Shown in pieces: positions 1-64,000 of a stretch of 64,000 nt of DNA; position 1 is the stretch's first letter; every line of letters begins with the position of its first letter. The position numbers were made by a program, and so were the translations under genes. This DNA is from Magnetococcales bacterium (GTDB lineage Bacteria; Pseudomonadota; Magnetococcia; Magnetococcales; JADFYX01). The notes below the pieces were generated by a model. That model worked only from the letters and a program-made list of their open reading frames with translations. It did no database searches and was not told the DNA's origin. The stretch spans positions 1 through 64,000 of the forward strand of contig PEAM01000002.1 of assembly GCA_002753565.1 (NCBI GenBank), in the 5' to 3' direction.

Positions 1-159
1 GATTGTCTAAAAGATCAAAAGCTTCCCTTCCCTTCGGCCTAAGCCTTCAATGAAGTTCCGCTGCTACAGTCTTGCTGCAGTCCCGTGTACCGGGACGACA
101 GAAACTACTCGTTTAGCCCTACCCTTGCAAGTAAAAAATTCAAAAAAGTGAAAAAAACT
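1..159. other. Non-coding stretch with a perfect hairpin, unidentified
   Basis: No convincing gene is seen before the ccdA stop codon. The stretch holds a perfect 6-bp stem with a 5-base loop at 80-96 (GTCCCG/CGGGAC) and further short self-complementary pieces around 60-80 and 27-45, so it could be the edge of a structured RNA or of a mobile element cut by the window. I compared it by eye with tmRNA, RNase P RNA and 6S RNA; only short, unconvincing resemblances appeared. Confidence 0.3.
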
Positions 160-888
160 TTATCCGAGGGTTGCCAGAGCGGGAAACCATTCGATCAAAA
201 GTATAGCTAACCTGTTGAAATCACCAGTAAAAATCATAATTCCGACTATAACGAGCAGCACGCCAGAAAAGATCTCTATTTTATGCAGATGAACACGAAT
301 CCTGGTAAAAAATCCTAAAAAGGAGTTGATCGCCATGCCAGCCAGGATAAAGGGAATGCCCAAACCCAGGGAGTAGACCATGAGCAACATCACCCCCTGC
401 CAAATGCTATCCTGACCCCCTGCCAATGCCAGTATGGTCGCCAGAATGGGTCCGACACAGGGGGTCCAACCAAAAGCAAACGCCAATCCGATCAGATAGG
501 CCCCCCATAACCCGGGGGGTTTTTCTTGAAGATTGAAGCGAGCCTCCATATTCAGGTAGCTGATTTTAAACAGGCCAATATAGTGCAACCCAAAGAGGAC
601 AATCAGCCCCCCACCCACTTTGGAGAGAATCTCCATCTTCGACAGCAGAAGTTGACCGATGAGGCTGGCCGATGCCCCCAGGGCGATAAAGACCGTGGAG
701 AACCCCAATACAAAGAAGAGGCTGTGCAGTGAGGCCGCCATCCCCAACTCTGCCCCCTTCTCGGTACGCAATCGATCGACGGATACCCCGGTCATAAAGC
801 TGATATAGGCCGGAACCAGGGGGAGAACACAGGGAGAGATAAAGGAGAGCAGCCCGGCAAGCAGAGCGGCGGCAAATGAGACTTCCAT
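160..888 (-). CDS. ccdA: CcdA-family cytochrome c biogenesis / thiol-electron transporter
   Basis: This 242-residue inner-membrane protein belongs to the CcdA/DsbD-beta family, which moves electrons from cytoplasmic thioredoxin across the membrane to periplasmic thioredoxin-like proteins used in haem attachment and disulfide reduction. The two family cysteines are visible: C20 in SPCVLP of the first membrane segment and C144 in WTPCVGP, in the matching half of the internal repeat. About six hydrophobic segments span the protein, and the length is normal for short CcdA. It is the last gene of a group with cutA and a TlpA-like thioredoxin, its likely redox partner. The start ATG has a weak AAGGAA element further upstream than usual. 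Confidence 0.92.
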   Translation of the reverse strand: MEVSFAAALLAGLLSFISPCVLPLVPAYISFMTGVSVDRLRTEKGAELGMAASLHSLFFVLGFSTVFIALGASASLIGQLLLSKMEILSKVGGGLIVLFGLHYIGLFKISYLNMEARFNLQEKPPGLWGAYLIGLAFAFGWTPCVGPILATILALAGGQDSIWQGVMLLMVYSLGLGIPFILAGMAINSFLGFFTRIRVHLHKIEIFSGVLLVIVGIMIFTGDFNRLAILLIEWFPALATLG

Positions 889-915
889 GGTAGGGATTGT
901 TTCCTTATTAAAAAA

Positions 916-1266
916 TTACTCTTTTTGATGGGTCGATGGTTCTTTGGTCGATTCTTCCAGCCAGCGAAGATACCCAGGCTCCCCTTGGACCACCTCGGTA
1001 GCCAAAATTTCTGGCAGGTCATAGGGGTGAAGGGTTTGAAGGCTCTTTTCCAGCTCTGGATAGAGTGCGGTACGGGTTTTAATCAAGAGTGTCCACTCCG
1101 CCTCATTGTGTACCTCTCCCTCCCATCGGTAGAAGGAGAGCCCCTGGCCTAAAATATGAACACAAGCGGCCAGCTGAGCCTCAACCAGCTCTTTGGCTAT
1201 CTTGGTGGCCTGCGCTTGATCACCCACGGTGGTCCAGACCAGCAAGCTTTTTTGTGCTGCTGTCAT
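916..1266 (-). CDS. cutA: CutA-family divalent-cation tolerance protein
   Basis: The 116-residue product matches CutA, a small trimeric cytoplasmic protein linked to copper and divalent-cation tolerance, although its exact role remains unclear in most species. Typical features are the early beta strand (LLVWTTVGDQAQA), the conserved ACVHI segment near residue 35, W-x-G-E-V in the middle, and the HPYDLPEI segment in the last third. Its ATG overlaps the stop codon of the upstream TlpA-like gene (ATGA), so the two are translationally coupled. Placement between a TlpA-like protein and CcdA may only reflect shared transcription. Confidence 0.93.
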   Translation of the reverse strand: MTAAQKSLLVWTTVGDQAQATKIAKELVEAQLAACVHILGQGLSFYRWEGEVHNEAEWTLLIKTRTALYPELEKSLQTLHPYDLPEILATEVVQGEPGYLRWLEESTKEPSTHQKE

Positions 1267-1781
1267 GGGGCTGAGGGGCTCTGGATGAGGGGTTTCATGT
1301 ACTCTCTGAGATGGTGGATGGTGATGGCACCCACATGGGAGTTGACGATTGTCCCCTGCCGATCGAGAATTTTGGTAACCGGCAGCCCAAACACCCCCCC
1401 CATGGCCCGAGCCACTTTTTGGATCTCGGAAGATTGTCCAAAGACGATGGGATAGTTGATCTCTCTATCTTTTATGAATTGGCTCAGCCGCGCTTGATCG
1501 GGGCGTTCCATAAAGTCGATGCCGATCACCTGCACTCCTTGGGATTGAAACTCTTTTTGAAATTGAATCAACTCCGGAATTTCGGTGCGGCAAGGTGGAC
1601 ACCAGGTAGCCCAGAAATTGACCAGCAACACCTGGCCCTTATAGTCGGAGAGGCGAATTTTGTCTCCTGAGACCGTATTGAGGAGGGTATCCAGGTAGGT
1701 ATTATCAGCTGCTCTTCCCAGGGTGGCCTGGGTGATGGAAAAGAACAGCCCCATTAAAAAAACGGTCAGCATGCGTTTCAT
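1263..1781 (-). CDS. TlpA/ResA-like thioredoxin-fold protein, exported
   Basis: The 172-residue protein has an N-terminal signal peptide (hydrophobic residues 4-20, probable cut near GRAAD) followed by a TlpA/ResA-type thioredoxin fold. The redox motif WCPPC is at residues 60-64, preceded by VLLVNFWAT, and a cis-proline segment (GLPVTKILD) follows. Such periplasmic proteins reduce disulfides, for example in apocytochrome c, and receive electrons from CcdA, encoded two genes downstream. The product could be named TlpA, ResA or DsbE/CcmG-like; the substrate cannot be read from sequence. The 107-bp space upstream probably holds the promoter of the tlpA-cutA-ccdA group. Confidence 0.88.
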   Translation of the reverse strand: MKRMLTVFLMGLFFSITQATLGRAADNTYLDTLLNTVSGDKIRLSDYKGQVLLVNFWATWCPPCRTEIPELIQFQKEFQSQGVQVIGIDFMERPDQARLSQFIKDREINYPIVFGQSSEIQKVARAMGGVFGLPVTKILDRQGTIVNSHVGAITIHHLREYMKPLIQSPSAP

Positions 1782-1888
1782 TCTATTATTAACTTTCCTC
1801 TATAAAACAGGCCATTAATCTTTTATCAGAACCCTTTGACCCCTTATTATACCAGAGTGTTGCCAACCTCTCTATTGAATACTTCCCT

Positions 1889-3010
1889 TTACCCTGGACC
1901 ACTCTCCCAGCCCAGAGCCATTATTTTTTTATGAAGGGTCGAACGGGGTAGCTGTTGGATCTCATCCTCGGTCAACCAGCCGTATTCCTGCGCCTTGTAG
2001 CCGGTCAAACACCCCCCCTGATAGGCCACCCGATAGGTATAGACCGTCAGATGAAAGTGGGTGAAGGTGTGGTTGATCACACCGGCGAACTCACTTTTTT
2101 CCCCGCTTATTCCCCACGCTTTCAACTGCTTGGACACCTGATCCAATGAAGGAGGTTTGGTGGTGGGATCCAGCTGTTGGCCGGGAGGTTCCCACAATCC
2201 AGCCAGCAACCCGGTTTCGGGTCGAAGACAGACCAGAAGCCTGCCCTCTTTATCCTGGATAAGAGTGGCAATCTGGAACTGGTGGGGTTTGGCTTTTTTG
2301 CGGCCTTTTTTTACCGGAAACTGCGCTTGTTCCCCCAGTTGACAGGCACGACACCCCGACTGCCAGGGGCAGCGGGGGCAGTCCGGTTTTGTTCTGGTAC
2401 AGAGGGTAGCCCCCAGGTCCATAATGGCCTGAGCATAATCACCGGGCCGCTGGCTCGGGGTTAACCGTCGAGCCATCTGCCAGAGAATCTTCTTGCCCGC
2501 TCCACTCTCTACCGGCTCTCGCAGAGCGATATAACGACTCAAGACCCGTTTGACGTTACCGTCCAATATGGCATGGGGTTGGTTACATCCGATAGCTAAA
2601 ATAGCCGCAGCCGTACTCGGGCCGATTCCGGGCAGGGCCTGCCACTGTTCCAACCTTTGCGGCAGCTGCCCACCCTGCTCATGTCTGATGAGCAGGGCGG
2701 CAGCGTGCAGGTTTCTGGCCCGCCGGTAGTAACCCAACCCCTGCCAGAGATGAAGCACGTCAGCCAGATCGGCCGAAGCCAGAGCAGAGACCGAGGGAAA
2801 CCGCTCCAGAAACCGGCCATAGTAGGGAATGACTGTCTTGACACCGGTCTGTTGCAGCATGATTTCGGAGACCCAGATTCGGTAGAGATCCCCCTCCCCC
2901 CGCCAGGGAAGAGAGCGACCCTGGCGATCGTAATAGGCCAGCAGGGCCTCTGCCAACTGTTGGGCTGTTTGGGGGTCGGGCCATTGGCTCTGGCATGAGT
3001 TGGGAATCAA
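1889..3010 (-). CDS. mutY: A/G-specific adenine DNA glycosylase MutY
   Basis: MutY removes adenine mispaired with 8-oxoguanine. The 373-residue product has the helix-hairpin-helix glycosylase domain (SEIMLQQTGV near residue 45, LPGIGPSTAAAIL, then the catalytic-aspartate segment ILDGNVKRV), the four-cysteine iron-sulfur loop spaced C-x6-C-x2-C-x5-C (CTRTKPDCPRCPWQSGC), and a C-terminal NUDIX-like domain (about 245-370) that recognises 8-oxoG. The start used is TTG, because no ATG lies before the catalytic domain and an AGGAA element sits six bases upstream of it. It is the last gene of the operon that begins with rsmE and lies 11 bp after the PAS-protein gene. Confidence 0.94.
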   Translation of the reverse strand: MIPNSCQSQWPDPQTAQQLAEALLAYYDRQGRSLPWRGEGDLYRIWVSEIMLQQTGVKTVIPYYGRFLERFPSVSALASADLADVLHLWQGLGYYRRARNLHAAALLIRHEQGGQLPQRLEQWQALPGIGPSTAAAILAIGCNQPHAILDGNVKRVLSRYIALREPVESGAGKKILWQMARRLTPSQRPGDYAQAIMDLGATLCTRTKPDCPRCPWQSGCRACQLGEQAQFPVKKGRKKAKPHQFQIATLIQDKEGRLLVCLRPETGLLAGLWEPPGQQLDPTTKPPSLDQVSKQLKAWGISGEKSEFAGVINHTFTHFHLTVYTYRVAYQGGCLTGYKAQEYGWLTEDEIQQLPRSTLHKKIMALGWESGPG

Positions 3011-3021
3011 GGGGGTTCCTG

Positions 3022-3783
3022 TCAGGCCTCGCTGTTTTTGGGTGTGCGCACTTCATCCATCAGAAGAATATAGTAGGAGACCGGCCTGTTCTCTCCCTCT
3101 CGGATGGCGGTCAGTCGATCGCGACAGAGGAGAGTGGTGCCCTCTTTTTTCCAGCATACTCTATCCAAAACCCCTTTGACCAACGTGCCCTCCTCCACCT
3201 GTTTGAAGAGCTTTTCACTGGCCTGCAGATCATCGGGAACCGCCAGCTCCCACCAACGCAGCCCAGCCAACTCGGCGGCGTTATAGCCCAAAATATCCTG
3301 ATAGGTCAGGTTGACCTGATCGAAACAGCCGTTGGGGTGCAGGGTGGCGATCCCGACCGCCGAATTGTTAAAAATAGCCCGAAACCGCTGCTCATTGCTG
3401 TAGAGCGTCGCATGTTGAACTTCGAGCCTCTCTTTGGAGACAGCCAACCGACCCGCCATCTCGCTCAACTCTTCCACACCAGCCACAAAGGGTAACCACT
3501 CTTTTAAACCGATGGTAACCAAAATAAAACCGCCAATATAGCCCACCACATTCTTTAAAAAGGATTGGACCGTGGTATGGCCGATCAGCCCATAATCCCC
3601 CAAGGATTCAAAGTTGTCGGTAATATCCATCAGGCTGCCAAAGAGGATCAGGCCAAATCCGAGAAGAATCCGGCTCCAGCCGTTATGGGGCAGATGGCTC
3701 TTTTCCCGTCCGGCCTTCAGCAGGGTAAGAAAAAGAAAGAGGACAACCAGCGCCCGGATGGATTCAAGCAAGAGTTCATTCAT
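3022..3783 (-). CDS. Membrane protein with a PAS sensor domain
   Basis: The 253-residue protein has N-terminal hydrophobic segments (about 7-22, 38-55 and 75-95) followed by a short helical linker and one PAS domain (about 128-245; ERFRAIFNNSAVGIATLHPN, then YQDILGYNAAELAG). No kinase, GGDEF or chemoreceptor output domain follows, so it is a sensory module without an attached output. It would sense a signal at the membrane and act through a partner. It lies between tonB (23 bp) and mutY (11 bp) in one transcript. The ligand and partner are unknown. Confidence 0.75.
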   Translation of the reverse strand: MNELLLESIRALVVLFLFLTLLKAGREKSHLPHNGWSRILLGFGLILFGSLMDITDNFESLGDYGLIGHTTVQSFLKNVVGYIGGFILVTIGLKEWLPFVAGVEELSEMAGRLAVSKERLEVQHATLYSNEQRFRAIFNNSAVGIATLHPNGCFDQVNLTYQDILGYNAAELAGLRWWELAVPDDLQASEKLFKQVEEGTLVKGVLDRVCWKKEGTTLLCRDRLTAIREGENRPVSYYILLMDEVRTPKNSEA

Positions 3784-3806
3784 TCAACCATTTCCCCTAC
3801 CTTCTT

Positions 3807-4751
3807 TTAATTGTTCATCGTGTAGTTGAATGTCACAAAGACATTCAACTGATCCATGGTCCAATCGCCGGGCAGAGGTGGAAAAGGGGCGGTCTGACGG
3901 ATGGCTTGGATAGCCGCTTGATCCAAAATCAACTTTCCTGAAGAGCGATGCAAGGTAATGTTAACCAATTTACCCTGACGATCAATAGAAAAAGAGAGTA
4001 ATAAATCGCCCTTTATCCCCCTTTGCCGTGCCTTTTCCGGATAGGACCAGTTCCCTTTTATACCCCGTTTAAGCACACCAAAATAGGAGGCATATTTAAT
4101 TTTTTTGGTATTAAGATCGACGGTTATCTCTCGCCTTTTGGCTCTTCTTTTAACTCGGCGTTGCTGATCCCAACGGGCCATGCTGTTTAAAGAGGGGTCG
4201 AGGTTGAGGGTAGAGAGAACAGGGGGCGAGGCCTCCTGTGGGGGTTGGACTGGGGGTATTACCTCTTTTTTGGATGGCTGGGGGGTGGTTGGGGTGATCG
4301 GTTTTTTGATCTCCTTTTTTTGAGCCCGTTTCATGGGTTTGACTGGGGGTTCGACGGGTTTGGCGGGTGGCTGACTCTGTTTGGCTGGAGGTTGTGGCTG
4401 TTTGGTTGCCGCTCTTTTTGGCTGCGGTTTTTTAATGGGTGGGGGTGTTTTTTGGGCCGGCAGCGGCTGAATGGGTAGATTGGGGGTAATCCGCTCTTTT
4501 TCGGTGGCGGCCGGTTTTAGGGGGGTTTGTTGATTGACTTCGGCCAAAATTTCCGCCTCTTCAGGGGGAGGTGGCTCTTTTTTCTGCGGCTTTTTATTTA
4601 AAAACTCGATAATCATCGGCTTGGACCGTTTGACCATCGGCTTGGAGAGCAGATGGTCAACATCCAATAAAAAGAGAAAAAAGCCGTGGAGGAGCAGAGC
4701 AACTAACAGGGCGATGAAAAATCGAGAGGGGGCGGGTGTCGAGATTACCAT
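3807..4751 (-). CDS. tonB: TonB-family energy transducer
   Basis: TonB couples the inner-membrane proton gradient, through ExbBD, to substrate uptake by outer-membrane receptors. The 314-residue product shows the classic order: a short cytoplasmic start, one membrane anchor (about 10-30), a long proline- and lysine-rich periplasmic spacer (about 60-180, with PPAK, QPPAKP and PPVKP runs), and a C-terminal TonB domain (about 220-314; SYPEKARQRGIKGDLLL and TAPFPPLPG). ExbB and ExbD are not in this window. Its start overlaps the end of the Gx transporter gene by 7 bp, tying it to the apbE operon. Confidence 0.9.
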   Translation of the reverse strand: MVISTPAPSRFFIALLVALLLHGFFLFLLDVDHLLSKPMVKRSKPMIIEFLNKKPQKKEPPPPEEAEILAEVNQQTPLKPAATEKERITPNLPIQPLPAQKTPPPIKKPQPKRAATKQPQPPAKQSQPPAKPVEPPVKPMKRAQKKEIKKPITPTTPQPSKKEVIPPVQPPQEASPPVLSTLNLDPSLNSMARWDQQRRVKRRAKRREITVDLNTKKIKYASYFGVLKRGIKGNWSYPEKARQRGIKGDLLLSFSIDRQGKLVNITLHRSSGKLILDQAAIQAIRQTAPFPPLPGDWTMDQLNVFVTFNYTMNN

Positions 4752-5266
4752 TGGAGGTTCATGCTCTGATGGGCAGCAAGGCGGGTTAATATCAGATAGG
4801 CCAGCAGCCCATTGAGCAGACCGGTAAACCAGGAGCCGATTAAAAACCAGGGCAGAGCCAGAAAAATACCGTCATGACCGATAATCAACCACCAGGCCAC
4901 CACCACCTGACAGACCATGTGGGTTAATGAGGCCAGAATAGAGACCCCAACCGGCCCAACCCGAAAGGGGAGAAGAGGAACAAGCCCCATAACCAACACC
5001 GCACCGATGGCACCGGAGAGACTTAAAAAAAAGGTAGGGGACAAAAAGGTACCCAACAGTAGCGATCCCGCCATCACCCGCATCAGAGAGACCAGAGCCG
5101 CCGCCGACCAGCCCAGATGAAAAAAAGCCACCAGGGTGAACATATTGGCCAGGCCTATTTTAAACCACGGACCGGGGGCGGGAATGGCCGCCTCAAGAAT
5201 GTGGGCTGCCACCGCTGCTGCTGCCAAATAGGCGATGAGCAGGTCGGGGCGAGGGGCTCTATTCAT
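4745..5266 (-). CDS. Gx-transporter family membrane protein (heptaprenyl diphosphate synthase component I-like)
   Basis: This small, very hydrophobic protein (173 residues, about five membrane segments) resembles the family annotated as Gx transporter or heptaprenyl diphosphate synthase component I; these look like ECF/energy-coupled small-molecule carriers. The family segment after the first helix, GPWFKIGLANMFTLVAF, is clear. An upstream in-frame extension is possible, but the chosen ATG overlaps the stop of the preceding gene as ATGA, which recurs at other junctions in this operon. In other bacteria this family is often beside NusG II and ApbE genes, as here, suggesting a role in membrane flavin or redox chemistry. 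The substrate is unknown. Confidence 0.78.
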   Translation of the reverse strand: MNRAPRPDLLIAYLAAAAVAAHILEAAIPAPGPWFKIGLANMFTLVAFFHLGWSAAALVSLMRVMAGSLLLGTFLSPTFFLSLSGAIGAVLVMGLVPLLPFRVGPVGVSILASLTHMVCQVVVAWWLIIGHDGIFLALPWFLIGSWFTGLLNGLLAYLILTRLAAHQSMNLQW

Positions 5267-5676
5267 CGAGCAATACCATCCAACCCATGGCTGTTGAGCT
5301 TGGAGCTGGTCGGGTTGGCCTCCTCCCCCTGAATCTGGATCAGAATACCACACGGAACACAGACGGCGATCTCCCCTGCCTTTTCAATCCAGCCGGTTCG
5401 GGTACCGATCATCCGGGGAGAATCATACTCCAGCAGTCGGGCACGGCCCCCTTTCACCTCCACCGTTACCGAACCCAACCGGCCCGCCACCAAAAGAGAG
5501 CTATCCTCAGCCAGAGCCAAACGGTTCAGGGGTTGGTTATCCCGATGAATGGTGACCAACGTCCCCCGCTGCCCGGCACCAAACCCCGCGTATCCGATTA
5601 ATAACAGGGCAGAGAGCGCCATCAACCAACGGTCTCCCGGTTGGGTAGCCTTTCGCAGCAGGCGAAAAAAATTCAT
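5263..5676 (-). CDS. NusG domain II-containing small membrane-anchored protein
   Basis: The product (137 residues from this start) has one N-terminal membrane helix (about 15-35) and a single beta-rich domain of the NusG II family, which despite its name is unrelated to the transcription role of NusG. A pair of close cysteines (CVPC) lies in the C-terminal half at the place where homologues carry conserved cysteines. An alternative ATG five codons upstream (5691) also has a Shine-Dalgarno-like element; the chosen start gives the ATGA overlap with apbE. The function is unknown; the neighbours suggest membrane redox work. Confidence 0.75.
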   Translation of the reverse strand: MNFFRLLRKATQPGDRWLMALSALLLIGYAGFGAGQRGTLVTIHRDNQPLNRLALAEDSSLLVAGRLGSVTVEVKGGRARLLEYDSPRMIGTRTGWIEKAGEIAVCVPCGILIQIQGEEANPTSSKLNSHGLDGIAR

Positions 5677-6746
5677 GGTTTTCCCAACCATTTTCCTAAA
5701 AAATTAACACTTTTCCAGTGGCTTCCATCTTGGCGTACAAACAAAACCTCCACCCCTGTTAGTTTGGGTAACAGCTTGCGGCTCTGTTTCTCTCCCAGTA
5801 CAAAAAAAGCGGTACTCCACCCATCGGCCTCTGTGGCACTGTTGGCCTGGACCGAAACCGACAGCAGACCGGTCTGGGCGGGATAGCCGCTTTTTGGGTC
5901 GAGAATATGGTGATAGCGTTTGTTGTCGTGGATAAAAAACCGTTCATAATCTCCCGACGTAACCATGGCGACATCGGTATCTGGCCGATTGGGCCACTGA
6001 CTCTCGGCAACAAGGCGAGCTTTTTCCCGAGGGTGCTGGATGCCCACCCGCCAGGGGGCCTCTCCCTTATGACCTATTCCACGCAGATCGCCTCCTGCAT
6101 TGACCAGGGCGTTGGTTATGCCGAACTCTTTAAGTTTGAAGATGGCCCGATCGATGGCATAACCCTTGGCAATGCCGCCCAAATCCAACCCGGTGGCGGG
6201 GTTGGTCAGGTAAATTCGGCTCTCCTCACCAGCGCTTCCCTCCTCTAGAACTATCCCCTCCCCGGGCTGAAAAGTAGCCAACCAGGTAGCCATTGCGGCC
6301 TTTGTTGGGGGGAGGGTTGGGGGTTTGTCCCCAGAAAAACCCCATCGTTCTATTAATTGACCCAGGCCGGGGTCGAAAGCCCCCTGGCTGAGGGTTTGAA
6401 TCTTCCACGCCTCTCTCAACAGCCCGACCAACTCCGGGCTAACGGAAAAAGGGCTGCCGACAGGAGCGGCGTTGATTTGGGCAACAGGGCTTTGGGGTTG
6501 GTGGCGGCTCATGAGGGCGTCAATCCGGGCCATTTCAGCAAAAGCAGCGGCTACCCCTTGGCGCTCCTGCTCCTCCTCTACCCCCCAGGTGGTGATGGAG
6601 ACCAGGGTGCCCATCAGAAGGCGGGTAGTGGTACGCTTTTTATTCTGCAACCCCTGCCCACCGGTAAAAAAAGCGGCATAGAGAAGCGCCCCCAAAAGAA
6701 TAGAGCCAACCAGATTCCGCCTCTTTTGCCTTGATGGCCCCCTCAT
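5673..6746 (-). CDS. apbE: FAD:protein FMN transferase ApbE
   Basis: ApbE attaches FMN covalently to threonine residues of exported flavoproteins such as Rnf and Nqr subunits or FMN-binding domain proteins. The product (about 357 residues) has an N-terminal membrane or signal segment (about 10-35) and the family motifs MGTLVSITTWG, DLGGIAKGYAID, LVNAGGDLRG, TSGDYERFF and HHILDPKSGYP, which bind FAD and Mg2+. A GTG start 15 bp upstream is possible; the ATG chosen overlaps the rsmE stop (ATGA). No acceptor flavoprotein gene is in the window, so its target must be elsewhere. Confidence 0.93.
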   Translation of the reverse strand: MRGPSRQKRRNLVGSILLGALLYAAFFTGGQGLQNKKRTTTRLLMGTLVSITTWGVEEEQERQGVAAAFAEMARIDALMSRHQPQSPVAQINAAPVGSPFSVSPELVGLLREAWKIQTLSQGAFDPGLGQLIERWGFSGDKPPTLPPTKAAMATWLATFQPGEGIVLEEGSAGEESRIYLTNPATGLDLGGIAKGYAIDRAIFKLKEFGITNALVNAGGDLRGIGHKGEAPWRVGIQHPREKARLVAESQWPNRPDTDVAMVTSGDYERFFIHDNKRYHHILDPKSGYPAQTGLLSVSVQANSATEADGWSTAFFVLGEKQSRKLLPKLTGVEVLFVRQDGSHWKSVNFLGKWLGKP

Positions 6747-7486
6747 CCCATATCCCCCCACAACACCTGACAGCCACTCAATACCGCCAACCCTGCGGTT
6801 TCGGTTCTTAATATTCTCGGGCCCAGACTCACCACCTTAAAACCCAATGTCTCTCTGGCCAGCTCCACCTCTTCCCGGCCTAGCCCCCCTTCCGGCCCCA
6901 CCAGCAGGGTGACAGTCCGGCCCGGATGGGGTAGATCCCGGAGGGTAATCCCCGCTTGCTTCTCTTCTTCCCAAAAAAGATAGCGCGGCCCATCGGCCAG
7001 ATGGGGTGCCAGCTCTTTCCAGCCCATTGGCGGATGGATGACCGGCAGTCGTACCCGTCCACACTGCTCGGCGGCCTCTTGAATAATGGTGTTCCACCGC
7101 TTTAGCTTGCTCTCATTTCGGTCGGCCTTAACACGGCGCACACTGCGTTGGCTCACCAGAGGAATGAGGGTAGAGGCCCCCAACTCCACCGCTTTTTGAA
7201 TGACCAATTCGGTAGCACTCCCTTTAGCCAGCCCCTGAATGAGGGTGATCTGCAGGGGGGACTCTTTTTTAAGGGGGAGAAATCGGATCGGTCGAACCTC
7301 TGCCGGTGTGTCACAGCGAATCAGCTCCCCCTGCCACTCCCCCTCCTCCCCTGACGGGCCAAAAAGGGTGAGAGGGGCACCCACCGTCAAACGCAACGTG
7401 CGGAGCAGATAGCGGCGCTGCCCCTCATCCAACTTCAGAGGAGAGCCTGCTTCAATGGTGTGTGGAACATAGAGTCGGGGAATCAT
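6743..7486 (-). CDS. rsmE: 16S rRNA (uracil-1498-N3)-methyltransferase RsmE
   Basis: RsmE methylates U1498 of 16S rRNA using SAM. The 247-residue length is normal. The N-terminal PUA-like domain carries MIPRLYVP and RYLLRTLRL; the C-terminal SPOUT knot domain carries KGSATELVIQKAVELG, QEAAEQCGR, LLVGPEGGLGREEVE and SLGPRILRTETA, which form the SAM pocket. It is the first gene of the overlapping minus-strand operon and is transcribed away from ubiC, with a MITE-like element between them. Confidence 0.95.
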   Translation of the reverse strand: MIPRLYVPHTIEAGSPLKLDEGQRRYLLRTLRLTVGAPLTLFGPSGEEGEWQGELIRCDTPAEVRPIRFLPLKKESPLQITLIQGLAKGSATELVIQKAVELGASTLIPLVSQRSVRRVKADRNESKLKRWNTIIQEAAEQCGRVRLPVIHPPMGWKELAPHLADGPRYLFWEEEKQAGITLRDLPHPGRTVTLLVGPEGGLGREEVELARETLGFKVVSLGPRILRTETAGLAVLSGCQVLWGDMG

Positions 7487-7535
7487 AAGTTTTTACAGTT
7501 TGAATAAAAAAAGGCAATCAATGGCTTCATAGCCT

Positions 7536-7705
7536 AAACCTGGAGACGGCTGTTGTCAGTACGCAACTGACGCAACCACTTGATTCACCAAGTATAATGA
7601 CAGAAACTCCTATCACCAAAAAGGGGACGGCGATTTCTACCCTGACACCAGGCAAACCAATCGCTTATACCATGTACCCACAACCATCAGCCGTTTCTGG
7701 GTTAA
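7536..7705. mobile_element. MITE-like element, copy 1 (diverged)
   Basis: This stretch of about 170 bp between rsmE and ubiC has imperfect terminal inverted repeats: 7537-7555 (AACCTGGAGACGGCTGTTG) and the reverse complement at 7681-7703. Read in this direction it aligns along most of its length with the reverse complement of the better-preserved copy at 15945-16111, sharing the blocks CTTGATTCACC, AAACCAAT and ACCAT in the same order. It encodes no protein. It fills most of the 338-bp gap between the two genes and must lie within or near one of their promoters. Confidence 0.7.
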
Positions 7706-7824
7706 AGAACACATTGTATCTGAAAGCATAAGGGGATATTTTTACCATTTGCAGATGGGTTGTCGCCAGTTACGTTTTTTTACCTCACCCTTTTTTGCCT
7801 CTTCTCCAGCTATGTCAACGGGTC

Positions 7825-8406
7825 ATGCCACACCTTTTTACACTCCAGCCTCTCTATCCCTGGCACAAACCCGATGAACGGCCCGAAGACCGGATAACGG
7901 CGCTCTCCCCTACCCTGCAATCGGCCCTCTCCTGTACCGGTTCTCTCACCCGACATCTGGAGGAGTCTCTTAAACAGACCATCACCGTCCAGGTGATCAA
8001 CCAGGATGAGCAGCCGGATTGGGAACAGGATGCCCCCCTCTGGAGCCAACACCACACCTTGCCTCAGGATAATAAGGTCATGCTCCGCAATGCCTGGCTG
8101 CGGGCTGGTGAGAAAAAAATTCTCTTTGCCCACTCTCAACTGGCCATCAACAGCCACCACGAGACAACCCGTCAGGCCATCGCCCAGGGAGAACTTCCTT
8201 TAGGCTCGCTGTTTTTACAGCGGGAAAAACCGGTAGAACGTCAGCAGTTGGAGCTAACCCAGGCCACCATTCCCGCCCTGGCCGACCAGTTAAACAGGGA
8301 TAGAGAGCAGCTATTTTGGTGTCGGCGCTCCCTATTTTTGGTGAGTGGTACCCTGTTTGCGCGTATTCTGGAAATCTTTCTTACCGATTTGGATAACACA
8401 CCTTAA
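7825..8406 (+). CDS. ubiC: Chorismate--pyruvate lyase UbiC
   Basis: UbiC splits chorismate into 4-hydroxybenzoate and pyruvate, the first committed step of ubiquinone synthesis. The product (193 residues from this ATG) is diverged but keeps the family landmarks: LRNAWLRAGEKKILFAHS, PLGSLF, and the C-terminal WCRRSLFLVSGTLFARILEIF block with the conserved arginine pair and glutamate. It is directly upstream of ubiA, the next pathway enzyme, which supports the call. The start is uncertain: a TTG ten codons upstream (7795) is also open, and neither start has a good ribosome-binding site. Confidence 0.85.
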   Translation: MPHLFTLQPLYPWHKPDERPEDRITALSPTLQSALSCTGSLTRHLEESLKQTITVQVINQDEQPDWEQDAPLWSQHHTLPQDNKVMLRNAWLRAGEKKILFAHSQLAINSHHETTRQAIAQGELPLGSLFLQREKPVERQQLELTQATIPALADQLNRDREQLFWCRRSLFLVSGTLFARILEIFLTDLDNTP

Positions 8407-8421
8407 ACCCACTGTTAACAC

Positions 8422-9291
8422 ATGAGCCACTGGATTGATCATCTCCCCTACCCCTTGCTTCGTGAGTCACTCAGACTCATGCGGGTTGATCGACCCATTG
8501 GCACCTGGCTGGTCATGTGGCCGGCTCTCTGGGCGGTGGTGGCTGCCCGACCCGAAGCGGTGGATTGGTCTCTGATGGCTCTTTTTGCCATCGGCTCCTT
8601 TATTATGCGCTCGGCGGGATGTGTGATCAACGATATAGCCGACCGAAAGTTCGACCCCCATGTGGCCCGCACCAAAGAACGGCCTCTGGCAGCAGGACGC
8701 ATCTCCCTGAGCCAATCCCTGTGGCTGCTGCTGTTTCTGTTGGTAATCGCCCTGATCTTGGCTCTTCAGCTTAACCTGTTTGCCTTGAAGCTCTGTTTTG
8801 GCGGAGCTTTTCTGGCAGTCACCTACCCGTTTACCAAACGCTATATTCAGCTGCCACAATTTTATCTGGGGGCCGCTTTTGGTTGGGGTGTCATCATCGC
8901 CTGGGGGGCGGTGACCGAAACGGTCAGCCTGGATGCCTGGCTTCTGTTTGCTGCCACCCTCGCCTGGGCTGCGGCTTATGATACCATCTATGCCTTGATG
9001 GATCGGGAGGATGATCTGAAAATTGGCGTTAAATCCACCGCCATCCTTTTTGGTCGCTTCGATCTAACCGCTGTGGCTCTGCTCTATCTGATCACCTTGG
9101 CCCTTCTGGCCTGGGCCGGTTGGCGACTGGGACTCTCTTGGCCCTTTTATCTGGCTTTGGGTGTCACCTTTTTACAGATGAGTTGGCAGATCTGGACCCT
9201 GCGGGATTATCCCAAAGAGCGGTTTCTGGCTATTTTTTTGAGCAATAAATGGGTGGGTATTTTTCTCTTTTCAGGCTTTCTTTTTGGGTGA
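8422..9291 (+). CDS. ubiA: 4-hydroxybenzoate polyprenyltransferase UbiA
   Basis: UbiA transfers a polyprenyl chain to 4-hydroxybenzoate in the membrane. The 289-residue product has about eight membrane helices and both prenyl-diphosphate-binding aspartate motifs: NDIADRKFDPHVARTKERPL near residue 75, and the second motif in YDTIYALMDREDDLKIGVKS near residue 187. The opening DRPIGTWLVMWPALW is characteristic of bacterial UbiA. It starts 15 bp after ubiC, so the two form an operon. Confidence 0.96.
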   Translation: MSHWIDHLPYPLLRESLRLMRVDRPIGTWLVMWPALWAVVAARPEAVDWSLMALFAIGSFIMRSAGCVINDIADRKFDPHVARTKERPLAAGRISLSQSLWLLLFLLVIALILALQLNLFALKLCFGGAFLAVTYPFTKRYIQLPQFYLGAAFGWGVIIAWGAVTETVSLDAWLLFAATLAWAAAYDTIYALMDREDDLKIGVKSTAILFGRFDLTAVALLYLITLALLAWAGWRLGLSWPFYLALGVTFLQMSWQIWTLRDYPKERFLAIFLSNKWVGIFLFSGFLFG

Positions 9292-9353
9292 TCCTCTCTT
9301 TTGACCCATCACCCTGCCAGGACGACACCGATAACGGATAAGGAGTTGGAACG

Positions 9354-10556
9354 ATGGAGATGTATCAGTGGGAGGCCATTACCAAAGAGGGAGATAAACG
9401 CAAAGGGGAGATGGAGGCCGATAATACCGGCATGGTGCTGGCCCATCTACGCCGCCGAGGACTGAAAAAACCCAAAGCCAAAAAAAAGGGTAAACCGGGG
9501 GGGCTGTTTCAAGCCAAAACCGTCTCAGAAATTGAGATTGTCGTCTTTACCCGTCAGCTTGCCACCATGGTCGGCGCAGGACTGCCCCTGGTCACCTGTT
9601 TCGACCTGACCGCCAAGGGGGCGGAAAATCCCCTGGTGCAGGAGATTGCTGTCCGGGTTAAAAAAGATATGGAGGCCGGTATCTCCCTGACGGAGGCGCT
9701 CTCCAAAGAGCCTAAAATGTTTGATGAGCTGTTTGTCAATCTGGTCGAGGCGGGAGAGCAGTCGGGTATTTTGGATAAGGTGTTGGAACGGTTGGCAGTC
9801 TATAAGGAGAAGTCGGCCAACCTGAAGGCCAAGGTTAAATCGGCCATGACCTACCCCATTGCCGTGCTGGTAATCGCCTTTATCATCACCGGTATTCTCA
9901 TGATCTTTGTGGTACCGGCTTTCTCTGACCTGTTTAACGGCTTTGGTGCCGAACTTCCCCTGCCGACCCGAATCGTCATCGCCGCTTCCGAGTGGACCCA
10001 AGCCAACTGGTATCTGGTGATTATCTTGACGACTCTCTCCTTTTACGGCTATCGGGAGGCCTATCAGAAAAGTGATAAATTTCACTTTAAAATGGATAAG
10101 ATAGCCTTGAATCTCCCCGTTTTTGGCATGATCCTGCGCAAAGGGTCCATCGCCCGGTTTGCCCGCACCTTCGGCACCATGATCGCAGCAGGCACACCGA
10201 TTTTGGACAGTCTCCACAGTGTAGCCAAAACCGCTGGCAATCGTGTTGTACAGAAGGCGGTCATGGACTCCCGCTCCTCCATTTCTGAGGGGAGAACCAT
10301 CACCGAACCGTTAGCGGAGTCGGGGATCTTCCCTCCCATGGTGACCCAGATGATCAGCATTGGCGAGTCGACGGGCAACCTGGAGTTGATGCTGGAGAAG
10401 ATTGCCGATTTTTACGAAGCCGAGGTGGACCGGGCGGTTGATAACCTGACCGCCCTGTTAGAGCCGTTTATTCTGGTCTTTTTGGGGACGCTGATCGGTG
10501 GCTTGGTGATTGCCATGTATCTTCCTATCTTTCAGATGGGTCAGGTTATCGGTTGA
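9354..10556 (+). CDS. pilC: Type IV pilus inner-membrane platform protein PilC (GspF family)
   Basis: PilC is the inner-membrane platform on which pilus extension and retraction motors act. The 400-residue protein has the usual two T2SSF repeats (about 70-193 and 273-395), each ending in membrane helices; FTRQLATMVGAGLPLV and FARTFGTMIAAGTPILDSL are the matching starts of each half. An N-terminal basic segment follows the family pattern. The stop codon overlaps the start of pilS (TGATG). No pilB, pilT or pilin gene is in the window, so this is a separated pil segment; a type II secretion role is possible but less likely beside pilSR. Confidence 0.93.
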   Translation: MEMYQWEAITKEGDKRKGEMEADNTGMVLAHLRRRGLKKPKAKKKGKPGGLFQAKTVSEIEIVVFTRQLATMVGAGLPLVTCFDLTAKGAENPLVQEIAVRVKKDMEAGISLTEALSKEPKMFDELFVNLVEAGEQSGILDKVLERLAVYKEKSANLKAKVKSAMTYPIAVLVIAFIITGILMIFVVPAFSDLFNGFGAELPLPTRIVIAASEWTQANWYLVIILTTLSFYGYREAYQKSDKFHFKMDKIALNLPVFGMILRKGSIARFARTFGTMIAAGTPILDSLHSVAKTAGNRVVQKAVMDSRSSISEGRTITEPLAESGIFPPMVTQMISIGESTGNLELMLEKIADFYEAEVDRAVDNLTALLEPFILVFLGTLIGGLVIAMYLPIFQMGQVIG

Positions 10557-12136
10557 TGAACCTCTATTTTAATCAGCTCCGGCAGTTAATCTTTTTACGG
10601 TTTTTAATTTTTCTCTTTTTTTTGCTGGTTGTCCATAACGGCTATTTTGGGGTGAGTTGGTCAGAGCCTATCCCCTCAAAGAGCTTTTTTATCTACCCTG
10701 TTGTTGCACTATTGGGCGCCCTCTCCCTCTTCTATCTCAAATGGCTTGAGTCTGGCAAACATATTCATCTCTCCATCCTCCTCCAGTGTGGGTTGGACCC
10801 GGTATGGATCGCCCTGTTGATTTTTGCCACCGGCGGGCTGGACAGCCCCTTCTCGTTTCTGTTTGGCGTGGCCATTTTAAATACCGCTTTTCTTCTCGGT
10901 CAGCGACAAGCCTTTATCATGGCGGGGATGATTCTCATCTGCTCCGTGGGTCTGGTAACTCTTATCCCCTTTTTGCAACTCTCGACGTTCAATCCCGGTA
11001 TCGAAGGCTTGAACCGGTTGGTGTTTCAGGGGATTGGCTTTATTCTTACCGCTCTGCTTGCCGGGGTTTTAGCCAATCGAATTGGTGGCATCAAGCAGGC
11101 TCTCGACCGTCAGAGCGATAGTTTGGCCGATTTAACCTCCCTGCACTACCAGATTATCCATGCCCTGCCCCACGCCCTGATCTCGACCAATTTGCAGGGA
11201 ATCATCCGTGATATCAACCCAGGAGCCGAAACCCTGTTGAAGGTCTCAGCCAACCAGTTGCGGGGCCAACCCCTCCACAGCCACTTTCCCGCCTTTCAAT
11301 GGGCCATCGATAAGAGTGAAGGGGAGAATCTCTATCTGGAGTTTAAACAGGGGGAGCAGATTTTAGGGGCCAATATTTCGCAACTGACCAACCAACATCA
11401 GCACACCATTGGCTCTCTTTTGGTCATTCGGGATCTGACCACCCTCAAGTCTCTGCAAAAAAAGCTGGCTGTCCAAGAGAAGCTCTCCCTTACCGGGCAG
11501 ATGGCGGCAGGGGTAGCCCATGAGATCCGCAACCCTCTGGCCTCCATTCTCTCTGCCGCTCAGATGTTTGATGAAGAGAAACCCCGCCATCAAAAACTAA
11601 AACGGATTATCCTGGAGGAGGTGGAACGGCTGAAACAGTTGACCACCGATTTTCTGGTCTTTTCCCGACCCACCCAGCCGGCTCGGCAATCTTTGATTTT
11701 GCGCCCCTTTTTGGCTGACCTGACCCAACAGATCCAATCCGACCCCCGCTGGGGTGAGCAGCGCACATTGGTCTCAAACCTATCAGAGAAAACCACCATC
11801 CTTTTTGATCCCAACCAACTGCGACAGATTGTTTGGAATTTGCTGATCAATGCGGCCCAGGCCGCACCAGATGGCGGGGTGGTGACGCTCTCTCAAGCAC
11901 CCTGTTTGGAGGAGGATAAAATAACCATTATCGTAGAAGATGACGGACCAGGGCTGGAGAGTGGTCTCTTTGCCAAGGTTTTAGAGCCTTTTTTTACCAC
12001 CCGATCCAGCGGTACCGGCCTGGGGCTTGCCGTGGTGGCTCAGTTGGTACGGCTCAATGGTGGGGATATTCAACTGCAACCGGGTAGAAAAAAAGGCCTG
12101 CGGGTTTTGTTGACAATGGAGGGTAACCATGGCTGA
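10556..12136 (+). CDS. pilS: Sensor histidine kinase, PilS-like
   Basis: The 526-residue protein has about six N-terminal membrane helices (residues 10-180), a PAS domain (about 200-310), a HisKA dimerisation domain with the phospho-acceptor H322 in AAGVAHEIRNPLASIL, and a C-terminal ATPase domain with N box NLLINAAQAAPDGG, DDGPGLE and GTGLGLAVV. This order matches PilS, which with PilR controls pilin transcription. The preceding codon TTG could also start translation, but the ATG overlapping the pilC stop is favoured. It overlaps pilR by 8 bp, giving coupled translation. Confidence 0.9.
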   Translation: MNLYFNQLRQLIFLRFLIFLFFLLVVHNGYFGVSWSEPIPSKSFFIYPVVALLGALSLFYLKWLESGKHIHLSILLQCGLDPVWIALLIFATGGLDSPFSFLFGVAILNTAFLLGQRQAFIMAGMILICSVGLVTLIPFLQLSTFNPGIEGLNRLVFQGIGFILTALLAGVLANRIGGIKQALDRQSDSLADLTSLHYQIIHALPHALISTNLQGIIRDINPGAETLLKVSANQLRGQPLHSHFPAFQWAIDKSEGENLYLEFKQGEQILGANISQLTNQHQHTIGSLLVIRDLTTLKSLQKKLAVQEKLSLTGQMAAGVAHEIRNPLASILSAAQMFDEEKPRHQKLKRIILEEVERLKQLTTDFLVFSRPTQPARQSLILRPFLADLTQQIQSDPRWGEQRTLVSNLSEKTTILFDPNQLRQIVWNLLINAAQAAPDGGVVTLSQAPCLEEDKITIIVEDDGPGLESGLFAKVLEPFFTTRSSGTGLGLAVVAQLVRLNGGDIQLQPGRKKGLRVLLTMEGNHG

Positions 12137-13508
12137 TATTCTTTTATGTGATGATGAAAAAAATCTCCGCGATCTGCTCTCTCTGGCTCTGGAGGAGCGT
12201 GGTCACCAACTACAGGAGGCGGCAAACGGCGCCCAGGCACTCAAAAAACTGGCGTCGGAGGAGTGGGATCTCTTTATCACCGATTTAAAGCTGCCGGATC
12301 TCAGCGGTCTGGATCTGCTGCGCCGTGCCAAACAGTTGGCTCCAGACAAACCGGTTATCCTCATCACCGCCCACGCCTCGGCAGCCACCGCCATCACCGC
12401 CATGAAGGAGGGGGCCTTTGATTATCTGGAAAAACCCTTCTCCATTGAAGATCTCCATCTGGTGGTCACCCGCTCTCTTGAACAGGGGGCGTTGGTCCGG
12501 GAGAATGTTCAACTTAAAAAAATCATCCAAGAAAAAGAGGCGCAGCGGGAGATCATTGCCAACAGCCGTGCCATGCGTCACGTATTGGAGCTGGCGGAGC
12601 GGGTAGCTCGTACCGATGCCTCGGTGATGGTGACGGGGGAGTCGGGCACGGGAAAAGAGCTGATTGCCAGGTATATTCATGACCACAGCAAACGGTCTCA
12701 TGGCCCTTTTGTAGCCATCAACTGCGGGGCCATCCCCGAAAACCTGATTGAAAGCGAGCTGTTTGGTCATGCCAAGGGGGCCTTTTCTGGGGCGGTCAAC
12801 AGTCGCAAAGGGGTGTTTGTCGAGGCTGAAGGGGGAACGTTGCTGCTGGATGAAATGGGTGAAATGCCCCTCACTATTCAAGCCTCTCTGTTGCGGGTGC
12901 TGCAAGAGCGGGTGATTCGTCCGGTTGGTGGTACCGGAGAAAAGCCGGTGGATGTTCGGGTGATCGCCACCACCCATCGCGATTTAATGCAAGAGATAGC
13001 CGAACAACGGTTTCGGGAGGATCTCTACTACCGCATCCATGTCGTCAACTTCAAGCTCCCCCCTTTACACGATCGCCGGGAGGATATCCCCTTGTTGGTT
13101 GTCCGTTTTGTCGACACCTTTGCCAAACGCTACGATCTCCCCATCAAAGGGGTCTCGCCAGAGGTGATGGATTGCCTCTCCCGGTACCCTTTTCCCGGTA
13201 ATATTCGTGAGTTGCAAAACATCATCGAAGGAGCGGTCTCCCTCACCACCTCCCAACAGGTTGAGCTTACCGCCCTGCCAGAACAGATCCGCCATTACAG
13301 CCCCCGATCCAACGCTGAGGCCGCCGACCTTTTTAAACTGCCAGCAGAGGGGATGGACCTGGAGCAGTGGATGTTGGACAGAGAGCTGAGCGCCATGAAT
13401 CAGGCTTTGGAGCGGGCAGAGGGCAATAAAACCAACGCTGCAAAACTGTTAGGCTTGAGCTTCCGCTCTTTTCGCTATCGGCTGAAAAAGCTCAACCTGG
13501 AAGAGTAA
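12129..13508 (+). CDS. pilR: Sigma-54-dependent response regulator, PilR/NtrC-like
   Basis: The 459-residue regulator has a receiver domain (1-120, phospho-acceptor D52 in FITDLKLPD), a sigma-54-interacting AAA+ domain (about 140-380: Walker A GESGTGKE, sigma-54-contact loop GAFSGA in place of the commoner GAFTGA, Walker B GGTLLLDEMGE) and a C-terminal Fis-type helix-turn-helix (NKTNAAKLLGLSFRSFRYRL). It should activate sigma-54 promoters once phosphorylated by the adjacent kinase. PilR is the likely identity because of pilC and pilS, but the motif set is shared by all NtrC-type regulators. It is followed by a repeat fragment and a convergent gene. Confidence 0.91.
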   Translation: MADILLCDDEKNLRDLLSLALEERGHQLQEAANGAQALKKLASEEWDLFITDLKLPDLSGLDLLRRAKQLAPDKPVILITAHASAATAITAMKEGAFDYLEKPFSIEDLHLVVTRSLEQGALVRENVQLKKIIQEKEAQREIIANSRAMRHVLELAERVARTDASVMVTGESGTGKELIARYIHDHSKRSHGPFVAINCGAIPENLIESELFGHAKGAFSGAVNSRKGVFVEAEGGTLLLDEMGEMPLTIQASLLRVLQERVIRPVGGTGEKPVDVRVIATTHRDLMQEIAEQRFREDLYYRIHVVNFKLPPLHDRREDIPLLVVRFVDTFAKRYDLPIKGVSPEVMDCLSRYPFPGNIRELQNIIEGAVSLTTSQQVELTALPEQIRHYSPRSNAEAADLFKLPAEGMDLEQWMLDRELSAMNQALERAEGNKTNAAKLLGLSFRSFRYRLKKLNLEE

Positions 13509-13518
13509 ATAGAGAGAT

Positions 13519-13550
13519 AGAGATTCCAAACCAAATCTGGACAAAACTAT
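13519..13550 (+). repeat. Dispersed intergenic repeat, short end fragment (copy F)
   Basis: The bases AGAGATTCCAAACCAAAT followed by TGGACAAAACTA match the outer end of the repeat copies at 35489, 53276 and, in reverse, 18172 and 43327. Only the outer end is present; the central hairpins are missing. It lies in the 75-bp gap between the convergent pilR and phosphoesterase genes. Confidence 0.6.
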
Positions 13551-13583
13551 CATCAAATCAAACCAGAATTGGACGCTATATCC

Positions 13584-14507
13584 CTACTTTTCCTGCACCG
13601 TTTCGTAGCGTTTATTGCCGTCCAGATCAAAAAAGGTGATGGTCAGCTTATGGGGGGTCACAGCAACCCGGACAAACCCATATTGCGACAGAGCAAAATC
13701 CAGCTCATCCTCTTCTCTTTCAAGAGAGTAGAGACTCTTTCCACCCCCACCAGAAACCACCTGCAGGGGAGCGTTGGGATGGGAAATAAGCTGCAGATTA
13801 TGGTCATGACCCGCCAGATAGAGATCTATTTTTGTCTCAACCATGGCCGGTAAGAGTTGTTGGTGCATGGCGAGGGTTGGACCATGGGGTCCGATGGAGT
13901 AGAGTGGGTGATGCCCGGCGGCTATTCTCCAGACCGGGTTTTTCTGGTTGTTGGAAAAAACCGTTCGAAGAAACTGCCCCTGGCGGTTAAAACTCTTCTT
14001 ATCGGTCGTATCCAATCCCACCAACCGCACCAACGGCTTTCCATCCACCTGCCCCAGGTTAACCGCAAACACGCGATCAAACATTTTCCACCGTTTACTC
14101 CCTAGCGCCCGCTGACTATAAAGAACTTGCGCATCCTGGTTACCCCGGTGATCGTGGTTACCCAACACGGCTATAAAGGGAAGGGTTGAGAGGGTGGGGC
14201 CAGTATAGATGGTTTCAAATTTGCTTTTCCATTGGGGGTCATCAATGGATAAAACCCCGTTGGGATAAAAATTATCTCCCAGCAGTAGGATAAAATCCAG
14301 ATCACCGGCTCGTTGCGCCTCTTCTTCCATGGTAGCGGCAACCTGACGCTGGGCTGTGGAGCCGGAACCCTGATCACCCAAGGCATAAAAAACCAAGGTC
14401 GATTGGCTTAAGAGAGAGGGGGGCAGAGTAACCTGACCATAGCTGCTGGTGGAAAAAAGAGCCGTTACAGCCCATAGAAGGAAAAGTGACACTCTTTTTC
14501 TATTCAT
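13584..14507 (-). CDS. Secreted purple acid phosphatase-like metallophosphoesterase
   Basis: The 307-residue protein has a signal peptide (about 1-24) and the metal-ligand motifs of a metallophosphoesterase in order: GDQGSGS, LLLGDNFYPNG, LGNHDHRG, AAGHHPLYS and LAGHDHNLQ. The pattern is closest to small tartrate-resistant (purple) acid phosphatases, which hydrolyse phosphate monoesters outside the cytoplasm. It is monocistronic, convergent with pilR and divergent from the epimerase gene. The substrate cannot be told; phosphate scavenging is an inference. Confidence 0.87.
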   Translation of the reverse strand: MNRKRVSLFLLWAVTALFSTSSYGQVTLPPSLLSQSTLVFYALGDQGSGSTAQRQVAATMEEEAQRAGDLDFILLLGDNFYPNGVLSIDDPQWKSKFETIYTGPTLSTLPFIAVLGNHDHRGNQDAQVLYSQRALGSKRWKMFDRVFAVNLGQVDGKPLVRLVGLDTTDKKSFNRQGQFLRTVFSNNQKNPVWRIAAGHHPLYSIGPHGPTLAMHQQLLPAMVETKIDLYLAGHDHNLQLISHPNAPLQVVSGGGGKSLYSLEREEDELDFALSQYGFVRVAVTPHKLTITFFDLDGNKRYETVQEK

Positions 14508-14623
14508 GCCTCACACACACCCTCCGCCATACCCTGTTCTGTATCCCTCTGATTAAAAGAATACCGTTAATTTTTATTACTTTTTTCCCACTCAATGGCA
14601 AACCATTCAACCCAGTAGCAAAG

Positions 14624-14926
14624 ATGGGCACAGCGATTGCAGTTTACAGCGTGTCAAGCAGAAGCATAGATGGTTATCATGCTTTGCCTTTTTTAATGCC
14701 CTTTATAAAGAGTTTACCAAAAATAATGGAAAATAGGACCTCTGACGTCGGATTTGGCAAAATTCATAATACCCTCGCGACCGTGATGCATCAATACAAG
14801 GATATTGAAGATTTTTTATCTCAACTGGATAGTGACTCCTATTCGTTCGAGTTTTTGGAAGCTGCGGATTCTCCTCTAAGTGGCTTGGTGGACGCTCTGC
14901 CTTCAGACCACGCTTTGTATTCATAA
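14624..14926 (+). CDS. Hypothetical small protein, doubtful
   Basis: An open frame of 101 codons lies in the 445-bp gap between the phosphoesterase and epimerase genes and ends 26 bp before the epimerase start. The C-terminal half (DIEDFLSQLDSDSYSFEF onward) has a plausible acidic, protein-like composition. No ribosome-binding site is clear at this ATG or at the later one at 14726, no family is recognised, and the gap may simply be a long promoter region. The stretch otherwise holds nothing I can name. Confidence 0.25.
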   Translation: MGTAIAVYSVSSRSIDGYHALPFLMPFIKSLPKIMENRTSDVGFGKIHNTLATVMHQYKDIEDFLSQLDSDSYSFEFLEAADSPLSGLVDALPSDHALYS

Positions 14927-14952
14927 AAACAGATGGCTAGGAGACGATTCCC

Positions 14953-15936
14953 ATGATTTCTCTTGTAACGGGTGGCGCAGGATTTATTGGCAGCCATCTC
15001 TGTGAAGCATTGTTGAAAGCGGGCCATAGGGTGCGTGTGGTAGACAATCTTTCGACTGGACGGCTGGAAAATCTGAACGATTTTGCCGCTAGCGACCAGT
15101 TATCGGTCCATCAGGTTGATGTCTGTGATCTGGATAAACTGACCCCCTGTTTTGAAGGGGTGGATTGGGTTTTTCATCTGGCTGGTCTGGCCGATATCGT
15201 CCCCTCCATTGAGCAGCCGGTCGGATATTTTCAGGCCAACGTACAGGGCACCTTGAATGTTTTGGAAGCGGCTCGGGAAAAAGGGATCAAACGGCTGGTT
15301 TATGCCGCCTCTTCCTCCTGCTATGGCATTCCGGATCTCTATCCAACTCCGGAGAGTTCAGCCATCCAACCCCAATATCCCTATGCTTTGACCAAATTTA
15401 TGGGCGAGGAGTTGGTCATGCACTGGGCCAAAACCTATCAGTTGCCGGCCATGTCACTGCGACTGTTTAATATCTATGGTCCACGATCACGAACATCTGG
15501 AGCATATGGGGCGGTATTTGGGGTATTTTTGGCGCAAAAAATTAATGGCAAACCCTTTACGGTGGTGGGTGATGGCAGCCAGTCCCGTGATTTTACCTAT
15601 GTGACCGATGTGGCCGATGCCTTTATCACGGCGGCCCAATCGGATCTGTTGGGGGTGGCCTTAAACGTAGGCAGTGGCGCCCATCAGAGTATCAATCGGC
15701 TGCTGGAACTGTTGGGCGGAGAGCGCACCAACCTTCCCAAACGGCCTGGAGAGCCGATGATCACCTTTGCGGACACGACGCAAATTGAGGAAAAACTCCA
15801 GTGGCGAGCCAAAGTCTCTTTTGAGGAGGGGGTTGGGGAGATGCTCAAGCGTATTGATGATTGGCGCCAGGCACCGGTTTGGAATCCAGACTCCATCGCC
15901 AAGGCCACCTCATCCTGGTTTAAATATTTAGGCTGA
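14953..15936 (+). CDS. NAD-dependent sugar-nucleotide epimerase/dehydratase
   Basis: The 327-residue protein is an extended short-chain dehydrogenase of the UDP-sugar epimerase type. It shows the NAD-binding TGGAGFIGSHL at the N-terminus, HLAGLADIVPS, the catalytic serine region YAASSSCYG, the catalytic Y-x3-K in YALTKFMGE, and the RLFNIYGPRS substrate-binding block. Members interconvert UDP-glucose/galactose or their N-acetyl or uronic acid forms for surface polysaccharides. No glycosyltransferase lies next to it, so the substrate is open. An AGGAGACG element seven bases upstream supports the start. Confidence 0.88.
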   Translation: MISLVTGGAGFIGSHLCEALLKAGHRVRVVDNLSTGRLENLNDFAASDQLSVHQVDVCDLDKLTPCFEGVDWVFHLAGLADIVPSIEQPVGYFQANVQGTLNVLEAAREKGIKRLVYAASSSCYGIPDLYPTPESSAIQPQYPYALTKFMGEELVMHWAKTYQLPAMSLRLFNIYGPRSRTSGAYGAVFGVFLAQKINGKPFTVVGDGSQSRDFTYVTDVADAFITAAQSDLLGVALNVGSGAHQSINRLLELLGGERTNLPKRPGEPMITFADTTQIEEKLQWRAKVSFEEGVGEMLKRIDDWRQAPVWNPDSIAKATSSWFKYLG

Positions 15937-15944
15937 TGGCTTTC

Positions 15945-16111
15945 AACCTAGAAACGGCAGTTGGAAGTGCATGAATGGTGCAAGATATTGGTTTAGCTGT
16001 TGTCATAGAAAAAATCGACGTCACCCAATGGGTGATGAGACTTTTTTCTATGACAGCAGGTGAATCAAGAGGTTATGCCAAGTATGGGCTAACAACTGCC
16101 GTTTCTAGGTT
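15945..16111. mobile_element. MITE-like palindromic element, copy 2 (well preserved)
   Basis: This 167-bp element has perfect 19-bp terminal inverted repeats (AACCTAGAAACGGCAGTTG at 15945-15963, complement at 16093-16111). Inside it are a second inverted pair around GTCATAGAAAAA / TTTTTCTATGAC and a central TCACCCAATGGGTGA palindrome, so the whole element can fold into one long cruciform. It has no coding capacity. Its reverse complement aligns with the element at 7536-7705. No clear target-site duplication was found. It is 8 bp after the epimerase stop. Confidence 0.8.
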
Positions 16112-16129
16112 CAACGCCTCGTGGCACAA

Positions 16130-16170
16130 AAAAGAGTGCAACCCTCCACATTTGAGGGTTGCACTCTTTT
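16130..16170. terminator. Bidirectional rho-independent terminator
   Basis: A perfect 17-bp stem (AAAAGAGTGCAACCCTC and its complement) with a 7-base loop is followed by T-rich sequence and preceded by an A-run, so it can stop transcripts from either side. It sits between the convergent epimerase and torF genes. Confidence 0.85.
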
Positions 16171-16260
16171 AAATCATGATCACTGGCAGATGGCCGGAAG
16201 AAGTCGAGGCCACTCCATCACATTGGCCCCACCATCCGCCAGATGATCACTCCCTCCCCC

Positions 16261-16279
16261 GTCTCCAATCCTTGGAGAC
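16261..16279 (-). terminator. Short hairpin after the TorF gene
   Basis: A perfect 8-bp stem with a 3-base loop (GTCTCCAA TCC TTGGAGAC) lies 28 bp past the torF stop. It lacks a T-run, so termination at this point is uncertain; it may stabilise the mRNA 3' end. Confidence 0.4.
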
Positions 16280-16307
16280 CCACACACTTCTCTAGCCCCA
16301 GGTCAGG

Positions 16308-17027
16308 TTAAAACGATCGGGAGACAGTGAATACCACTCGATCTTCGGCGGCAGCCCCCAGTGCCGCTTTGGCATCATTACCGGTACCATAATAGCTGAT
16401 ATCCAGTCCAAAGCCGGCCAGACTTTTGGAGATACCAATGCTGAAGTCATCTAAATTCCCACCACTTTTAAAGCTACTGCCAAAAGCGTGACCAAAATGG
16501 GCAGCAATGGCAAAATCCTCTGGTAAAGAGACCTCTGCTCCTACCTCAACATACTGAGCGGAATCATCGGTGGTGCTGGCGGTATAGTCGGGGGAGTAGG
16601 AGTATTTACCACTCAACGACAGGGTTTCAAAGGCGTAACCCAAGCCAAAATAGACCTCTGTAAAGTCATACTCTTTACTGCCCGGACTGCCCGGATAAAA
16701 ATAGCGGATGGCACCAAGGTCCAGACTGAAACCATTGGCAAACTCGGTGGCAAAACCACCATACAGATCCATCTCGATCTCGGCATCGCCAAAGTCGATG
16801 TTAGAGGCCCAAACACCCACATAGAGACCACTGTCATGGCCCACATCAAAACCGCCTTGAATGGCGGGATCTTCATTGGTTTGGGAAACACCGCGCCAGA
16901 CATAATCGGAGGTGATGGCCACATTGGCTGATAGCTCGAAATCCCCCACTTGTGTACCGGCTTGACCAACAGATGGTAGAATCAACAGTCCAGCAACCAA
17001 AGCCCATTTTTTTAGGGTGTTTCTCAT
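16308..17027 (-). CDS. TorF-family putative outer-membrane porin
   Basis: The 239-residue protein has a clear signal peptide (residues 1-23, ending VGQA-G) and alternating beta strands ending in an aromatic residue (VFTVSRSF), as expected of an outer-membrane barrel. The early segment ANVAITSDYVWRGVSQT is the hallmark of the TorF/TIGR02001 family. The name comes from a gene near the TMAO reductase operon in Shewanella; transport specificity is unknown. Upstream (17028-17436) lies a 409-bp AT-rich gap divergent with the DUF3576 gene. Confidence 0.88.
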   Translation of the reverse strand: MRNTLKKWALVAGLLILPSVGQAGTQVGDFELSANVAITSDYVWRGVSQTNEDPAIQGGFDVGHDSGLYVGVWASNIDFGDAEIEMDLYGGFATEFANGFSLDLGAIRYFYPGSPGSKEYDFTEVYFGLGYAFETLSLSGKYSYSPDYTASTTDDSAQYVEVGAEVSLPEDFAIAAHFGHAFGSSFKSGGNLDDFSIGISKSLAGFGLDISYYGTGNDAKAALGAAAEDRVVFTVSRSF

Positions 17028-17280
17028 TTTCTCTTTCCTTTTCTTTCTTGAAAAATTTTTTCGTTCCGGCTTAAAGAGCCTCAGACATCACACCCTACCT
17101 ATAGAAATAACCGTACCACTTTGTTTAGTATTTGTTTTATTTAAATATTTTCAATAATTTTCCTTTATTGACAAAGAGCACCGTCTTTTTTATGATTCTT
17201 TTTTAATCATATTGCACAAATAATATTCGTAGCTGCAAAAGAAATGGATAGGAAAAACAGCGACTACTTGAAAAGCCCTT

Positions 17281-17310
17281 TTGAAAAACCTGGAAAGAAA
17301 GTGCTATAGT
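17281..17310 (+). promoter_or_regulatory. Sigma-70-type promoter for the DUF3576 gene
   Basis: TTGAAA at 17281-17286 and TATAGT at 17305-17310 are separated by 18 bp, close to the housekeeping consensus. The next gene on this strand starts about 125 bp downstream, leaving a leader that contains a small stem (CTGTGTG...CATACACAG near 17388-17407). Nothing else was recognised in the 17028-17436 gap except AT-rich sequence that should hold the divergent torF promoter. Confidence 0.5.
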
Positions 17311-17436
17311 TGTAGAGTCGTTTTTTTAATCGCTTTCAAGTGGGTTGAGCCAAGACGGATGTTCGTATAAAACCATTGACTATCATCTGTGTGTTTTCAT
17401 ACACAGGATCTGTTGATTGAGAGGTAACAGGATACA

Positions 17437-17988
17437 ATGAAGAATAGAGTATGGATTGTGGTTCTGGCTGCGATGGCGGTTGGTATTTCGGGTTGCTCCA
17501 AAAAAACCTGGTCTAGCCGTAACAAGCTGGAAGAAAATGATGAATTAACCCGATTCGGAAAAAAAGAGGCCGACGCACAGGATGAGGAGAATGGCCTTAC
17601 CTACGAAAAAGGTCAAAAAGGGCTGTTCTCCCTCGGTGGTGAAAAAGGGCTGTTTGGTCGTGGCGGCAGCTCCCGCTCCAACGAAGAGACAAGAGGAGAT
17701 AAACTGTTTGCCGGTGCCTTGGATGTGGTGCTTGGTCTACCCATTATGGTAGCCAGTCGAGAGGGTGGCCTGGTCTCCACCGACTGGAAGACAGACCCTG
17801 AAAACCCCACGGACCGCTACCGGATCAACATCCGGGTTTCAGGACGTGATCCCTACGGTGAGGTGAAGGTGGTTGTCCTCAGACAAAAATTGATCGGTAA
17901 CAGCTGGGAAGACCAACCATCCGATAGTACCGCCGCCAGCCACATTGCCAAAAATATTCGGAAAAAAGCCCAGGTTGTTCGGCACTAA
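17437..17988 (+). CDS. DUF3576-family lipoprotein
   Basis: The 183-residue product begins with a lipoprotein signal peptide ending in the lipobox GISGC (Cys20). A charged, glycine-rich linker follows (about 25-85, with repeats of KGLFSLGGEKGLFGRGG), then a DUF3576 domain (about 90-183: ALDVVLGLPIMVASREGGLVS, TDWKTDPENPTDRYRINI, VVVLRQ). This family is common in alphaproteobacteria and of unknown function; a periplasmic envelope-maintenance role is only an inference. A terminator follows directly. Confidence 0.85.
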   Translation: MKNRVWIVVLAAMAVGISGCSKKTWSSRNKLEENDELTRFGKKEADAQDEENGLTYEKGQKGLFSLGGEKGLFGRGGSSRSNEETRGDKLFAGALDVVLGLPIMVASREGGLVSTDWKTDPENPTDRYRINIRVSGRDPYGEVKVVVLRQKLIGNSWEDQPSDSTAASHIAKNIRKKAQVVRH

Positions 17989-18000
17989 ACAGCCCTTCTT

Positions 18001-18026
18001 ACCTCCAGGCTACCCAGCCTGGAGGT
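18001..18026 (+). terminator. Hairpin after the DUF3576 gene
   Basis: A perfect 11-bp GC-rich stem (ACCTCCAGGCT/AGCCTGGAGGT, 4-base loop) lies 12 bp after the stop codon. The T-run is short (ATTGTC), so termination strength is uncertain. Confidence 0.65.
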
Positions 18027-18055
18027 ATTGTCAGTTGTAACCAAATTTGATGGTT

Positions 18056-18172
18056 AAAGGCAAAGGCAACACCTGGAGAGGCCCCGCAGGCCCCCAAACC
18101 CGCTGGGAAGGGATAGATCACTTCCCAGACCTATCCGTAATCGTCTGGTACCCATTTGGATTGGAATCTCTA
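18056..18172 (-). repeat. Dispersed intergenic repeat, copy B
   Basis: Read on the minus strand this copy starts with AGAGATTCCAATCC, continues with the GGGTACC...GATTACGGAT block, the CTGGGAAG...CTTCCCAG stem and GCGGGTTTGGG, then jumps directly to the second module GGCCTGC..GGCCT and ends in GTTGCCTTTGCCTTT. It therefore lacks the middle part seen in copies C, D and E. It ends with two to three copies of the TTGCCT hexamer that is greatly expanded in copy E. It separates the convergent DUF3576 and hypothetical genes. Confidence 0.85.
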
Positions 18173-18234
18173 TAAAATAAAGAGAACCACCAATCCTGAC
18201 TCTCCCCAACAAGAGCAAAGCGGTTCAAGCCCTT

Positions 18235-18783
18235 TTAGGTGTGCTTGGGTATCATGCCGCTATCAATAATATCCACACCCGGTGACTTCGTCCCTATGGG
18301 TGAAAGAGGCAGGGGAAGAGACAGGTTGATGGTATAGCGGGTCACCGGGTAGACCAGCTTGATAAACTGACCGGATTTATAATCAACAAATTGATCCGGT
18401 CCATTGATCTCCTTGGCCTTCATTAAAATCTCGTTGGAAAGAACCGTCGTCGCATGAGCCAGACAGACAGCCACCCCCCCCTTGTCTGATGTCACCATGG
18501 AGAATAGTTTGGTTGCCGAGGTAATTTGAGCCAAGGGTTCCTCTTTAAGATAGCCCAATTCAATCAACCCTTTCGGATCACCAATTACCGCCTCCGGATA
18601 GCTGCCGTGATCGCGGAAATATTTAAGACAGGCCGAACTGATCGTATAGAAAAGACCCAATAAAATAATGGTCTTATCCATAACGATCTCATCCTCTATC
18701 GTGCTCTCCCGAATCGCTCTCAGCCTGAGCAATCCCCAAAAGACAACAACTAAAAAGGCGGTAACAATAAGTATGACGGACAT
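18235..18783 (-). CDS. Hypothetical membrane-anchored protein
   Basis: The 182-residue product has one strong N-terminal membrane helix (residues 3-22) and a second hydrophobic stretch near 38-52, followed by a mixed soluble domain with no family motif that I recognise. The N-terminal helix and the Y/T-rich C-terminal part are faintly reminiscent of pilin-like or minor secretion proteins, but no cleavage motif (G-F-x4-E) is present. It stands alone, convergent with the DUF3576 gene. The function is unknown. Confidence 0.6.
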   Translation of the reverse strand: MSVILIVTAFLVVVFWGLLRLRAIRESTIEDEIVMDKTIILLGLFYTISSACLKYFRDHGSYPEAVIGDPKGLIELGYLKEEPLAQITSATKLFSMVTSDKGGVAVCLAHATTVLSNEILMKAKEINGPDQFVDYKSGQFIKLVYPVTRYTINLSLPLPLSPIGTKSPGVDIIDSGMIPKHT

Positions 18784-19031
18784 ATAGTTGGAATCCTATA
18801 ATCTGGATGGGGAGTGAATCCTGTAAACCAAGTTAAGCACAATACCCAACACCCGATCAAGCAAACCGCTCCAGGGTATCCGGTAACCGCCCTATAATAA
18901 AAAATAAAAAAAAAATTGCAAATTGTATGAAAAGCAAAGACAATTACAGAGTATACTGTTTTTCTAATATACCAATGTAAAACCTATCAAATCAGGTCTC
19001 AATCAGGTTAAAAATTCAAGGAGCATAGAAA

Positions 19032-19256
19032 ATGGCTGACAAATCCCTAGATGCAAAAGGTCTCAATTGTCCTCTTCCCATCCTTCGTGCCAAAAAAGCA
19101 CTCAAAGCCATGGAAGCAGGCCAGGTTCTGGCTATTGAGGCCACCGACCCAGGGTCGGCCAAGGATTTTGAATCGTTTTGCAATCAGACCGGCAATGAGT
19201 TGATCTCATCTTCTGAAGAGAATGCGGTCTACCACTTCGAAATTCGCAAGTCCTAA
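19032..19256 (+). CDS. tusA: TusA-family sulfur carrier protein
   Basis: The 74-residue protein has the TusA/SirA fold signature: LDAKGLNCPLPILRAKKAL near the N-terminus with the active CPxP cysteine (C14), and a second conserved stretch ATDPGSAKDFESFC. TusA proteins pass persulfide sulfur either to tRNA thiolation or, in sulfur oxidisers, between Dsr/Hdr proteins. The next gene, a DsrE-like protein 15 bp downstream, suggests the dissimilatory sulfur-trafficking type. An AAGGAGC element supports the start. Confidence 0.93.
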   Translation: MADKSLDAKGLNCPLPILRAKKALKAMEAGQVLAIEATDPGSAKDFESFCNQTGNELISSSEENAVYHFEIRKS

Positions 19257-19271
19257 AAAGGAGACGACACG

Positions 19272-19742
19272 ATGGCCGATCAGAAAAGGTTAGCGATTAT
19301 CGCAACAAAAGGGACGTTGGACTTTGCCTATCCGCCACTCATCCTGGCTACGACGGCTGCTGCCCTCGATTATGAAGTCACCATCTTCTGGACATTTTAC
19401 GGACTTCAGGTTCTGAAAAAAGAGCGCAATCTGAAAATTTCTCCTCTGGGTAATCCCGGCATGCCCATGCCAATACCCATGCCGGTTCTTGTTCAGGCTC
19501 TTCCTGGTATGGAGAGCATGGCAACGGTAATGATGAAACAAAAAATGGCCGGCAAAGGTGTGGCCAGCATTGATGACCTCTACGACATGGCCGTCGAGTC
19601 CGATGTCCAGATGATTGCCTGTCAGATGACAGTCGATCTGTTCGATTTCAAACACTCCGATCTGGTTGACGGTGTGGAGTATGCTGGCGCTGCTCGTTTC
19701 TTTGAAGTCGCTCAAGAGGCCGATATCACGCTGTTTGTTTAA
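19272..19742 (+). CDS. DsrE/DsrF-like (DsrE2-type) sulfur-transfer protein
   Basis: The 156-residue protein belongs to the DsrE/F/H-like superfamily, closest by eye to DsrE2: KRLAIIATKGTLDFAYPPLI at the start, FWTFYGLQVLKK, and a conserved late cysteine in MIACQMTVDLF. DsrE2 proteins are often encoded with TusA and rhodanese in sulfur-oxidising bacteria and carry persulfide sulfur. This version has no obvious membrane helix. Together with tusA it forms a two-gene operon closed by a strong terminator. Confidence 0.87.
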   Translation: MADQKRLAIIATKGTLDFAYPPLILATTAAALDYEVTIFWTFYGLQVLKKERNLKISPLGNPGMPMPIPMPVLVQALPGMESMATVMMKQKMAGKGVASIDDLYDMAVESDVQMIACQMTVDLFDFKHSDLVDGVEYAGAARFFEVAQEADITLFV

Positions 19743-19774
19743 TAGACTCCCCTCTCTTTTCGGCCCATCGATAA

Positions 19775-19818
19775 AAAAAACCGGAAGCCCGATTGAAAAG
19801 GCTTCCGGTTTTTTTTTA
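19775..19818. terminator. Bidirectional terminator between dsrE-like gene and fliI
   Basis: An A-run, the stem AACCGGAAGCC/GGCTTCCGGTT with a loop of about 10 bases, and a T-run of eight form a strong rho-independent terminator that can serve both convergent transcripts. Confidence 0.9.
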
Positions 19819-19851
19819 TCCACGGCGGCAACCACCTCTCCACCCACGCCT

Positions 19852-21189
19852 CTACTCCAGCGGGTTGGCCTCTAAAATAGCCGTCATATGCTGAATACTC
19901 TCCTCCAACGAACACCCCTCACCGATGGACTGTTTCAAAAAGGCCCGAATCGGCTCGATCAATTGGATGGCATGGTCGATTTGCGGATTGCTTCCCGCCA
20001 CATAGGCACCAATATTGATCATATCCTCCGCCTTTTTATACACCGCCAACGCCTCGCGAATTTTTCCTGCCATCTCTTTCTGTTCTGGAGTGGTCAAATC
20101 TTCCATTAAACGAGAGAGAGACTGCAACACATCAATAGCCGGATATTGGTTGGCCGAGGCCAGCTCCCGAGAGAGGACAAAATGGCCATCCAAAATACCC
20201 CGAACCGCATCGACAATGGGATCCTGTAGATCATCCCCCTCCATCAACACCGTATAGAGACCGGTGATGGAACCCTCCCCCTGGTCCCGTCCGGCCCGCT
20301 CCAACAGATTGGGCAACAGCATAAAGGTTGAGGGCGGATAACCCCGACTGGTAGGGGGCTCTCCCCTCGCCAGCCCCACCTCCCGCTGTGCCATGGCAAA
20401 ACGGGTGACCGAGTCCATCAAGAGCAGGACATGTTTCTGTTTAGCCCGAAAATATTCGGCAATGGCCGTCGCCATAAAGGCGGCTCGTAAACGCATCAAG
20501 GGGGGTTGATCGGAGGTGGCAACCACGACAATGGAGCGAGCCAGCCCTTCCGGCCCCAAATCTTTTTCCAAAAACTCCACCACCTCACGTCCCCGCTCTC
20601 CCACCATGGCAATCACATTGATGTCGGCATCGGTGTAACGGGCCATCATGCCGATCAGGGTACTTTTACCCACACCCGAACCGGAAAAAATACCCACACG
20701 CTGACCTCGCCCAACCGTCAACAGGGAGTTGATGGAACGGATGCCAATATCCAATTTTTCGTCAATACGACGACGCAGCATAGGGTTGATGGGGTCGGCA
20801 TTCAGGGGGGTGGTCTCCTGGGTACGAATGATGGGGCCATTATCCAGGGGCTCTCCCATGGGCCCCAAAATACGACCCAACAGCTCTTCTCCCACCTGGA
20901 TCATCTCCGAACGGCCCTCAGAGACAATCAAACTGCCGGGATGGATCCCTTTGATCGTGCCAAAGGGCATCAGCAACAGGACATCATTGCGAAAGCCAAC
21001 CACCTCTGCCTTGATGGGCTTGGTGCCGTCATCGGGATAGACTTCGCACAGATCACCGATGGAAGCAGCTGGACCCGACCCCTCAATCATCAGGCCAACC
21101 ACCTGAGAAACCTTACCGGTCCGGCGCAGGCCCATCTGCCGATGGGCCACTTCTCCATATTGATTCCAGGGAATGTTCAAAGAGAGCAT
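19852..21189 (-). CDS. fliI: Flagellum-specific ATPase FliI
   Basis: FliI is the hexameric ATPase that powers flagellar protein export. The 445-residue protein has the F1-ATPase-like core: Walker A GIFSGSGVGKSTLIGM near residue 165, Walker B LLLMDSVTRFAMAQREVGLA, and the FliI hallmark GEPPTSRGYPPSTF. It is the last gene of the flgBC-fliEFGHI operon; its ATG overlaps the fliH stop by one base (TAATG). Confidence 0.97.
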   Translation of the reverse strand: MLSLNIPWNQYGEVAHRQMGLRRTGKVSQVVGLMIEGSGPAASIGDLCEVYPDDGTKPIKAEVVGFRNDVLLLMPFGTIKGIHPGSLIVSEGRSEMIQVGEELLGRILGPMGEPLDNGPIIRTQETTPLNADPINPMLRRRIDEKLDIGIRSINSLLTVGRGQRVGIFSGSGVGKSTLIGMMARYTDADINVIAMVGERGREVVEFLEKDLGPEGLARSIVVVATSDQPPLMRLRAAFMATAIAEYFRAKQKHVLLLMDSVTRFAMAQREVGLARGEPPTSRGYPPSTFMLLPNLLERAGRDQGEGSITGLYTVLMEGDDLQDPIVDAVRGILDGHFVLSRELASANQYPAIDVLQSLSRLMEDLTTPEQKEMAGKIREALAVYKKAEDMINIGAYVAGSNPQIDHAIQLIEPIRAFLKQSIGEGCSLEESIQHMTAILEANPLE

Positions 21190-22334
21190 TATGATTCCAC
21201 ATCTTTATCTAATGATTCATCCGATGGCTTCTCATCCACCAAAGGGGCTTGAGTCGCTTCCTGGCTGGTCTCCACCCGGCTCTCCAAAACATCAGCTGGC
21301 TCAGCAACAGGCTCCTCCTGAGCTTTCAGGGTCTCACCTCCATCCAGGGGCTCCTCCTCCTCAGCGTCCAACAGAGCCAGCTGATCCAGATCTTCCTCTT
21401 CCAACCCCTCATCCTCATCTTCAGCAGCAAAACCCTCCAACAACGCTTCCGAGACAGACTCCAACGGATACTCATCCTCCTCTTCTTCAAAATCCTCCTC
21501 AGCGTCCAACAGAGGCTCCTCCAAGGCATCGATCGAAGGGTCGGCTGCCAGAGGTGTCAGAGGTGCTTCTGCCTCAGCCTGAGCCTTTTGGCGAGCTGCA
21601 TCAGCTATCTCAGGCAAACCACTCTGATTCAACCGCTCCTGGAGTTGTTGGCGAAGGGCGGTCTCCACCTCGCGCAGACGCATCTCCAAATTATCTTCCA
21701 TACCGCCAAAGTCGCTTTCCATCACCACCGACCCAGGCAAAACCGTCTCATCTGCGACAAATTCAATGGTTTTAAACCCATCCATCCGTTGTAAAATCTC
21801 CGCATTACCGGGAGAGACACGGATGATGATATTTTTTCGACCGGTGGACCGTTTCATGATCCGCCGAACCCGTTCGGCAATCCCCTCCGGATTGATGGAC
21901 AACTCATGGGCCAACAGCTCGCGATTAAAAGAGAGCAGCGTCTCGACAAAAAAATGTTCCGAGGCGGTAAAAACCCGGTGGGGTAGATCATCCAGCTCCC
22001 GCAAAACATTCTCCAACTGCGGAATAAGGCGACGGATCTCCTTCTCCATCTTCTCCTGGCCAACCTCCAACCCGGTCTTCTCCCCCTCCTCAAACGCCTT
22101 TTGATAAACTTCCCGTTCAATCTGCTCCAATCGCCGTTGATGGATCTCCTCTTCCGATACCGGAGGCGGCTCCTTCTTCTCTTGAATGGAGGGCAGGGTG
22201 CCATCGGGCATAAAACGGATAAAATGGTCTCCCTTATCTTCAACCTCTGCCTGTTGGAGAGAAAGAAGCTCTTCAAATCCTCTTTTTTCTATGGGATTTT
22301 CCATTTTAGAACCTTTTGAAAGTCCACCTGCCAT
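21189..22334 (-). CDS. fliH: Flagellar assembly protein FliH with long acidic C-terminal extension
   Basis: FliH regulates FliI and docks it at the export gate. Residues about 60-240 fit the family: the QRRLEQIEREVYQKAFEEGEK coiled coil with glycine-spaced heptads, then the globular part with LINPEGIAERV-like sequence and SDFGGMEDNLEMRLREVETAL. Typical FliH has about 230 residues; this one has 381. The additional 140 residues at the C-terminus are very acidic (runs such as EEDFEEEEDEYP and DEDEGLEEEDLDQ) and look disordered. An N-terminal GGAGAG ribosome site supports this start. Identity also rests on its place between fliG and fliI. Confidence 0.9.
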   Translation of the reverse strand: MAGGLSKGSKMENPIEKRGFEELLSLQQAEVEDKGDHFIRFMPDGTLPSIQEKKEPPPVSEEEIHQRRLEQIEREVYQKAFEEGEKTGLEVGQEKMEKEIRRLIPQLENVLRELDDLPHRVFTASEHFFVETLLSFNRELLAHELSINPEGIAERVRRIMKRSTGRKNIIIRVSPGNAEILQRMDGFKTIEFVADETVLPGSVVMESDFGGMEDNLEMRLREVETALRQQLQERLNQSGLPEIADAARQKAQAEAEAPLTPLAADPSIDALEEPLLDAEEDFEEEEDEYPLESVSEALLEGFAAEDEDEGLEEEDLDQLALLDAEEEEPLDGGETLKAQEEPVAEPADVLESRVETSQEATQAPLVDEKPSDESLDKDVES

Positions 22335-22367
22335 AATAATCTCTCCACACCAATAAACCCCAGACCC

Positions 22368-23450
22368 CTACAAGACAACGTCGTCCGACCCTTTGCCCAT
22401 GATAACAATGGAACCCTCGGACTCCAAACGACGAGCCGCTTTGAGAATGGTCTGCTGGGCCGATTCCACATCGGCTACCTTGACCGGACCCATCATCTCC
22501 AGATCTTCGCGCAACATCTCGGCAGCCCGTTCGGACATGTTCTGGAAGAACTTCTCCTTGAGCCTTTCGTCGGCCCCCTTGAGCGCGGCCAGCAGCTCGT
22601 CGTTGCCCACCTCCCGCAGCAGGGTCTGGAAGCTCTTGTCGTCCATCAGCAGCAGATCTTCGAACAGGAACATCTCTTTGCGAACCTCTTCAGCCAGCGG
22701 ATTATCCTCTTCATCCAGGTAGGAGAGCAGATTATCCGAGACTTCACGGCTCATCATATTGAGCAGTTCAGCCACCTTGATAACTCCGCCACCACCCTCT
22801 TGGGCGTAACCTCCACGGGTAGCACCCAGGGCATCCAACTCCGTCAGCAGCGACTGCTCGATATCCTCCATGGCGCCCGGAGGCAGACTACCCAGCTTGG
22901 CCATGCGGTAGATCACCTCCTGTTGAATATCCTGTGCCAGGAAATCGATGACAAAAGAGGCCTGTTCGGTCTGTAACTGAGACAGAATCATGGCGATACT
23001 TTGCGGGTGCTCGTTGGTAAGAAAGGTAGCCACCAGTGTTGGCTCCATGGCATTGAGAATCTCCCATGGAGTATTTTTCGGACCGGTCTGCAGCTCTTTG
23101 AGCAGGTGACGACCCTTCTCCTTGCCCAGAGCCTTCATGACCAGATCCTTCACTTTGCCCATGCCACCACGCACGTCAAACTGATGATACTCAAACTTAT
23201 CCAAAAACTCCTGGCGAACCGCCTTGACCACCTCTTGAGGCATGACGCCCATGCGAGAGATGACGCGGGAGATCTCGCGGATTTCATCCTCTTTCATACC
23301 CGACATGATCTTTTTCGAATCTTCATCCGGAATAGAGAGCAGAAAGACCGCCGCCTTCTCCTTACCCGTCAATCGCATCCTTTTCTTCTTGGGAGGAAGG
23401 GGAGGTGCAGCGGACTCTTCGTCAGCGTTCCATACTTGTGTGTCTGCCAT
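22368..23450 (-). CDS. fliG: Flagellar motor switch protein FliG
   Basis: FliG forms the rotor ring that meets the stator and links FliF to FliM/N. The 360-residue product shows the FliG N domain (LTGKEKAAVFLLSIPDED), the EHPQSIAMILSQL middle region, and the C-terminal torque domain with MFLFEDLLLMDDKSFQTLLREV, which carries the charged stator-contact residues. A short basic N-terminal extension (PPKKKRMR) precedes it. A strong AGGAGAG ribosome site supports the start. It lies 93 bp after fliF. Confidence 0.96.
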   Translation of the reverse strand: MADTQVWNADEESAAPPLPPKKKRMRLTGKEKAAVFLLSIPDEDSKKIMSGMKEDEIREISRVISRMGVMPQEVVKAVRQEFLDKFEYHQFDVRGGMGKVKDLVMKALGKEKGRHLLKELQTGPKNTPWEILNAMEPTLVATFLTNEHPQSIAMILSQLQTEQASFVIDFLAQDIQQEVIYRMAKLGSLPPGAMEDIEQSLLTELDALGATRGGYAQEGGGGVIKVAELLNMMSREVSDNLLSYLDEEDNPLAEEVRKEMFLFEDLLLMDDKSFQTLLREVGNDELLAALKGADERLKEKFFQNMSERAAEMLREDLEMMGPVKVADVESAQQTILKAARRLESEGSIVIMGKGSDDVVL

Positions 23451-23543
23451 CTGACTCTCCTAAAAAATCCTATTTTAATGCCTGTCTGGTTGATAAGGGT
23501 AATCCCCAAGCAGTACGGAGACTGCTCGGGGAAAAAGGGTTGA

Positions 23544-25190
23544 TCATGTATCGGAGATCATCCAGGAGCGAATAATTTCTCGCGCCTCTTCGGTATGCTC
23601 TTCGATCATCTGCGAAGTCAACTTGATGTTGCGATCCGGTACCCGAGTCCGCATGGGCTGCTCGGTAGGCAACGTACCGATACCCTCGGCCAGCAGTTGC
23701 TCTTCCAAGGCAGCCACTGCAGCAGGAATACCGCTGGTATCGCCCATTTTTTCTGGATTGAGGAACCGGTTGACCATCGGTCTCAGAACCACCATCAAGA
23801 GAAGGAAAACGGCCAGGACCAGGGCCAGCTTGAAGTAGAAATCCGGCTCTTCCCAGAATTTAGGCCCTTGTTCAGAACCCACTGCCAGCGGCTCGAACGG
23901 AATCTGGGTCACTTCAATGGTGTCACGATCTGGACGATAGCCGATGGCCCGCTCAACGATCTTTTTCAGATCTTCCATATCTTCAGCGGTTCTTTTTTCG
24001 CTGACGGTGGTTTTACCATCTTCAGCCAGCACATATTTCGTATCCACCAAAACAGCGATGGAGAGATGTTTGATGGTACCGATTGGCAGCACGGTCTTTT
24101 CAATGGTTTTGGAAATTTCATAGTTGATGGTCTCCCGTTCTACATCTCGGGACTGGTTGGAGCCGGTACTACCCGCCCCTCCCCCATCGTTGGCATCGTT
24201 GGGGCGAACCCCCGGAATACCACTGACACCAAAGTTGCCTCGGCTGGCCTCATTGACAAACTGCTCACTGCGGGCCACCTGACCATCGGGGTCGAAAATC
24301 TCCTTGGATTGCTCAATACGGGCCAGATCCAGCTCGGCGGTTACCCGAACAATACTCTTGCTGATACCGCTGGCGCTGATGCCGACAATCTTATCCAACA
24401 TCGCCTGGGCACGCTCCTCCAGAGAGCGTTCCACCTGCCGCTGCATGACCATGGACTCATCCGCATCGACCCGACCATCTTCGGAGCCCCCTTGACCACC
24501 GGCAATCAGGTTACCTTTATGATCAATCAGGGTGACATTGTTTTCGTCCAGCCCTTCAACGGCTGACGAGACCAGATGGACAATTCCCTCACTCTGCTTA
24601 CCGCTCAACGGGCGGGAAAGCTCCATGATAACCGAGGCGGTCGCCATCTTCTCTTCAGAGACAAAGAGAGATTTTTTCGGCAAAACCAGATGTACACGGG
24701 CACTGTTGACCGAGGCTATGCTTTCGATGGTGCGACTCAGTTCGCCCTGAAGGGCGCGCTGGAAGTTCATCCGCTGCATAAAATCGGTCATACCGATCAG
24801 GCTACCGTTATCGAAAATCTCGTAGCCAACCCCACTGTTTTGTTTGGGAAGCCCCAATGTAGCCAGTTGAAGTCGAACGTCGTAGACCTTTTCCGACGGA
24901 ATTTCGATGGTGGTTCCCCCTAAACTCAATCGGTAGGGGATATTGGTTTTGGTCAGCTCTTCGATAACCCGCCCGGTCTCCTGTTCCGGCAAGCCGGAAA
25001 ACAGAACCTTGTAGGTGGGGCGAGTCGTGTACCAAATCACGGCAGTAAGCGCCAGAATGGTCGCAATAATGGCAACAATCAGTCCGTTGCGACCACCCAG
25101 GGGTAATCTCTCCAGAAAACCGGTAAATCCCTCCATGGGTGACTCTGGAGTGGTTCCAGCCATAGCAGCGGCAGATGGTGATTCAGCCAT
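23544..25190 (-). CDS. fliF: Flagellar MS-ring protein FliF
   Basis: FliF forms the inner-membrane MS ring, the base of the flagellum. The product (548 residues from the second ATG) has a first membrane helix (about 38-58), the ring-building motifs (YKVLFSGLPEQETGRVIEEL, LPKQNSGVGYEIFD, QRALQGELSRTIES), a periplasmic linker, and a second helix near 445-465 followed by the FliG-binding tail. The AAGGA element has correct spacing for this ATG and not for the ATG two codons earlier. Confidence 0.96.
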   Translation of the reverse strand: MAESPSAAAMAGTTPESPMEGFTGFLERLPLGGRNGLIVAIIATILALTAVIWYTTRPTYKVLFSGLPEQETGRVIEELTKTNIPYRLSLGGTTIEIPSEKVYDVRLQLATLGLPKQNSGVGYEIFDNGSLIGMTDFMQRMNFQRALQGELSRTIESIASVNSARVHLVLPKKSLFVSEEKMATASVIMELSRPLSGKQSEGIVHLVSSAVEGLDENNVTLIDHKGNLIAGGQGGSEDGRVDADESMVMQRQVERSLEERAQAMLDKIVGISASGISKSIVRVTAELDLARIEQSKEIFDPDGQVARSEQFVNEASRGNFGVSGIPGVRPNDANDGGGAGSTGSNQSRDVERETINYEISKTIEKTVLPIGTIKHLSIAVLVDTKYVLAEDGKTTVSEKRTAEDMEDLKKIVERAIGYRPDRDTIEVTQIPFEPLAVGSEQGPKFWEEPDFYFKLALVLAVFLLLMVVLRPMVNRFLNPEKMGDTSGIPAAVAALEEQLLAEGIGTLPTEQPMRTRVPDRNIKLTSQMIEEHTEEAREIIRSWMISDT

Positions 25191-25264
25191 GATCATTCCT
25201 TTTATTCATTTTCATTCCGTTAAGATTAACCTTATCGGCCTGTTCAGGTGCAAACCAGATCAAG

Positions 25265-25579
25265 CTAGGCCTGCATGCTCATCACTTCCCGATAGACTTC
25301 AACTGCTTTATTTCTGACCTGTAACAACAAACGAAGATGCAACTCCGCTTGGGATGAGGCGATTTGTGCTTCGTGGATGCTTACCCCTGCATTGCCCAAC
25401 AGGGCACGGCGACCTAAATCCTTCGCCTCTTTTTGCAGGCGGTCGGTCTCCTTGATCTGTTTGGCCAGGGTGACGGAAAAATCTTCCCACGCGCCCCCTT
25501 TGCTCTCTCCAGCACCAGACAGAGAGGGCATGGAGGGTAAATTAGGGGCAACCGGTATGTTACCAATAGGTATGGACAT
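25265..25579 (-). CDS. fliE: Flagellar hook-basal body protein FliE
   Basis: The 104-residue protein fits FliE, which joins the MS ring to the proximal rod. The C-terminal half carries the family pattern HEAQIASSQAELHLRLLLQ with VRNKAVEVYREVMSMQ at the end. The length is typical. A good AAGGAGT ribosome site precedes the ATG. It lies between flgC and fliF in the basal-body operon. Confidence 0.94.
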   Translation of the reverse strand: MSIPIGNIPVAPNLPSMPSLSGAGESKGGAWEDFSVTLAKQIKETDRLQKEAKDLGRRALLGNAGVSIHEAQIASSQAELHLRLLLQVRNKAVEVYREVMSMQA

Positions 25580-25593
25580 CTTTTAATACTCCT

Positions 25594-26022
25594 TTATCTG
25601 CCAATTTCCAGCGCCTTCAAAGCCATGGCCTTGGAGGCGTTGAGAACCGATACATTCGATTCATAGGAACGGCTGGCCGACATCATATTGACCATCTCCG
25701 TTACCATGTCGATATTGGGCATCGCCACATACCCCTGTTTGTTGGCATCCGGGTGGCTGGGGTCGTACTGCATGCGGGGGGGGCGTTCATCCACATGAAC
25801 CCGGTCCACACTGACACCCGTAGCCCCGGCCGCCGCCTCCACACTCAACATTTCGTTGAAGGGTTTGGCAGAAAAAACAGGATCCTTTCTTTTATAAGGT
25901 CCCCCTTCTGCCGTACGGGTGGTTTGGGCATTGGCGACATTCTCGGCAATCAGGTTGAGCCGAAGACGTTGGGCCGCCAAACCGGAGGCGGTTACTCGAA
26001 ACGAGGTGAGAAAATCAGCCAT
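25594..26022 (-). CDS. flgC: Flagellar proximal rod protein FlgC
   Basis: The 142-residue rod protein shows both conserved ends of the axial family: the N-terminal FRVTASGLAAQRLRLNLIAENVANAQTT (with the ANAQTT motif) and the C-terminal NVSVLNASKAMALKALEIG. The middle GYVAMPNIDMVTEMVNMM is typical of FlgC. It follows flgB by 62 bp. Confidence 0.96.
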   Translation of the reverse strand: MADFLTSFRVTASGLAAQRLRLNLIAENVANAQTTRTAEGGPYKRKDPVFSAKPFNEMLSVEAAAGATGVSVDRVHVDERPPRMQYDPSHPDANKQGYVAMPNIDMVTEMVNMMSASRSYESNVSVLNASKAMALKALEIGR

Positions 26023-26084
26023 TCCACTCTATCCTTAACTAACTGTTTCCGGTCCTGATAGAACCGGATGAAAAATCTGTTCCA

Positions 26085-26498
26085 TTAACGGCTTTGACCA
26101 TCAATCATCATGCGCATTTTACTGATCTGACCATTCAATGACTGGGTGGCATAGTTATACAGCAGTTGGTTGGCGGTTTGACGCGCCATCTCCTGCTCCA
26201 GATCGACGCTGTTTTTATCCCCTTTGGGAATGGGAGTCTCCACCGCTTGAACCTCCCCTGCAACCGGTTCACCAAAAGGAATCGGAATATGTTTGCCACT
26301 GGTACGGGCCATGGGAAGCTGATCCGGTGGCGGATAAGCTCTTAACATCTCTTCTTCAAAGTTGACCCGTTTGGCCTTGTATCCTGGAGTGTCCGCATTG
26401 GCGACATTGGCTGCGATAACATCTTGACGACGCTGCCGTAAGTCCAGCAAATTGGCTTTAAAAGCCCCAGCGCTACCCAACAATCCAAAGTTACTCAT
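26085..26498 (-). CDS. flgB: Flagellar proximal rod protein FlgB
   Basis: FlgB is the first rod subunit. From the internal ATG the product has 137 residues, typical of the family; the upstream open frame lacks a ribosome site, whereas this ATG follows AGGGAGAGAGG directly. The motifs are RRQDVIAANVANADTPGYKAK near residue 25 and a C-terminal NQLLYNYATQSLNGQISKMR. It is the first gene of the flgBC-fliEFGHI operon, with a candidate sigma-54 promoter upstream. Confidence 0.95.
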   Translation of the reverse strand: MSNFGLLGSAGAFKANLLDLRQRRQDVIAANVANADTPGYKAKRVNFEEEMLRAYPPPDQLPMARTSGKHIPIPFGEPVAGEVQAVETPIPKGDKNSVDLEQEMARQTANQLLYNYATQSLNGQISKMRMMIDGQSR

Positions 26499-26563
26499 CC
26501 TCTCTCTCCCTAAGTCAATTAGTTGACGAAAGGGTGTTAAAACCATTCCGCACAGATCTAACT

Positions 26564-26579
26564 TGCATAAACCATGCCT
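26564..26579 (-). promoter_or_regulatory. Candidate sigma-54 promoter of the flagellar operon
   Basis: Read on the minus strand, AGGCAT-N5-ATGCA keeps the invariant GG and GC pairs exactly 10 bp apart and matches 9 of 11 positions of the TGGCAC-N5-TTGCA consensus. Transcription would begin about 50 bp upstream of flgB. Sigma-54 control of basal-body genes is common. Confidence 0.45.
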
Positions 26580-26715
26580 ATTTATTTAAATTGTTTTATC
26601 TTACCGAAATTTTGAGGATATTTTCATTTTTTATAGGCAGGACAAGCTGTAAAACAGTAGGTAGAGAGTCTGGTGCAAGGAGAGAGCCAAAGAGGATAAA
26701 AAAAGGGATATACGT

Positions 26716-26765
26716 ATCCCTAGATGATTCCCTCAACGGTCTGAAAAAGGCAATCATCTAGGGAT
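26716..26765 (-). terminator. Long inverted repeat after hemL
   Basis: A perfect 14-bp inverted repeat (ATCCCTAGATGATT and its complement, loop 22 bases) lies about 40 bp after the hemL stop. No T-run follows in the hemL direction, so it may be an operator, a processing site or a weak terminator. The 308-bp gap between flgB and hemL also holds the candidate sigma-54 promoter. Confidence 0.45.
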
Positions 26766-26806
26766 GAATGGAAGTTTTGAATGTCAATAATACTAGAAAA
26801 TACAAC

Positions 26807-28093
26807 TCAGTCCATCAAAGTTGCTGCGACTTTTTTTGCCGCCGCAAGCGTTTCATCTATCACCGAATCGGTATGGGCAAAAGAGAGAAAGCCGGCCTCA
26901 TATTGACTGGGAGCCAAATAGACCCCCTCCCCCAACATGCCATGAAACCAACGATTAAAGCGGTTCATGTTGGATCTTGCCGCCTGCTCAAAATTTTCCA
27001 CCACCGGCTCATCGGTAAAAAACAGCCCAAACATAGAGCCAACCCGTGTCCCCAGATGGGGAACACCCGCTTGGGTTAACACATCGCTTATTCCATCGGT
27101 CAATCGCTGGGTACGCCAATCGAGGGTTTCATAAAAACCGGGCGCCGAGATAATTTTGATCATGGCCATACCCGCCGCCGTCGCCAGAGGATTGCCAGAG
27201 AGTGTCCCAGCCTGATAGACCGGCCCGGAGGGGGAGATCTGCTCCATCAGATCCCGACGACCTCCATAAGCGCCAACCGGAAGACCACCACCGATAATTT
27301 TTCCCAAGGTGGTCAGATCCGGCTTGATGTTGTAATAGTGCTGGGCTCCCCCTCTGTCGACCCGAAAACCGGTCATCACCTCATCAAAGATCAACAGGGC
27401 ACCATAGGTATCGCAAATCCGCCTCAACCCCTCCAAAAAACCGGGTTTAGGCAAGACACAACCCATGTTTCCGGCAACCGGTTCGACAATAATGGCGGCA
27501 ATCTGCATCCCTTTTTTAAGAAACAGGGCATCCACCGCCTGCAGATCATTGAAAGGCAAGGTGAGGGTATCCTCGGCCGTTTTAGACGTCACCCCAGGAG
27601 AGGAAGGAACACCAAAAGTGGCCGCACCCGATCCGGCTGAAACCAACAGGCTATCGGCGTGACCGTGATAGCAGCCATCAAATTTTAGGATGGCATCCCG
27701 TTTGGTGGCCGCCCGAGCCAACCGCAAGGCGCTCATGGTGGCTTCGGTTCCTGAGTTAACCAGCCGTACCATCTCCATGGAGGGGACAATCTCTACGATT
27801 TTTTGAGCCAGATAGACCTCAGCATAGGTTGGAGCACCAAAGGAGGCCCCCTTTTCGGCGGTATTTTTAATGGCACTTACCACATGGGGGTGGCTATGTC
27901 CGGCGATCATCGGACCCCAAGAACCGACGTAATCGATATACCGTTTGCCATCAACATCAATGAGAGTGGCCCCTTGTGCCTCCCGAATGAAAGGGGGGGT
28001 TCCCCCCACCGACTTGAACGCCCTGACGGGACTGTTGACACCACCTGGAATGACTTGCTGGGCTTTTTTAAAGAATTTTTCGGAAAGGGTCAT
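26807..28093 (-). CDS. hemL: Glutamate-1-semialdehyde 2,1-aminomutase HemL
   Basis: HemL makes 5-aminolevulinate from glutamate-1-semialdehyde in the C5 haem pathway, using PLP. From this ATG it has 428 residues, the normal length; an upstream ATG would add 20 odd residues. The family motifs are [38 protein letters not shown] and [18 protein letters not shown] with the PLP lysine. Use of the C5 route rather than glycine-dependent HemA is notable, since most alphaproteobacteria use the latter. The gene is alone on its strand. Confidence 0.96.
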
Positions 28094-28373
28094 GAAAATT
28101 CTCACTATTATTTGATGGTTTTTAACATGTACCCTGCTATATTTATCCGACAATAAGCGGGTGGACCGGTCTGATTTTTCCTAGAGTAACAGGATAATAA
28201 ACGATCTTGTAGGGAGAGAAAAAGTCCATTGCCGAAAAATAGTCAAATCGATCAACTCAACCCCTGCACCAATCCATATCCCATGCATAGGCTGGATCTC
28301 TATGGGATAAAAGGGTAAAATATGTTTGATGTAATCAGTTTTTTCCAGGAATATTTTCAAAATAGGATGACAA

Positions 28374-28628
28374 ATGAACCCGGATAATCCAGCACAAAAA
28401 AGAGACTCTCATTGGTTGGACAAGATACCCTGGCGTATCGCTCCCATCGCAGTACTTCTTGCTTTCCTACCCTTTTCGCCTCAACCCCACCTGATAGAAA
28501 AAATCGACTTTCTCTTCTCCGGTACTCTAACCAAACCGTTGGATATTTTTGATCTGTTTATGCACGGCCTACCCATTACCCTTATTCTCTTCAAAGGGGT
28601 GCATCATCTATTGCGGGGTCAATCATGA
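28374..28628 (+). CDS. Small two-helix membrane protein, unknown function
   Basis: The 84-residue protein has a hydrophobic helix at about 23-38 and another near 63-78, joined by the segment SPQPHLIEKIDFLFSGTLTKPLDIFDLFMHG. The pattern PEPHLVEK...TLTRPIDIFDLLLHG is shared by a family of short proteobacterial proteins, sometimes mislabelled RND transporter. The start has an AGGATG element. It overlaps the shikimate kinase gene (ATGA), so the two are made together. Confidence 0.7.
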   Translation: MNPDNPAQKRDSHWLDKIPWRIAPIAVLLAFLPFSPQPHLIEKIDFLFSGTLTKPLDIFDLFMHGLPITLILFKGVHHLLRGQS

Positions 28629-29194
28629 ATATTGTCCTGATCGGTATGAGAGGCTGCGGTAAATCCTCCGTCAGTAGACGCTTGGCGCTCTGCACCAAAC
28701 GCAATCTTTTCTCATCAGATGCTCTGATCTCCTACGAAAACCAAGGGGAGGAAATTTCGGACATCATCGAAAAAAGTCAGGGAGATTGGCGGGTGTTCAG
28801 AGAGTTGGAGTATCTGGTCATTAAAAAAATTGTTACCCAGAGTGACCTCATTATCGATACCGGAGGCGGGGTGGTCGTGGATCTGGATGACGAAGGGGGG
28901 GAGATCTACAGCGAGCGGAAGATCTCTCTGCTCAAAAATAATGGCCTGATCTTCTGGTTGAAAGGGGGCATTGAGACGCTGATCAGAAAAACCAGGGGAG
29001 ATGTGAGAAGACCGCCGTTAAGTCAAAACAAATCCGATGAGGAGCTAATGGAGAACAGGTTGCCCTTCTACGAGGCGGCAGCTGATGTAATTGTGGATGT
29101 GGAAGGCAAAAAACGTAAGGAGGTGGCTGTTGAAATATTACAACATATTGGAAAACATCCCGATTTCTCCAATTTGGATATGTTCAAGCTTTAA
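28625..29194 (+). CDS. aroK: Shikimate kinase AroK
   Basis: Shikimate kinase phosphorylates shikimate in the aromatic amino-acid and chorismate pathway, which also feeds UbiC. The 189-residue protein has the P-loop GMRGCGKSS at residues 7-15, the SDALI aspartate region, FRELEYLVIKK, the substrate loop DTGGGVV and the lid region RPPLS. The spacing and motifs fit AroK/AroL; a few residues are unusual (SSDALI rather than DTD), so a shikimate kinase-like role on another substrate is possible. Confidence 0.85.
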   Translation: MNIVLIGMRGCGKSSVSRRLALCTKRNLFSSDALISYENQGEEISDIIEKSQGDWRVFRELEYLVIKKIVTQSDLIIDTGGGVVVDLDDEGGEIYSERKISLLKNNGLIFWLKGGIETLIRKTRGDVRRPPLSQNKSDEELMENRLPFYEAAADVIVDVEGKKRKEVAVEILQHIGKHPDFSNLDMFKL

Positions 29195-29849
29195 GCTTTT
29201 CCGTGGTCCGGTTGGTTGGTTGATCTTTATCTGAGGATTTTCTGATCAATCTCTCTTTGGTCTCTCTTTGATCCCTTTATGGTCTCTCTTAGTCTTTATC
29301 CTATATAATCCATTAAAGAGTTAAAAGAGTAAGAAGGGGTGTTGAATTGGTGATAACCTTTATACAAGGGTGAATCTTTTAACTTTTATTAATCAATCGG
29401 CTCACCAATACTCTGTGGAGAGTCCAGAATAACCCAAGGCGATTCCCCCTTTCTCCTCAGCTTTGAGGATGTTGACCACATTTTATCCACAGGATTTAAT
29501 CAATCTCCATCGAAAAATTATTTCTATGATCCATAAAAAATACTGTTGGGAAAAGAGACTTTTTTTTGTTATGTAAAGTATTATAATATTAAGAGATTCT
29601 AATGTTTGGTTAACAATCCAGTTTCAAACATAAAAATCATCTTGGTCTTTTAGAGGCTACCCCCAATTTCCAACCAAAAAGGGTAAAACAACACCATCTT
29701 GAAGGGAATTTGAAAAAACAAACCCTTCCAAAATGGTTATAGAACCTGTAAATCAACTAACATGGAAGGTTGCCGTAAACCTTTTGACCCCGTTTGAATT
29801 TTTTCAATCAAACTTTTGATTATCTGGTTTAAGTAAGGAGCGTACTTTT
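29195..29849. other. AT-rich 655-bp intergenic region, candidate replication origin
   Basis: The region lacks genes. It contains one perfect DnaA box (TTATCCACA, 29483-29491) with two weaker neighbours (TTGACCACA 29472-29480; TGTGGAGAG near 29415, other strand). About 200 bp to the left is a cluster of GATC/TCTTT-type stretches (GATCTTTATCTGA, GATCAATCTCTCTTTG, GATCCCTTTATGG, AGTCTTTATCC) that resemble the AT-rich 13-mers of E. coli oriC. The right part is very AT-rich (TATTATAATATTAAG near 29580). The rightmost bases must also hold the phaA promoter. No dnaA gene is nearby. Confidence 0.4.
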
Positions 29850-31031
29850 ATGGACGACATTGTCATTGTAGGTGCTGGACGAACCGCTGTTGGAAGCTTT
29901 TTGGGGACCCTTTCCAAAGTTCCTGCCCACGAACTAGGTGCAACCGCCATTAATGGTGCCCTGGAGAGAGCCGGTGTTAAACTCGACCAGGTTGACGAAG
30001 TCATCATGGGTCAGATTTTAACGGCCGGTTGTGGTCAAAACCCCGCCCGTCAGGCTGCCATGCAGGTTGGTATTCCCCAAGAGGTACCCTCTGTTACCGT
30101 CAACAAACTCTGCGGTAGTGGCCTGAAAGCGGTCAGTATGGCGGCTCAGGCTATCAAGTGTGGCGATGCCGACATTATTGTCGCCGGTGGTCAGGAGAAC
30201 ATGACACTCTCACCACACATTCTAAAAAATGCCCGTAATGGCCAAAAAATGGGTAACTGGCAACTGATCGACACCATGATTGATGATGGCTTGACCGACG
30301 CCTTCAACAACTATCACATGGGTACCACCGCCCAGAACATTGCCGATAAATGGGGCTTTACCCGCGAAGAGCAAGATGCGTTTGCCGCCCACTCACAAAA
30401 CAAAGCGGAAGCCGCCATTAAAGCCGGCCATTTTAAAGATGAGATCGTTCCCATCGAAATACCCCAGCGCAAAGCCCCCCCCGTGGTTTTCGATGGAGAT
30501 GAGTTCCCCAGAGCCGGTGTGACCGCCGAGGCTCTTGGCAAGCTGCGTCCCGCCTTTAGTAAAGATGGTTCTGTGACAGCCGGCAACGCTTCCGGTATCA
30601 ACGATGGAGCCGCGGCAGTGGTCATGGCTTCCAAAAAGAGAGCCGACGAGTTGGGTCTGAAACCACTGGCTCGTGTAGTGGCCTATGCCAGTGCGGGTGT
30701 GGACCCAAAAATCATGGGTACCGGTCCTATTCCTGCTGTCAGGAAATGTTTGGAAAAGGCTGGATGGACCGTTGATGATCTGGACCTGATCGAAGCCAAC
30801 GAAGCTTTTGCGGCTCAGGCCATGTCGGTTAACAAAGAGCTGGGTTGGGATGAGAGCAAGGTAAACGTCAACGGTGGCGCTATCGCCCTGGGCCATCCGG
30901 TTGGAGCTTCGGGGGCTCGTATTCTGGTCTCTCTCCTCTATGAAATGGGGCGCCGGAATGCCAAAAAAGGGATTGCTACCCTTTGCATCGGTGGTGGTCA
31001 GGGTATTGCCGTTGCCATTGAGCGGTATTAA
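29850..31031 (+). CDS. phaA: Acetyl-CoA acetyltransferase (beta-ketothiolase) PhaA
   Basis: This thiolase condenses two acetyl-CoA to acetoacetyl-CoA, the first step of polyhydroxybutyrate synthesis. The 393-residue length and motifs match: nucleophile C88 in [28 protein letters not shown], and the C-terminal [10 protein letters not shown] and TLCIGGGQG with the general-base His and Cys. Its place at the head of the PHA cluster points to biosynthesis rather than fatty-acid breakdown. An AAGGAG element precedes the ATG. Confidence 0.96.
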
Positions 31032-31044
31032 TTCAAATCAAGAG

Positions 31045-31067
31045 CCGGACCTCGGTTGGAGGTCCGG
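31045..31067 (+). terminator. Hairpin between phaA and phaB
   Basis: A perfect 9-bp GC-rich stem with a 5-base loop (CCGGACCTC / GAGGTCCGG) lies 13 bp after phaA. It has no T-run. It may reduce read-through to phaB or protect the phaA mRNA end rather than terminate fully. Confidence 0.5.
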
Positions 31068-31105
31068 TTGGCCTGTTGTGTTTCAAATCAAGGAGATTAT
31101 AACGT

Positions 31106-31846
31106 ATGTCTAGAGTAGCTGTTGTTACAGGTGGTGTTGGTGGTATTGGAACAGAGATCTGTCGTTATCTGGCCAAGGGAGGATACAAAGTCGCTGCAAC
31201 CTGTATCGCTTCCGAAGTGGATAAACTGGACGGATGGAAAGCCCAGTGGAAAACGGAAGGGTTGGATGTTCAGGTTTTTCAACTGGAGATTACCGATTTT
31301 GACGATTGCGTTAAGGTAACGGCAGAAATCGAAGAGAAAATGGGACCCATTAGCTGTCTGGTCAACAATGCCGGCATCACCAAAGACGGCACCATGAAGA
31401 AGATGACCAAAGATATGTGGGATGCGGTTGTCAACGTCAACCTGACCGGTGCTTTCAACATGACCAAGCAGGTTTTTGCCAAGATGAATGACCAAAAATT
31501 CGGTCGTATCATCAACATCTCTTCCCTCAATGGTCGTAAAGGTCAGTTTGGTCAAGCCAACTATTCCGCTGCCAAAGCCGGTATGCACGGCATGACCATG
31601 GCTCTTGCTCAAGAAGGTGCCCGTAAAGGTGTGACTGTCAATACGGTCTCCCCCGGTTATATCAACACCAGTATGATGCAGGCCATTCCTGAGGATATTC
31701 TCAAAAGCATCATTGCTCAAATTCCAGTCGGTCGTTTAGGTGAGCCTAAAGAGATTGCTCAGTTGGTTGCGTTTATCGCTTCCGATTCAGCTGCCTTCAT
31801 GACGGGTGCCAATGTAGATATGAACGGCGGTCAATTTATCCATTGA
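31106..31846 (+). CDS. phaB: Acetoacetyl-CoA reductase PhaB
   Basis: PhaB reduces acetoacetyl-CoA to (R)-3-hydroxybutyryl-CoA with NADPH. The 246-residue protein is a classic short-chain dehydrogenase with TGGVGGIGTEICRYL, NNAGITKDGTMKKM (diagnostic of PhaB/FabG-like), the catalytic S (ISSLNG) and YSAAKAGM, and ends VDMNGGQFIH. The KDGTMKKMT stretch and the position after phaA favour PhaB over FabG. A good AAGGAG precedes the start. Confidence 0.95.
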   Translation: MSRVAVVTGGVGGIGTEICRYLAKGGYKVAATCIASEVDKLDGWKAQWKTEGLDVQVFQLEITDFDDCVKVTAEIEEKMGPISCLVNNAGITKDGTMKKMTKDMWDAVVNVNLTGAFNMTKQVFAKMNDQKFGRIINISSLNGRKGQFGQANYSAAKAGMHGMTMALAQEGARKGVTVNTVSPGYINTSMMQAIPEDILKSIIAQIPVGRLGEPKEIAQLVAFIASDSAAFMTGANVDMNGGQFIH

Positions 31847-31878
31847 TTTATCGCCCTTTTGGGATCAACCTGTAATCT

Positions 31879-32316
31879 ATGAACGATACAGTGCGAATCA
31901 TTAGAAAATATTCCAATCGGCGTCTCTATGACACCGAAAAGTCGACCTACGTAACCTTGGAGGGTATCCGTAAGCTTGTGCTTAAAGAGGTACCCTTCAA
32001 GGTGGTTGATAAACGGACCAACGAAGATATCACCCGCAATATCCTCCTGCAGATTATCAGCGAGCAGGAGGAAATGGGTTCGCCCATCTTTACCACCGAC
32101 GTACTCAACCGTATCATCCGTTTCTACGGAAACTCTCTCCAGTCCCAAGGGGTGTTGGGCGAGTATATCAAGCAGAGTCTGGATATGTTTGTCGATCAAC
32201 AGACCCGACTGCAAAAGTCGGCTGATCCCATCAATGTCATGAAGACTATTACCGATCAAAACCTCAAATTCTGGAACGATATGTTTTCTGTCGGGGTCAA
32301 GAATAAGTCGGATTAA
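31879..32316 (+). CDS. phaR: Polyhydroxyalkanoate synthesis regulator PhaR
   Basis: PhaR binds DNA and PHA granules and represses phasin and other pha genes until polymer forms. The 145-residue protein has the N-terminal PHB/PHA accumulation-regulator DNA-binding domain, RIIRKYSNRRLYDTEKSTYV near residue 5, then the C-terminal part (NRIIRFYGNSLQSQGVLGEY). It is followed by the phasin gene, whose promoter contains TGCA-rich repeats of the kind PhaR is known to bind. Confidence 0.95.
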   Translation: MNDTVRIIRKYSNRRLYDTEKSTYVTLEGIRKLVLKEVPFKVVDKRTNEDITRNILLQIISEQEEMGSPIFTTDVLNRIIRFYGNSLQSQGVLGEYIKQSLDMFVDQQTRLQKSADPINVMKTITDQNLKFWNDMFSVGVKNKSD

Positions 32317-32402
32317 TTTTTTTATTTTCTGTTTAAACAATTGAAAACACAATTGATTATTATGTTGCTTCAAAAAAAATTGAGGTGAGGTAAAAAATAT
32401 GT

Positions 32403-32442
32403 TTGACTTTTGTTGCAGTGCAACATATGCTGCACCGCAACA
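32403..32442 (+). promoter_or_regulatory. Phasin promoter with PhaR operator-like repeats
   Basis: TTGACT (32403-32408) and TATGCT (32426-32431) are exactly 17 bp apart. The spacer is filled by the perfect palindrome TGTTGCAGTGCAACA (32411-32425), and a second near-copy TGCTGCACCGCAACA (32428-32442; 12 of 15 identical) covers the -10 element and start region. PhaR family members bind TGC-rich sequences of this kind, so a repressor here would block RNA polymerase directly. Confidence 0.6.
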
Positions 32443-32479
32443 TTAAGTAAAAACTATCTCTAAAATAGGAGTCGTGGTT

Positions 32480-32827
32480 ATGGATAATAAAATTGCCGAT
32501 CAGTTTACAAATTTCGCCAAAAACATGATGGACTCAATGAAAGAGTTGCAGGCCATCAATGAGAAGACCTTGCAGGACTTGACCAATCAGCAGTTCAAGA
32601 CAGCTCAGGATTTTATCAGCTCCAGCAGTGAGCAGATGGAACAGATGAGTAAAGCCAAAACAGTTGAACAGGCTGTCTCCGAGCAGGCCAGGATCACCTC
32701 CAGCATGGGCAAGTTGGTTCTGGACAATGCTCAAGCCACCATGCAGGTTTTGACCAATGGTCAAAAAGAGCTGGAGTCGTTGATCAACAAAGCGGTCAAA
32801 GAGAATATGGAAAAAGCTGGGTCATAA
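32480..32827 (+). CDS. Phasin-family protein
   Basis: Phasins coat PHA granules and control their size and number. The product (115 residues) is almost entirely amphipathic helix, rich in Q, E and K and without cysteine or aromatic core residues, as usual. The DFISSSSEQMEQMSKAKTVEQAV segment matches the phasin_2 family. A GTG two codons upstream is possible, but the AGGAG element fits this ATG. It is controlled by a promoter with a probable PhaR operator. Confidence 0.9.
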   Translation: MDNKIADQFTNFAKNMMDSMKELQAINEKTLQDLTNQQFKTAQDFISSSSEQMEQMSKAKTVEQAVSEQARITSSMGKLVLDNAQATMQVLTNGQKELESLINKAVKENMEKAGS

Positions 32828-32848
32828 GGAGTTGGTTCTCGGCTAAAG

Positions 32849-32918
32849 TATGGAGCGACCTCCCCTCTTGTCAGGCGAGGTTTTAACGCTCCATAGAAAC
32901 GGGCGCATGGATGCGCCC
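32849..32918 (+). terminator. Double hairpin after the phasin gene
   Basis: Two stem-loops stand in tandem: TATGGAGCG...CGCTCCATA (32849-32895, with a smaller inner ACCTC/GAGGT stem) and GGGCGCATGGATGCGCCC (32901-32918). Neither has a strong T-run, so they may act as a pause or a 3' end stabiliser for the abundant phasin mRNA. The 304-bp gap ending at phaE also contains a possible TTTAAA-N17-TATACT promoter at 33013-33041. Confidence 0.55.
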
Positions 32919-33131
32919 ACCCATTTAATTCAATCGAATTAAAGCCCATTCCCTCAAGGAATTGTGATGAAATAACGGTTGCTTTTTAATCGTTTTAACC
33001 GGTCCGTTTGCCTTTAAAAACCGCTTTTTGTGTTATATACTGCACGGGTGAGCAGGTATTTGAGCATTCTACGAAATCTACCAGCTATTTCATGATAATC
33101 CCCAATCAAGACAAAACCAGGAGAGAAGACC

Positions 33132-34349
33132 ATGGATAATAATCCGTTTTCCATGAACTGGACCAATAATTGGAATGACATCCAAAAGAAAATGTGGAGC
33201 GATTGGTCCGCTATGGCGCAAAAATCGGCCTTCAGTTCAAACCCCACCGCAAACCCCTTCAACTTTTTTCAAAAATCCATGGAAGATTCCATGGACCCCA
33301 TGTGGTCCGCCTTCTCTCCCTTTCAGGTAACCACTCCCGAAGAGTTGACACGTCGAAGTATGATGGATTCGATGAACAACTTCATGAACATGAGCAAGGG
33401 TGTCTTTGATACGTTTCAGAAGATGAGTGAAAAAGGCAGCGCATCCTCTGAAGAGTGGACCACGGAGTTGGATAAGAATCTGCAGAAGTTCCGTGAATAT
33501 TTTTCCGCCCCTTTTCAGGGTGGTTTTGGCTCACTCAATCCTCTGAGTGGCTGGAACAGCATGCTTGAGAACATCCCCTCTCTTTCGAGCGAGATGATGA
33601 AGCAGTATATGGAGGGCGGACAGGGAGAGCTCTCTATGGATAAATTGATGGCCAACTCTTTGAACATGCCGGGTTTGGGTTTGAATCGGGAAAAGCAGGA
33701 GAAAATCCAAAAAGCCATACAGCTTGGTTTGGCCTATCAAAAAATCATGGGTGAGTTTCAGACGTTGATGAACAAATCGAGTCTGAAAGCGGCTGATCTT
33801 TTCAAGCAGCGGCTGATCAGCATGGCTCAAGAGGGCAAGCCTTTGCAAAGTCTGCGTGATCTGCATGTATTGTGGGTAGATTGTAACGAGGAGACCAATG
33901 CAGAGACGGTTGGCAGCAAAGAGTATCAAGAGATCAATCCCCGTTTGGCGACAGCACTGTTTACGCTTAAGGGTCATGTACAATCCATGACGGACGACAC
34001 CATGTCCTCCCTGAACATGCCTACTCGCAAAGAGCTGAATTCGGCCTATTTGCAGATCCACGATCTGAAAAAAAAGGTCCGTAAGTTGGAGTCTCAGGTC
34101 AAGAGCCAGGGTCAGGAGAGTGATTCCACCAAGTTGAATCGTCTTCGGGATGATCTGGAACAGTTGGATGTTGAGGCACTCCGTAAGGATGTTGAAGCCC
34201 TTAAAAAGCAGTTGAATATCAGTACAACGGCGGCAAAAGCCCCAGCAGCCACCCGTAAAGCGCCGGTTCGTCGCGCGAAAGCCAGCACAGAAAAGGCCAA
34301 AGAGCCTGTTAAGGCTGCGGCAAAAACTCCAGCTAAAAAAGGAGAGTAA
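33132..34349 (+). CDS. phaE: Class III PHA synthase subunit PhaE
   Basis: PhaE is the non-catalytic partner needed for activity of class III PHA synthase. The 405-residue product shares the family layout: an acidic helical N-terminal part (MDNNPFSMNWTNNWNDIQ), a central region with FQTLMNKSSLKAADLFKQRL and MPTRKELNSAYLQIHDLKKKVRKLE, and a coiled coil near 305-350. The last 40 or so residues are unusual: AAKAPAATRKAPVRRAKAS and similar alanine-lysine-proline repeats, like the DNA-binding tails of PhaF/PhaM or histone H1. PhaC follows after 3 bp. Confidence 0.93.
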   Translation: MDNNPFSMNWTNNWNDIQKKMWSDWSAMAQKSAFSSNPTANPFNFFQKSMEDSMDPMWSAFSPFQVTTPEELTRRSMMDSMNNFMNMSKGVFDTFQKMSEKGSASSEEWTTELDKNLQKFREYFSAPFQGGFGSLNPLSGWNSMLENIPSLSSEMMKQYMEGGQGELSMDKLMANSLNMPGLGLNREKQEKIQKAIQLGLAYQKIMGEFQTLMNKSSLKAADLFKQRLISMAQEGKPLQSLRDLHVLWVDCNEETNAETVGSKEYQEINPRLATALFTLKGHVQSMTDDTMSSLNMPTRKELNSAYLQIHDLKKKVRKLESQVKSQGQESDSTKLNRLRDDLEQLDVEALRKDVEALKKQLNISTTAAKAPAATRKAPVRRAKASTEKAKEPVKAAAKTPAKKGE

Positions 34350-34352
34350 TCC

Positions 34353-35417
34353 ATGTTTCCTCTCAACGTACAACCGGAAGCGATGGTTGAAGAACTTTCA
34401 CAATTCAATAAAAAGCTTGTGGCCGGTATGAAGACCATGAGTGAGGTCGGAGAGATTTCCGAAGGTGTTAGCGCTCGCGAAGCGGTCTATACAGATGACA
34501 AGCTGACGCTTTATCACTACACCCCATTGAAGAAAGATCCTCATCGGGTTCCGGTATTGATTGTTTATGCGCTGGTCAACCGTCCTTACATGGCAGACAT
34601 CCAGGAAGATCGTTCCTTGGTTCGTGGTCTGTTGCAAGAGGGTGTGGATGTCTATCTAATTGATTGGGGCTATCCGGATGCATCGGATCGCTATCTGGAT
34701 CTCGATGATTATATCAACGGCTACATTGATCGGTGTGTTGATTTTATTTGTGAAAAGCACGATCTTTATCGCATCAATCTATTGGGCATTTGCCAGGGTG
34801 GTACGTTTAGCACTTGTTACACGGCCATGCATCCAGAGAAGGTTCGCAATCTGGTTTTGACGGTTACGCCGATTGACTTCAAGACTCCGGATAACACCCT
34901 GAGCCGTTGGGCACAGGATATGGATGTGGATATTCTGGTGGACACCATGGGCAATGTACCGGGCGATCTACTTAATTTTACCTTTTTGTCCATGAATCCC
35001 TACCGTTTGACCAGCCAAAAATATCTGGATATGGTTCAACTGTTGGATGATAAGACCAAGCTGCGGAATTTCCTGAGAATGGAAAAGTGGATTTTTGATT
35101 CTCCCGATCAGGCTGGTGAGGCTTTCAGGCAGTTTATCAAAAATTTCTTCCAGGGAAATCGTTTTATCAACGGTGGTTTGAAAATTGGTGATCACCATGT
35201 TGATCTGAAAAAGATTACGGTACCTGTTCTTAATGTTTATGCATTGAAGGACCATTTGGTGCCGCCGTCGGCCTCTAAAGCGCTTAAAAATTTGATTGGT
35301 AGTGAAGATTATTCAGAAGTGGAGTTCAAAGGGGGTCACATTGGCATTTTTGTCAGTGGTCGTGCGCTCAAAGAGGTTCCACCAGCCATTGGTAGTTGGT
35401 TGAAAGAGCGCGGCTGA
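34353..35417 (+). CDS. phaC: Class III PHA synthase catalytic subunit PhaC
   Basis: PhaC polymerises 3-hydroxyacyl-CoA into polyhydroxyalkanoate. The 354-residue length is that of class III (class I and II enzymes are about 560-600). The alpha/beta-hydrolase triad is visible: C147 in the lipase-like box LGICQGGT, D300 in ALKDHLVPPSAS and H329 in FKGGHIGIFVSG. This lies two residues from the numbering of the Allochromatium enzyme. It ends the PHA operon, followed by a strong terminator. Confidence 0.96.
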   Translation: MFPLNVQPEAMVEELSQFNKKLVAGMKTMSEVGEISEGVSAREAVYTDDKLTLYHYTPLKKDPHRVPVLIVYALVNRPYMADIQEDRSLVRGLLQEGVDVYLIDWGYPDASDRYLDLDDYINGYIDRCVDFICEKHDLYRINLLGICQGGTFSTCYTAMHPEKVRNLVLTVTPIDFKTPDNTLSRWAQDMDVDILVDTMGNVPGDLLNFTFLSMNPYRLTSQKYLDMVQLLDDKTKLRNFLRMEKWIFDSPDQAGEAFRQFIKNFFQGNRFINGGLKIGDHHVDLKKITVPVLNVYALKDHLVPPSASKALKNLIGSEDYSEVEFKGGHIGIFVSGRALKEVPPAIGSWLKERG

Positions 35418-35450
35418 TAGCCTCTTTTTTTCTCTGCGCACAGTAGTAAA

Positions 35451-35488
35451 CAACAAAACCCCATTTAATTGGGGTTTTGTTGTTTTTA
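35451..35488 (+). terminator. Rho-independent terminator of the pha operon
   Basis: A perfect 12-bp stem CAACAAAACCCC / GGGGTTTTGTTG with an 8-base loop is followed by a TTTTTAT run, 33 bp after phaC. Confidence 0.9.
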
Positions 35489-35695
35489 TAGAGATTCCAA
35501 ACCAAATTGGTACAAAACGATTGTGGATGGGTCTGGGAAGGTATTCATAGCTTCCCAGCGGGTTTGGGCAGCGCCCAAGGTTTTAAGCCTTTGACTTTAC
35601 AAAAAATCATGAAATCCAAAGCAAAACCCTTGGGGCTGTTGCCCCAAACCCCACTGGGAAGGGGATACGATCCCTTCCCAGACCCATCCCATTGA
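35489..35695. repeat. Dispersed intergenic repeat, copy A (two opposed arms)
   Basis: The left arm reads AGAGATTCCAAACC, then GGATGGGTCTGGGAAGG...CTTCCCAGCGGGTTTGGGCAGCGCCCAAGG and a TAAGCCTTTGACTTT end. After an AT-rich middle, the right arm is a variant in the opposite orientation (CCTTGGGGCTGTTGCCCCAA...CTGGGAAGGG...CCCTTCCCAGACCCATCC). Each arm has two hairpins (CTGGGAAGG/CCTTCCCAG and TTGGGC/GCCCAA). It starts right after the pha terminator and ends 5 bp before the SPOR gene stop. Confidence 0.85.
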
Positions 35696-35700
35696 TTGCT

Positions 35701-36579
35701 TTAAAGAATTTGAGAAGTTTCGGCAAGAATACCGGTTTTTTGACGAATGGTCTCTACCATTTGATTGGCCTGGTTGGCAATGCGATAAGGGCCAATAACA
35801 ACATGGAAAAAAGTTCTATCCTGCTCATGAAACTCTTTGATTGACGCCGTAATCTCCTTGAGCTTCAATCGATTTTGAACCCGTCGTGCTGCTCGACGCG
35901 TGGTAAAAGAGCCGGCCAGAACCACAAATTGATCCGGATGTAGAACCTCCTTATGAGCCGATTTTCCAACGCCTGAAAGCGTGTTAACCCCCCCTTCCCT
36001 CATCTGCCCTTCTGGCTCCAACGTGGTGTAATCTACCGGAAGGCCGGTCTGTTTGCGTATCAGGGTAACGGCCCGTTCTGCCGAATCTTGCTGCTTATAA
36101 GGACCAATGAGCAGATGGGTGTGAAGCTGACCATTAACCATCGCCTGTTTGGACCAGGCTGGTACACCGGCTCGAATCAGCTGATTGAAAATCCGGGTGG
36201 CATTCTTCTCGTTGATAAAAGAGCCGGCTAAGACAATATAGCGGCCATCACGCTGAGATTGAGGAAAAGAGCTGGAGCCACTATCGGATTTGATGGTGGG
36301 ATAGGTCGCAACCGCTAACGTTTCAACCGGGGCCGCTCGAACTACCTTGACCGTAGAAAGGGTAGAACTGGGACCAACCCCCCGATCTATCTGCCACCAA
36401 AAAAGTGCCGCTGCCATACCTATGATGGCGACAAGGGTAAGTGCCCAGATAAATACCCGCCACCAAAAAGCGGACTTTTCCGACCCATATTGGATGGATG
36501 ACCAATCCAGATTGGTCGAATCCAATCGGTTAAAATCTGTTGAATCTATTTTATCCAGTGGCTGAAATGAAGTAGACAT
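35701..36579 (-). CDS. SPOR-domain membrane protein with two SPOR repeats
   Basis: The 292-residue protein has a cytoplasmic N-terminus, one membrane helix (about 41-65), a linker, and two SPOR domains (about 107-180 and 215-290), each starting with the YIVLAGSF / FVVLAGSF strand and containing a RAVTLIRKQTG- or NQMVETIRQKTG-like helix. SPOR domains bind denuded glycan strands of septal peptidoglycan, so a cell-division role similar to FtsN or DamX is likely. The 248-bp gap upstream has no evident feature. Confidence 0.85.
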   Translation of the reverse strand: MSTSFQPLDKIDSTDFNRLDSTNLDWSSIQYGSEKSAFWWRVFIWALTLVAIIGMAAALFWWQIDRGVGPSSTLSTVKVVRAAPVETLAVATYPTIKSDSGSSSFPQSQRDGRYIVLAGSFINEKNATRIFNQLIRAGVPAWSKQAMVNGQLHTHLLIGPYKQQDSAERAVTLIRKQTGLPVDYTTLEPEGQMREGGVNTLSGVGKSAHKEVLHPDQFVVLAGSFTTRRAARRVQNRLKLKEITASIKEFHEQDRTFFHVVIGPYRIANQANQMVETIRQKTGILAETSQIL

Positions 36580-36827
36580 AATTCACTATGATAGTATTGG
36601 CCTATGGAAAATTTAAGTCAGTCAGAAAGAGAGAACAGGTTCAACTTTTATACCGACTAACTTCCCTCAACCAAGAGAAGGATAAGGTTGCTTTGAACCC
36701 ATCCTGGCTATTGATTGAATAAAATTTAAACAAAGCATAATTAAAAAAACAAGCAATTTAAATGCCAAAGCTTAAAGAAACCCAACCAGCCCAAAGTCTT
36801 TTCCTACCATCCAACAGAGGCCTCGTA

Positions 36828-37976
36828 TTAAGACCGACTGTGGTATCTTGGCACCCTCTTTCCCAAAGCACAAATAACCTCGTAAGGAATCGTCTCCAGC
36901 CAGCGAGCCATATCTTCAATGGTGATACGTTTCGTACCATCCTCCCCCAACAGTGTCACAAGAGAGCCAACCTCAACAGTCGGAATATCGGTTACATCCA
37001 CACTGATCAGATCCATACAGACCCGCCCAACAACCGGCGCCTCTCTTCCAGCGATCAACACATGGGCCAGATTACCCAGCCGTCGAGCATATCCATCCCC
37101 ATAACCCACCGGAATTTGGGCAATAAGGGACTTTTTTTGAGTGGTAAAGGTGTGCCCATAACCTAAGGGTGTTCCGGCAGGGAAAGAGCGTATTTGAATC
37201 ACCCGGCTCAACCACCGCACCACCGAAACCAACCCCTCTTCCTGGTCGTTGCGGTGAGGAAAAGCCGGCGAGGCGCCATAGAGCATAATACCCGGACGTA
37301 CCCAATCGAAATGGCTGTCGGGATGGTAGAGAGTACCACCGCTGTTGGCTAACGAGTGGTGGTATTTTCGACTATTTTCCCCTTTTAATAGGGTCAATGC
37401 CTGATTGAATTGGCGAATTTGTGTCGATGTTACCCTCCCCTCCTCCCCTTCATCCGAGCAGGCCAGATGAGAGACAATGCCCAGAAGTTGGAGACCGGGC
37501 AGAGCCTGTAGTGTTGGCAGCAGGGTAGCAAGCTGCTCTGGTGGGAAGCCAATCCGTCCCATACCGGTGTTGACCTTCACATAACAGGGCACCTGCCGCT
37601 TGCAGGCAACCGCCTCTCGGCTTAAAGAGTGTGCCGTTTGCAGGTCGTAGAGAAAGGGTGTGAGATCCAGATCGATAATCAGCCTCTCCACCCCTGGCGT
37701 TAACCCGGCAAAGAGCACCAGTGGAACCGAAATCCCTCCTTGACGAAGCTGGGCCCCCTCCTCCACCAATCCCACACAAAGCCCTTTGGCGCCCGCTTTA
37801 ACCAGTGCCTGGCTCAGAGGCAGCGCCCCCAGTCCATAGCCATCGGCCTTAACCACCGGATAGACGGCAACAGAAGCTCCGACCCGCTGCTTGGCGAGAC
37901 GATAATTGGCGACGACCCCCTGGGGATCAATTTCAAGCCAGGTGGGTCGACCGACTGTCGGAGGCGGATTATTCAT
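36828..37976 (-). CDS. alr: Alanine racemase
   Basis: Alr makes D-alanine for peptidoglycan using PLP. The product (382 residues from this ATG) shows the PLP-lysine motif VVKADGYGLGA near residue 43, KVNTGMGRIGF, HLACSDEG, PGIMLYG, the second catalytic tyrosine in GYGHTF, and the C-terminal GRVCMDLISVDVTD. Upstream alternatives (ATG at 37991, TTG at 38000) would add 5 or 8 residues. It overlaps the dnaB end by 8 bp, so the genes are co-transcribed. Confidence 0.95.
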   Translation of the reverse strand: MNNPPPTVGRPTWLEIDPQGVVANYRLAKQRVGASVAVYPVVKADGYGLGALPLSQALVKAGAKGLCVGLVEEGAQLRQGGISVPLVLFAGLTPGVERLIIDLDLTPFLYDLQTAHSLSREAVACKRQVPCYVKVNTGMGRIGFPPEQLATLLPTLQALPGLQLLGIVSHLACSDEGEEGRVTSTQIRQFNQALTLLKGENSRKYHHSLANSGGTLYHPDSHFDWVRPGIMLYGASPAFPHRNDQEEGLVSVVRWLSRVIQIRSFPAGTPLGYGHTFTTQKKSLIAQIPVGYGDGYARRLGNLAHVLIAGREAPVVGRVCMDLISVDVTDIPTVEVGSLVTLLGEDGTKRITIEDMARWLETIPYEVICALGKRVPRYHSRS

Positions 37977-39492
37977 AGGTGTTGGCAGCATGGTTATCAA
38001 ATCGGGTGTACTGTTTCATGAAGGTCAGAGGTATGCGACCAATGGGACCGTTACGCTGTTTGGCGATGATAATCTCCGCCAGCCCTTTCAAGGCGGGATC
38101 GTTCTCTTTGTAGACCTCCTCCCGAAACACAAACATGACAATATCCGCATCTTGCTCGATGGCGCCCGACTCACGAAGATCGGAGAGAACCGGGGTTTTA
38201 TTGGGCCGCTCTTCCACTTTTCGAGAGAGCTGAGAAAGGGCGATAACTGGAATATTCAACTCTTTAGCCAAGGCCTTTAAACCCCGGCTGATCTCGGAGA
38301 TCTCCTGCACCCGGTTTTCCGTGCCATCCTCCCCTCGCATCAACTGCAGATAGTCGATAACAACCAACTGGATATCCTTCTCCCGCTTCAGACGCCGAGC
38401 TTTGGCCCGCAAGGCCATGATGGAGACTGCTGGGGTATCATCAACATAGATGGGAGCCTTTGAAAGGGTGTCGGAAGCCTGGACCAGCTGTCCATACTCC
38501 TCATTTTGCAGATGACCGTTGCGTAAACCCTGGGCATCGATGCTGCCCAAAGAGGAGAGCAGACGAACCACCAACTGCTCTTTAGACATCTCCAGAGAAA
38601 ATACCCCCACCGGCGCCTGATATTTAATGGCCGCATTGGCAACCACATTCATGGCAAACGAGGTTTTACCCATGGCTGGTCGCCCGGCCAGAATAATCAG
38701 GTCCGAAGGTTGCAGCCCGGCCATCATGCGATCCAGATCGGTAAAACCGGTCGGTACGCCGGTAATGGACTCCTTGCGCTGCATCAACTCCTCAATTTTG
38801 GCGATCACCGGCATGATGACCGTTTTCATGTCAAAATAGTTGGAGCGGCGCTGTGTGCGGTTTTCTCCGACATCAAAAATCTGTTTTTCGGCATCCTCCA
38901 AAATTTCATCAACCGGTTTTTCTCCCTCAAAAACCGCTTCCGAAATAGCGGTTGCCTGACGAGCCAACTCGCGAAGCACCGCCTTATCCCGAACCAATCG
39001 GGCATAGGATTTGGCATTGGCGGTGGTGGGTACCGTCTCTAAAAGTTGAGCCAGATAGCTCCCCCCACCGACGGAGTCCAGCTCATTCTTTTTTTCCAGA
39101 TGCTGGTTGAGCAGAACCGGGTCTGCCGGATCACCCCGTTCCAGTACAGATTTCATGGCCTGATAGATAACCCGATGGGCCCCTCGATAGAAATCATCCG
39201 GGGTGAGGATATCCGCCACTTGATCCATCACATCATTGTCTAATAGGATGGCACCCAGTACCGACTGTTCGGCTTCGTTCGACCAAGAGGAGCGTCGGGT
39301 GGTTGCTTGACGATTGGTATCTGACTGGAAAGAGAGTGGTGCTACTTTGTCACTACCGGGTGAGACGGTCATCTCATCCGGATCAAAATAGTCCTCTTCA
39401 TCCGGGTTGGGATAGTCCTCCGGCTCGGGAAAATCCTCTGGGTTGGGTGGTTCCTGATCATGGGATGGGGTGTCGTTCATGGTGTTTTTCAT
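37969..39492 (-). CDS. dnaB: Replicative DNA helicase DnaB
   Basis: DnaB is the hexameric replication-fork helicase. The 507-residue protein has an acidic, variable N-terminal extension (residues 1-60, rich in P, E and D), the N-terminal domain (EAEQSVLGAILLDN), linker, and the RecA-like core with Walker A GRPAMGKTSFAMN, Walker B VVIDYLQLM, and SQLSRKVEERPNKTPVLSDL. The first ATG was used; a second, four codons downstream, is also possible. Its divergent neighbour is radC with 110 bp between. Confidence 0.96.
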   Translation of the reverse strand: MKNTMNDTPSHDQEPPNPEDFPEPEDYPNPDEEDYFDPDEMTVSPGSDKVAPLSFQSDTNRQATTRRSSWSNEAEQSVLGAILLDNDVMDQVADILTPDDFYRGAHRVIYQAMKSVLERGDPADPVLLNQHLEKKNELDSVGGGSYLAQLLETVPTTANAKSYARLVRDKAVLRELARQATAISEAVFEGEKPVDEILEDAEKQIFDVGENRTQRRSNYFDMKTVIMPVIAKIEELMQRKESITGVPTGFTDLDRMMAGLQPSDLIILAGRPAMGKTSFAMNVVANAAIKYQAPVGVFSLEMSKEQLVVRLLSSLGSIDAQGLRNGHLQNEEYGQLVQASDTLSKAPIYVDDTPAVSIMALRAKARRLKREKDIQLVVIDYLQLMRGEDGTENRVQEISEISRGLKALAKELNIPVIALSQLSRKVEERPNKTPVLSDLRESGAIEQDADIVMFVFREEVYKENDPALKGLAEIIIAKQRNGPIGRIPLTFMKQYTRFDNHAANTYE

Positions 39493-39602
39493 ACCCTAAT
39501 ATTTTTTCCCTATGAGCGAGCCTGGCTCTTTTTATCCATGAGACAGGTGGCAACTCAAACAGAGTCTATTACAACACGGTTTTCCCCAAGGGAACAGGCA
39601 CT

Positions 39603-40316
39603 ATGACAGCAAGCAATAAATCGGCAGGGAGCGCTCCAGTCCATAGTGGACATCGCAAGCGGTTGCGCCAGCGTTTTTTCCGGGAAGGGTTGGAGCAATT
39701 TGAGGATCATCAGGTTCTGGAACTGTTGCTTTTTCATGCCGTTCCCCGTCGTGATACCAATGAGATGGCCCATCTTCTGCTCAAAAGATTTGGTGCCCTT
39801 TCTGCGGTATTGGAGGCCGATCCCAAGGATCTGGCATCCATTCCGGGTATGGGGGAGTCGGCGGTTGCCTTTCTGGCTCTCATTCCCCCTCTGACCCGTC
39901 GCTATCTGACCGATAGCGTCAGCCGAGAAAAACCGACCCTCAACGACTCCAAAAAGACCAACACCTACCTGACCCCACTGATGGCTGGTCGGACCGAGGA
40001 GGTGTTTTACATGCTCTGCTTAGACAACAACTGCCGCCTGCTCTTTCCGGCTCTGATCAGCAAGGGTACCGTCAATGAGGCCAACATCCATATTCGTCAT
40101 GTGGTGGAGGCGGCTCTGCGCCATAAAGCCGCTTCGGTCATTTTTGCCCATAACCACCCATCCGGGCAACTGAACCCTTCCCGGGCGGACATTCAAATTA
40201 CCCAAATCATGGTTTCTGCTCTGGTTCCCATCGGTATTCGGGTATTGGATCATGTGATTGTGGCTGGTAAACGTTGCTTGAGTATGGCTGCCGAGGGTTT
40301 GCTGCCCAATCGTTGA
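39603..40316 (+). CDS. radC: RadC-family (JAB/MPN domain) protein
   Basis: The 237-residue protein has an N-terminal helix-hairpin-helix part (LLLKRFGALSAVLEADPKDLASIPGMGESAV) and a C-terminal JAMM/MPN metalloprotease-like domain with the metal motif EVFYM...HNHPSGQLNPSRADI. RadC was once linked to DNA repair, but its function is unsettled; the metal-binding residues seem intact here. It is not beside a mobile element, which favours the housekeeping type. It stands alone in its operon. Confidence 0.93.
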   Translation: MTASNKSAGSAPVHSGHRKRLRQRFFREGLEQFEDHQVLELLLFHAVPRRDTNEMAHLLLKRFGALSAVLEADPKDLASIPGMGESAVAFLALIPPLTRRYLTDSVSREKPTLNDSKKTNTYLTPLMAGRTEEVFYMLCLDNNCRLLFPALISKGTVNEANIHIRHVVEAALRHKAASVIFAHNHPSGQLNPSRADIQITQIMVSALVPIGIRVLDHVIVAGKRCLSMAAEGLLPNR

Positions 40317-40503
40317 TTTTTCATCCTTTTCTCGGTTAATTATTTCATTTTAGAAATTCTCTTGCTAGTATGCTCCCAACTCCCTGTTTACAGGTATAAA
40401 CTAAAAGAATTAATCGTCTTGATTAACGTACTAATGAGGCTAAAAACACCCTTTTATTCCCTTTTTCCATCCTGATTTCAAGATCAAAAAGGATCATGTT
40501 AAC

Positions 40504-42906
40504 ATGGCGATTAGCCGGTCTACTCTGGGTAACAACTTCAGCATCAAGGTAACTCTTTTTTTGGCTGGGTTGGTTCTACTGATTCAAGCCCTGATAACGG
40601 TCACCAATCTGGTCATGACCAACAGTCTGGAAGATGAAGCGGCGGCAACCATCAATATGGCTGGGCGGCAACGGATGTTATCTCAAAAGGCAACAAAAGA
40701 GTTTTTTGTCTTTTTATCCACCCAGGATCAGCAAACAAGAGACCAGCTTGAAAATACGCTCTGGACTTTCGACACCACCCTGAAAGCGTTGATGATTGGC
40801 GGAGAAGCCCCCACCACATTCAATAAAAAAAGTGCTGACTATATTCAACTCAACACCCCCTCTGCCAGCACTCTCCAACAGCTGAAAATTGTCTCTACCA
40901 TCTTCGAAACCTTTCGTCGGGAGATCGATAACGGCTTGAGTGGCATGGGTGATCTGGAACAGATTAAAAAAAGTCTGATCAGCCAAAACATGACCCTGCT
41001 CAAACAGATGAACAAAGGGGTCGGAATGATTGCCTCCGAATCCCGAAACAAGATTGAAAAGACCATCTCAACCCTTACCCTTCTGGTCACCATCACCCTG
41101 ATCATCACTCTGATTGGTTTGGCTTTTTTGGTCTGGAGGCAGTTAAGTCTCAACCGACAGATTGCCCACTTCAGCCAGGGACTCGAAGCCCTGGCTCAGG
41201 GAAAATTTACCCATCAATTCCAGGTTGAGGATTATGTTGAAGAGATCGGTTTTTTTGCTGTTAAAGTCAACCAGATGGCCAAGCAGTTGATCAATTCCAC
41301 TCGGTTGGGAACTCTACAGGCGGAGTCGGTCACCGCTATTATCAACGAGTTGATTCCGCTGAAAAATGTCTTGGATGAGGATGCCAAGACCACCATTCAA
41401 CTGGGCCATGAAGTGCTTAAGGAAAACGATGTTCTCGACTACGAAACCCAGCAGTTGAAAGTTCATATCGATGATGTCAAGGGCAACATAGATACGGTTT
41501 TCGAAACCGCTCAACATCTCTCCAGTGATGTGACAGCCATTGCTGCCGCCTCTGAGCAGGCCAGCGTCAATGTGACCACCATGGCCTCTGCGGCCGAAGA
41601 GATGTCTTCCAACATTGATGAGGTAAATTCCAGTTTGGGCCAGGTCAACGGTTCGGTCAATAATGTCACCGGGGCTGTGGCTGAGATGAACCAATCCCTG
41701 GGCGCCATCCGTACCCGCTGCACCGAGGCCAATGATCGTTCTGATCGGGCTAATAAAAATGCCTCCGAAACCCTCCAGGTGATGGATAAGCTCTCTCTAT
41801 CTGCCGGAGAGATTGGTAAAGTGGTGGGTATGATCCGCACTATTGCCGACCAGACCAACATGCTGGCTCTCAACGCCTCCATCGAGGCGGCCGGGGCTGG
41901 AGAGGCGGGTAAGGGATTTGCTGTGGTGGCCAACGAGGTGAAAGATCTGGCTCGCCAGACCGCCGAAGCCACCAAAATGATCGGGGAAAAAACCCAGGAG
42001 ATCCAAAGAAAAACCCAAGAAGCATCGGAGGCTACCCTTGGGGTGACCGGTTTAATCCAGCAGATTGTTGAAACCAACCAAGGTATCTCTGAAGCGGTTG
42101 ATAATCAGGCTCAGTCGGTCAACAACATTTCCAGCTCCATGCAGGAGGTCTCTCATGCAGCCCAGGAGGTGACACGAAATGCCGGCGAACTCTCTTCGGC
42201 AGCCCAGGAGGTGGCTCGAGCGGCAGCAGAAGCGGCGGCTGGTACCAGTGAGATTGCCACAGCGGCCTCCAGTGTGGCCTCTGGTGCCGAGAACATGGCT
42301 GCTGAGAGCAGCCAGGCCAAAGAGCGAGCAGAGGCCTTACAGATGGGCTCTGAACAGATTTTTATCGCATCGGTCCATGTGCAAAAGCGTATGTTGAAAT
42401 CGTTGGATCTTCTTAACTATCTCTCTGGCTCCATCCATCACGCCTCTTTGCTGACCGATGTGATTGCCGAGGTTGGTCACTCTCTTAAAGAGACAGAGAG
42501 TGCTTTTAACATTGGTTGTCTACCCTTTGACGTCCAGATGGTTAAAAATGCCCACCTGAAATGGCTGGGTAAGTTGGAGTTGGTAATCCGTGGTCGTGAG
42601 GCTTTGCGGCCGGACCAGGTAGCCAGTGGTCATGAGTGTGCGTTTGGGAAGTGGTATGATACGGATGGGTTGACCAAATTTGACAGCCTGCCGATTTTTC
42701 ATGATATGGGTAAGGTCCATATGGCGGTCCATGAAACGGCCCGTGCCATTGTTGCCATGGTTTCTGAGGGCAAGGTGGAGGAGGCTGTTGAGCATATGGA
42801 TGAGTTCCAGACTCTGCGGGCCAAGCTGTTTAAATATCTGGATGAGATTTTTTTGCTGGAGGAGGCCAATCAAATCGCTAACCAGAAATCCTCTTCTTCA
42901 CAATAA
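40504..42906 (+). CDS. Methyl-accepting chemotaxis protein with PilJ-type sensor and C-terminal CZB domain
   Basis: The 800-residue receptor has a first membrane helix (about 15-37), a PilJ/NarX-like periplasmic domain ([25 protein letters not shown]), a second helix (about 185-207), a HAMP-like linker, and the MCP signalling domain with hairpin tip around [26 protein letters not shown] and [18 protein letters not shown]. The last part (about 660-770) is a CZB zinc-binding domain ([13 protein letters not shown] with nearby His residues). CZB links chemoreceptors to zinc or redox/HOCl sensing. The gene is alone, so its chemotaxis partners are elsewhere. Confidence 0.93.
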
Positions 42907-42930
42907 AAAGCTCTATTTCCATCCAGTCAA

Positions 42931-43327
42931 TGGGATGGGTCTGGGATGTATCCCTTCCCAGTGGGGTTTGGGGCAAAGCCCCAAGATGTTATTAAGAACG
43001 CAGGCCAAGTCGGCTAAGCCCCCCAATCGTGCCAACAGCTTGGGAGGCCTTGCAGGCCTGCAAACCCTTACGCCAACAGCTGGGAGGCCTTGCAGGCCTG
43101 CAAACTTTCACGCCAACAGCTGGGAGGCCTTGCAGGCCTGCAAACTTTCACGCCAACAGCTTGGGAGGCCTTGCAGGCCCCCAAACCCCCACGCTTTTAA
43201 ATGCAAAAATAAGGCAAAGTCAAAGGCTTAGAACCTTGGGCGCTGCCCAAACCCGCTGGGAAGGGATACATCCCTTCCCAGACCCATCCGTAATAGTCTG
43301 GTACCCATTTGGATTGGAATCTCTACC
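42931..43327. repeat. Dispersed intergenic repeat, copy C (two arms with internal tandem array)
   Basis: The left arm (plus orientation) has GGGATGGGTCTGGG...CCCTTCCCAGTGGGGTTTGGGGC..GCCCCAAG. The right arm is in reverse and is nearly the same as copies D and E: outer end GATTCCAATCC, GGATGGGTCTGGGAAGGG, GCGGGTTTGGGCAGCGCCC and a TAAGCCTTTGACTTTGCC tail, then the second module AAGCGTGGGGGTTTGGGGGCCTGCAAGGCC. Between them lies a four-unit tandem array (43031-43192). It separates the convergent chemoreceptor and petC genes and is flanked by the petC terminator. Confidence 0.88.
43031..43192. repeat. Tandem array of four 40-41-bp units inside repeat copy C
   Basis: Four units (41, 40, 40 and 41 bp) each start with GCCAACAGC, continue with T(T)GGGAGGCCTTGCAGGCC and finish with a CAAAC-type stretch. 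The second and third units are identical; the first and fourth differ mainly in the last 10 bases. Each unit holds the near-palindrome AGGCCTTGCAGGCCT. Confidence 0.9.
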
Positions 43328-43357
43328 AAAAAAAAAGTTTTTCCAGCCACATCAGGC

Positions 43358-43391
43358 AAAAAAAAGCCCCGCAGTTAGCGGGGCTCTTTTT
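43358..43391 (-). terminator. Rho-independent terminator of petABC
   Basis: On the minus strand AGCCCCGC-TAACT-GCGGGGCT is followed by eight T residues and begins immediately after the petC stop codon. Confidence 0.92.
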
Positions 43392-44219
43392 TTAGTGGGC
43401 TTTTGCCCAGATACGTCGTTTAACCGCATAAAGCATGATGGTGAAAACAACCAGGAAGAGAATAACCTTGAATCCAAGCGCCTTACGCTCCATCAAGGTA
43501 GGCTCCGCAGTCCACGCCATGAACGACGTGACATCATGGGCCATCTGCTTCAATGAACTCTCCGTTCCATCGGCATACTCAACCGCTCCATCCGATAGAG
43601 GAGCCGGCATGGCTAAAAAATAGCCCGGAAAATATTTATTGAAGTTATCGCCATTATTAATGCGATTCAAAATCTGCTTGATATGCTCTGGATTTTGCGG
43701 GTCAACATGCAAAGAGGCCGCTAACTCCAACGCTTCGGTTTTGGAAACCTCATCATCTTCCATCACCTTTTCAACCAAACTTAACTCCGCATCGTTGAGG
43801 TAACCAGCCAGAATACCGTAAGTGTAATCCTCATAACCCTTACGAGCTTTGGTCATCAACGAGAGATCCGGTGGAACCGTGCCAAAAGACTCCTTGGCTG
43901 TCGGTCCATCCATGGAGCTGATCATCTTGTCATTTTTGGTTCGACCCTGAGAATCCGCCATCTCAATGATTTTAGCCTCCGTGAAGCCAAACTGACGCAG
44001 AGAGTCAAATTTAATGTATTTGAAAGAGTGACACGCCATGCAGACCTCAACGGCAATCTGCGCCCCCCGCTTGATAGCAGCATTGTCAAACTTTCCAAAC
44101 GCTCCCTTAAATCCCCACTCTTGAGCCGGTGGATGGACAGCACCACTGGATGCCAACAGGGTTTGAGGAAGAAACGCAGCCGCCAAGACCACAACTTGGA
44201 CTATTTTTAATAATTTCAT
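43392..44219 (-). CDS. petC: Cytochrome c1 of the bc1 complex
   Basis: Cytochrome c1 takes electrons from the Rieske protein and passes them to soluble cytochrome c. The 275-residue precursor has a signal peptide (about 1-23), the haem-attachment site CMACH (C60, C63, H64), the PPDLSLMTKAR segment, the methionine-ligand region YFLAMPAPLSDG and a C-terminal membrane anchor (about 247-266). It is the third gene of petA-petB-petC. It carries the terminator. Confidence 0.95.
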   Translation of the reverse strand: MKLLKIVQVVVLAAAFLPQTLLASSGAVHPPAQEWGFKGAFGKFDNAAIKRGAQIAVEVCMACHSFKYIKFDSLRQFGFTEAKIIEMADSQGRTKNDKMISSMDGPTAKESFGTVPPDLSLMTKARKGYEDYTYGILAGYLNDAELSLVEKVMEDDEVSKTEALELAASLHVDPQNPEHIKQILNRINNGDNFNKYFPGYFLAMPAPLSDGAVEYADGTESSLKQMAHDVTSFMAWTAEPTLMERKALGFKVILFLVVFTIMLYAVKRRIWAKAH

Positions 44220-44233
44220 CTTTAAAACTCCCC

Positions 44234-45448
44234 TTACAGGCTTTTGGGTACAGGAAGGGGCTTTTCAATTTTTAAAGCCGTAATTACCCATAACATCACA
44301 AAATAGCCGAAGTAGATTGCTGTTCCCGTACGACCCAGAATAATGAGAGGTAACGCCCCGCCAAAAGTCGTCGCATCTGCCGGATTGTAACCAACCCAAC
44401 CCAACATGATGCTGTTGACGACAAAAATCCAGAAGAGAGATTTGCTCATGGGACGATAACGGAACGAACGAACCGGAGAACGATCCAGGAACGGTAGGAT
44501 GAAGAGAATACAGATGGCACCGATCATGGCGATCACACCCGCCAGCTTACTGAACGCCCCCAAAAAGTCGATGGAACGCAAAATGGCATAGAAAGGCAGG
44601 AAATACCATTCAGGCACAATATGTGCCGGTGTCTGCATGGGGTTGGCCGGAATGTAGTTGTCTGGCTCCAGAAAAGCGTTGGGTGCAAAAAAGACAAACC
44701 AGCAGTAGATAATCAGTAGGACACCAATTCCGTAGAGATCCTTAATGGTAAAATAGGGGTGGAACGGGAGGGTATCTTTGGCCTCATCAACAATATCAAT
44801 ACCATCCGGGTTGTTAGAGTGAACAGCATGCAAAGCCCACATATGCACGATAACCAAAGCAAAAATGACCAATGGCAGCAAGAAGTGGAGGACAAAGAAG
44901 CGGTTTAAGGTAGCATCACCAACCGAAAAGCCACCCCAGATCCAGATGACCAAATCTTCACCAATGAGAGGAATGGCCGTCATCAGGTTGGTGATAACCG
45001 CAGCACCCCAGTAGGACATTTGACCCCAAGGAAGTACATAACCCAAAAAGCCGGTGCCCATCATCATCAGGAAGATGATGATGCCAATCCACCAGAGAAT
45101 CTCCCGCGGCGCTCGGTAGGAGCCGTAATACATGCCCCGAAGGATATGGACATAAATGACAATGAAAAAGAAAGTGGCTCCGTTGGCGTGTAGATAACGC
45201 AGCAACCAACCATAGTTAACGTCACGCATGATATGCTCGACAATATCGAAGGCCGTATCGGCATCCGGCTTGTAGTGCATGGCCAAAAAGAGGCCGGTGA
45301 CAATCATGACAATCAGAATAAACAGTGCCAGGGAACCGAAGTTCCACCAGTAGTTCAAGTTTTTCGGGGTCGGATACTCCGTAGCCTGACTTTTGATCAT
45401 GTCAGAGACCGGGATTCGGGCATCGACCCATTCCATTAATTTAGACAC
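44234..45448 (-). CDS. petB: Cytochrome b of the bc1 complex
   Basis: This 404-residue membrane protein carries two b haems and both quinone sites. It has about eight helices, with four histidine haem ligands in helices B and D, the conserved [39 protein letters not shown], and the Qo-site [15 protein letters not shown]. The length is that of full-length bacterial cytochrome b (not split b6/subunit IV). It lies 14 bp before petC and 54 bp after petA. Confidence 0.96.
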
Positions 45449-45502
45449 GTTCTCTCCTCCTGCTCATTAAACACATAAAAAGTTTGAGCGGTTGTTGGTC
45501 GA

Positions 45503-46027
45503 TTATACCGGCTTGCCGATGATTACAGTGCTGTCATCTTTGAAGACATAAAAGGGCACTTCCAAATTTCTCGGTGCCGGTCCCTGGCGAATACGACCAG
45601 AGGTGTCATAGTGGGAGCCGTGACAGGGGCAGAGGAAACCACCAAAATCTCCCGTTCCAATCGGTTGGGGAACACAGCCCAAATGGGTACACAGAGCCAA
45701 AAGAACCAGATATTCAGGATTTTTCACCCGATCCTTGTCAACAGCCGGGTCGGGCAGGCTGGCTGAATCGGCTTGCCGAGCCATCTCAATCTGCTCTTTG
45801 TTACGGTGTAAAATAAAAACCGGCTTCCCCTGCCAGGGAACGGTGATCATCTGCCCCTCGGCAATGGCGCTGACATCCACTTCTGTGGTGGCCTGGGCCA
45901 GGACATCCGCCGTCGGACTCCAAGATCGTACAAACGGCCAGCAGGCTGCTGCCGTACCAGCGGCGCCAACCGCTCCAGTTGCCAGGATGAGAAAGTCCCG
46001 GCGGTTCTCTTCTGCCTCAATAACCAT
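45503..46027 (-). CDS. petA: Rieske iron-sulfur subunit of the bc1 complex
   Basis: The 174-residue Rieske protein carries a 2Fe-2S cluster that moves electrons from quinol to cytochrome c1. It has an N-terminal twin-arginine-type signal anchor (NRRDFLILATGAVGAAG) and the two cluster loops CTHLGCVP and CPCHGSHYD, with the four ligands and two disulfide cysteines. It opens the petABC operon. Confidence 0.97.
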   Translation of the reverse strand: MVIEAEENRRDFLILATGAVGAAGTAAACWPFVRSWSPTADVLAQATTEVDVSAIAEGQMITVPWQGKPVFILHRNKEQIEMARQADSASLPDPAVDKDRVKNPEYLVLLALCTHLGCVPQPIGTGDFGGFLCPCHGSHYDTSGRIRQGPAPRNLEVPFYVFKDDSTVIIGKPV

Positions 46028-46446
46028 AAAGTCTCTTAACCTCCAGTGAGGTAGCGGGGAAAGCTACAAATGAAAACATTCAAACCGAACGAACCGCACC
46101 CCAAAATAGAGGGTCTGGACCGTCCAAAAATCGTTCAATGAAGGCCGGTTTTTTGAACCAACCCGTAAAATCCTTATCAGAACACGCTAATATTTCAAAC
46201 TTTCCGGGGCTACGTCAACCCATTTTAACCAGAAATGAAGAAAAAGAGACCTGATCTCGACATATGGGCGGTAACGAAAGCTGGAAGAGGGACGTTTGGA
46301 CCAAAAAAACCGTCAGCAGTAGAAGCGAGATGGTAAGGCACCTTTTCACCCAGGCGGATAACCGAGTACCCTGAAAAATTTCAGACCCACCACTGCTGTA
46401 CCCAGGTGCATTGATTCGGTGAGCGACCGAGATTAGGAGAGTAAGC
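46028..46446. other. 419-bp gap between petA and trmL, no gene recognised
   Basis: This divergent gap must hold the promoters of petABC and trmL. A minus-strand open frame crosses into trmL and a 33-codon plus frame begins at 46235, but neither has a ribosome site or a familiar product. No repeat or terminator was recognised. Confidence 0.6.
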
Positions 46447-46911
46447 GTGTTTGATGTCATACTATACCAACCGGAAATTCCCCCCAACACCGGCACCATT
46501 ATTCGGCTCTGTGCCGCCACCGGCACACAACTGCATTTGATCGGCCCCTTGGGGTTTCGACTCGATGCTCCAGCGGTCAAGCGGGCTGGGATGGACTACC
46601 GGGAGTTGGCGGATGTCAAACGGTGGTCGGATTGGTCAGCCTATCGTAAAGCCAACGACAGGGAAGCTCGGACTTTTGCCCTCTCCACCAAGGGAAAACA
46701 GGCCCATTGGCAGCCGGATTTTATTCCGGGTGACCGTTTTTTGTTTGGATCGGAGGGGAGCGGATTGCCTGAATCGGTGTTGGAAAAACAGGCGGATCGG
46801 ATCATTCGTATTCCCATGTCCCCCAAAGCCCGAAGTCTCAACCTGGCGGTCAGCGTCAGCATCGTACTATATGAGGCGCTGCGCCAGGTTGAGTTCAGAG
46901 GGTTAAGCTAA
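46447..46911 (+). CDS. trmL: tRNA (cytidine(34)-2'-O)-methyltransferase TrmL
   Basis: TrmL methylates the ribose at the wobble base of leucine tRNAs. The 154-residue SPOUT protein shows IPPNTGTIIRLCAAT, HLIGPLGFRL, LFGSEGSGLP and the C-terminal MSPKARSLNLAVSVSIVLYEALRQ knot. The start is GTG, supported by a good AGGAGA element and by family length. It converges with the DsbA-like gene, with just 15 bp between stops. Confidence 0.95.
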   Translation: MFDVILYQPEIPPNTGTIIRLCAATGTQLHLIGPLGFRLDAPAVKRAGMDYRELADVKRWSDWSAYRKANDREARTFALSTKGKQAHWQPDFIPGDRFLFGSEGSGLPESVLEKQADRIIRIPMSPKARSLNLAVSVSIVLYEALRQVEFRGLS

Positions 46912-46926
46912 ACCCAAAAACAGTCG

Positions 46927-47895
46927 CTATTGGGCCAGCTCGCTTTCGATCACCTCGGCAAAATCGGCAAAAGGGACCGCGCCGACCAATTTGATACCGT
47001 TGATAAAAAAGGTCGGCGTACCGGTAATGCCCAGCCCTTTTCCATCGGCCAGATCGTCGGCAATGCGTTGGGCATATTTGCCACTGTCCAGACAGCTGTT
47101 AAACTGGCTCATGTTGAGTTTAAGCTCTTTAGCCAGCTTTTTGAAGGCGGCAATCTCCAGCTTGGCGTCGTCGGCAAACAGAGCGTGGTGGAAGGGCCAG
47201 AAGGCATTTTGATCATCGGCACACTGAGCCGCCTCCGAGGCTTTTGGGGCTTTTTTATGGAAAGGCAAGGGGTAGTGGCGGAAGACAAAGCGCACCTTGT
47301 CGCCATAGTTTTTCTCCACTTTGTTGATGGCCTCTTGGGCCCGACGGCAGTAGGGACACTCAAAGTCGGAAAATTCTATGATGGTGATCGGTGCATCTGC
47401 CTTGCCCTTGGATGGTGTCAGGGGGCCGGGAACGGTATAACGGGGTGGGGTCATCATAAAATCCACCTCATATTTCTCGGTCAAACTCTGCAGGTAGGCG
47501 GCCTGAAGATTCTGTTTGATCTTATCTTGGAGATACTCTCGCACCTTCTCTTCCAGCCCCTCCCCTTTGGGCAGTCTGGCCCGATTGGCTTCGATGAACT
47601 CCTGAACATCCCGATCGGAAAGGGCTGGGAGTTTTCCATCGACCATCTTCTCCAGCACCTGATCAACCGCCACCCCATTGGCTTTGGCTTCCAGCTCCAG
47701 AAGATGTTCAATCACCAGCTCCTGCATTTTCTCTTCCCGCAACTCATAGAGTTTTTGGGCCAGGTCCTTATCCACCTCCGAGAGGTCCAACACCCATTTA
47801 CCCACCCGTGCCACCGGTTCTGCCTGGGCCATGGTGGTTAGAGGGGGTGCTGTGAGTGCCAACAGGGAGAGCAGTGCGACAAGTGGTCGAATCAT
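46927..47895 (-). CDS. DsbA-like thioredoxin-fold protein with a SurA-like N-terminal region
   Basis: The 322-residue exported protein (signal peptide about 1-25) has a helical N-terminal half resembling SurA N-terminal chaperone segments (ELREEKMQELVIEHLLELEAKANG), then a DsbA-type oxidoreductase domain with active site CPYC (FSDFECPYCRRAQ), a helical insertion and the cis-proline loop TGTPTFFING. Such proteins form or isomerise disulfides in the periplasm. It overlaps the upstream COQ10-like gene (TAATG). Its substrate is unknown. Confidence 0.87.
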   Translation of the reverse strand: MIRPLVALLSLLALTAPPLTTMAQAEPVARVGKWVLDLSEVDKDLAQKLYELREEKMQELVIEHLLELEAKANGVAVDQVLEKMVDGKLPALSDRDVQEFIEANRARLPKGEGLEEKVREYLQDKIKQNLQAAYLQSLTEKYEVDFMMTPPRYTVPGPLTPSKGKADAPITIIEFSDFECPYCRRAQEAINKVEKNYGDKVRFVFRHYPLPFHKKAPKASEAAQCADDQNAFWPFHHALFADDAKLEIAAFKKLAKELKLNMSQFNSCLDSGKYAQRIADDLADGKGLGITGTPTFFINGIKLVGAVPFADFAEVIESELAQ

Positions 47896-48371
47896 TATTT
47901 TTGTCCATTCATAGTGTTTAAGGGTGAATCGGATGATCCGTTTGGATAGATATCATCAGCGCGTGCCCGAAAGGCATCGACCATCCGTTTGGATGCCTCA
48001 CCGAAAACGGCTCCCAAGGCCATTTCGACCAGACGGCTTTTAAAACGAAAATCGATAAAAAAATCGATGGTGCATCCTCCATCCGGATTGTCGGTGAAGC
48101 ACCATTCACTCTGCAGATGCTTAAAGGGACCGGAGATATTGGCAATGGTAATTTTTTTGCCGGGGATGATGGTATCCAAGGTTTTGAAGGTCTCTCGCAT
48201 CCCTTTAAAGGAAAAGGTCATCTCGGACATGAACTGACTCTCGGTCTCCTCATATTTGCGGGCTTTGGCCAACCAGGGGATAAACTCCGGATAGCGATCC
48301 ATATCGACGACCAGATCATACATCTGCTGTGCGGTATAGGGAACCTTGGTTGAAGAGGTACGTTTTCCCAT
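47895..48371 (-). CDS. RatA/COQ10-like START-domain protein, second copy
   Basis: The 158-residue protein fits the family of polyketide cyclase/COQ10-like lipid-binding proteins (coenzyme Q-binding COQ10 or RatA toxin): YDLVVDMDRYPEFIPW at the start, MTFSFKGMRETFKTLD, and DFFIDFRFKSRLVEMALGAVFGE near the C-terminus. Proteobacterial COQ10-like proteins bind quinone; RatA blocks ribosome association. It lies 27 bp after a paralogue, both ahead of the DsbA-like gene. No RatB gene accompanies it, which fits COQ10 better. Confidence 0.85.
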   Translation of the reverse strand: MGKRTSSTKVPYTAQQMYDLVVDMDRYPEFIPWLAKARKYEETESQFMSEMTFSFKGMRETFKTLDTIIPGKKITIANISGPFKHLQSEWCFTDNPDGGCTIDFFIDFRFKSRLVEMALGAVFGEASKRMVDAFRARADDIYPNGSSDSPLNTMNGQK

Positions 48372-48398
48372 TTTGACGGTAGCTCCTTGGGGCCGTTA

Positions 48399-48833
48399 TC
48401 AGCCATGATACAGGGCGACAGCCCGTTTTCTGAAGGCGCTGATCATCTGTTTGGAAACCTGGGTAAAGACCGGCCCCATGATCATCTCCTTCACTCTGTT
48501 TGAAAAACGAAAATCGATATAAAACTCCACCTTGGTACGATCCTCACCAAGGGGGTGGAAATGCCAGGTACTGACCAGATATTGAAAGGGGCCTGATTTG
48601 AGGTTGATTTCAACTTTTTTATTTTTTTCGACCACATCCAAGGTTTGAAATTTTTCCCGTATCCCCTTGAAGGAGATGGTCAACTCCGCCATAAACTGGG
48701 TCTCTTCCTGATCCCACACCCGTGTGCGGCTGCACCAGGGCAAAAATTTCGGATAGCTCTCCACATCCACCACCAAGTCGTAGATCTTATCTGTTGAGAA
48801 CGGCAGAATTTCAGAAACTCGAATTTTTGGCAT
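48399..48833 (-). CDS. RatA/COQ10-like START-domain protein, first copy
   Basis: The 144-residue protein has the same landmarks as its downstream neighbour: YDLVVDVESYPKFLPWC, ELTISFKGIREKFQTLD, FYIDFRFSNRVKEMIMGPVF. The two differ at many positions, so the duplication is old. Binding of ubiquinone in the bc1 chain is the more likely role, but RatA cannot be excluded. It is the first gene of the three-gene unit ending with the DsbA-like gene. Confidence 0.87.
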   Translation of the reverse strand: MPKIRVSEILPFSTDKIYDLVVDVESYPKFLPWCSRTRVWDQEETQFMAELTISFKGIREKFQTLDVVEKNKKVEINLKSGPFQYLVSTWHFHPLGEDRTKVEFYIDFRFSNRVKEMIMGPVFTQVSKQMISAFRKRAVALYHG

Positions 48834-49035
48834 GAGAAGATTTAGTATTTCCGGCCCATAGGAGGTTAAGTTCCAATCAAGATTCTCTGTCTAACCTTAT
48901 ATAACCATATGGCAATGAGAGCAAATGGTCTATGATTCTTGATTATGTTCAACCGGCTTGGGCGTCTCACCCTAAAAGTTGATCTGGCGCGCGTGCCTGC
49001 TGTTTTTGGTTAACCCGACGAATAATAATGGAATC

Positions 49036-52000
49036 ATGACTATTGTAAACCGACAGAAAAAAAAGAGTCCCCCCAAATCTGGCGCCCTGTTGGCCAATCT
49101 GCGCGAGACGGCTGTGGCGTCGGTATCCATCGACCCCCTCCATGAACCGCTGCGGGAGGTGGTGGCCAACTATGCCGGAATTTTAAAAAATCTCGATCGT
49201 CTTCTTCGGGAGTTGAACCACCCCTTTCGCAACTGGAAACTGATTTTGCCAGAGCTGCGTGGGTTTGTTTTGAAAAACTGTTCCCGTTTTGCCCGCAGTA
49301 AGAGTGGGGCGGACTGTTTTCTGCTTTTTAGCGGGTTTTTTCTCAAAGCCCTGCAAGAGGTGCGAACCGAGGCAGATGTCAGGGTGGTATTGGAGGGGTT
49401 GACCGCTTATATGGAAAAGCAGGCTCTGCTACTCAAAGGGGGTGAGTTTCCCCTGTATGGTTCGGCATTTGATGCTATTTTTGAGATACTGTGCAGACTG
49501 GATGAACCCAAACTTCTGCTCCTCTCCCAGACCCATCACCCTCTCAAGCGAACGGTGGCGCACATTCTCACCAAAACCCAGAAGACAAACACCCCTTTTC
49601 CCCTATCGGCTCAAATCGTTCAAACGTTGGCCATCCGCTCTCTTCAGGCCACCTATCACTACTGGTTAAACCAGTCCGACCCGGAGTGGTATACGGTATT
49701 GGGTACGGCACCGTGTGATCAGATCGGTCATCGAGCGCTGCAACAGGCTCTGGCCGAACTTGAAGAGGTGAGCCGTCAACCGGCCAGTGTGGAAACCATC
49801 CAAAATCTCACCACCATGCCCTCTTTTTTGGATATTATTCGAGACTATCGGCAGGCCGCCGACCAACTGGGCCAGATGCAGGAGAAGGGGCCGATTAGTT
49901 CCGAGCGACTTACCGAGGGGCGTCGATTAAGGTTTTTGTTTCATATCATGGAGATCGACGGTCTCTCCTTGATCCATGAAGAGACCCTTCGTGAGATTAA
50001 CCGCAGTCTGGTCCGGCTGATCCGTCTCAAGCAGAAATTTAACGAGATCCATGAAGCCTTCGATACCGCCTTTAGCTTTTTGAAGGCCAACGTGGTCACC
50101 TATCCCCATACCGCCCTTCAGTGTATCGAGGTGTTGGGTGTGGAGGTTTTCCGTCACGATAACAGCCGGCTGGTAGAGTCTTTTTTGGAGCAGGCGGTGC
50201 GGTTTGGTTTTCAGTTTAGTTCGGTAACCGGGGTGGGTAACGATTGGCAACCCATCTGCAACCCGGCCCATCTCTACAACATTCGGGTCTGGCTGAGTCT
50301 TATCACCAAAAATCCGCCCTGGAGCCCCTTTCTCTTTTCGGCTCTCATTATCAACCTCAAGCTGACCGGAGCGCTGATTCGGGATACCGATCTTTTTCAA
50401 AAGGAGATCTCCCACCTGCTCAACAGTGGCATCAAGCCGGTCTATAACCTCACCAAGCAGTTTTGCCGTCAGCTTCCGGTCTATTATAACGAGATCGGCG
50501 CAGAGGGGGAGCTGCGCAATGTCTCCACAGAGCTGGACGAGATCAGCCGTCGGGAGGATCGACTGATCCATTTTTTACGTAAACAGTGCCATGTAGAGAG
50601 CACCAACCGTATTGTGGATCTCTCTTTTAATATCCTGAAATTTTGGCAGACGGGGGATAAAACCGTGCTGACCGGACTGGTTTCGGATGTTGTCCTGGCA
50701 GAGATTACCCCTGGTGGCCCTTATTATGACCATGTTCATCAGATTGTTGAGGGTCTCTATCAGGATATCGAACTGGAATTTGACCCGGTGGGACAGCCTC
50801 TGGATCGGGTGGAGGAGAAAATTAAGGGGTTTACCGATCAGCCAGAGTCAGAGGGCAGACGGGTCTTGCTGTTGATCCGGCTCTGCCATCTGTTGGAGTT
50901 GAAATACAATCTGGGTTTCCGAGGCATCCGACTCCCCCTGCGACAGGCGGTGGAGGATGGTATTCCCGGTATGGATGCCCTGTTGAAAATTCTTGAGAGT
51001 GGTGCCGTTGGTTATGATCGGCTGGTGGGGCTTCTGGATGCCTTGGAGAGCCTCAAAGAGACCATTCTCAGTGATGAGGTTTTTGTGGCTCGGGAGGAGA
51101 TCTATCAAAAACGGCATATTGCCGTGGATATCCCTTCGGTCTATGGCTGCTATCAGGAGCGAAAATTTGATGCCCTGTCGTTAAGTTTTCGTCTGGAAAA
51201 CCTGGCCAATGTCGATCTGGAGGGGTTGGTGGGCAGGATTCCTGAGGATTTTATCACCCGTGCCGCCTTTTTCCGGGTGTTCAAATATTTGAAAATCTTT
51301 CTGCGTGCCCTGAATGTCGATGGGGTAACCTCTCGCAAGCTGAGCCACATGCAGGATGTTCTGGAGCGATTTTTAGAGCTTAACCACTTCTCCTACCACC
51401 AATATCTGGATATCTTCCGCAGCTTTTCCGAAGGGGTGAAGGATATCATCCTCACCTATTACACCACCCACCATCGGGATAACCTGGCCATTATCGTTCC
51501 CATGATACCCCGAGAGGCTCTGTTTCCCAAATATGCGGCCTTGAAGGATGAGGACGATGTGATCACCGTCGAGCGGATTGGCGAATCCTTTTTGCGGGAT
51601 CTGATTGCCGAAACGTTTGGCTTGCAGGCGTTTGATCGGTTTATTGGCCGGGTTTTACAAATTCTGGCCCGTCAGGAGGAGCTGCTCTCCCCGGCTCGGC
51701 TGGATCAGCTCATGACCTATGACCCTGCCAAGCTGTTCTGCTCTCTTTATGAGCCGGACAGCAGAGTTCGCAATCTGATTCATCTGGGCAACAAGGGGTT
51801 TAATCTGGTCGAGTTGGTCAACCAGGGGCTGCCGGTTCCGGCGGGGGTGGTTTTGACCACCGAATTTTTCCGCTGTCGGGATGTGGTTCGAGAGTATACT
51901 CCGGCCACACGGGATTTTATGACCCGACTGCGGGACCAGCTTACCCAAATTGAAACCCGCACCGGGATGACCTTTGGTTCTGCTGATCGTCCCCTCCTCC

Positions 52001-53262
52001 TCTCGGTACGCAGTGGGGCGTTGATCTCCATGCCGGGGATGATGCAGACCATCCATAATGTCGGCTTGAATGAGGAGATTGTCCAGGGTTTGGTGCAGGA
52101 GTCGGGCAACGCTTTTTTTGCTTGGGATAACTACCGGCGTTTTATCCAATCCTGGTGCATGACGTTCGAGATGGACCGGGGTGTTTTTACCAAACTGATG
52201 CACAGTGCCAAACGGCGCTATGGTATCAAGAAAAAACGGGATCTCAATGCCGAGCAGATGGAGGAGCTAGCCAGAGAGTATCGGCAGATTGCCGAAGAGA
52301 ACAACATTCCCATTCCAGACAACCCCTGGCAACAGCTTATTGCGGCTATTAACCAGGTTGTCGAGTCGTGGGAGTCTAAAAAGGCCAAGGAGTATCGGGG
52401 TATCATGGATATTTCCGATGATTGGGGTACGGCGGTGGTGCTGCAGCGGATGGTCTATGGCAACCTGCACAACCAGGCCGGTTCTGGGGTTCTCTTTACC
52501 GCCCACCCCCACCGCAAGTTGGATCGGGTTCTGTTATGGGGAGACTATACTTCGGGAAACCAGGGGGAGGACATTGTTGGTGGTCTGGTCTCTACCAACC
52601 CCATCTCTCTGGAGCAGTGTGAATATGATGGCCGGGACCCCCAAACCAGTTTGGAGTACTGTTTTCCCAGAATCTATAACAAGCTGTTTGCCGAATCCCT
52701 CCATCTGGTCAATGTCTGCAACTGGAACCCCCAGGAGATCGAATTTACCTTTGACGGACCGGGGGAAGATAACCTTTTTTTCCTGCAAAGTCGGGATATG
52801 GTCACTACCAAAAATCGACAATCCATTTTTCATAGCTTTATCGACACCCCAGAGCTGCGTGCCTCTCGTTTGGTTCAGGGAATTGGCGTGAGTGGAGGGG
52901 CCTTGTGTGGTCGGGCTGTTTTTAATCTGGAACAGGTAGAACAGCTACGCCAGGAGGATCATTCTATCCCATTAATCTTAATCCGTTATGATACGGTACC
53001 CGATGATATCCGCGAAATTTCCCTTGCGGATGGTCTGCTTACTGCTCGAGGTGGTCAAACCTCCCATGCGGCCATCGTGGCGGCAAGATTGGATAAAACC
53101 TGTGTGGTGGGGTGTGAAGACTTGATTATTCAAGAGGCGGTGGGACTGTGTGAGGTTAACGGCATGACCATTCGCTGTGGTGACGCTATCAGTATTGATG
53201 GCAACCGAGGGGTCATGTTTAAAGGGTGGCACACCATCGAAACCAGCTTGATTGGCCGTTAG
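49036..53262 (+). CDS. Large PPDK-like protein: unknown N-terminal region, ATP-grasp and phosphohistidine swivel, no PEP barrel
   Basis: The product (1408 residues from the second ATG) has about 900 residues of mainly helical sequence with no family that I recognise. A pyruvate phosphate dikinase-type ATP-grasp domain follows (about 912-1265: NKGFNLVELVNQGLPVPAG, SVRSGALISMPGMMQ, WGTAVVLQRMVYGN, SGVLFTAHPH, GNQGEDIVGG), then the swivel domain with phospho-acceptor H1344 in ARGGQTSHAAIVAAR. The protein ends there, without the C-terminal PEP/pyruvate barrel, so PPDK activity as such is unlikely; an unknown acceptor is phosphorylated, as in rifampin or glucan dikinases. It is monocistronic. Confidence 0.8.
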   Translation: MTIVNRQKKKSPPKSGALLANLRETAVASVSIDPLHEPLREVVANYAGILKNLDRLLRELNHPFRNWKLILPELRGFVLKNCSRFARSKSGADCFLLFSGFFLKALQEVRTEADVRVVLEGLTAYMEKQALLLKGGEFPLYGSAFDAIFEILCRLDEPKLLLLSQTHHPLKRTVAHILTKTQKTNTPFPLSAQIVQTLAIRSLQATYHYWLNQSDPEWYTVLGTAPCDQIGHRALQQALAELEEVSRQPASVETIQNLTTMPSFLDIIRDYRQAADQLGQMQEKGPISSERLTEGRRLRFLFHIMEIDGLSLIHEETLREINRSLVRLIRLKQKFNEIHEAFDTAFSFLKANVVTYPHTALQCIEVLGVEVFRHDNSRLVESFLEQAVRFGFQFSSVTGVGNDWQPICNPAHLYNIRVWLSLITKNPPWSPFLFSALIINLKLTGALIRDTDLFQKEISHLLNSGIKPVYNLTKQFCRQLPVYYNEIGAEGELRNVSTELDEISRREDRLIHFLRKQCHVESTNRIVDLSFNILKFWQTGDKTVLTGLVSDVVLAEITPGGPYYDHVHQIVEGLYQDIELEFDPVGQPLDRVEEKIKGFTDQPESEGRRVLLLIRLCHLLELKYNLGFRGIRLPLRQAVEDGIPGMDALLKILESGAVGYDRLVGLLDALESLKETILSDEVFVAREEIYQKRHIAVDIPSVYGCYQERKFDALSLSFRLENLANVDLEGLVGRIPEDFITRAAFFRVFKYLKIFLRALNVDGVTSRKLSHMQDVLERFLELNHFSYHQYLDIFRSFSEGVKDIILTYYTTHHRDNLAIIVPMIPREALFPKYAALKDEDDVITVERIGESFLRDLIAETFGLQAFDRFIGRVLQILARQEELLSPARLDQLMTYDPAKLFCSLYEPDSRVRNLIHLGNKGFNLVELVNQGLPVPAGVVLTTEFFRCRDVVREYTPATRDFMTRLRDQLTQIETRTGMTFGSADRPLLLSVRSGALISMPGMMQTIHNVGLNEEIVQGLVQESGNAFFAWDNYRRFIQSWCMTFEMDRGVFTKLMHSAKRRYGIKKKRDLNAEQMEELAREYRQIAEENNIPIPDNPWQQLIAAINQVVESWESKKAKEYRGIMDISDDWGTAVVLQRMVYGNLHNQAGSGVLFTAHPHRKLDRVLLWGDYTSGNQGEDIVGGLVSTNPISLEQCEYDGRDPQTSLEYCFPRIYNKLFAESLHLVNVCNWNPQEIEFTFDGPGEDNLFFLQSRDMVTTKNRQSIFHSFIDTPELRASRLVQGIGVSGGALCGRAVFNLEQVEQLRQEDHSIPLILIRYDTVPDDIREISLADGLLTARGGQTSHAAIVAARLDKTCVVGCEDLIIQEAVGLCEVNGMTIRCGDAISIDGNRGVMFKGWHTIETSLIGR

Positions 53263-53275
53263 GGTCTGCTCGTAA

Positions 53276-53455
53276 GATTCCAAACCAAAAGGGTAAAAAA
53301 CAGGTGCGGATGGGTCTGGGAAGGCATGGATGCCTTCCCAGCGGGTTTGGGCAGCGCCCAAGGTCCTAAGCCTTTGACTTTGCTTTTTTTTAATTATAAA
53401 AGCGTGGGAGTTTGGGGGCCTGCAAGGCCTCCCAAAGTGTTGAGTTTGCCTTAAA
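53276..53455 (+). repeat. Dispersed intergenic repeat, copy D (single arm)
   Basis: The unit runs GATTCCAAACCAAA, GCGGATGGGTCTGGGAAGG..CCTTCCCAGCGGGTTTGGGCAGCGCCCAAGG, TAAGCCTTTGACTTTGC, an A/T stretch, then AAAAGCGTGGGAGTTTGGGGGCCTGCAAGGCCTCCC and ends GTTTGCCTTAAAC. It is the clearest example of a single full arm, about 180 bp. It differs from the other copies in lying between genes of the same direction (PPDK-like and PPC genes). Confidence 0.88.
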
Positions 53456-53510
53456 CTGTTGTCCAAATCACGGTTTTAATTGATTATAACTTCAAAAAAG
53501 GAACGATGCC

Positions 53511-53942
53511 ATGATGTATCCTGTTAAACCGGTACGGACTCTTATGGGTCGTCTGGACCATGATGCTGACCTGCTGGAGGCTCTGACCCATATTTGTCGG
53601 GAGGAGAGGATTCAACTGGGTAGAATCGAGGCGCTGGGGGCCGTTAAAAAGGCCGCTTTGGGCTATTATGACCAGGAGAAAAAACTCTATCGCTCTTTTG
53701 AGATCGACCGACAGCTGGAGATTCTCAATCTGGTGGGTAACATCTCCCTGAAGGAGGGCGAGCCCTTTGTTCACGCTCATGTCACCTTGGGGGATGATGA
53801 GGGTCGCTCCTATGGTGGACATCTTATTGCCGGTACCCCCATTTTTGCCTGTGAAGCCATCATCCAGGTGTATGAGGGGCCGGCACTACGGCGAGAAGTG
53901 GAGCCGGTAACCGGCCTCCCTTTATGGGTCACGTTAAATTGA
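53511..53942 (+). CDS. PPC domain (DUF296) protein
   Basis: The 143-residue protein is a stand-alone PPC/DUF296 domain. It shows the metal-binding-like pattern FVHAHVTLGDDEG with a later GGHLIAGTP, and the early segment LMGRLDHDADLLEALTHIC. In plants PPC domains occur with AT-hook proteins; the bacterial singles form trimers of unknown role and may bind a small metal or metabolite. The start has AAGGAAC upstream. It is followed by mnmG with a 103-bp gap. Confidence 0.87.
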   Translation: MMYPVKPVRTLMGRLDHDADLLEALTHICREERIQLGRIEALGAVKKAALGYYDQEKKLYRSFEIDRQLEILNLVGNISLKEGEPFVHAHVTLGDDEGRSYGGHLIAGTPIFACEAIIQVYEGPALRREVEPVTGLPLWVTLN

Positions 53943-54045
53943 TGAGAGAATGGAGTTGAAAAGGATCTGAAAAACAAGATTATACCTGCTTTCTGATCCC
54001 ATACTGTCAACCGATTTTTCAATTTTTTCACTATAAAGAAACGCT

Positions 54046-55887
54046 ATGTCCATTCATTCCTTTGATGTCATTGTCGTCGGCGCTGGTCATGCCGGTTTTG
54101 AAGCGGCCCATGCGGCGGCAAACATAGGGGTTAAAACCCTGCTGTTAACCCAAAATCTCGATACCATCGGTCAAATGTCCTGTAACCCGGCTATTGGGGG
54201 GCTGGGTAAAGGTCACCTGGTTCGGGAGATAGATGCCTTGGGTGGTGGGATGGGCCTGCTGGCTGATCAGACCGGCATTCAATTCAGACTACTCAACAGA
54301 AGAAAAGGTCCCGCTGTTCGCGGGCCTCGGGCGCAGATTGATAAGGCAGAATATCGAGTAAAAAGTCGCCATACCCTGGATCAAACCGCCAACCTGACCT
54401 TGCGACAGGGGGAGGCTACCCAGCTTATTATTCAAAATAATCGAATCACCGGCATCATGACCGACTGGGGCGTGGCGATTACCGCCTCTGCGGTCATCCT
54501 TACGACTGGTACTTTTCTGCGTGGTTTAGCCCACATTGGCGATCGCTCCTTTCCCTCCGGTCGACTGGGAGATGCCCCGAGTACCCCCCTGAGCCTCGCC
54601 TTAAAAGATCTGGGGCTTAGCCTGTTGCGCCTTAAAACCGGCACCCCGCCCCGGTTGGATGGAAACAGCATTGACTGGTCAAAAACCAACCAACAACTGG
54701 GAGATAGTGACCCCCTCCCCTTCTCTTTTTTGACCCAAAAACTGCCAGAAAATCAGCTCCCCTGCTACATTACCCATACCAACGAAATAACCCACCAATT
54801 GATTCGTGACAATCTGGATCGGGCACCGCTTTTTTCTGGGCAGATCAAAGGGGTTGGCCCCCGTTATTGCCCCTCTATTGAGGATAAGGTGGTGCGGTTT
54901 TCTCAACGGGATTCTCATCAGATATTTTTGGAGCCAGAGGGCAGAAATACCAGCGAAATCTACCCCAACGGCATTTCTACCAGCCTGCCTATTGATGTAC
55001 AACTGGATGTGGTCCACTCCATTACCGGTCTGGAAAAGGCTCAGATCATCCGACCCGGCTATGCCATCGAGTATGATATGGTCGACCCGAGACAACTGGA
55101 TTTCAGGCTGGGTGTTAAACAGACCGATGGCCTCTTTTTAGCCGGGCAGATTAATGGCACCACCGGCTATGAGGAGGCCGCTGCCCAAGGGTTGGTGGCT
55201 GGGATCAATGCCGCACGGTGGGTGACCCAGCAAGAGCCGATCTTATTTGATCGGAGCCAAAGTTACATTGGCGTCATGGTCGATGACCTCATCACCAAAG
55301 GGGTGGATGAGCCGTATCGCATGTTTACCTCTCGGGCCGAGTTTAGAATTCTACTCAGAACCGATAATGCCGACACTCGTCTTACCCCATTGGGTAGAGA
55401 GGTGGGTCTGGTTTCCGAGCAGAGATGGGAAAAATTTTTGGAGAAAAGCGCCAGGATTGATAAGGCAAAAGATATTTTAAGCGCCACACGCATCAATCCA
55501 AATTCTATTAAAGAGGGCAGCAGCGGCGGAAAGCGATCGGCATTAGAGCTATTAAGCCGTCATGATCTGCCGATGGAATCCCTCTTGGAGGCGGCTGGTT
55601 TAAGCCAACTTGATGCTGAGGTAACAACAGCTATTGAGGTGGAAGCGCACTATTCTGGTTATATTAAGAAGCAGGAAGAGGAGGTGGCTCGGTTTAGAAA
55701 CGCCGAAACAATCGCGGTGCCTCCTCACTTGGATTGGGATAAGGTGCCGGGACTCTCTACTGAAATTCGACATAAGCTACGCAAGATTGCCCCGACAACC
55801 CTGGGGCAAGCCTATCGAGTACCGGGCGTCACACCAACCGCCATTTCGGTATTAATTGTTTATCTTAAAACGTTAGGTAAAGGGTGA
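54046..55887 (+). CDS. mnmG: tRNA uridine-5-carboxymethylaminomethyl modification enzyme MnmG
   Basis: MnmG (GidA), with MnmE, modifies the wobble uridine of several tRNAs using FAD, methylene-THF and glycine. The 613-residue protein opens with the FAD motif VVGAGHAGFEAAHAAANIG and shows MSCNPAIGGLGKGHLVREID, FLRGLAHIGDRSFPSGR, GYAIEYD and AGQINGTTGYEEAAAQG; the C-terminal helical domain (GYIKKQEEEVARFR) binds MnmE. mnmE is not in the window. It heads the block mnmG-rsmG-parA-parB, an order found close to replication origins in many bacteria. Confidence 0.97.
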   Translation: MSIHSFDVIVVGAGHAGFEAAHAAANIGVKTLLLTQNLDTIGQMSCNPAIGGLGKGHLVREIDALGGGMGLLADQTGIQFRLLNRRKGPAVRGPRAQIDKAEYRVKSRHTLDQTANLTLRQGEATQLIIQNNRITGIMTDWGVAITASAVILTTGTFLRGLAHIGDRSFPSGRLGDAPSTPLSLALKDLGLSLLRLKTGTPPRLDGNSIDWSKTNQQLGDSDPLPFSFLTQKLPENQLPCYITHTNEITHQLIRDNLDRAPLFSGQIKGVGPRYCPSIEDKVVRFSQRDSHQIFLEPEGRNTSEIYPNGISTSLPIDVQLDVVHSITGLEKAQIIRPGYAIEYDMVDPRQLDFRLGVKQTDGLFLAGQINGTTGYEEAAAQGLVAGINAARWVTQQEPILFDRSQSYIGVMVDDLITKGVDEPYRMFTSRAEFRILLRTDNADTRLTPLGREVGLVSEQRWEKFLEKSARIDKAKDILSATRINPNSIKEGSSGGKRSALELLSRHDLPMESLLEAAGLSQLDAEVTTAIEVEAHYSGYIKKQEEEVARFRNAETIAVPPHLDWDKVPGLSTEIRHKLRKIAPTTLGQAYRVPGVTPTAISVLIVYLKTLGKG

Positions 55888-55894
55888 AAAAAAG

Positions 55895-56602
55895 ATGCCA
55901 AGCAATCAAGAGTGGAGAGGCTGTTTTGCCCAACTGGAAAAAATCATCGATCAACCCATTAATGCGGCACAACAGCTTCAGCTTCAGAGCTATGTTGGGC
56001 TTTTGCTTAAATGGAATAAAACCTACAATCTGATAGGACCCTCCACGGTATCTTCTATTCTGGATCGTCATATTGAGGATTCAGCTCCCCTCCTCCCCCT
56101 TCTCTCTCATGCCCTCCCCTCCTCCCCCCATGCTCTCCTTAACATCGCCGACATTGGTTCTGGGGCCGGTTTTCCTGGTTTGGTGCTTGCTCTATTATCT
56201 CCACCTGGTATGCGGTTTGACTTGATAGAGTCTGCTGGTAAAAAGGCTCGATTTCTTCAGTATGTGGTCAACAATCTCTCTTTGGCAGATAACTGCTCCG
56301 TTTTTAATCAGCGTGCCGAACAGCATCAAATGCACCATAAAGACGAATACCACTTTGTCGTTTCCCGTGCAGTTGGTACATTGTCTCTATTGGCTCAACT
56401 CGCGCAACCGTTGCTGATACCAGGAGGGTCTGTTTTAGCTTTGAAAGGGGAGAGGTCGGAGGAGGAGATAGAGGCTTTTCTATCTACACCTTTTAGTGGC
56501 TCTTTCGAAACACCTAAACTTCTTCCCGTTGAGAGCATACCGGGAGCTACTATTATCCGACTTCGCAAGGTTTCACGTGGAACACTCTCTGAGCAGACAT
56601 AA
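55895..56602 (+). CDS. rsmG: 16S rRNA (guanine-527-N7)-methyltransferase RsmG
   Basis: RsmG (GidB) methylates G527 of 16S rRNA; its loss gives low-level streptomycin resistance. The 235-residue protein has LLKWNKTYNLIGPS, the RHIEDSAPLL motif, SAM-binding NIADIGSGAGFPGLVLAL, and the LIESAGKKARFLQYV block, then VVSRAVGTL. The last codons contain a parS site (56569-56584), so the DNA there serves two purposes. It lies 7 bp after mnmG. Confidence 0.96.
   Translation: MPSNQEWRGCFAQLEKIIDQPINAAQQLQLQSYVGLLLKWNKTYNLIGPSTVSSILDRHIEDSAPLLPLLSHALPSSPHALLNIADIGSGAGFPGLVLALLSPPGMRFDLIESAGKKARFLQYVVNNLSLADNCSVFNQRAEQHQMHHKDEYHFVVSRAVGTLSLLAQLAQPLLIPGGSVLALKGERSEEEIEAFLSTPFSGSFETPKLLPVESIPGATIIRLRKVSRGTLSEQT
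56569..56584 (+). promoter_or_regulatory. parS centromere site 1 (inside rsmG)
   Basis: GGTTTCACGTGGAACA; its complement TGTTCCACGTGAAACC differs from the ParB-binding consensus TGTTNCACGTGAAACA in only one base, at the end. It lies within the last codons of rsmG, about 70 bp before parA. Confidence 0.88.
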
Positions 56603-56612
56603 AACGGCCTGG

Positions 56613-56628
56613 GGTTTCACGTGGAACC
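56613..56628 (+). promoter_or_regulatory. parS centromere site 2 (rsmG-parA gap)
   Basis: GGTTTCACGTGGAACC is a second ParB site, centred 44 bp from the first (about four helical turns), just upstream of the parA ribosome site. Bound ParB here might also control parAB transcription. Confidence 0.85.
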
Positions 56629-56654
56629 TATTCTATTAATAACAGGAGAACCAA

Positions 56655-57437
56655 ATGGGCCGAATCATTGCGGTCGTCAATCAAAAAGGTGGGGTAGGAA
56701 AAACAACCACCGCCGTCAATCTGGCTGCATCTCTGGCTGCGATGGAAAAGCGGGTGTTGTTGGTTGATTTTGATCCACAGGGCAATGCCTCAACAGGGTT
56801 TGGTATCGATAAAAAAAAGGTGGAGGCAACTATTTATGATTTTCTGGCAGGAAAAGCCACGTTAAACGAGTGCCTGCATACGGTCTCCTCTCCTTGGTTG
56901 AGCGTGATTTCCGCCAGCTCCGATCTGGCTGGTGCAGAAGTGGAGTTGGTGGACGAGGAAAATAGGGAGTTTTTTTTAAAAAATGCCCTGCAAACAGCCG
57001 CTGACGATTTTGATCTGATCATCCTGGACTGCCCCCCCTCTCTGGGGCTTCTGACCCTAAATTGTCTGGTGGCCTGCCAAGGTGTGTTGGTCCCCTTACA
57101 GTGTGAATTCTTGGCTGTGGAAGGGTTAAGCCAACTTCTGAATACGGTGGAGTTAGTCAGAAAAAAACTTAACCCTGATTTGGAGGTCGAAGGGGTGGTT
57201 CTTACGATGTACACCCAAGGAGAGGGGCTGAACGATCAGGTGGTAGCCGAGGTGCGGCAACACATGGGTGAGTCGGTTTTTACCACCATGATTCCCCGAC
57301 ATTTTGAGGTAAGTGAGTCGCCAAGCTTTGGTAAACCTGTGGTCTGGTACGACCCATGGTCATCGGCCTCCTGGGGATATTTCAACCTGGCCCAGGAGTT
57401 GATCAATCGAATGAAAACGAGAGAGGAGGGGGTGTAA
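56655..57437 (+). CDS. parA: Chromosome-partitioning ATPase ParA
   Basis: ParA (Soj) is a Walker-type ATPase that moves the ParB-parS complex. The 260-residue protein starts directly with the deviant Walker A NQKGGVGKTTTAVNLA (the chromosomal type lacking an N-terminal HTH), continues with VDFDPQGNASTGFG, LDCPPSLGLLTLN and ends QELINRMKTR. A good AGGAGA element precedes the ATG. The stop overlaps the start of parB (TAATG). Two parS sites lie just upstream. Confidence 0.97.
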   Translation: MGRIIAVVNQKGGVGKTTTAVNLAASLAAMEKRVLLVDFDPQGNASTGFGIDKKKVEATIYDFLAGKATLNECLHTVSSPWLSVISASSDLAGAEVELVDEENREFFLKNALQTAADDFDLIILDCPPSLGLLTLNCLVACQGVLVPLQCEFLAVEGLSQLLNTVELVRKKLNPDLEVEGVVLTMYTQGEGLNDQVVAEVRQHMGESVFTTMIPRHFEVSESPSFGKPVVWYDPWSSASWGYFNLAQELINRMKTREEGV

Positions 57438-58354
57438 TGGCGTCTACATTGGGGCGAGGATTAGGCTCTCTGTTGGGTGAAGAGGCCATTTTGGAGGTCG
57501 AAAAAGAGAAAGTTCGAGAGGTCCCTCTGGATGAGATAAGGCCCAATATCAACCAGCCAAGGGGGATAATGGATGAGCAGTCCTTGAACGAGCTAGCCGA
57601 TTCCATCCGCGCTCAAGGGGTATTGCAACCCATATTGGTTAGAGCGTGCAGCCAAAAAAAAGGTTCAGTACGCTACGAATTGGTCGCAGGTGAGCGGCGT
57701 TGGCGGGCATCTAAACTGGCGGGCTTAAGTAAAATTCCGGTATTGGTACGGGACTGGAGTGATGACCGATCATTGGAAGTGGCTATATTAGAGAATGTTC
57801 AGCGGGAGGCGTTGAATCCTGTCGAGACAGCAAAAGGGTATGCCAATCTTATTTCTCTGTTTGGTTATAGCCATAAGAAAGTCGGGCGTCGGGTGGGCAA
57901 AAGCCGGGTTGCGGTTAGCAATGCTCTGCGTCTGCTCAAGCTTCCTCAAGAGGTGTTGGAGAAACTCTCGGTTGGGGCTTTGAGTATGGGCCATGCGCGG
58001 GCACTTTTGGGTGCCGATTTAATGGCTGAACCGTTAGTTTTACTGGCTAAACAGGTGGTGGAGGAGGGGTTGTCAGTACGCGAAACGGAGGCTTTGGTTC
58101 GAAATCTGGCCAGCCAGATGGTTGCGGAGGGGGGGGAGAATCTCCTAGAGGATAGCGTCGATAGTACAGAAGAAAAATCGGTAGGGAAGGGGGGGCGCCG
58201 CCGTGATCCGATGATTATTGAGATGGAAAACCGGTTGAAAACAGCGTTGAAAGCCCCCGTGACCATTACCTATGTTAAAGGGCGTGGAAAGATCATTTTG
58301 GCATTTGACAATCCGGAAATGTTGGAATCGTTGACAGAGATGCTGCTGGATTAA
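57437..58354 (+). CDS. parB: Chromosome-partitioning protein ParB
   Basis: ParB (Spo0J) binds parS, spreads with CTP and recruits ParA and SMC. The 305-residue protein starts MASTLGRGLGSLLGEE, typical of chromosomal ParB, and shows EIRPNINQPR, LADSIRAQGVLQPILVR, the CTP-binding GERRWRASKLAGL, ILENVQREALNPVETAKGY, and the HTH KVGRRVGKSRVAVSNALRLLKLP; the end is the dimerisation domain. It overlaps the ATG with parA (TAATG) and its 3' end overlaps miaA by 4 bp. Confidence 0.97.
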   Translation: MASTLGRGLGSLLGEEAILEVEKEKVREVPLDEIRPNINQPRGIMDEQSLNELADSIRAQGVLQPILVRACSQKKGSVRYELVAGERRWRASKLAGLSKIPVLVRDWSDDRSLEVAILENVQREALNPVETAKGYANLISLFGYSHKKVGRRVGKSRVAVSNALRLLKLPQEVLEKLSVGALSMGHARALLGADLMAEPLVLLAKQVVEEGLSVRETEALVRNLASQMVAEGGENLLEDSVDSTEEKSVGKGGRRRDPMIIEMENRLKTALKAPVTITYVKGRGKIILAFDNPEMLESLTEMLLD

Positions 58355-59289
58355 AGGGTGGGATTCTGGGATTGCTGGGCTAAAAACTGTTCGACCAGCA
58401 TGTGGGCGTGTGCGGTTTGATCCCATGGAATCCAGTTTAAGTTCTCCTCCCGCCTCAGCCAGGTCATCTGTCTTTTGGCGTATCGCCGGCTTTCTCGTTT
58501 ACCCCATTCAATGGCCTCTTCCCGTGAAACAGTGCCATCCAGATAGGCAAAAAGCTGGCGATAACCGACGGCTTTCATGGCTGGATGGTCGCGATCAAAC
58601 TGCTGCAAAATGGTCTCTGCCTCTTCAAGAAACCCCTCATCAATCATCTGGTCGAAGCGAGCATTGATGCGTTCATTGAGGAGATCCCTGGGCCAATCCA
58701 ACGCCATTTTCAACAGAGTAAAAGGGGGAGGAGGGGGCTGCTCCTGATGCCATTGGGATAAGGTTTTTCCCGTTGTCAGAAAAACCGTCAATCCATGGCA
58801 AATACGCTGACTATCTTTGGGTGGCAATCTGGCGGCCAGGGTGGGATCGACCTGCTTTAACCGTTCATGGATAATGGGCCAACCAAGGCGTTCACCCTCT
58901 AGACGAATCTGCTCCCGGATTTCCCCATCCAATGGCGGCATACAGGCCAGCCCCTTCTCTACGGCTCTAAAGTAAAGCCCGCTACCGCCAACCAAGAGAG
59001 GAACCACCTGACGATCATTCAATCTCTCCACCAGATCCCAGGCCATCTGGCGGAAACGATCGGCAGAGAAAACCTCTTTGGCAGAGACCAGATCCAGTAG
59101 ATGATGCACCACACGAGCTTGCTCAGCAGGGCTGGGCTTGGCGGCGCCGATGGTAAACTCTTTATAGACCTGTACCGAATCGGTATTGATAATTTCCAGG
59201 TTGAATCGCTGGGCAATATCAAGAGAGAGTCCGGTTTTTCCGGAGGCTGTCGGACCCATCAAAAAAAGCAGTGGTTTTTTCTGTATCAT
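58351..59289 (-). CDS. miaA: tRNA dimethylallyltransferase MiaA
   Basis: MiaA adds a dimethylallyl group to A37 of tRNAs that read codons beginning with U. The product (312 residues from the third in-frame ATG) has the P-loop MGPTASGKTGLSLDIA, NTDSVQVYKEFTIGAAKPS, HHLLDLVSAKEVFSADRF, VGGSGLYFRA and the C-terminal RYAKRQMTWLRR. Earlier ATGs at 59307 and 59301 add only 4-6 residues; this one fits the family start best. It converges with parB. Confidence 0.95.
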   Translation of the reverse strand: MIQKKPLLFLMGPTASGKTGLSLDIAQRFNLEIINTDSVQVYKEFTIGAAKPSPAEQARVVHHLLDLVSAKEVFSADRFRQMAWDLVERLNDRQVVPLLVGGSGLYFRAVEKGLACMPPLDGEIREQIRLEGERLGWPIIHERLKQVDPTLAARLPPKDSQRICHGLTVFLTTGKTLSQWHQEQPPPPPFTLLKMALDWPRDLLNERINARFDQMIDEGFLEEAETILQQFDRDHPAMKAVGYRQLFAYLDGTVSREEAIEWGKRESRRYAKRQMTWLRREENLNWIPWDQTAHAHMLVEQFLAQQSQNPTL

Positions 59290-59429
59290 AGCGAGCAACA
59301 TACCCAATGAGGAAAAGGTTTCTCAAGGGTAGAGGAAAAAACGTGGACAAAAACACCTGCCTGATAAAGAATCAATGTCAGTAATGAGATGGATATTGCT
59401 GGACCCTCTAATTGTGTTGGAAAGAACAG

Positions 59430-60173
59430 ATGATACTTAAAGATCGCATTGCTCTGGTCACCGGAGCCGGAGCTGGAATTGGGCAGGCTGTTGCCCTGAC
59501 GTATGCCCAACAGGGGGCAACCGTCATTTTGCTGGGGCGCAAAAGTAAACATAAAAAGCTGGAGAAAACCTACGATTTGATCCAGGAGGTTGGCGGTACG
59601 GCTACCATTGTGCCGTTAGATCTGGAAAATGAGCTGGGTATCGTCCCGGATCTGGTCAAAGGTCTTTATGAGCGCTATGGCCGGTTGGATATTTTGGTAA
59701 ACAATGCGGGAGATCTTGGCTCACTCACGCCGTTGGCGCTGTACGATAATCTACAGTGGGAGAAGGTTATGCGGGTTAATTTGACCGCCCCCTTTTTCTT
59801 GATACGGGAGTTATTACCTCTACTTAAATTAAGTGATGATGCCTCGGTAATCAACGTAGTCTCCAGTGTTGCCTTTAAAGGTCGCCATTTTTGGGGAGCC
59901 TATGCGGCGGCCAAGGCTGGATTGGTCAACTTAACCGAGACCTGGTCTGCGGAACTGGAGAAGAGTCCGGTTAGAATGAATACGGTCAACCCCGGTGGAA
60001 CAGCAACCGCCATGCGGGCCAGTGCTTTTCCGGGGGAAGATCCCCAATCCATTCCCCAGCCCCATGAGATAACCCCACTTTTTCTCTATCTTGCTTCGGC
60101 CTATGCGAAAGAGGTTCGGGGTCAGCATCTGGCTGCGCGGGATTGGTTGGGTTGGATGCCGGGTGTGAATTAG
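59430..60173 (+). CDS. Short-chain dehydrogenase/reductase
   Basis: The 247-residue protein is a classical SDR with VTGAGAGIGQAVALTYAQQG, NNAGDLGSLTPLALYDN, catalytic Ser in VVSSVAFKG and YAAAKAGLVNLTE. It resembles the YciK-like family of proteobacterial oxidoreductases (substrate unknown). The end of the protein (ARDWLGWMPGVN) is unusual, with no typical NAD SDR C-terminus. A TTG six codons upstream was rejected in favour of this ATG. Divergent from miaA, it precedes the small lipoprotein gene by 71 bp. Confidence 0.9.
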   Translation: MILKDRIALVTGAGAGIGQAVALTYAQQGATVILLGRKSKHKKLEKTYDLIQEVGGTATIVPLDLENELGIVPDLVKGLYERYGRLDILVNNAGDLGSLTPLALYDNLQWEKVMRVNLTAPFFLIRELLPLLKLSDDASVINVVSSVAFKGRHFWGAYAAAKAGLVNLTETWSAELEKSPVRMNTVNPGGTATAMRASAFPGEDPQSIPQPHEITPLFLYLASAYAKEVRGQHLAARDWLGWMPGVN

Positions 60174-60244
60174 GGGGGAGATGGCTCTAACCTGCACCTT
60201 ATCAAACCATGTGCAACTAACTTTTTTTTACAAAGGGAAGATTC

Positions 60245-60388
60245 ATGAAATCGAAGCCGACTCATTTTCTCCGTCTTTTTCTTTTGATTGGCCTGATTTT
60301 TATTCAGGGCTGCTCCTATCTCCAGTGTGGAGGAAGAGGCAACCGCGATGGAAGTATTGGTGGTTGCAGTAAATCGGTCAATTTTTAA
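60245..60388 (+). CDS. Small lipoprotein of 47 residues
   Basis: This short gene has a strong AAGGGAAGA ribosome site and encodes a lysine-containing N-terminus, a hydrophobic helix (FLRLFLLIGLIFI) and a lipobox ending IQGC (Cys23), so lipid attachment leaves a mature peptide of only 25 residues rich in glycine, serine and cysteine. The small size resembles entericidin-type or other small membrane lipoproteins, though no sequence match is obvious. It lies 71 bp after the SDR gene and just before repeat copy E. Confidence 0.65.
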   Translation: MKSKPTHFLRLFLLIGLIFIQGCSYLQCGGRGNRDGSIGGCSKSVNF

Positions 60389-60419
60389 CCAGATGGCAAA
60401 ACGATTGGGGGGTATAGAG

Positions 60420-60919
60420 AGTCCTAATCAACTTCGTACAGAACAGTGGCGGATGGGTCTGGGAAGGCATGCATGCCTTCCCAGCGGGTTTGGGCAGCGC
60501 CCAAGGTTCCAAGCCGTTGACTTTGCTTTTATTTTTTATCTTTAAAAGCGTGGGGGTTTGGGGGCCTGCAAGGCCTCCCAAGGTGTTGCCTTTGCCTTTG
60601 CCTTTGCCTTTGCCTTTGCCGTTGCCGTTGCCGTTGCCGTTGCCTTTGCCTTTGCCTTTGCCTTTGCCTTTGCCTTTGCCTTTGCCTTTGCCTTTGCCTT
60701 TGCCTTTGCCTTTGCCGTTGCCTTTGCCGTTGCCTTTGCCTTTGCCGTTGCCGTTGCCGTTGCCGTTGCCTTTGCCTTTGCCTTTGCCTTTGCCTTTGCC
60801 TTTGCCTTTGCCTTTGCCTTTGCCGTTGCCGTTGCCTTTGCCTTTGCCTTTGCCTTTGCCTTTATCATTAAAAGCGTGGGGGCCTGCAAGGCCTCCCAAG
60901 GCGTTTAACGTTGCCTTTA
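60420..60919 (+). repeat. Dispersed intergenic repeat, copy E (with hexamer expansion)
   Basis: The outer end is degraded (GTCCTAATCAACTTCG for GATTCCAAACC), but GGCGGATGGGTCTGGGAAGGCATGC..CCTTCCCAGCGGGTTTGGGCAGCGCCCAAGG and the CCGTTGACTTTGCTTT tail are intact, followed by module 2 (AAAAGCGTGGGGGTTTGGGGGCCTGCAAGGCCTCCC). The hexamer array 60586-60861 comes next. After it module 2 is repeated in short form (TTAAAAGCGTGGGGGCCTGCAAGGCCTCCC), then GTTGCCTTTAACCTGG. This fills the 565-bp gap between the small lipoprotein and the YkgJ-type gene. Confidence 0.88.
60586..60861 (+). repeat. Hexanucleotide array, 46 units of TTGCCT/TTGCCG
   Basis: Forty-six consecutive 6-bp units run without a break in phase: 34 are TTGCCT and 12 are TTGCCG, the latter clustered (units 6-9, 22, 24, 27-30, 40-41). 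As 6 is a multiple of 3 and no unit junction makes a stop, all six reading frames stay open, producing spurious LPLP-, KGKG- and VAFA-type frames. The units look like amplification of the TTGCCTTTGCC tail at the end of other copies. I see no ribosome site or family to support translation. Confidence 0.95.
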
Positions 60920-60953
60920 ACCTGGAAACAATTAATAAGAGGATAACGGTACT

Positions 60954-61655
60954 CTACATCGATTCAATCAGCTTTTTGGGTTTATCCAGACTTCTCCAGT
61001 GGGCCATCAGATAAGGTGCGTAGCGTTTGAAAAGATCGGGATATTCCTGTTCTATCTTTTTTTTATCGACAATTTGATAGGATATTTTGCTCTTTTTTCC
61101 AGAACTGTCTTTATGTTTGAATTTTTTCTTTTTAAAGAGTCCAAACCGCCCCAACTGCCGACAAAACTGTTGGGTCTCTTCGACAAAATCCACCTGTTTG
61201 GGTTCACTCAACCCCTGTAAAAAGGGTTGAGAAAGAGTACCATCATCCTCAATCAAACGGGTTCCCGGTACATTGTTAACCAGCGCCGGACAGCGTTCAT
61301 CTATCTCCAGGTTGAAAGGGTATCCAGGGAACGGTCCTATTTCAGCAACGGGCTTGGCCTTGAACCGGAAAGGAAAGTGGATGCAAGCCACCGGTCGGTA
61401 GGTGTGGTAGATAGAGCAACGTTTTTTCTCAAGGTCCAGATAAGGGCAGGGGAGGCCAGGTTTTAGGGCGTAGATCATGCCGGGCCAATACTCTCCATAA
61501 ATTTTGTGAAAGACGATGGGAAAACAGTCAGCTGTCTCGACAAAATCGGACAGAGGAACAAACCCCGCTGTAAAAAGAGAGCCATCACAGCACTGATTAC
61601 AGGTTCCACACTGGGTAAAAACCAAGCTTTGATGCTTTTCCGGGTTCAGGTCCAT
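60954..61655 (-). CDS. YkgJ-type cysteine-cluster protein
   Basis: The product (233 residues from this ATG, supported by AGGTGG six bases upstream; a GTG three codons earlier is an alternative) begins with the cysteine cluster CGTCNQCC, then CPYLDLEKKRCSIYHTYRPVACIHFPF, matching the YkgJ zinc/iron-cluster family. The C-terminal half is lysine-rich (GLFKKKKFKHKD) and contains QYPDL-like segments that do not match the family. Function is unknown. It converges with the small lipoprotein gene and is divergent from trmFO. Confidence 0.8.
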   Translation of the reverse strand: MDLNPEKHQSLVFTQCGTCNQCCDGSLFTAGFVPLSDFVETADCFPIVFHKIYGEYWPGMIYALKPGLPCPYLDLEKKRCSIYHTYRPVACIHFPFRFKAKPVAEIGPFPGYPFNLEIDERCPALVNNVPGTRLIEDDGTLSQPFLQGLSEPKQVDFVEETQQFCRQLGRFGLFKKKKFKHKDSSGKKSKISYQIVDKKKIEQEYPDLFKRYAPYLMAHWRSLDKPKKLIESM

Positions 61656-61839
61656 AACGTCCACCTAGTCAGGAGAATAATTGCCACAAGGCATCCAAAG
61701 AGCCATTGCTTGTCTGTTAAGGTCAAGAAAAGTGGCATAACCTCGAAGAAAAGAGAACCAACAGCGCCGAACAATGGTATATACTGACAAATTGAGCGTG
61801 AAGATCAACCCGAAAATGGAGCGCAGATTGAATTAACCC

Positions 61840-63165
61840 ATGAGTATTCCCTTTAAAACAGTACATGTCATCGGTGCAGGATTAGCTGGATCAGAGGCAG
61901 CCTGGCAGTTGGCGAGGCAAGAGATTCCGGTACGGCTCTACGAAATGCGTCCTCAGAAAAGCACACCAGCTCACCGAACCGGTGATTGTGCGGAGTTGGT
62001 CTGTTCAAACTCTCTTCGTTCCGACGATGCCGAAAAAAATGCCGTTGGCCTGCTCCATGAAGAGATGCGACAGATGGGCAGTTTGATCATGCAGGCGGCA
62101 GATGCCAATCGAATTCCGGCCGGGGGAGCGTTGGCTGTGGACCGGGAGGGGTTTTCCCAAACCGTCACCAGGCTATTGGATTCGGCCCACCGGATAACCC
62201 GTGTGGATGGTGAAGTGCTCGCCCCTCCTGAAGGAGAGCTGACACTGATTGCGACAGGCCCGCTGACCTCCCCGGCACTGTCAAAATGGCTGGAGAGCAA
62301 GCTGGGTCCGGATCGGCTGGCTTTTTTTGATGCCCTGGCACCCATTGTTTCGGCCGACTCCATCAATCATGACATCGTCTGGCGACAATCCCGCTACGAC
62401 AAGGGCAGTGCCGACTATATCAACTGTCCCATGAACAAGCAGCAGTACGAAACGTTTATTGACAATTTATTGGCAGCCGAAAAGGTGGCCTTCAAGTCTT
62501 TTGAGAAAACCGGCTACTTTGAAGGGTGCCTTCCCATCGAGGTGATGGCGGAGCGGGGGAGGGAGACCCTCCGTTTTGGTCCCCTTAAGCCGGTTGGGTT
62601 GACCAACCCCCATAAACCGGATGAGCCGTTGCACGCCGTGGTCCAGCTTAGACAGGATAACAAGCAGGGAACCTTGTGGAATATTGTCGGCTTTCAAACC
62701 AAATTGACCTGGCCGGAGCAGAGGCGGATCTTTCGAACCATTCCCGGCTTGGAGGCGGCAGAGTTTGAACGGTTGGGGGCCATACATCGGAACACCTTTG
62801 TTGACAGCCCACAGTTGTTGGATGGCTATCTGCGTCTAAAAACTGACTCTCATCTCTATTTTGCTGGTCAAATTACTGGCGTTGAGGGGTATGTAGAGTC
62901 TGCGGCGAGTGGTTTGCTGGCTGGAATTTTCATGGCTCGGGCGGCTGCCGACTTTGCTCTTCCTCCTCCTCCACCCAAAACAACAGCCCATGGTGCCCTT
63001 TTGAACCATGTAACAGAATGGGTGGAAAAACGGGCCTTTCAGCCAATGAACATCAACTTTGGTCTGTTTCCTCCCCTGGAGGAAAAGGTGGTAAAAAAAT
63101 CAAGAAAACCAGCGCTTAGCAAAAGAGCCATCCGGGATTTATCTCACTGGCTTCAATTATTGTAA
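61840..63165 (+). CDS. trmFO: Methylenetetrahydrofolate--tRNA-(uracil-5-)-methyltransferase TrmFO
   Basis: TrmFO makes ribothymidine 54 in tRNA using methylene-THF and FAD, replacing SAM-dependent TrmA. The 441-residue protein shows the FAD motif [16 protein letters not shown], the [29 protein letters not shown] block, [23 protein letters not shown]-like sequence and [20 protein letters not shown]. TrmFO is found in Firmicutes and alphaproteobacteria among others, which fits the proposed host. The start has no strong ribosome site. Confidence 0.96.
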
Positions 63166-63384
63166 ATAATGTTGCAACATAACCAGCTTTTAGTATAGAA
63201 TTGCTAACTTTTTATTGGTTGGGGGTGGGCGCTGTACTTTGGGTTGGTTTTTTTAGTTTTGTTAATTTTTTAGACCGAAATTAACAAAACGGACCAACAA
63301 TTGCATTTCACTCTTTCCAAAATATCCTAGAGGAGCTGAACCGTTTTGTCTGCTATTACACCTTGAGATTATGACGAGAGAAGT

Positions 63385-64000
63385 ATGCTTGCTGGATCAA
63401 TAAAAAAATATAAGAAACCAATTTTAGGCATGCCGTCCTATCCAGGCAGAGATCCTAGAATTGCCCGCAACGCCCAAGAGACGAATCGGCGGCAGTTTCC
63501 GTTTCTTCTGTTTGGTGTCATGACGGTTGTCGGGTTTATTGCCATTCATGGCGCTCTGAATGCCAGCACTGGTTTTAGCAGTGTGGAGGAGTCTCCGAGC
63601 TTTCTGAGTTGGATCTTGCGTAATGAGGGCCAACCAAAACAGGCCCCCATTCCCAAGCCGGTCCGTCAACCCCGTGATAGCCAAACGACCTCTTCCACCG
63701 CCACACGAGTGGTGCCCACACCGATTAAACGAAACCCCGACAGACCCATACAGTTGGCTTCACTCTCTGTCAGTGATTCCAGCACCTGGAGAAAACCCGA
63801 TAGAGAGGCCGTCGCCCCTTTACGGCGTCGAAGCAACAGACTGAACAATCGCGTTGTTATTGAGCGGGTTGGCAAGCGGGATACCCTGACCTCCTTACTA
63901 CAGCGTCAAAAAGTTCCCCTGTCCACTGTTTACGCTCTGGCCCGTGGCGCCAAGCCGGTTTTTAATCTGGCTACCGGTTTTCAGCGTGGCAAGCTGGTGA
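63385..64000 (+). CDS. M23-family peptidase, N-terminal part (cut by window end)
   Basis: An open frame of 205 codons from this ATG runs off the end. It has a basic start, one membrane helix (about 43-62: PFLLFGVMTVVGFIAIHGA), a proline- and arginine-rich low-complexity linker (about 85-150), and near the end VERVGKRDTLTSLLQRQKVPLSTVYAL, which resembles the OapA/LysM-like domain found before the LytM/M23 metalloprotease domain in MepM/YebA-type hydrolases. The peptidase domain would lie beyond the window. The region 63166-63384 between trmFO and this start has no other gene. Confidence 0.72.
   Translation, partial: MLAGSIKKYKKPILGMPSYPGRDPRIARNAQETNRRQFPFLLFGVMTVVGFIAIHGALNASTGFSSVEESPSFLSWILRNEGQPKQAPIPKPVRQPRDSQTTSSTATRVVPTPIKRNPDRPIQLASLSVSDSSTWRKPDREAVAPLRRRSNRLNNRVVIERVGKRDTLTSLLQRQKVPLSTVYALARGAKPVFNLATGFQRGKLV

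Follow-up and report, generated by a model that had tools for sequence, protein, structure and literature searches.

The PPDKL locus and its catalytic half

The window analyzed here, a 64,000-nucleotide stretch of a Magnetococcales genome, carries on its forward strand an uninterrupted open reading frame for a protein of 1408 residues, which we label PPDKL, for a barrel-less PPDK-type dikinase (Table 1). The frame runs from an ATG at 49036 to a stop codon ending at 53262, and a TTG upstream of it, at 48979, is a possible alternative start. In the window it is preceded by two RatA-like genes and followed by a PCC-domain gene; PGK, GlgA and aro genes are all absent from its immediate surroundings there.

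Table 1. Features of the PPDKL gene, with positions in the window
Feature	Position	Strand	Basis
Whole PPDKL gene, 1408 aa, barrel-less PPDK-type dikinase	49036..53262	+	ORF, domain searches, orthologues
N-terminal region, residues 1–905, all-helical superhelix, no family; proposed acceptor/partner module	49036..51750	+	Searches, AlphaFold, Foldseek
Residues 397–408, third low-confidence loop; G399 and W404 nearly invariant, followed by N409 and H412	50224..50259	+	
Residues 484–524 (YNEIGAEGELR...HFLRKQCHVESTN), one of the two best-conserved N-terminal stretches; 484–488 low-confidence in both models	50485..50607	+	
Residues 692–721 (KRHIAVDIPSVYG...FRLE), the other best-conserved N-terminal stretch; 692–702 a low-confidence loop between hairpin strands	51109..51198	+	
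PPDK-type ATP-grasp, residues 905–1255; K920, R992, E1234, E1236, Q1251, R1253 conserved	51748..52800	+	Pfam, NCBIfam, PDB, alignment
Phosphohistidine swivel domain, residues 1280–1398	52873..53229	+	Pfam, PDB, model match
Codon of catalytic His1344 (GGQTSHAA)	53065..53067	+	PDB alignment; His in 114/115 sequences, the other row a gap

Pfam recognizes PPDK_N (residues 917–1191) and the PEP-utilizers mobile domain (1314–1392) in PPDKL and no others; PF02896, the PEP/pyruvate barrel, is absent both from this search and from a phmmer search of the PDB. In the latter, residues 905–1402 align to PPDK residues 9–514 with nothing past that point, and the chain stops where the PPDK barrel would start. 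Against the curated equivalog model TIGR01828 the protein scores 382 bits, below the cut-off of 843. We regard a Pfam “rve” match at residues 1027–1091 as chance, as it is below the cut-off, lies inside the ATP-grasp and recurs in only one of 14 orthologues. The sequence-only reading had proposed just this layout, with an early chain end after the swivel H1344 (TSHAA) and some 900 residues ahead of the ATP-grasp, and Pfam, NCBIfam and the PDB bear it out. The two objections that it foresaw have both fallen away: PF02896 is missing, and full-length relatives stop at most a few residues away from the PPDKL end point. With few exceptions, full-length copies have their last residue no more than about 10 positions from that of the query, and because relatives share this end point we dismiss a frameshift or a lost barrel as the cause of the missing domain. 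The ATP-grasp/swivel half is a member of the PPDK superfamily, and PPDKL, lacking the barrel and scoring below the equivalog cut-off, is outside PPDK proper.

The ATP-grasp retains the catalytic Lys/Arg/Glu/Gln/Arg set, and the swivel retains the conserved H1344, the phosphohistidine itself being predicted. Equivalents of K22, R92, E323, Q335 and R337 of C. symbiosum PPDK are invariant in 115 aligned PPDKL sequences, 114 of which have Glu at the equivalent of position 321, and His1344, the counterpart of His455, is His in every aligned row that has a residue there; the roles of these residues are those assigned in the C. symbiosum enzyme. An AlphaFold model of residues 300–1408 finds its best PDB match by Foldseek in PPDK 1kbl (E 8e-31, rmsd 3.7, 32% identity), and its fit to the 1kbl/1dik state is far closer than to 2r82, which is described as a second conformational state. 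On our reading, this means that the swivel in the PPDKL model is turned toward the acceptor side. Since the ATP-site residues and His1344 are conserved and PPDK is the best structural match, it is very likely, and we expect with high confidence, that His1344 is phosphorylated at the expense of ATP. The earlier view, that a His takes phosphate from ATP and passes it to something other than barrel-bound pyruvate, is supported: the catalytic residues are invariant, and the sole barrel of the genome lies elsewhere.

That barrel bears on whether PPDKL could be one half of a split PPDK/PEP synthase, with the barrel supplied in trans and PEP still the product. Two-component dikinases are known in the superfamily (HpeHI, PMC12167813), and a second PPDK or PEP synthase was not found in the source genome. 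The only barrel there, however, belongs to a 594-residue protein with a swivel domain of its own, most likely enzyme I of the PTS; in 11 other genomes all barrels lie in proteins of 584–951 residues, the sizes of enzyme I, PPDK and PEP synthase, and most relatives also carry a canonical PPDK of about 900 residues. We consider a split enzyme extremely improbable.

The predicted helical N-terminal region

Searches of Pfam, NCBIfam and the PDB with residues 1–900 returned no matching family, and the N-terminal regions of 14 diverse orthologues gave no consistent family match, only isolated ones below threshold. AlphaFold predicts residues 1–905 to form an all-helical superhelix (pLDDT 85.4, pTM 0.73), with one small hairpin near residues 686–707. 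A Foldseek search of this model against the PDB returned generic alpha-solenoids only (E>1e-3, TM<0.2), and a known fold for the region is dismissed on these grounds. The hint in the sequence-only reading that a carbohydrate- or nucleotide-binding fold might be found here was not borne out, as Pfam, AlphaFold and Foldseek detected neither in residues 1–905.

Both best-conserved stretches of the region are rich in Arg, Lys and His, and their loops are flexible. Including the catalytic module does not order these loops, whose confidence stays low in the 300–1408 model, and as the key loops are of low confidence even beside the catalytic module, no pocket can be described. On the models, we infer that such conserved flexible loops would suit an acceptor or partner site.

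Distribution and gene neighborhood

We collected 132 distinct PPDKL loci from Magnetococcales, Desulfobacterota and Thiomargarita-type Gammaproteobacteria. The N-terminal region is present in 45 of 48 Magnetococcales genomes, mostly within an intact protein of about 1400 residues, and a scan of one genome per species, made with an alignment of the N-terminal region, confirmed at least 561 loci, the 80 retained being from Magnetococcales, Thiomargarita and other Thiotrichaceae, Desulfobulbales, Desulfobacterales and cable bacteria. Plasmid records held no full-length match; among the matches listed, the similarity is PPDK-like and covers the catalytic part only. One genome, G133, has a frameshifted PPDKL copy.

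A GAPDH gene lies within the fetched DNA at 97 of the 132 loci. Two kinds are found beside PPDKL: an ordinary GAPDH of about 335 residues, usually just upstream, and a distinct type I GAPDH relative of about 420 residues, usually just downstream, which we label GapL. Within 1.5 kb of PPDKL, GapL is encoded at 61 loci and ordinary GAPDH at 56, totals in which a few loci appear twice. The gene order in several Desulfobacterota is rapZ, a rimI-like gene, gap, PPDKL, gapL, pgk, tpiA, secG, with PPDKL, gapL, gap, pgk, tpiA as an alternative; PGK adjoins PPDKL in some lineages only. In the source genome GapL is on the same contig as PPDKL, about 102 kb away. The earlier statement that no neighboring gene reveals the substrate thus holds for this window but not for relatives, in which GAPDH, PGK and TIM, and GlgA in one lineage, stand close by.

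The GlgA neighbor would fit a glucan dikinase, in which glycogen would be bound by the N-terminal region and phosphorylated by His1344, in the manner of plant GWD/PWD. A GlgA-type glycogen synthase is encoded just upstream of gap–PPDKL in many Desulfobulbales (in the order aroK, aroC, glgA, gap, PPDKL), and GWD is a known His-swivel dikinase. This linkage, however, is found mainly in Desulfobulbales, whereas the pairing with GapL spans three groups; neither Pfam, AlphaFold nor Foldseek detected a carbohydrate-binding fold, and the order from ATP-grasp to His is the opposite of that in GWD. The source genome, moreover, encodes a separate protein with the swivel-to-ATP-grasp order. We consider glycogen a quite improbable acceptor.

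In part of the Desulfobacterota, PPDKL comes after rpoN-hpf-ptsN-rapZ-EIIAman. Together with the relationship of its swivel domain to that of enzyme I, this could be taken to mean that PPDKL is an enzyme I analogue phosphorylating HPr or EIIA, and thus an ATP-driven entry to a PTS-type phosphorelay. Such neighbors nevertheless belong to a common rpoN cluster and were not seen at the Magnetococcales, Thiomargarita and Desulfobulbales loci, and five small genomes with PPDKL have no barrel protein of enzyme I size, so that we judge this role very improbable.

Pairing of PPDKL with GapL

In a raw count, uncorrected for shared ancestry, of 247 genomes of one phylum (that of locus L118), 74 carry both PPDKL and GapL, and none carries one without the other. 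The 74/74 pairing includes genomes in which the two genes are non-adjacent or on different contigs, and the bit scores in this search leave a clear gap, with GapL at 530 or above and ordinary GAPDH at about 313 or less. In a set of 61 Magnetococcales genomes, by the same kind of count, 42 have both genes, 14 neither, three PPDKL only and two GapL only. Among these exceptions, the contig ends close behind PPDKL in G005 (a 5602-base contig) and G023, both PPDKL-only; G017 and G042 are 78% and 75% complete, and the GapL contig of G022 is largely masked as N. One genome that is 99% complete, G021, has neither gene, though its family relatives have both. In the Thiomargarita order (43 genomes), five have both, two PPDKL only and 36 neither.

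The PPDKL and GapL trees agree: in both, Thiomargarita groups with Magnetococcales, and the same two Desulfobacterota sequences branch beside this group, which suggests a shared transfer history. A mirror-tree comparison of PPDKL with GapL gave r = 0.85 (57 loci), and as PPDKL against the short GAPDH gave 0.88 in a 19-locus subset, the distance correlation alone is not specific to GapL. In all 57 GapL sequences the catalytic Cys and His are kept, and an Arg occupies the position of the NAD-selecting Asp found in most ordinary GAPDHs; this Arg suggests that GapL is probably of the NADP(H) type and anabolic in role. We are confident, on balance, that PPDKL and GapL form a functional unit, and the near-restriction of PPDKL to bacteria with GapL suggests an undescribed step of central carbon metabolism.

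Such a unit need not make a metabolite, since PPDKL might instead phosphorylate or scaffold GapL and so tune triose-phosphate flux to the energy charge. The strict pairing would be expected of such a regulator, a large helical superhelix fits protein binding, the conserved loops have a flexibility that partner-docking loops can also show, and GapL contains segments that ordinary GAPDH lacks. Against this, PPDKL retains the full PPDK-type ATP chemistry, which goes beyond a regulator’s needs, and the analysis identified no conserved acceptor, His or otherwise, that is peculiar to GapL. We regard regulation of GapL as unlikely, though deserving of serious attention.

Proposed reaction

We favor, tentatively, a reading of PPDKL as a PPDK-type dikinase whose acceptor is handled with GapL, most simply by turning 3-phosphoglycerate into 1,3-bisphosphoglycerate for reduction by GapL. 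By analogy with PPDK, the ATP-grasp would phosphorylate His1344 at the expense of ATP, with AMP and PPi (or Pi) as the other products. The swivel would then rotate off the ATP site to an acceptor on the conserved flexible N-terminal loops, the helical region standing in for the PEP barrel. The acceptor would be handled jointly with the dedicated, probably NADP-type GapL, a step in which the pairing is supported and the chemistry conjectural. In the simplest fit, the phospho-His would phosphorylate the carboxylate of 3-phosphoglycerate, and GapL would reduce the product to glyceraldehyde 3-phosphate. The net result would be an anabolic detour around phosphoglycerate kinase, paid for with two phosphate bonds, much as PEP synthase bypasses pyruvate kinase.

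It is from the pairing with GapL alone that a carboxylate acceptor is deduced, and 3-phosphoglycerate in particular is a plausible candidate that falls short of being a probable one. The most economical reading is nonetheless that the dikinase supplies an acyl phosphate to a reductase dedicated to it, with 3-phosphoglycerate as the likeliest acid, and phosphate transfer from His to a carboxyl group has a precedent in succinyl-CoA synthetase. Of 22 genomes tested, 21 encode an ordinary PGK and the remaining one has only a weak fragment, and we therefore dismiss replacement of PGK; the PPDKL route would be a second, redundant one and not a substitute. That the PPDKL–GapL unit converts 3-phosphoglycerate to glyceraldehyde 3-phosphate by an ATP-to-AMP dikinase route, beside PGK and ordinary GAPDH, in many sulfur-cycle and magnetotactic bacteria is a conjecture that we consider possible but doubtful.

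If it holds, the PGK/GAPDH step, regarded as universal, would gain a second, irreversible counterpart in abundant sulfate reducers, sulfur oxidizers and magnetotactic bacteria, in the way that pyruvate kinase is opposed by PEP synthase or PPDK. Even with a different acceptor, a conserved dikinase of about 1400 residues with a GAPDH of its own poses a testable question about gluconeogenesis or carbon fixation in these groups, and it adds a proposed helical-superhelix acceptor module to the PPDK superfamily. The open-access literature, to which our search was confined, yielded no description of the protein, of its pairing with GapL or of such an activity; the proposed helical acceptor module and the pairing appear to be undescribed there.

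Comparison with known systems

Plant glucan and phosphoglucan water dikinases also combine a large N-terminal region with a swivel and an ATP-grasp, the swivel coming first. In PPDKL this order is reversed, and the carbohydrate-binding module typical of glucan water dikinase is absent by Pfam, AlphaFold and Foldseek. The set that defines PTS enzyme I (swivel, HPr-binding domain and PEP barrel) is likewise not found in PPDKL by Pfam and NCBIfam. Rifampin phosphotransferase and the two-component aromatic dikinases HpeHI, CreHI and PpsAB couple an ATP-grasp and a swivel to a non-pyruvate acceptor domain (PMC12167813) and so share the modular logic of PPDKL, which differs in having no detectable RIF-type acceptor domain (rifampin phosphotransferase/HpeHI-type) and in being far closer in sequence to PPDK. 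PPDK itself (TIGR01828; PDB 1kbl) has in common with PPDKL the ATP-grasp and swivel, the ATP-site residues and the TSH motif, whereas PPDKL lacks the PEP/pyruvate barrel and has 900 additional helical residues before the ATP-grasp. PGK, in contrast, is unrelated in fold, forms ADP and uses no phospho-His; with type I GAPDH it nevertheless covers the same proposed net step, between 3-phosphoglycerate and glyceraldehyde 3-phosphate, and in some Desulfobacterota it is encoded in the same operon as PPDKL.

Gene neighbourhood and relatives of the dikinase gene

The gene for the barrel-less PPDK-type dikinase (PPDKL) is preceded by two Polyketide_cyc genes, a tandem pair oriented divergently from it, and this neighbourhood is repeated in many Magnetococcales. 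Downstream, a PCC-domain protein gene is followed by an mnmG-like gene, as judged by eye.

Features near the dikinase gene and elsewhere in the same genome
Feature	Location	Strand
Polyketide_cyc (RatA/Coq10-like) gene	window 47895-48371	-
Polyketide_cyc (RatA/Coq10-like) gene	window 48399-48833	-
PCC-domain protein gene	window 53511-53942	+
Swivel-like + PPDK_N protein, distinct from PPDKL	L071 1402-3927 (contig C6)	-

Genome G066 has two PPDKL copies, of differing subtypes (loci L225 and L118), each adjoined by a GAPDH gene. In G133, an apparent frameshift at about residue 545-620 breaks one relative (L230 7433-11597) into two ORFs that overlap.

Other dikinase-type proteins

Neither canonical PPDK nor PEP synthase was found in the source genome (99% complete), and a ~900-aa PPDK is present in most of its relatives. 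The source genome also encodes a second swivel/ATP-grasp protein, of at least about 840 aa. Close behind its gene lies another whose product, by eye, resembles a serine beta-lactamase/D,D-peptidase relative. In the second protein, a swivel-like domain precedes the PPDK_N ATP-grasp, a domain order like that of plant glucan water dikinase.
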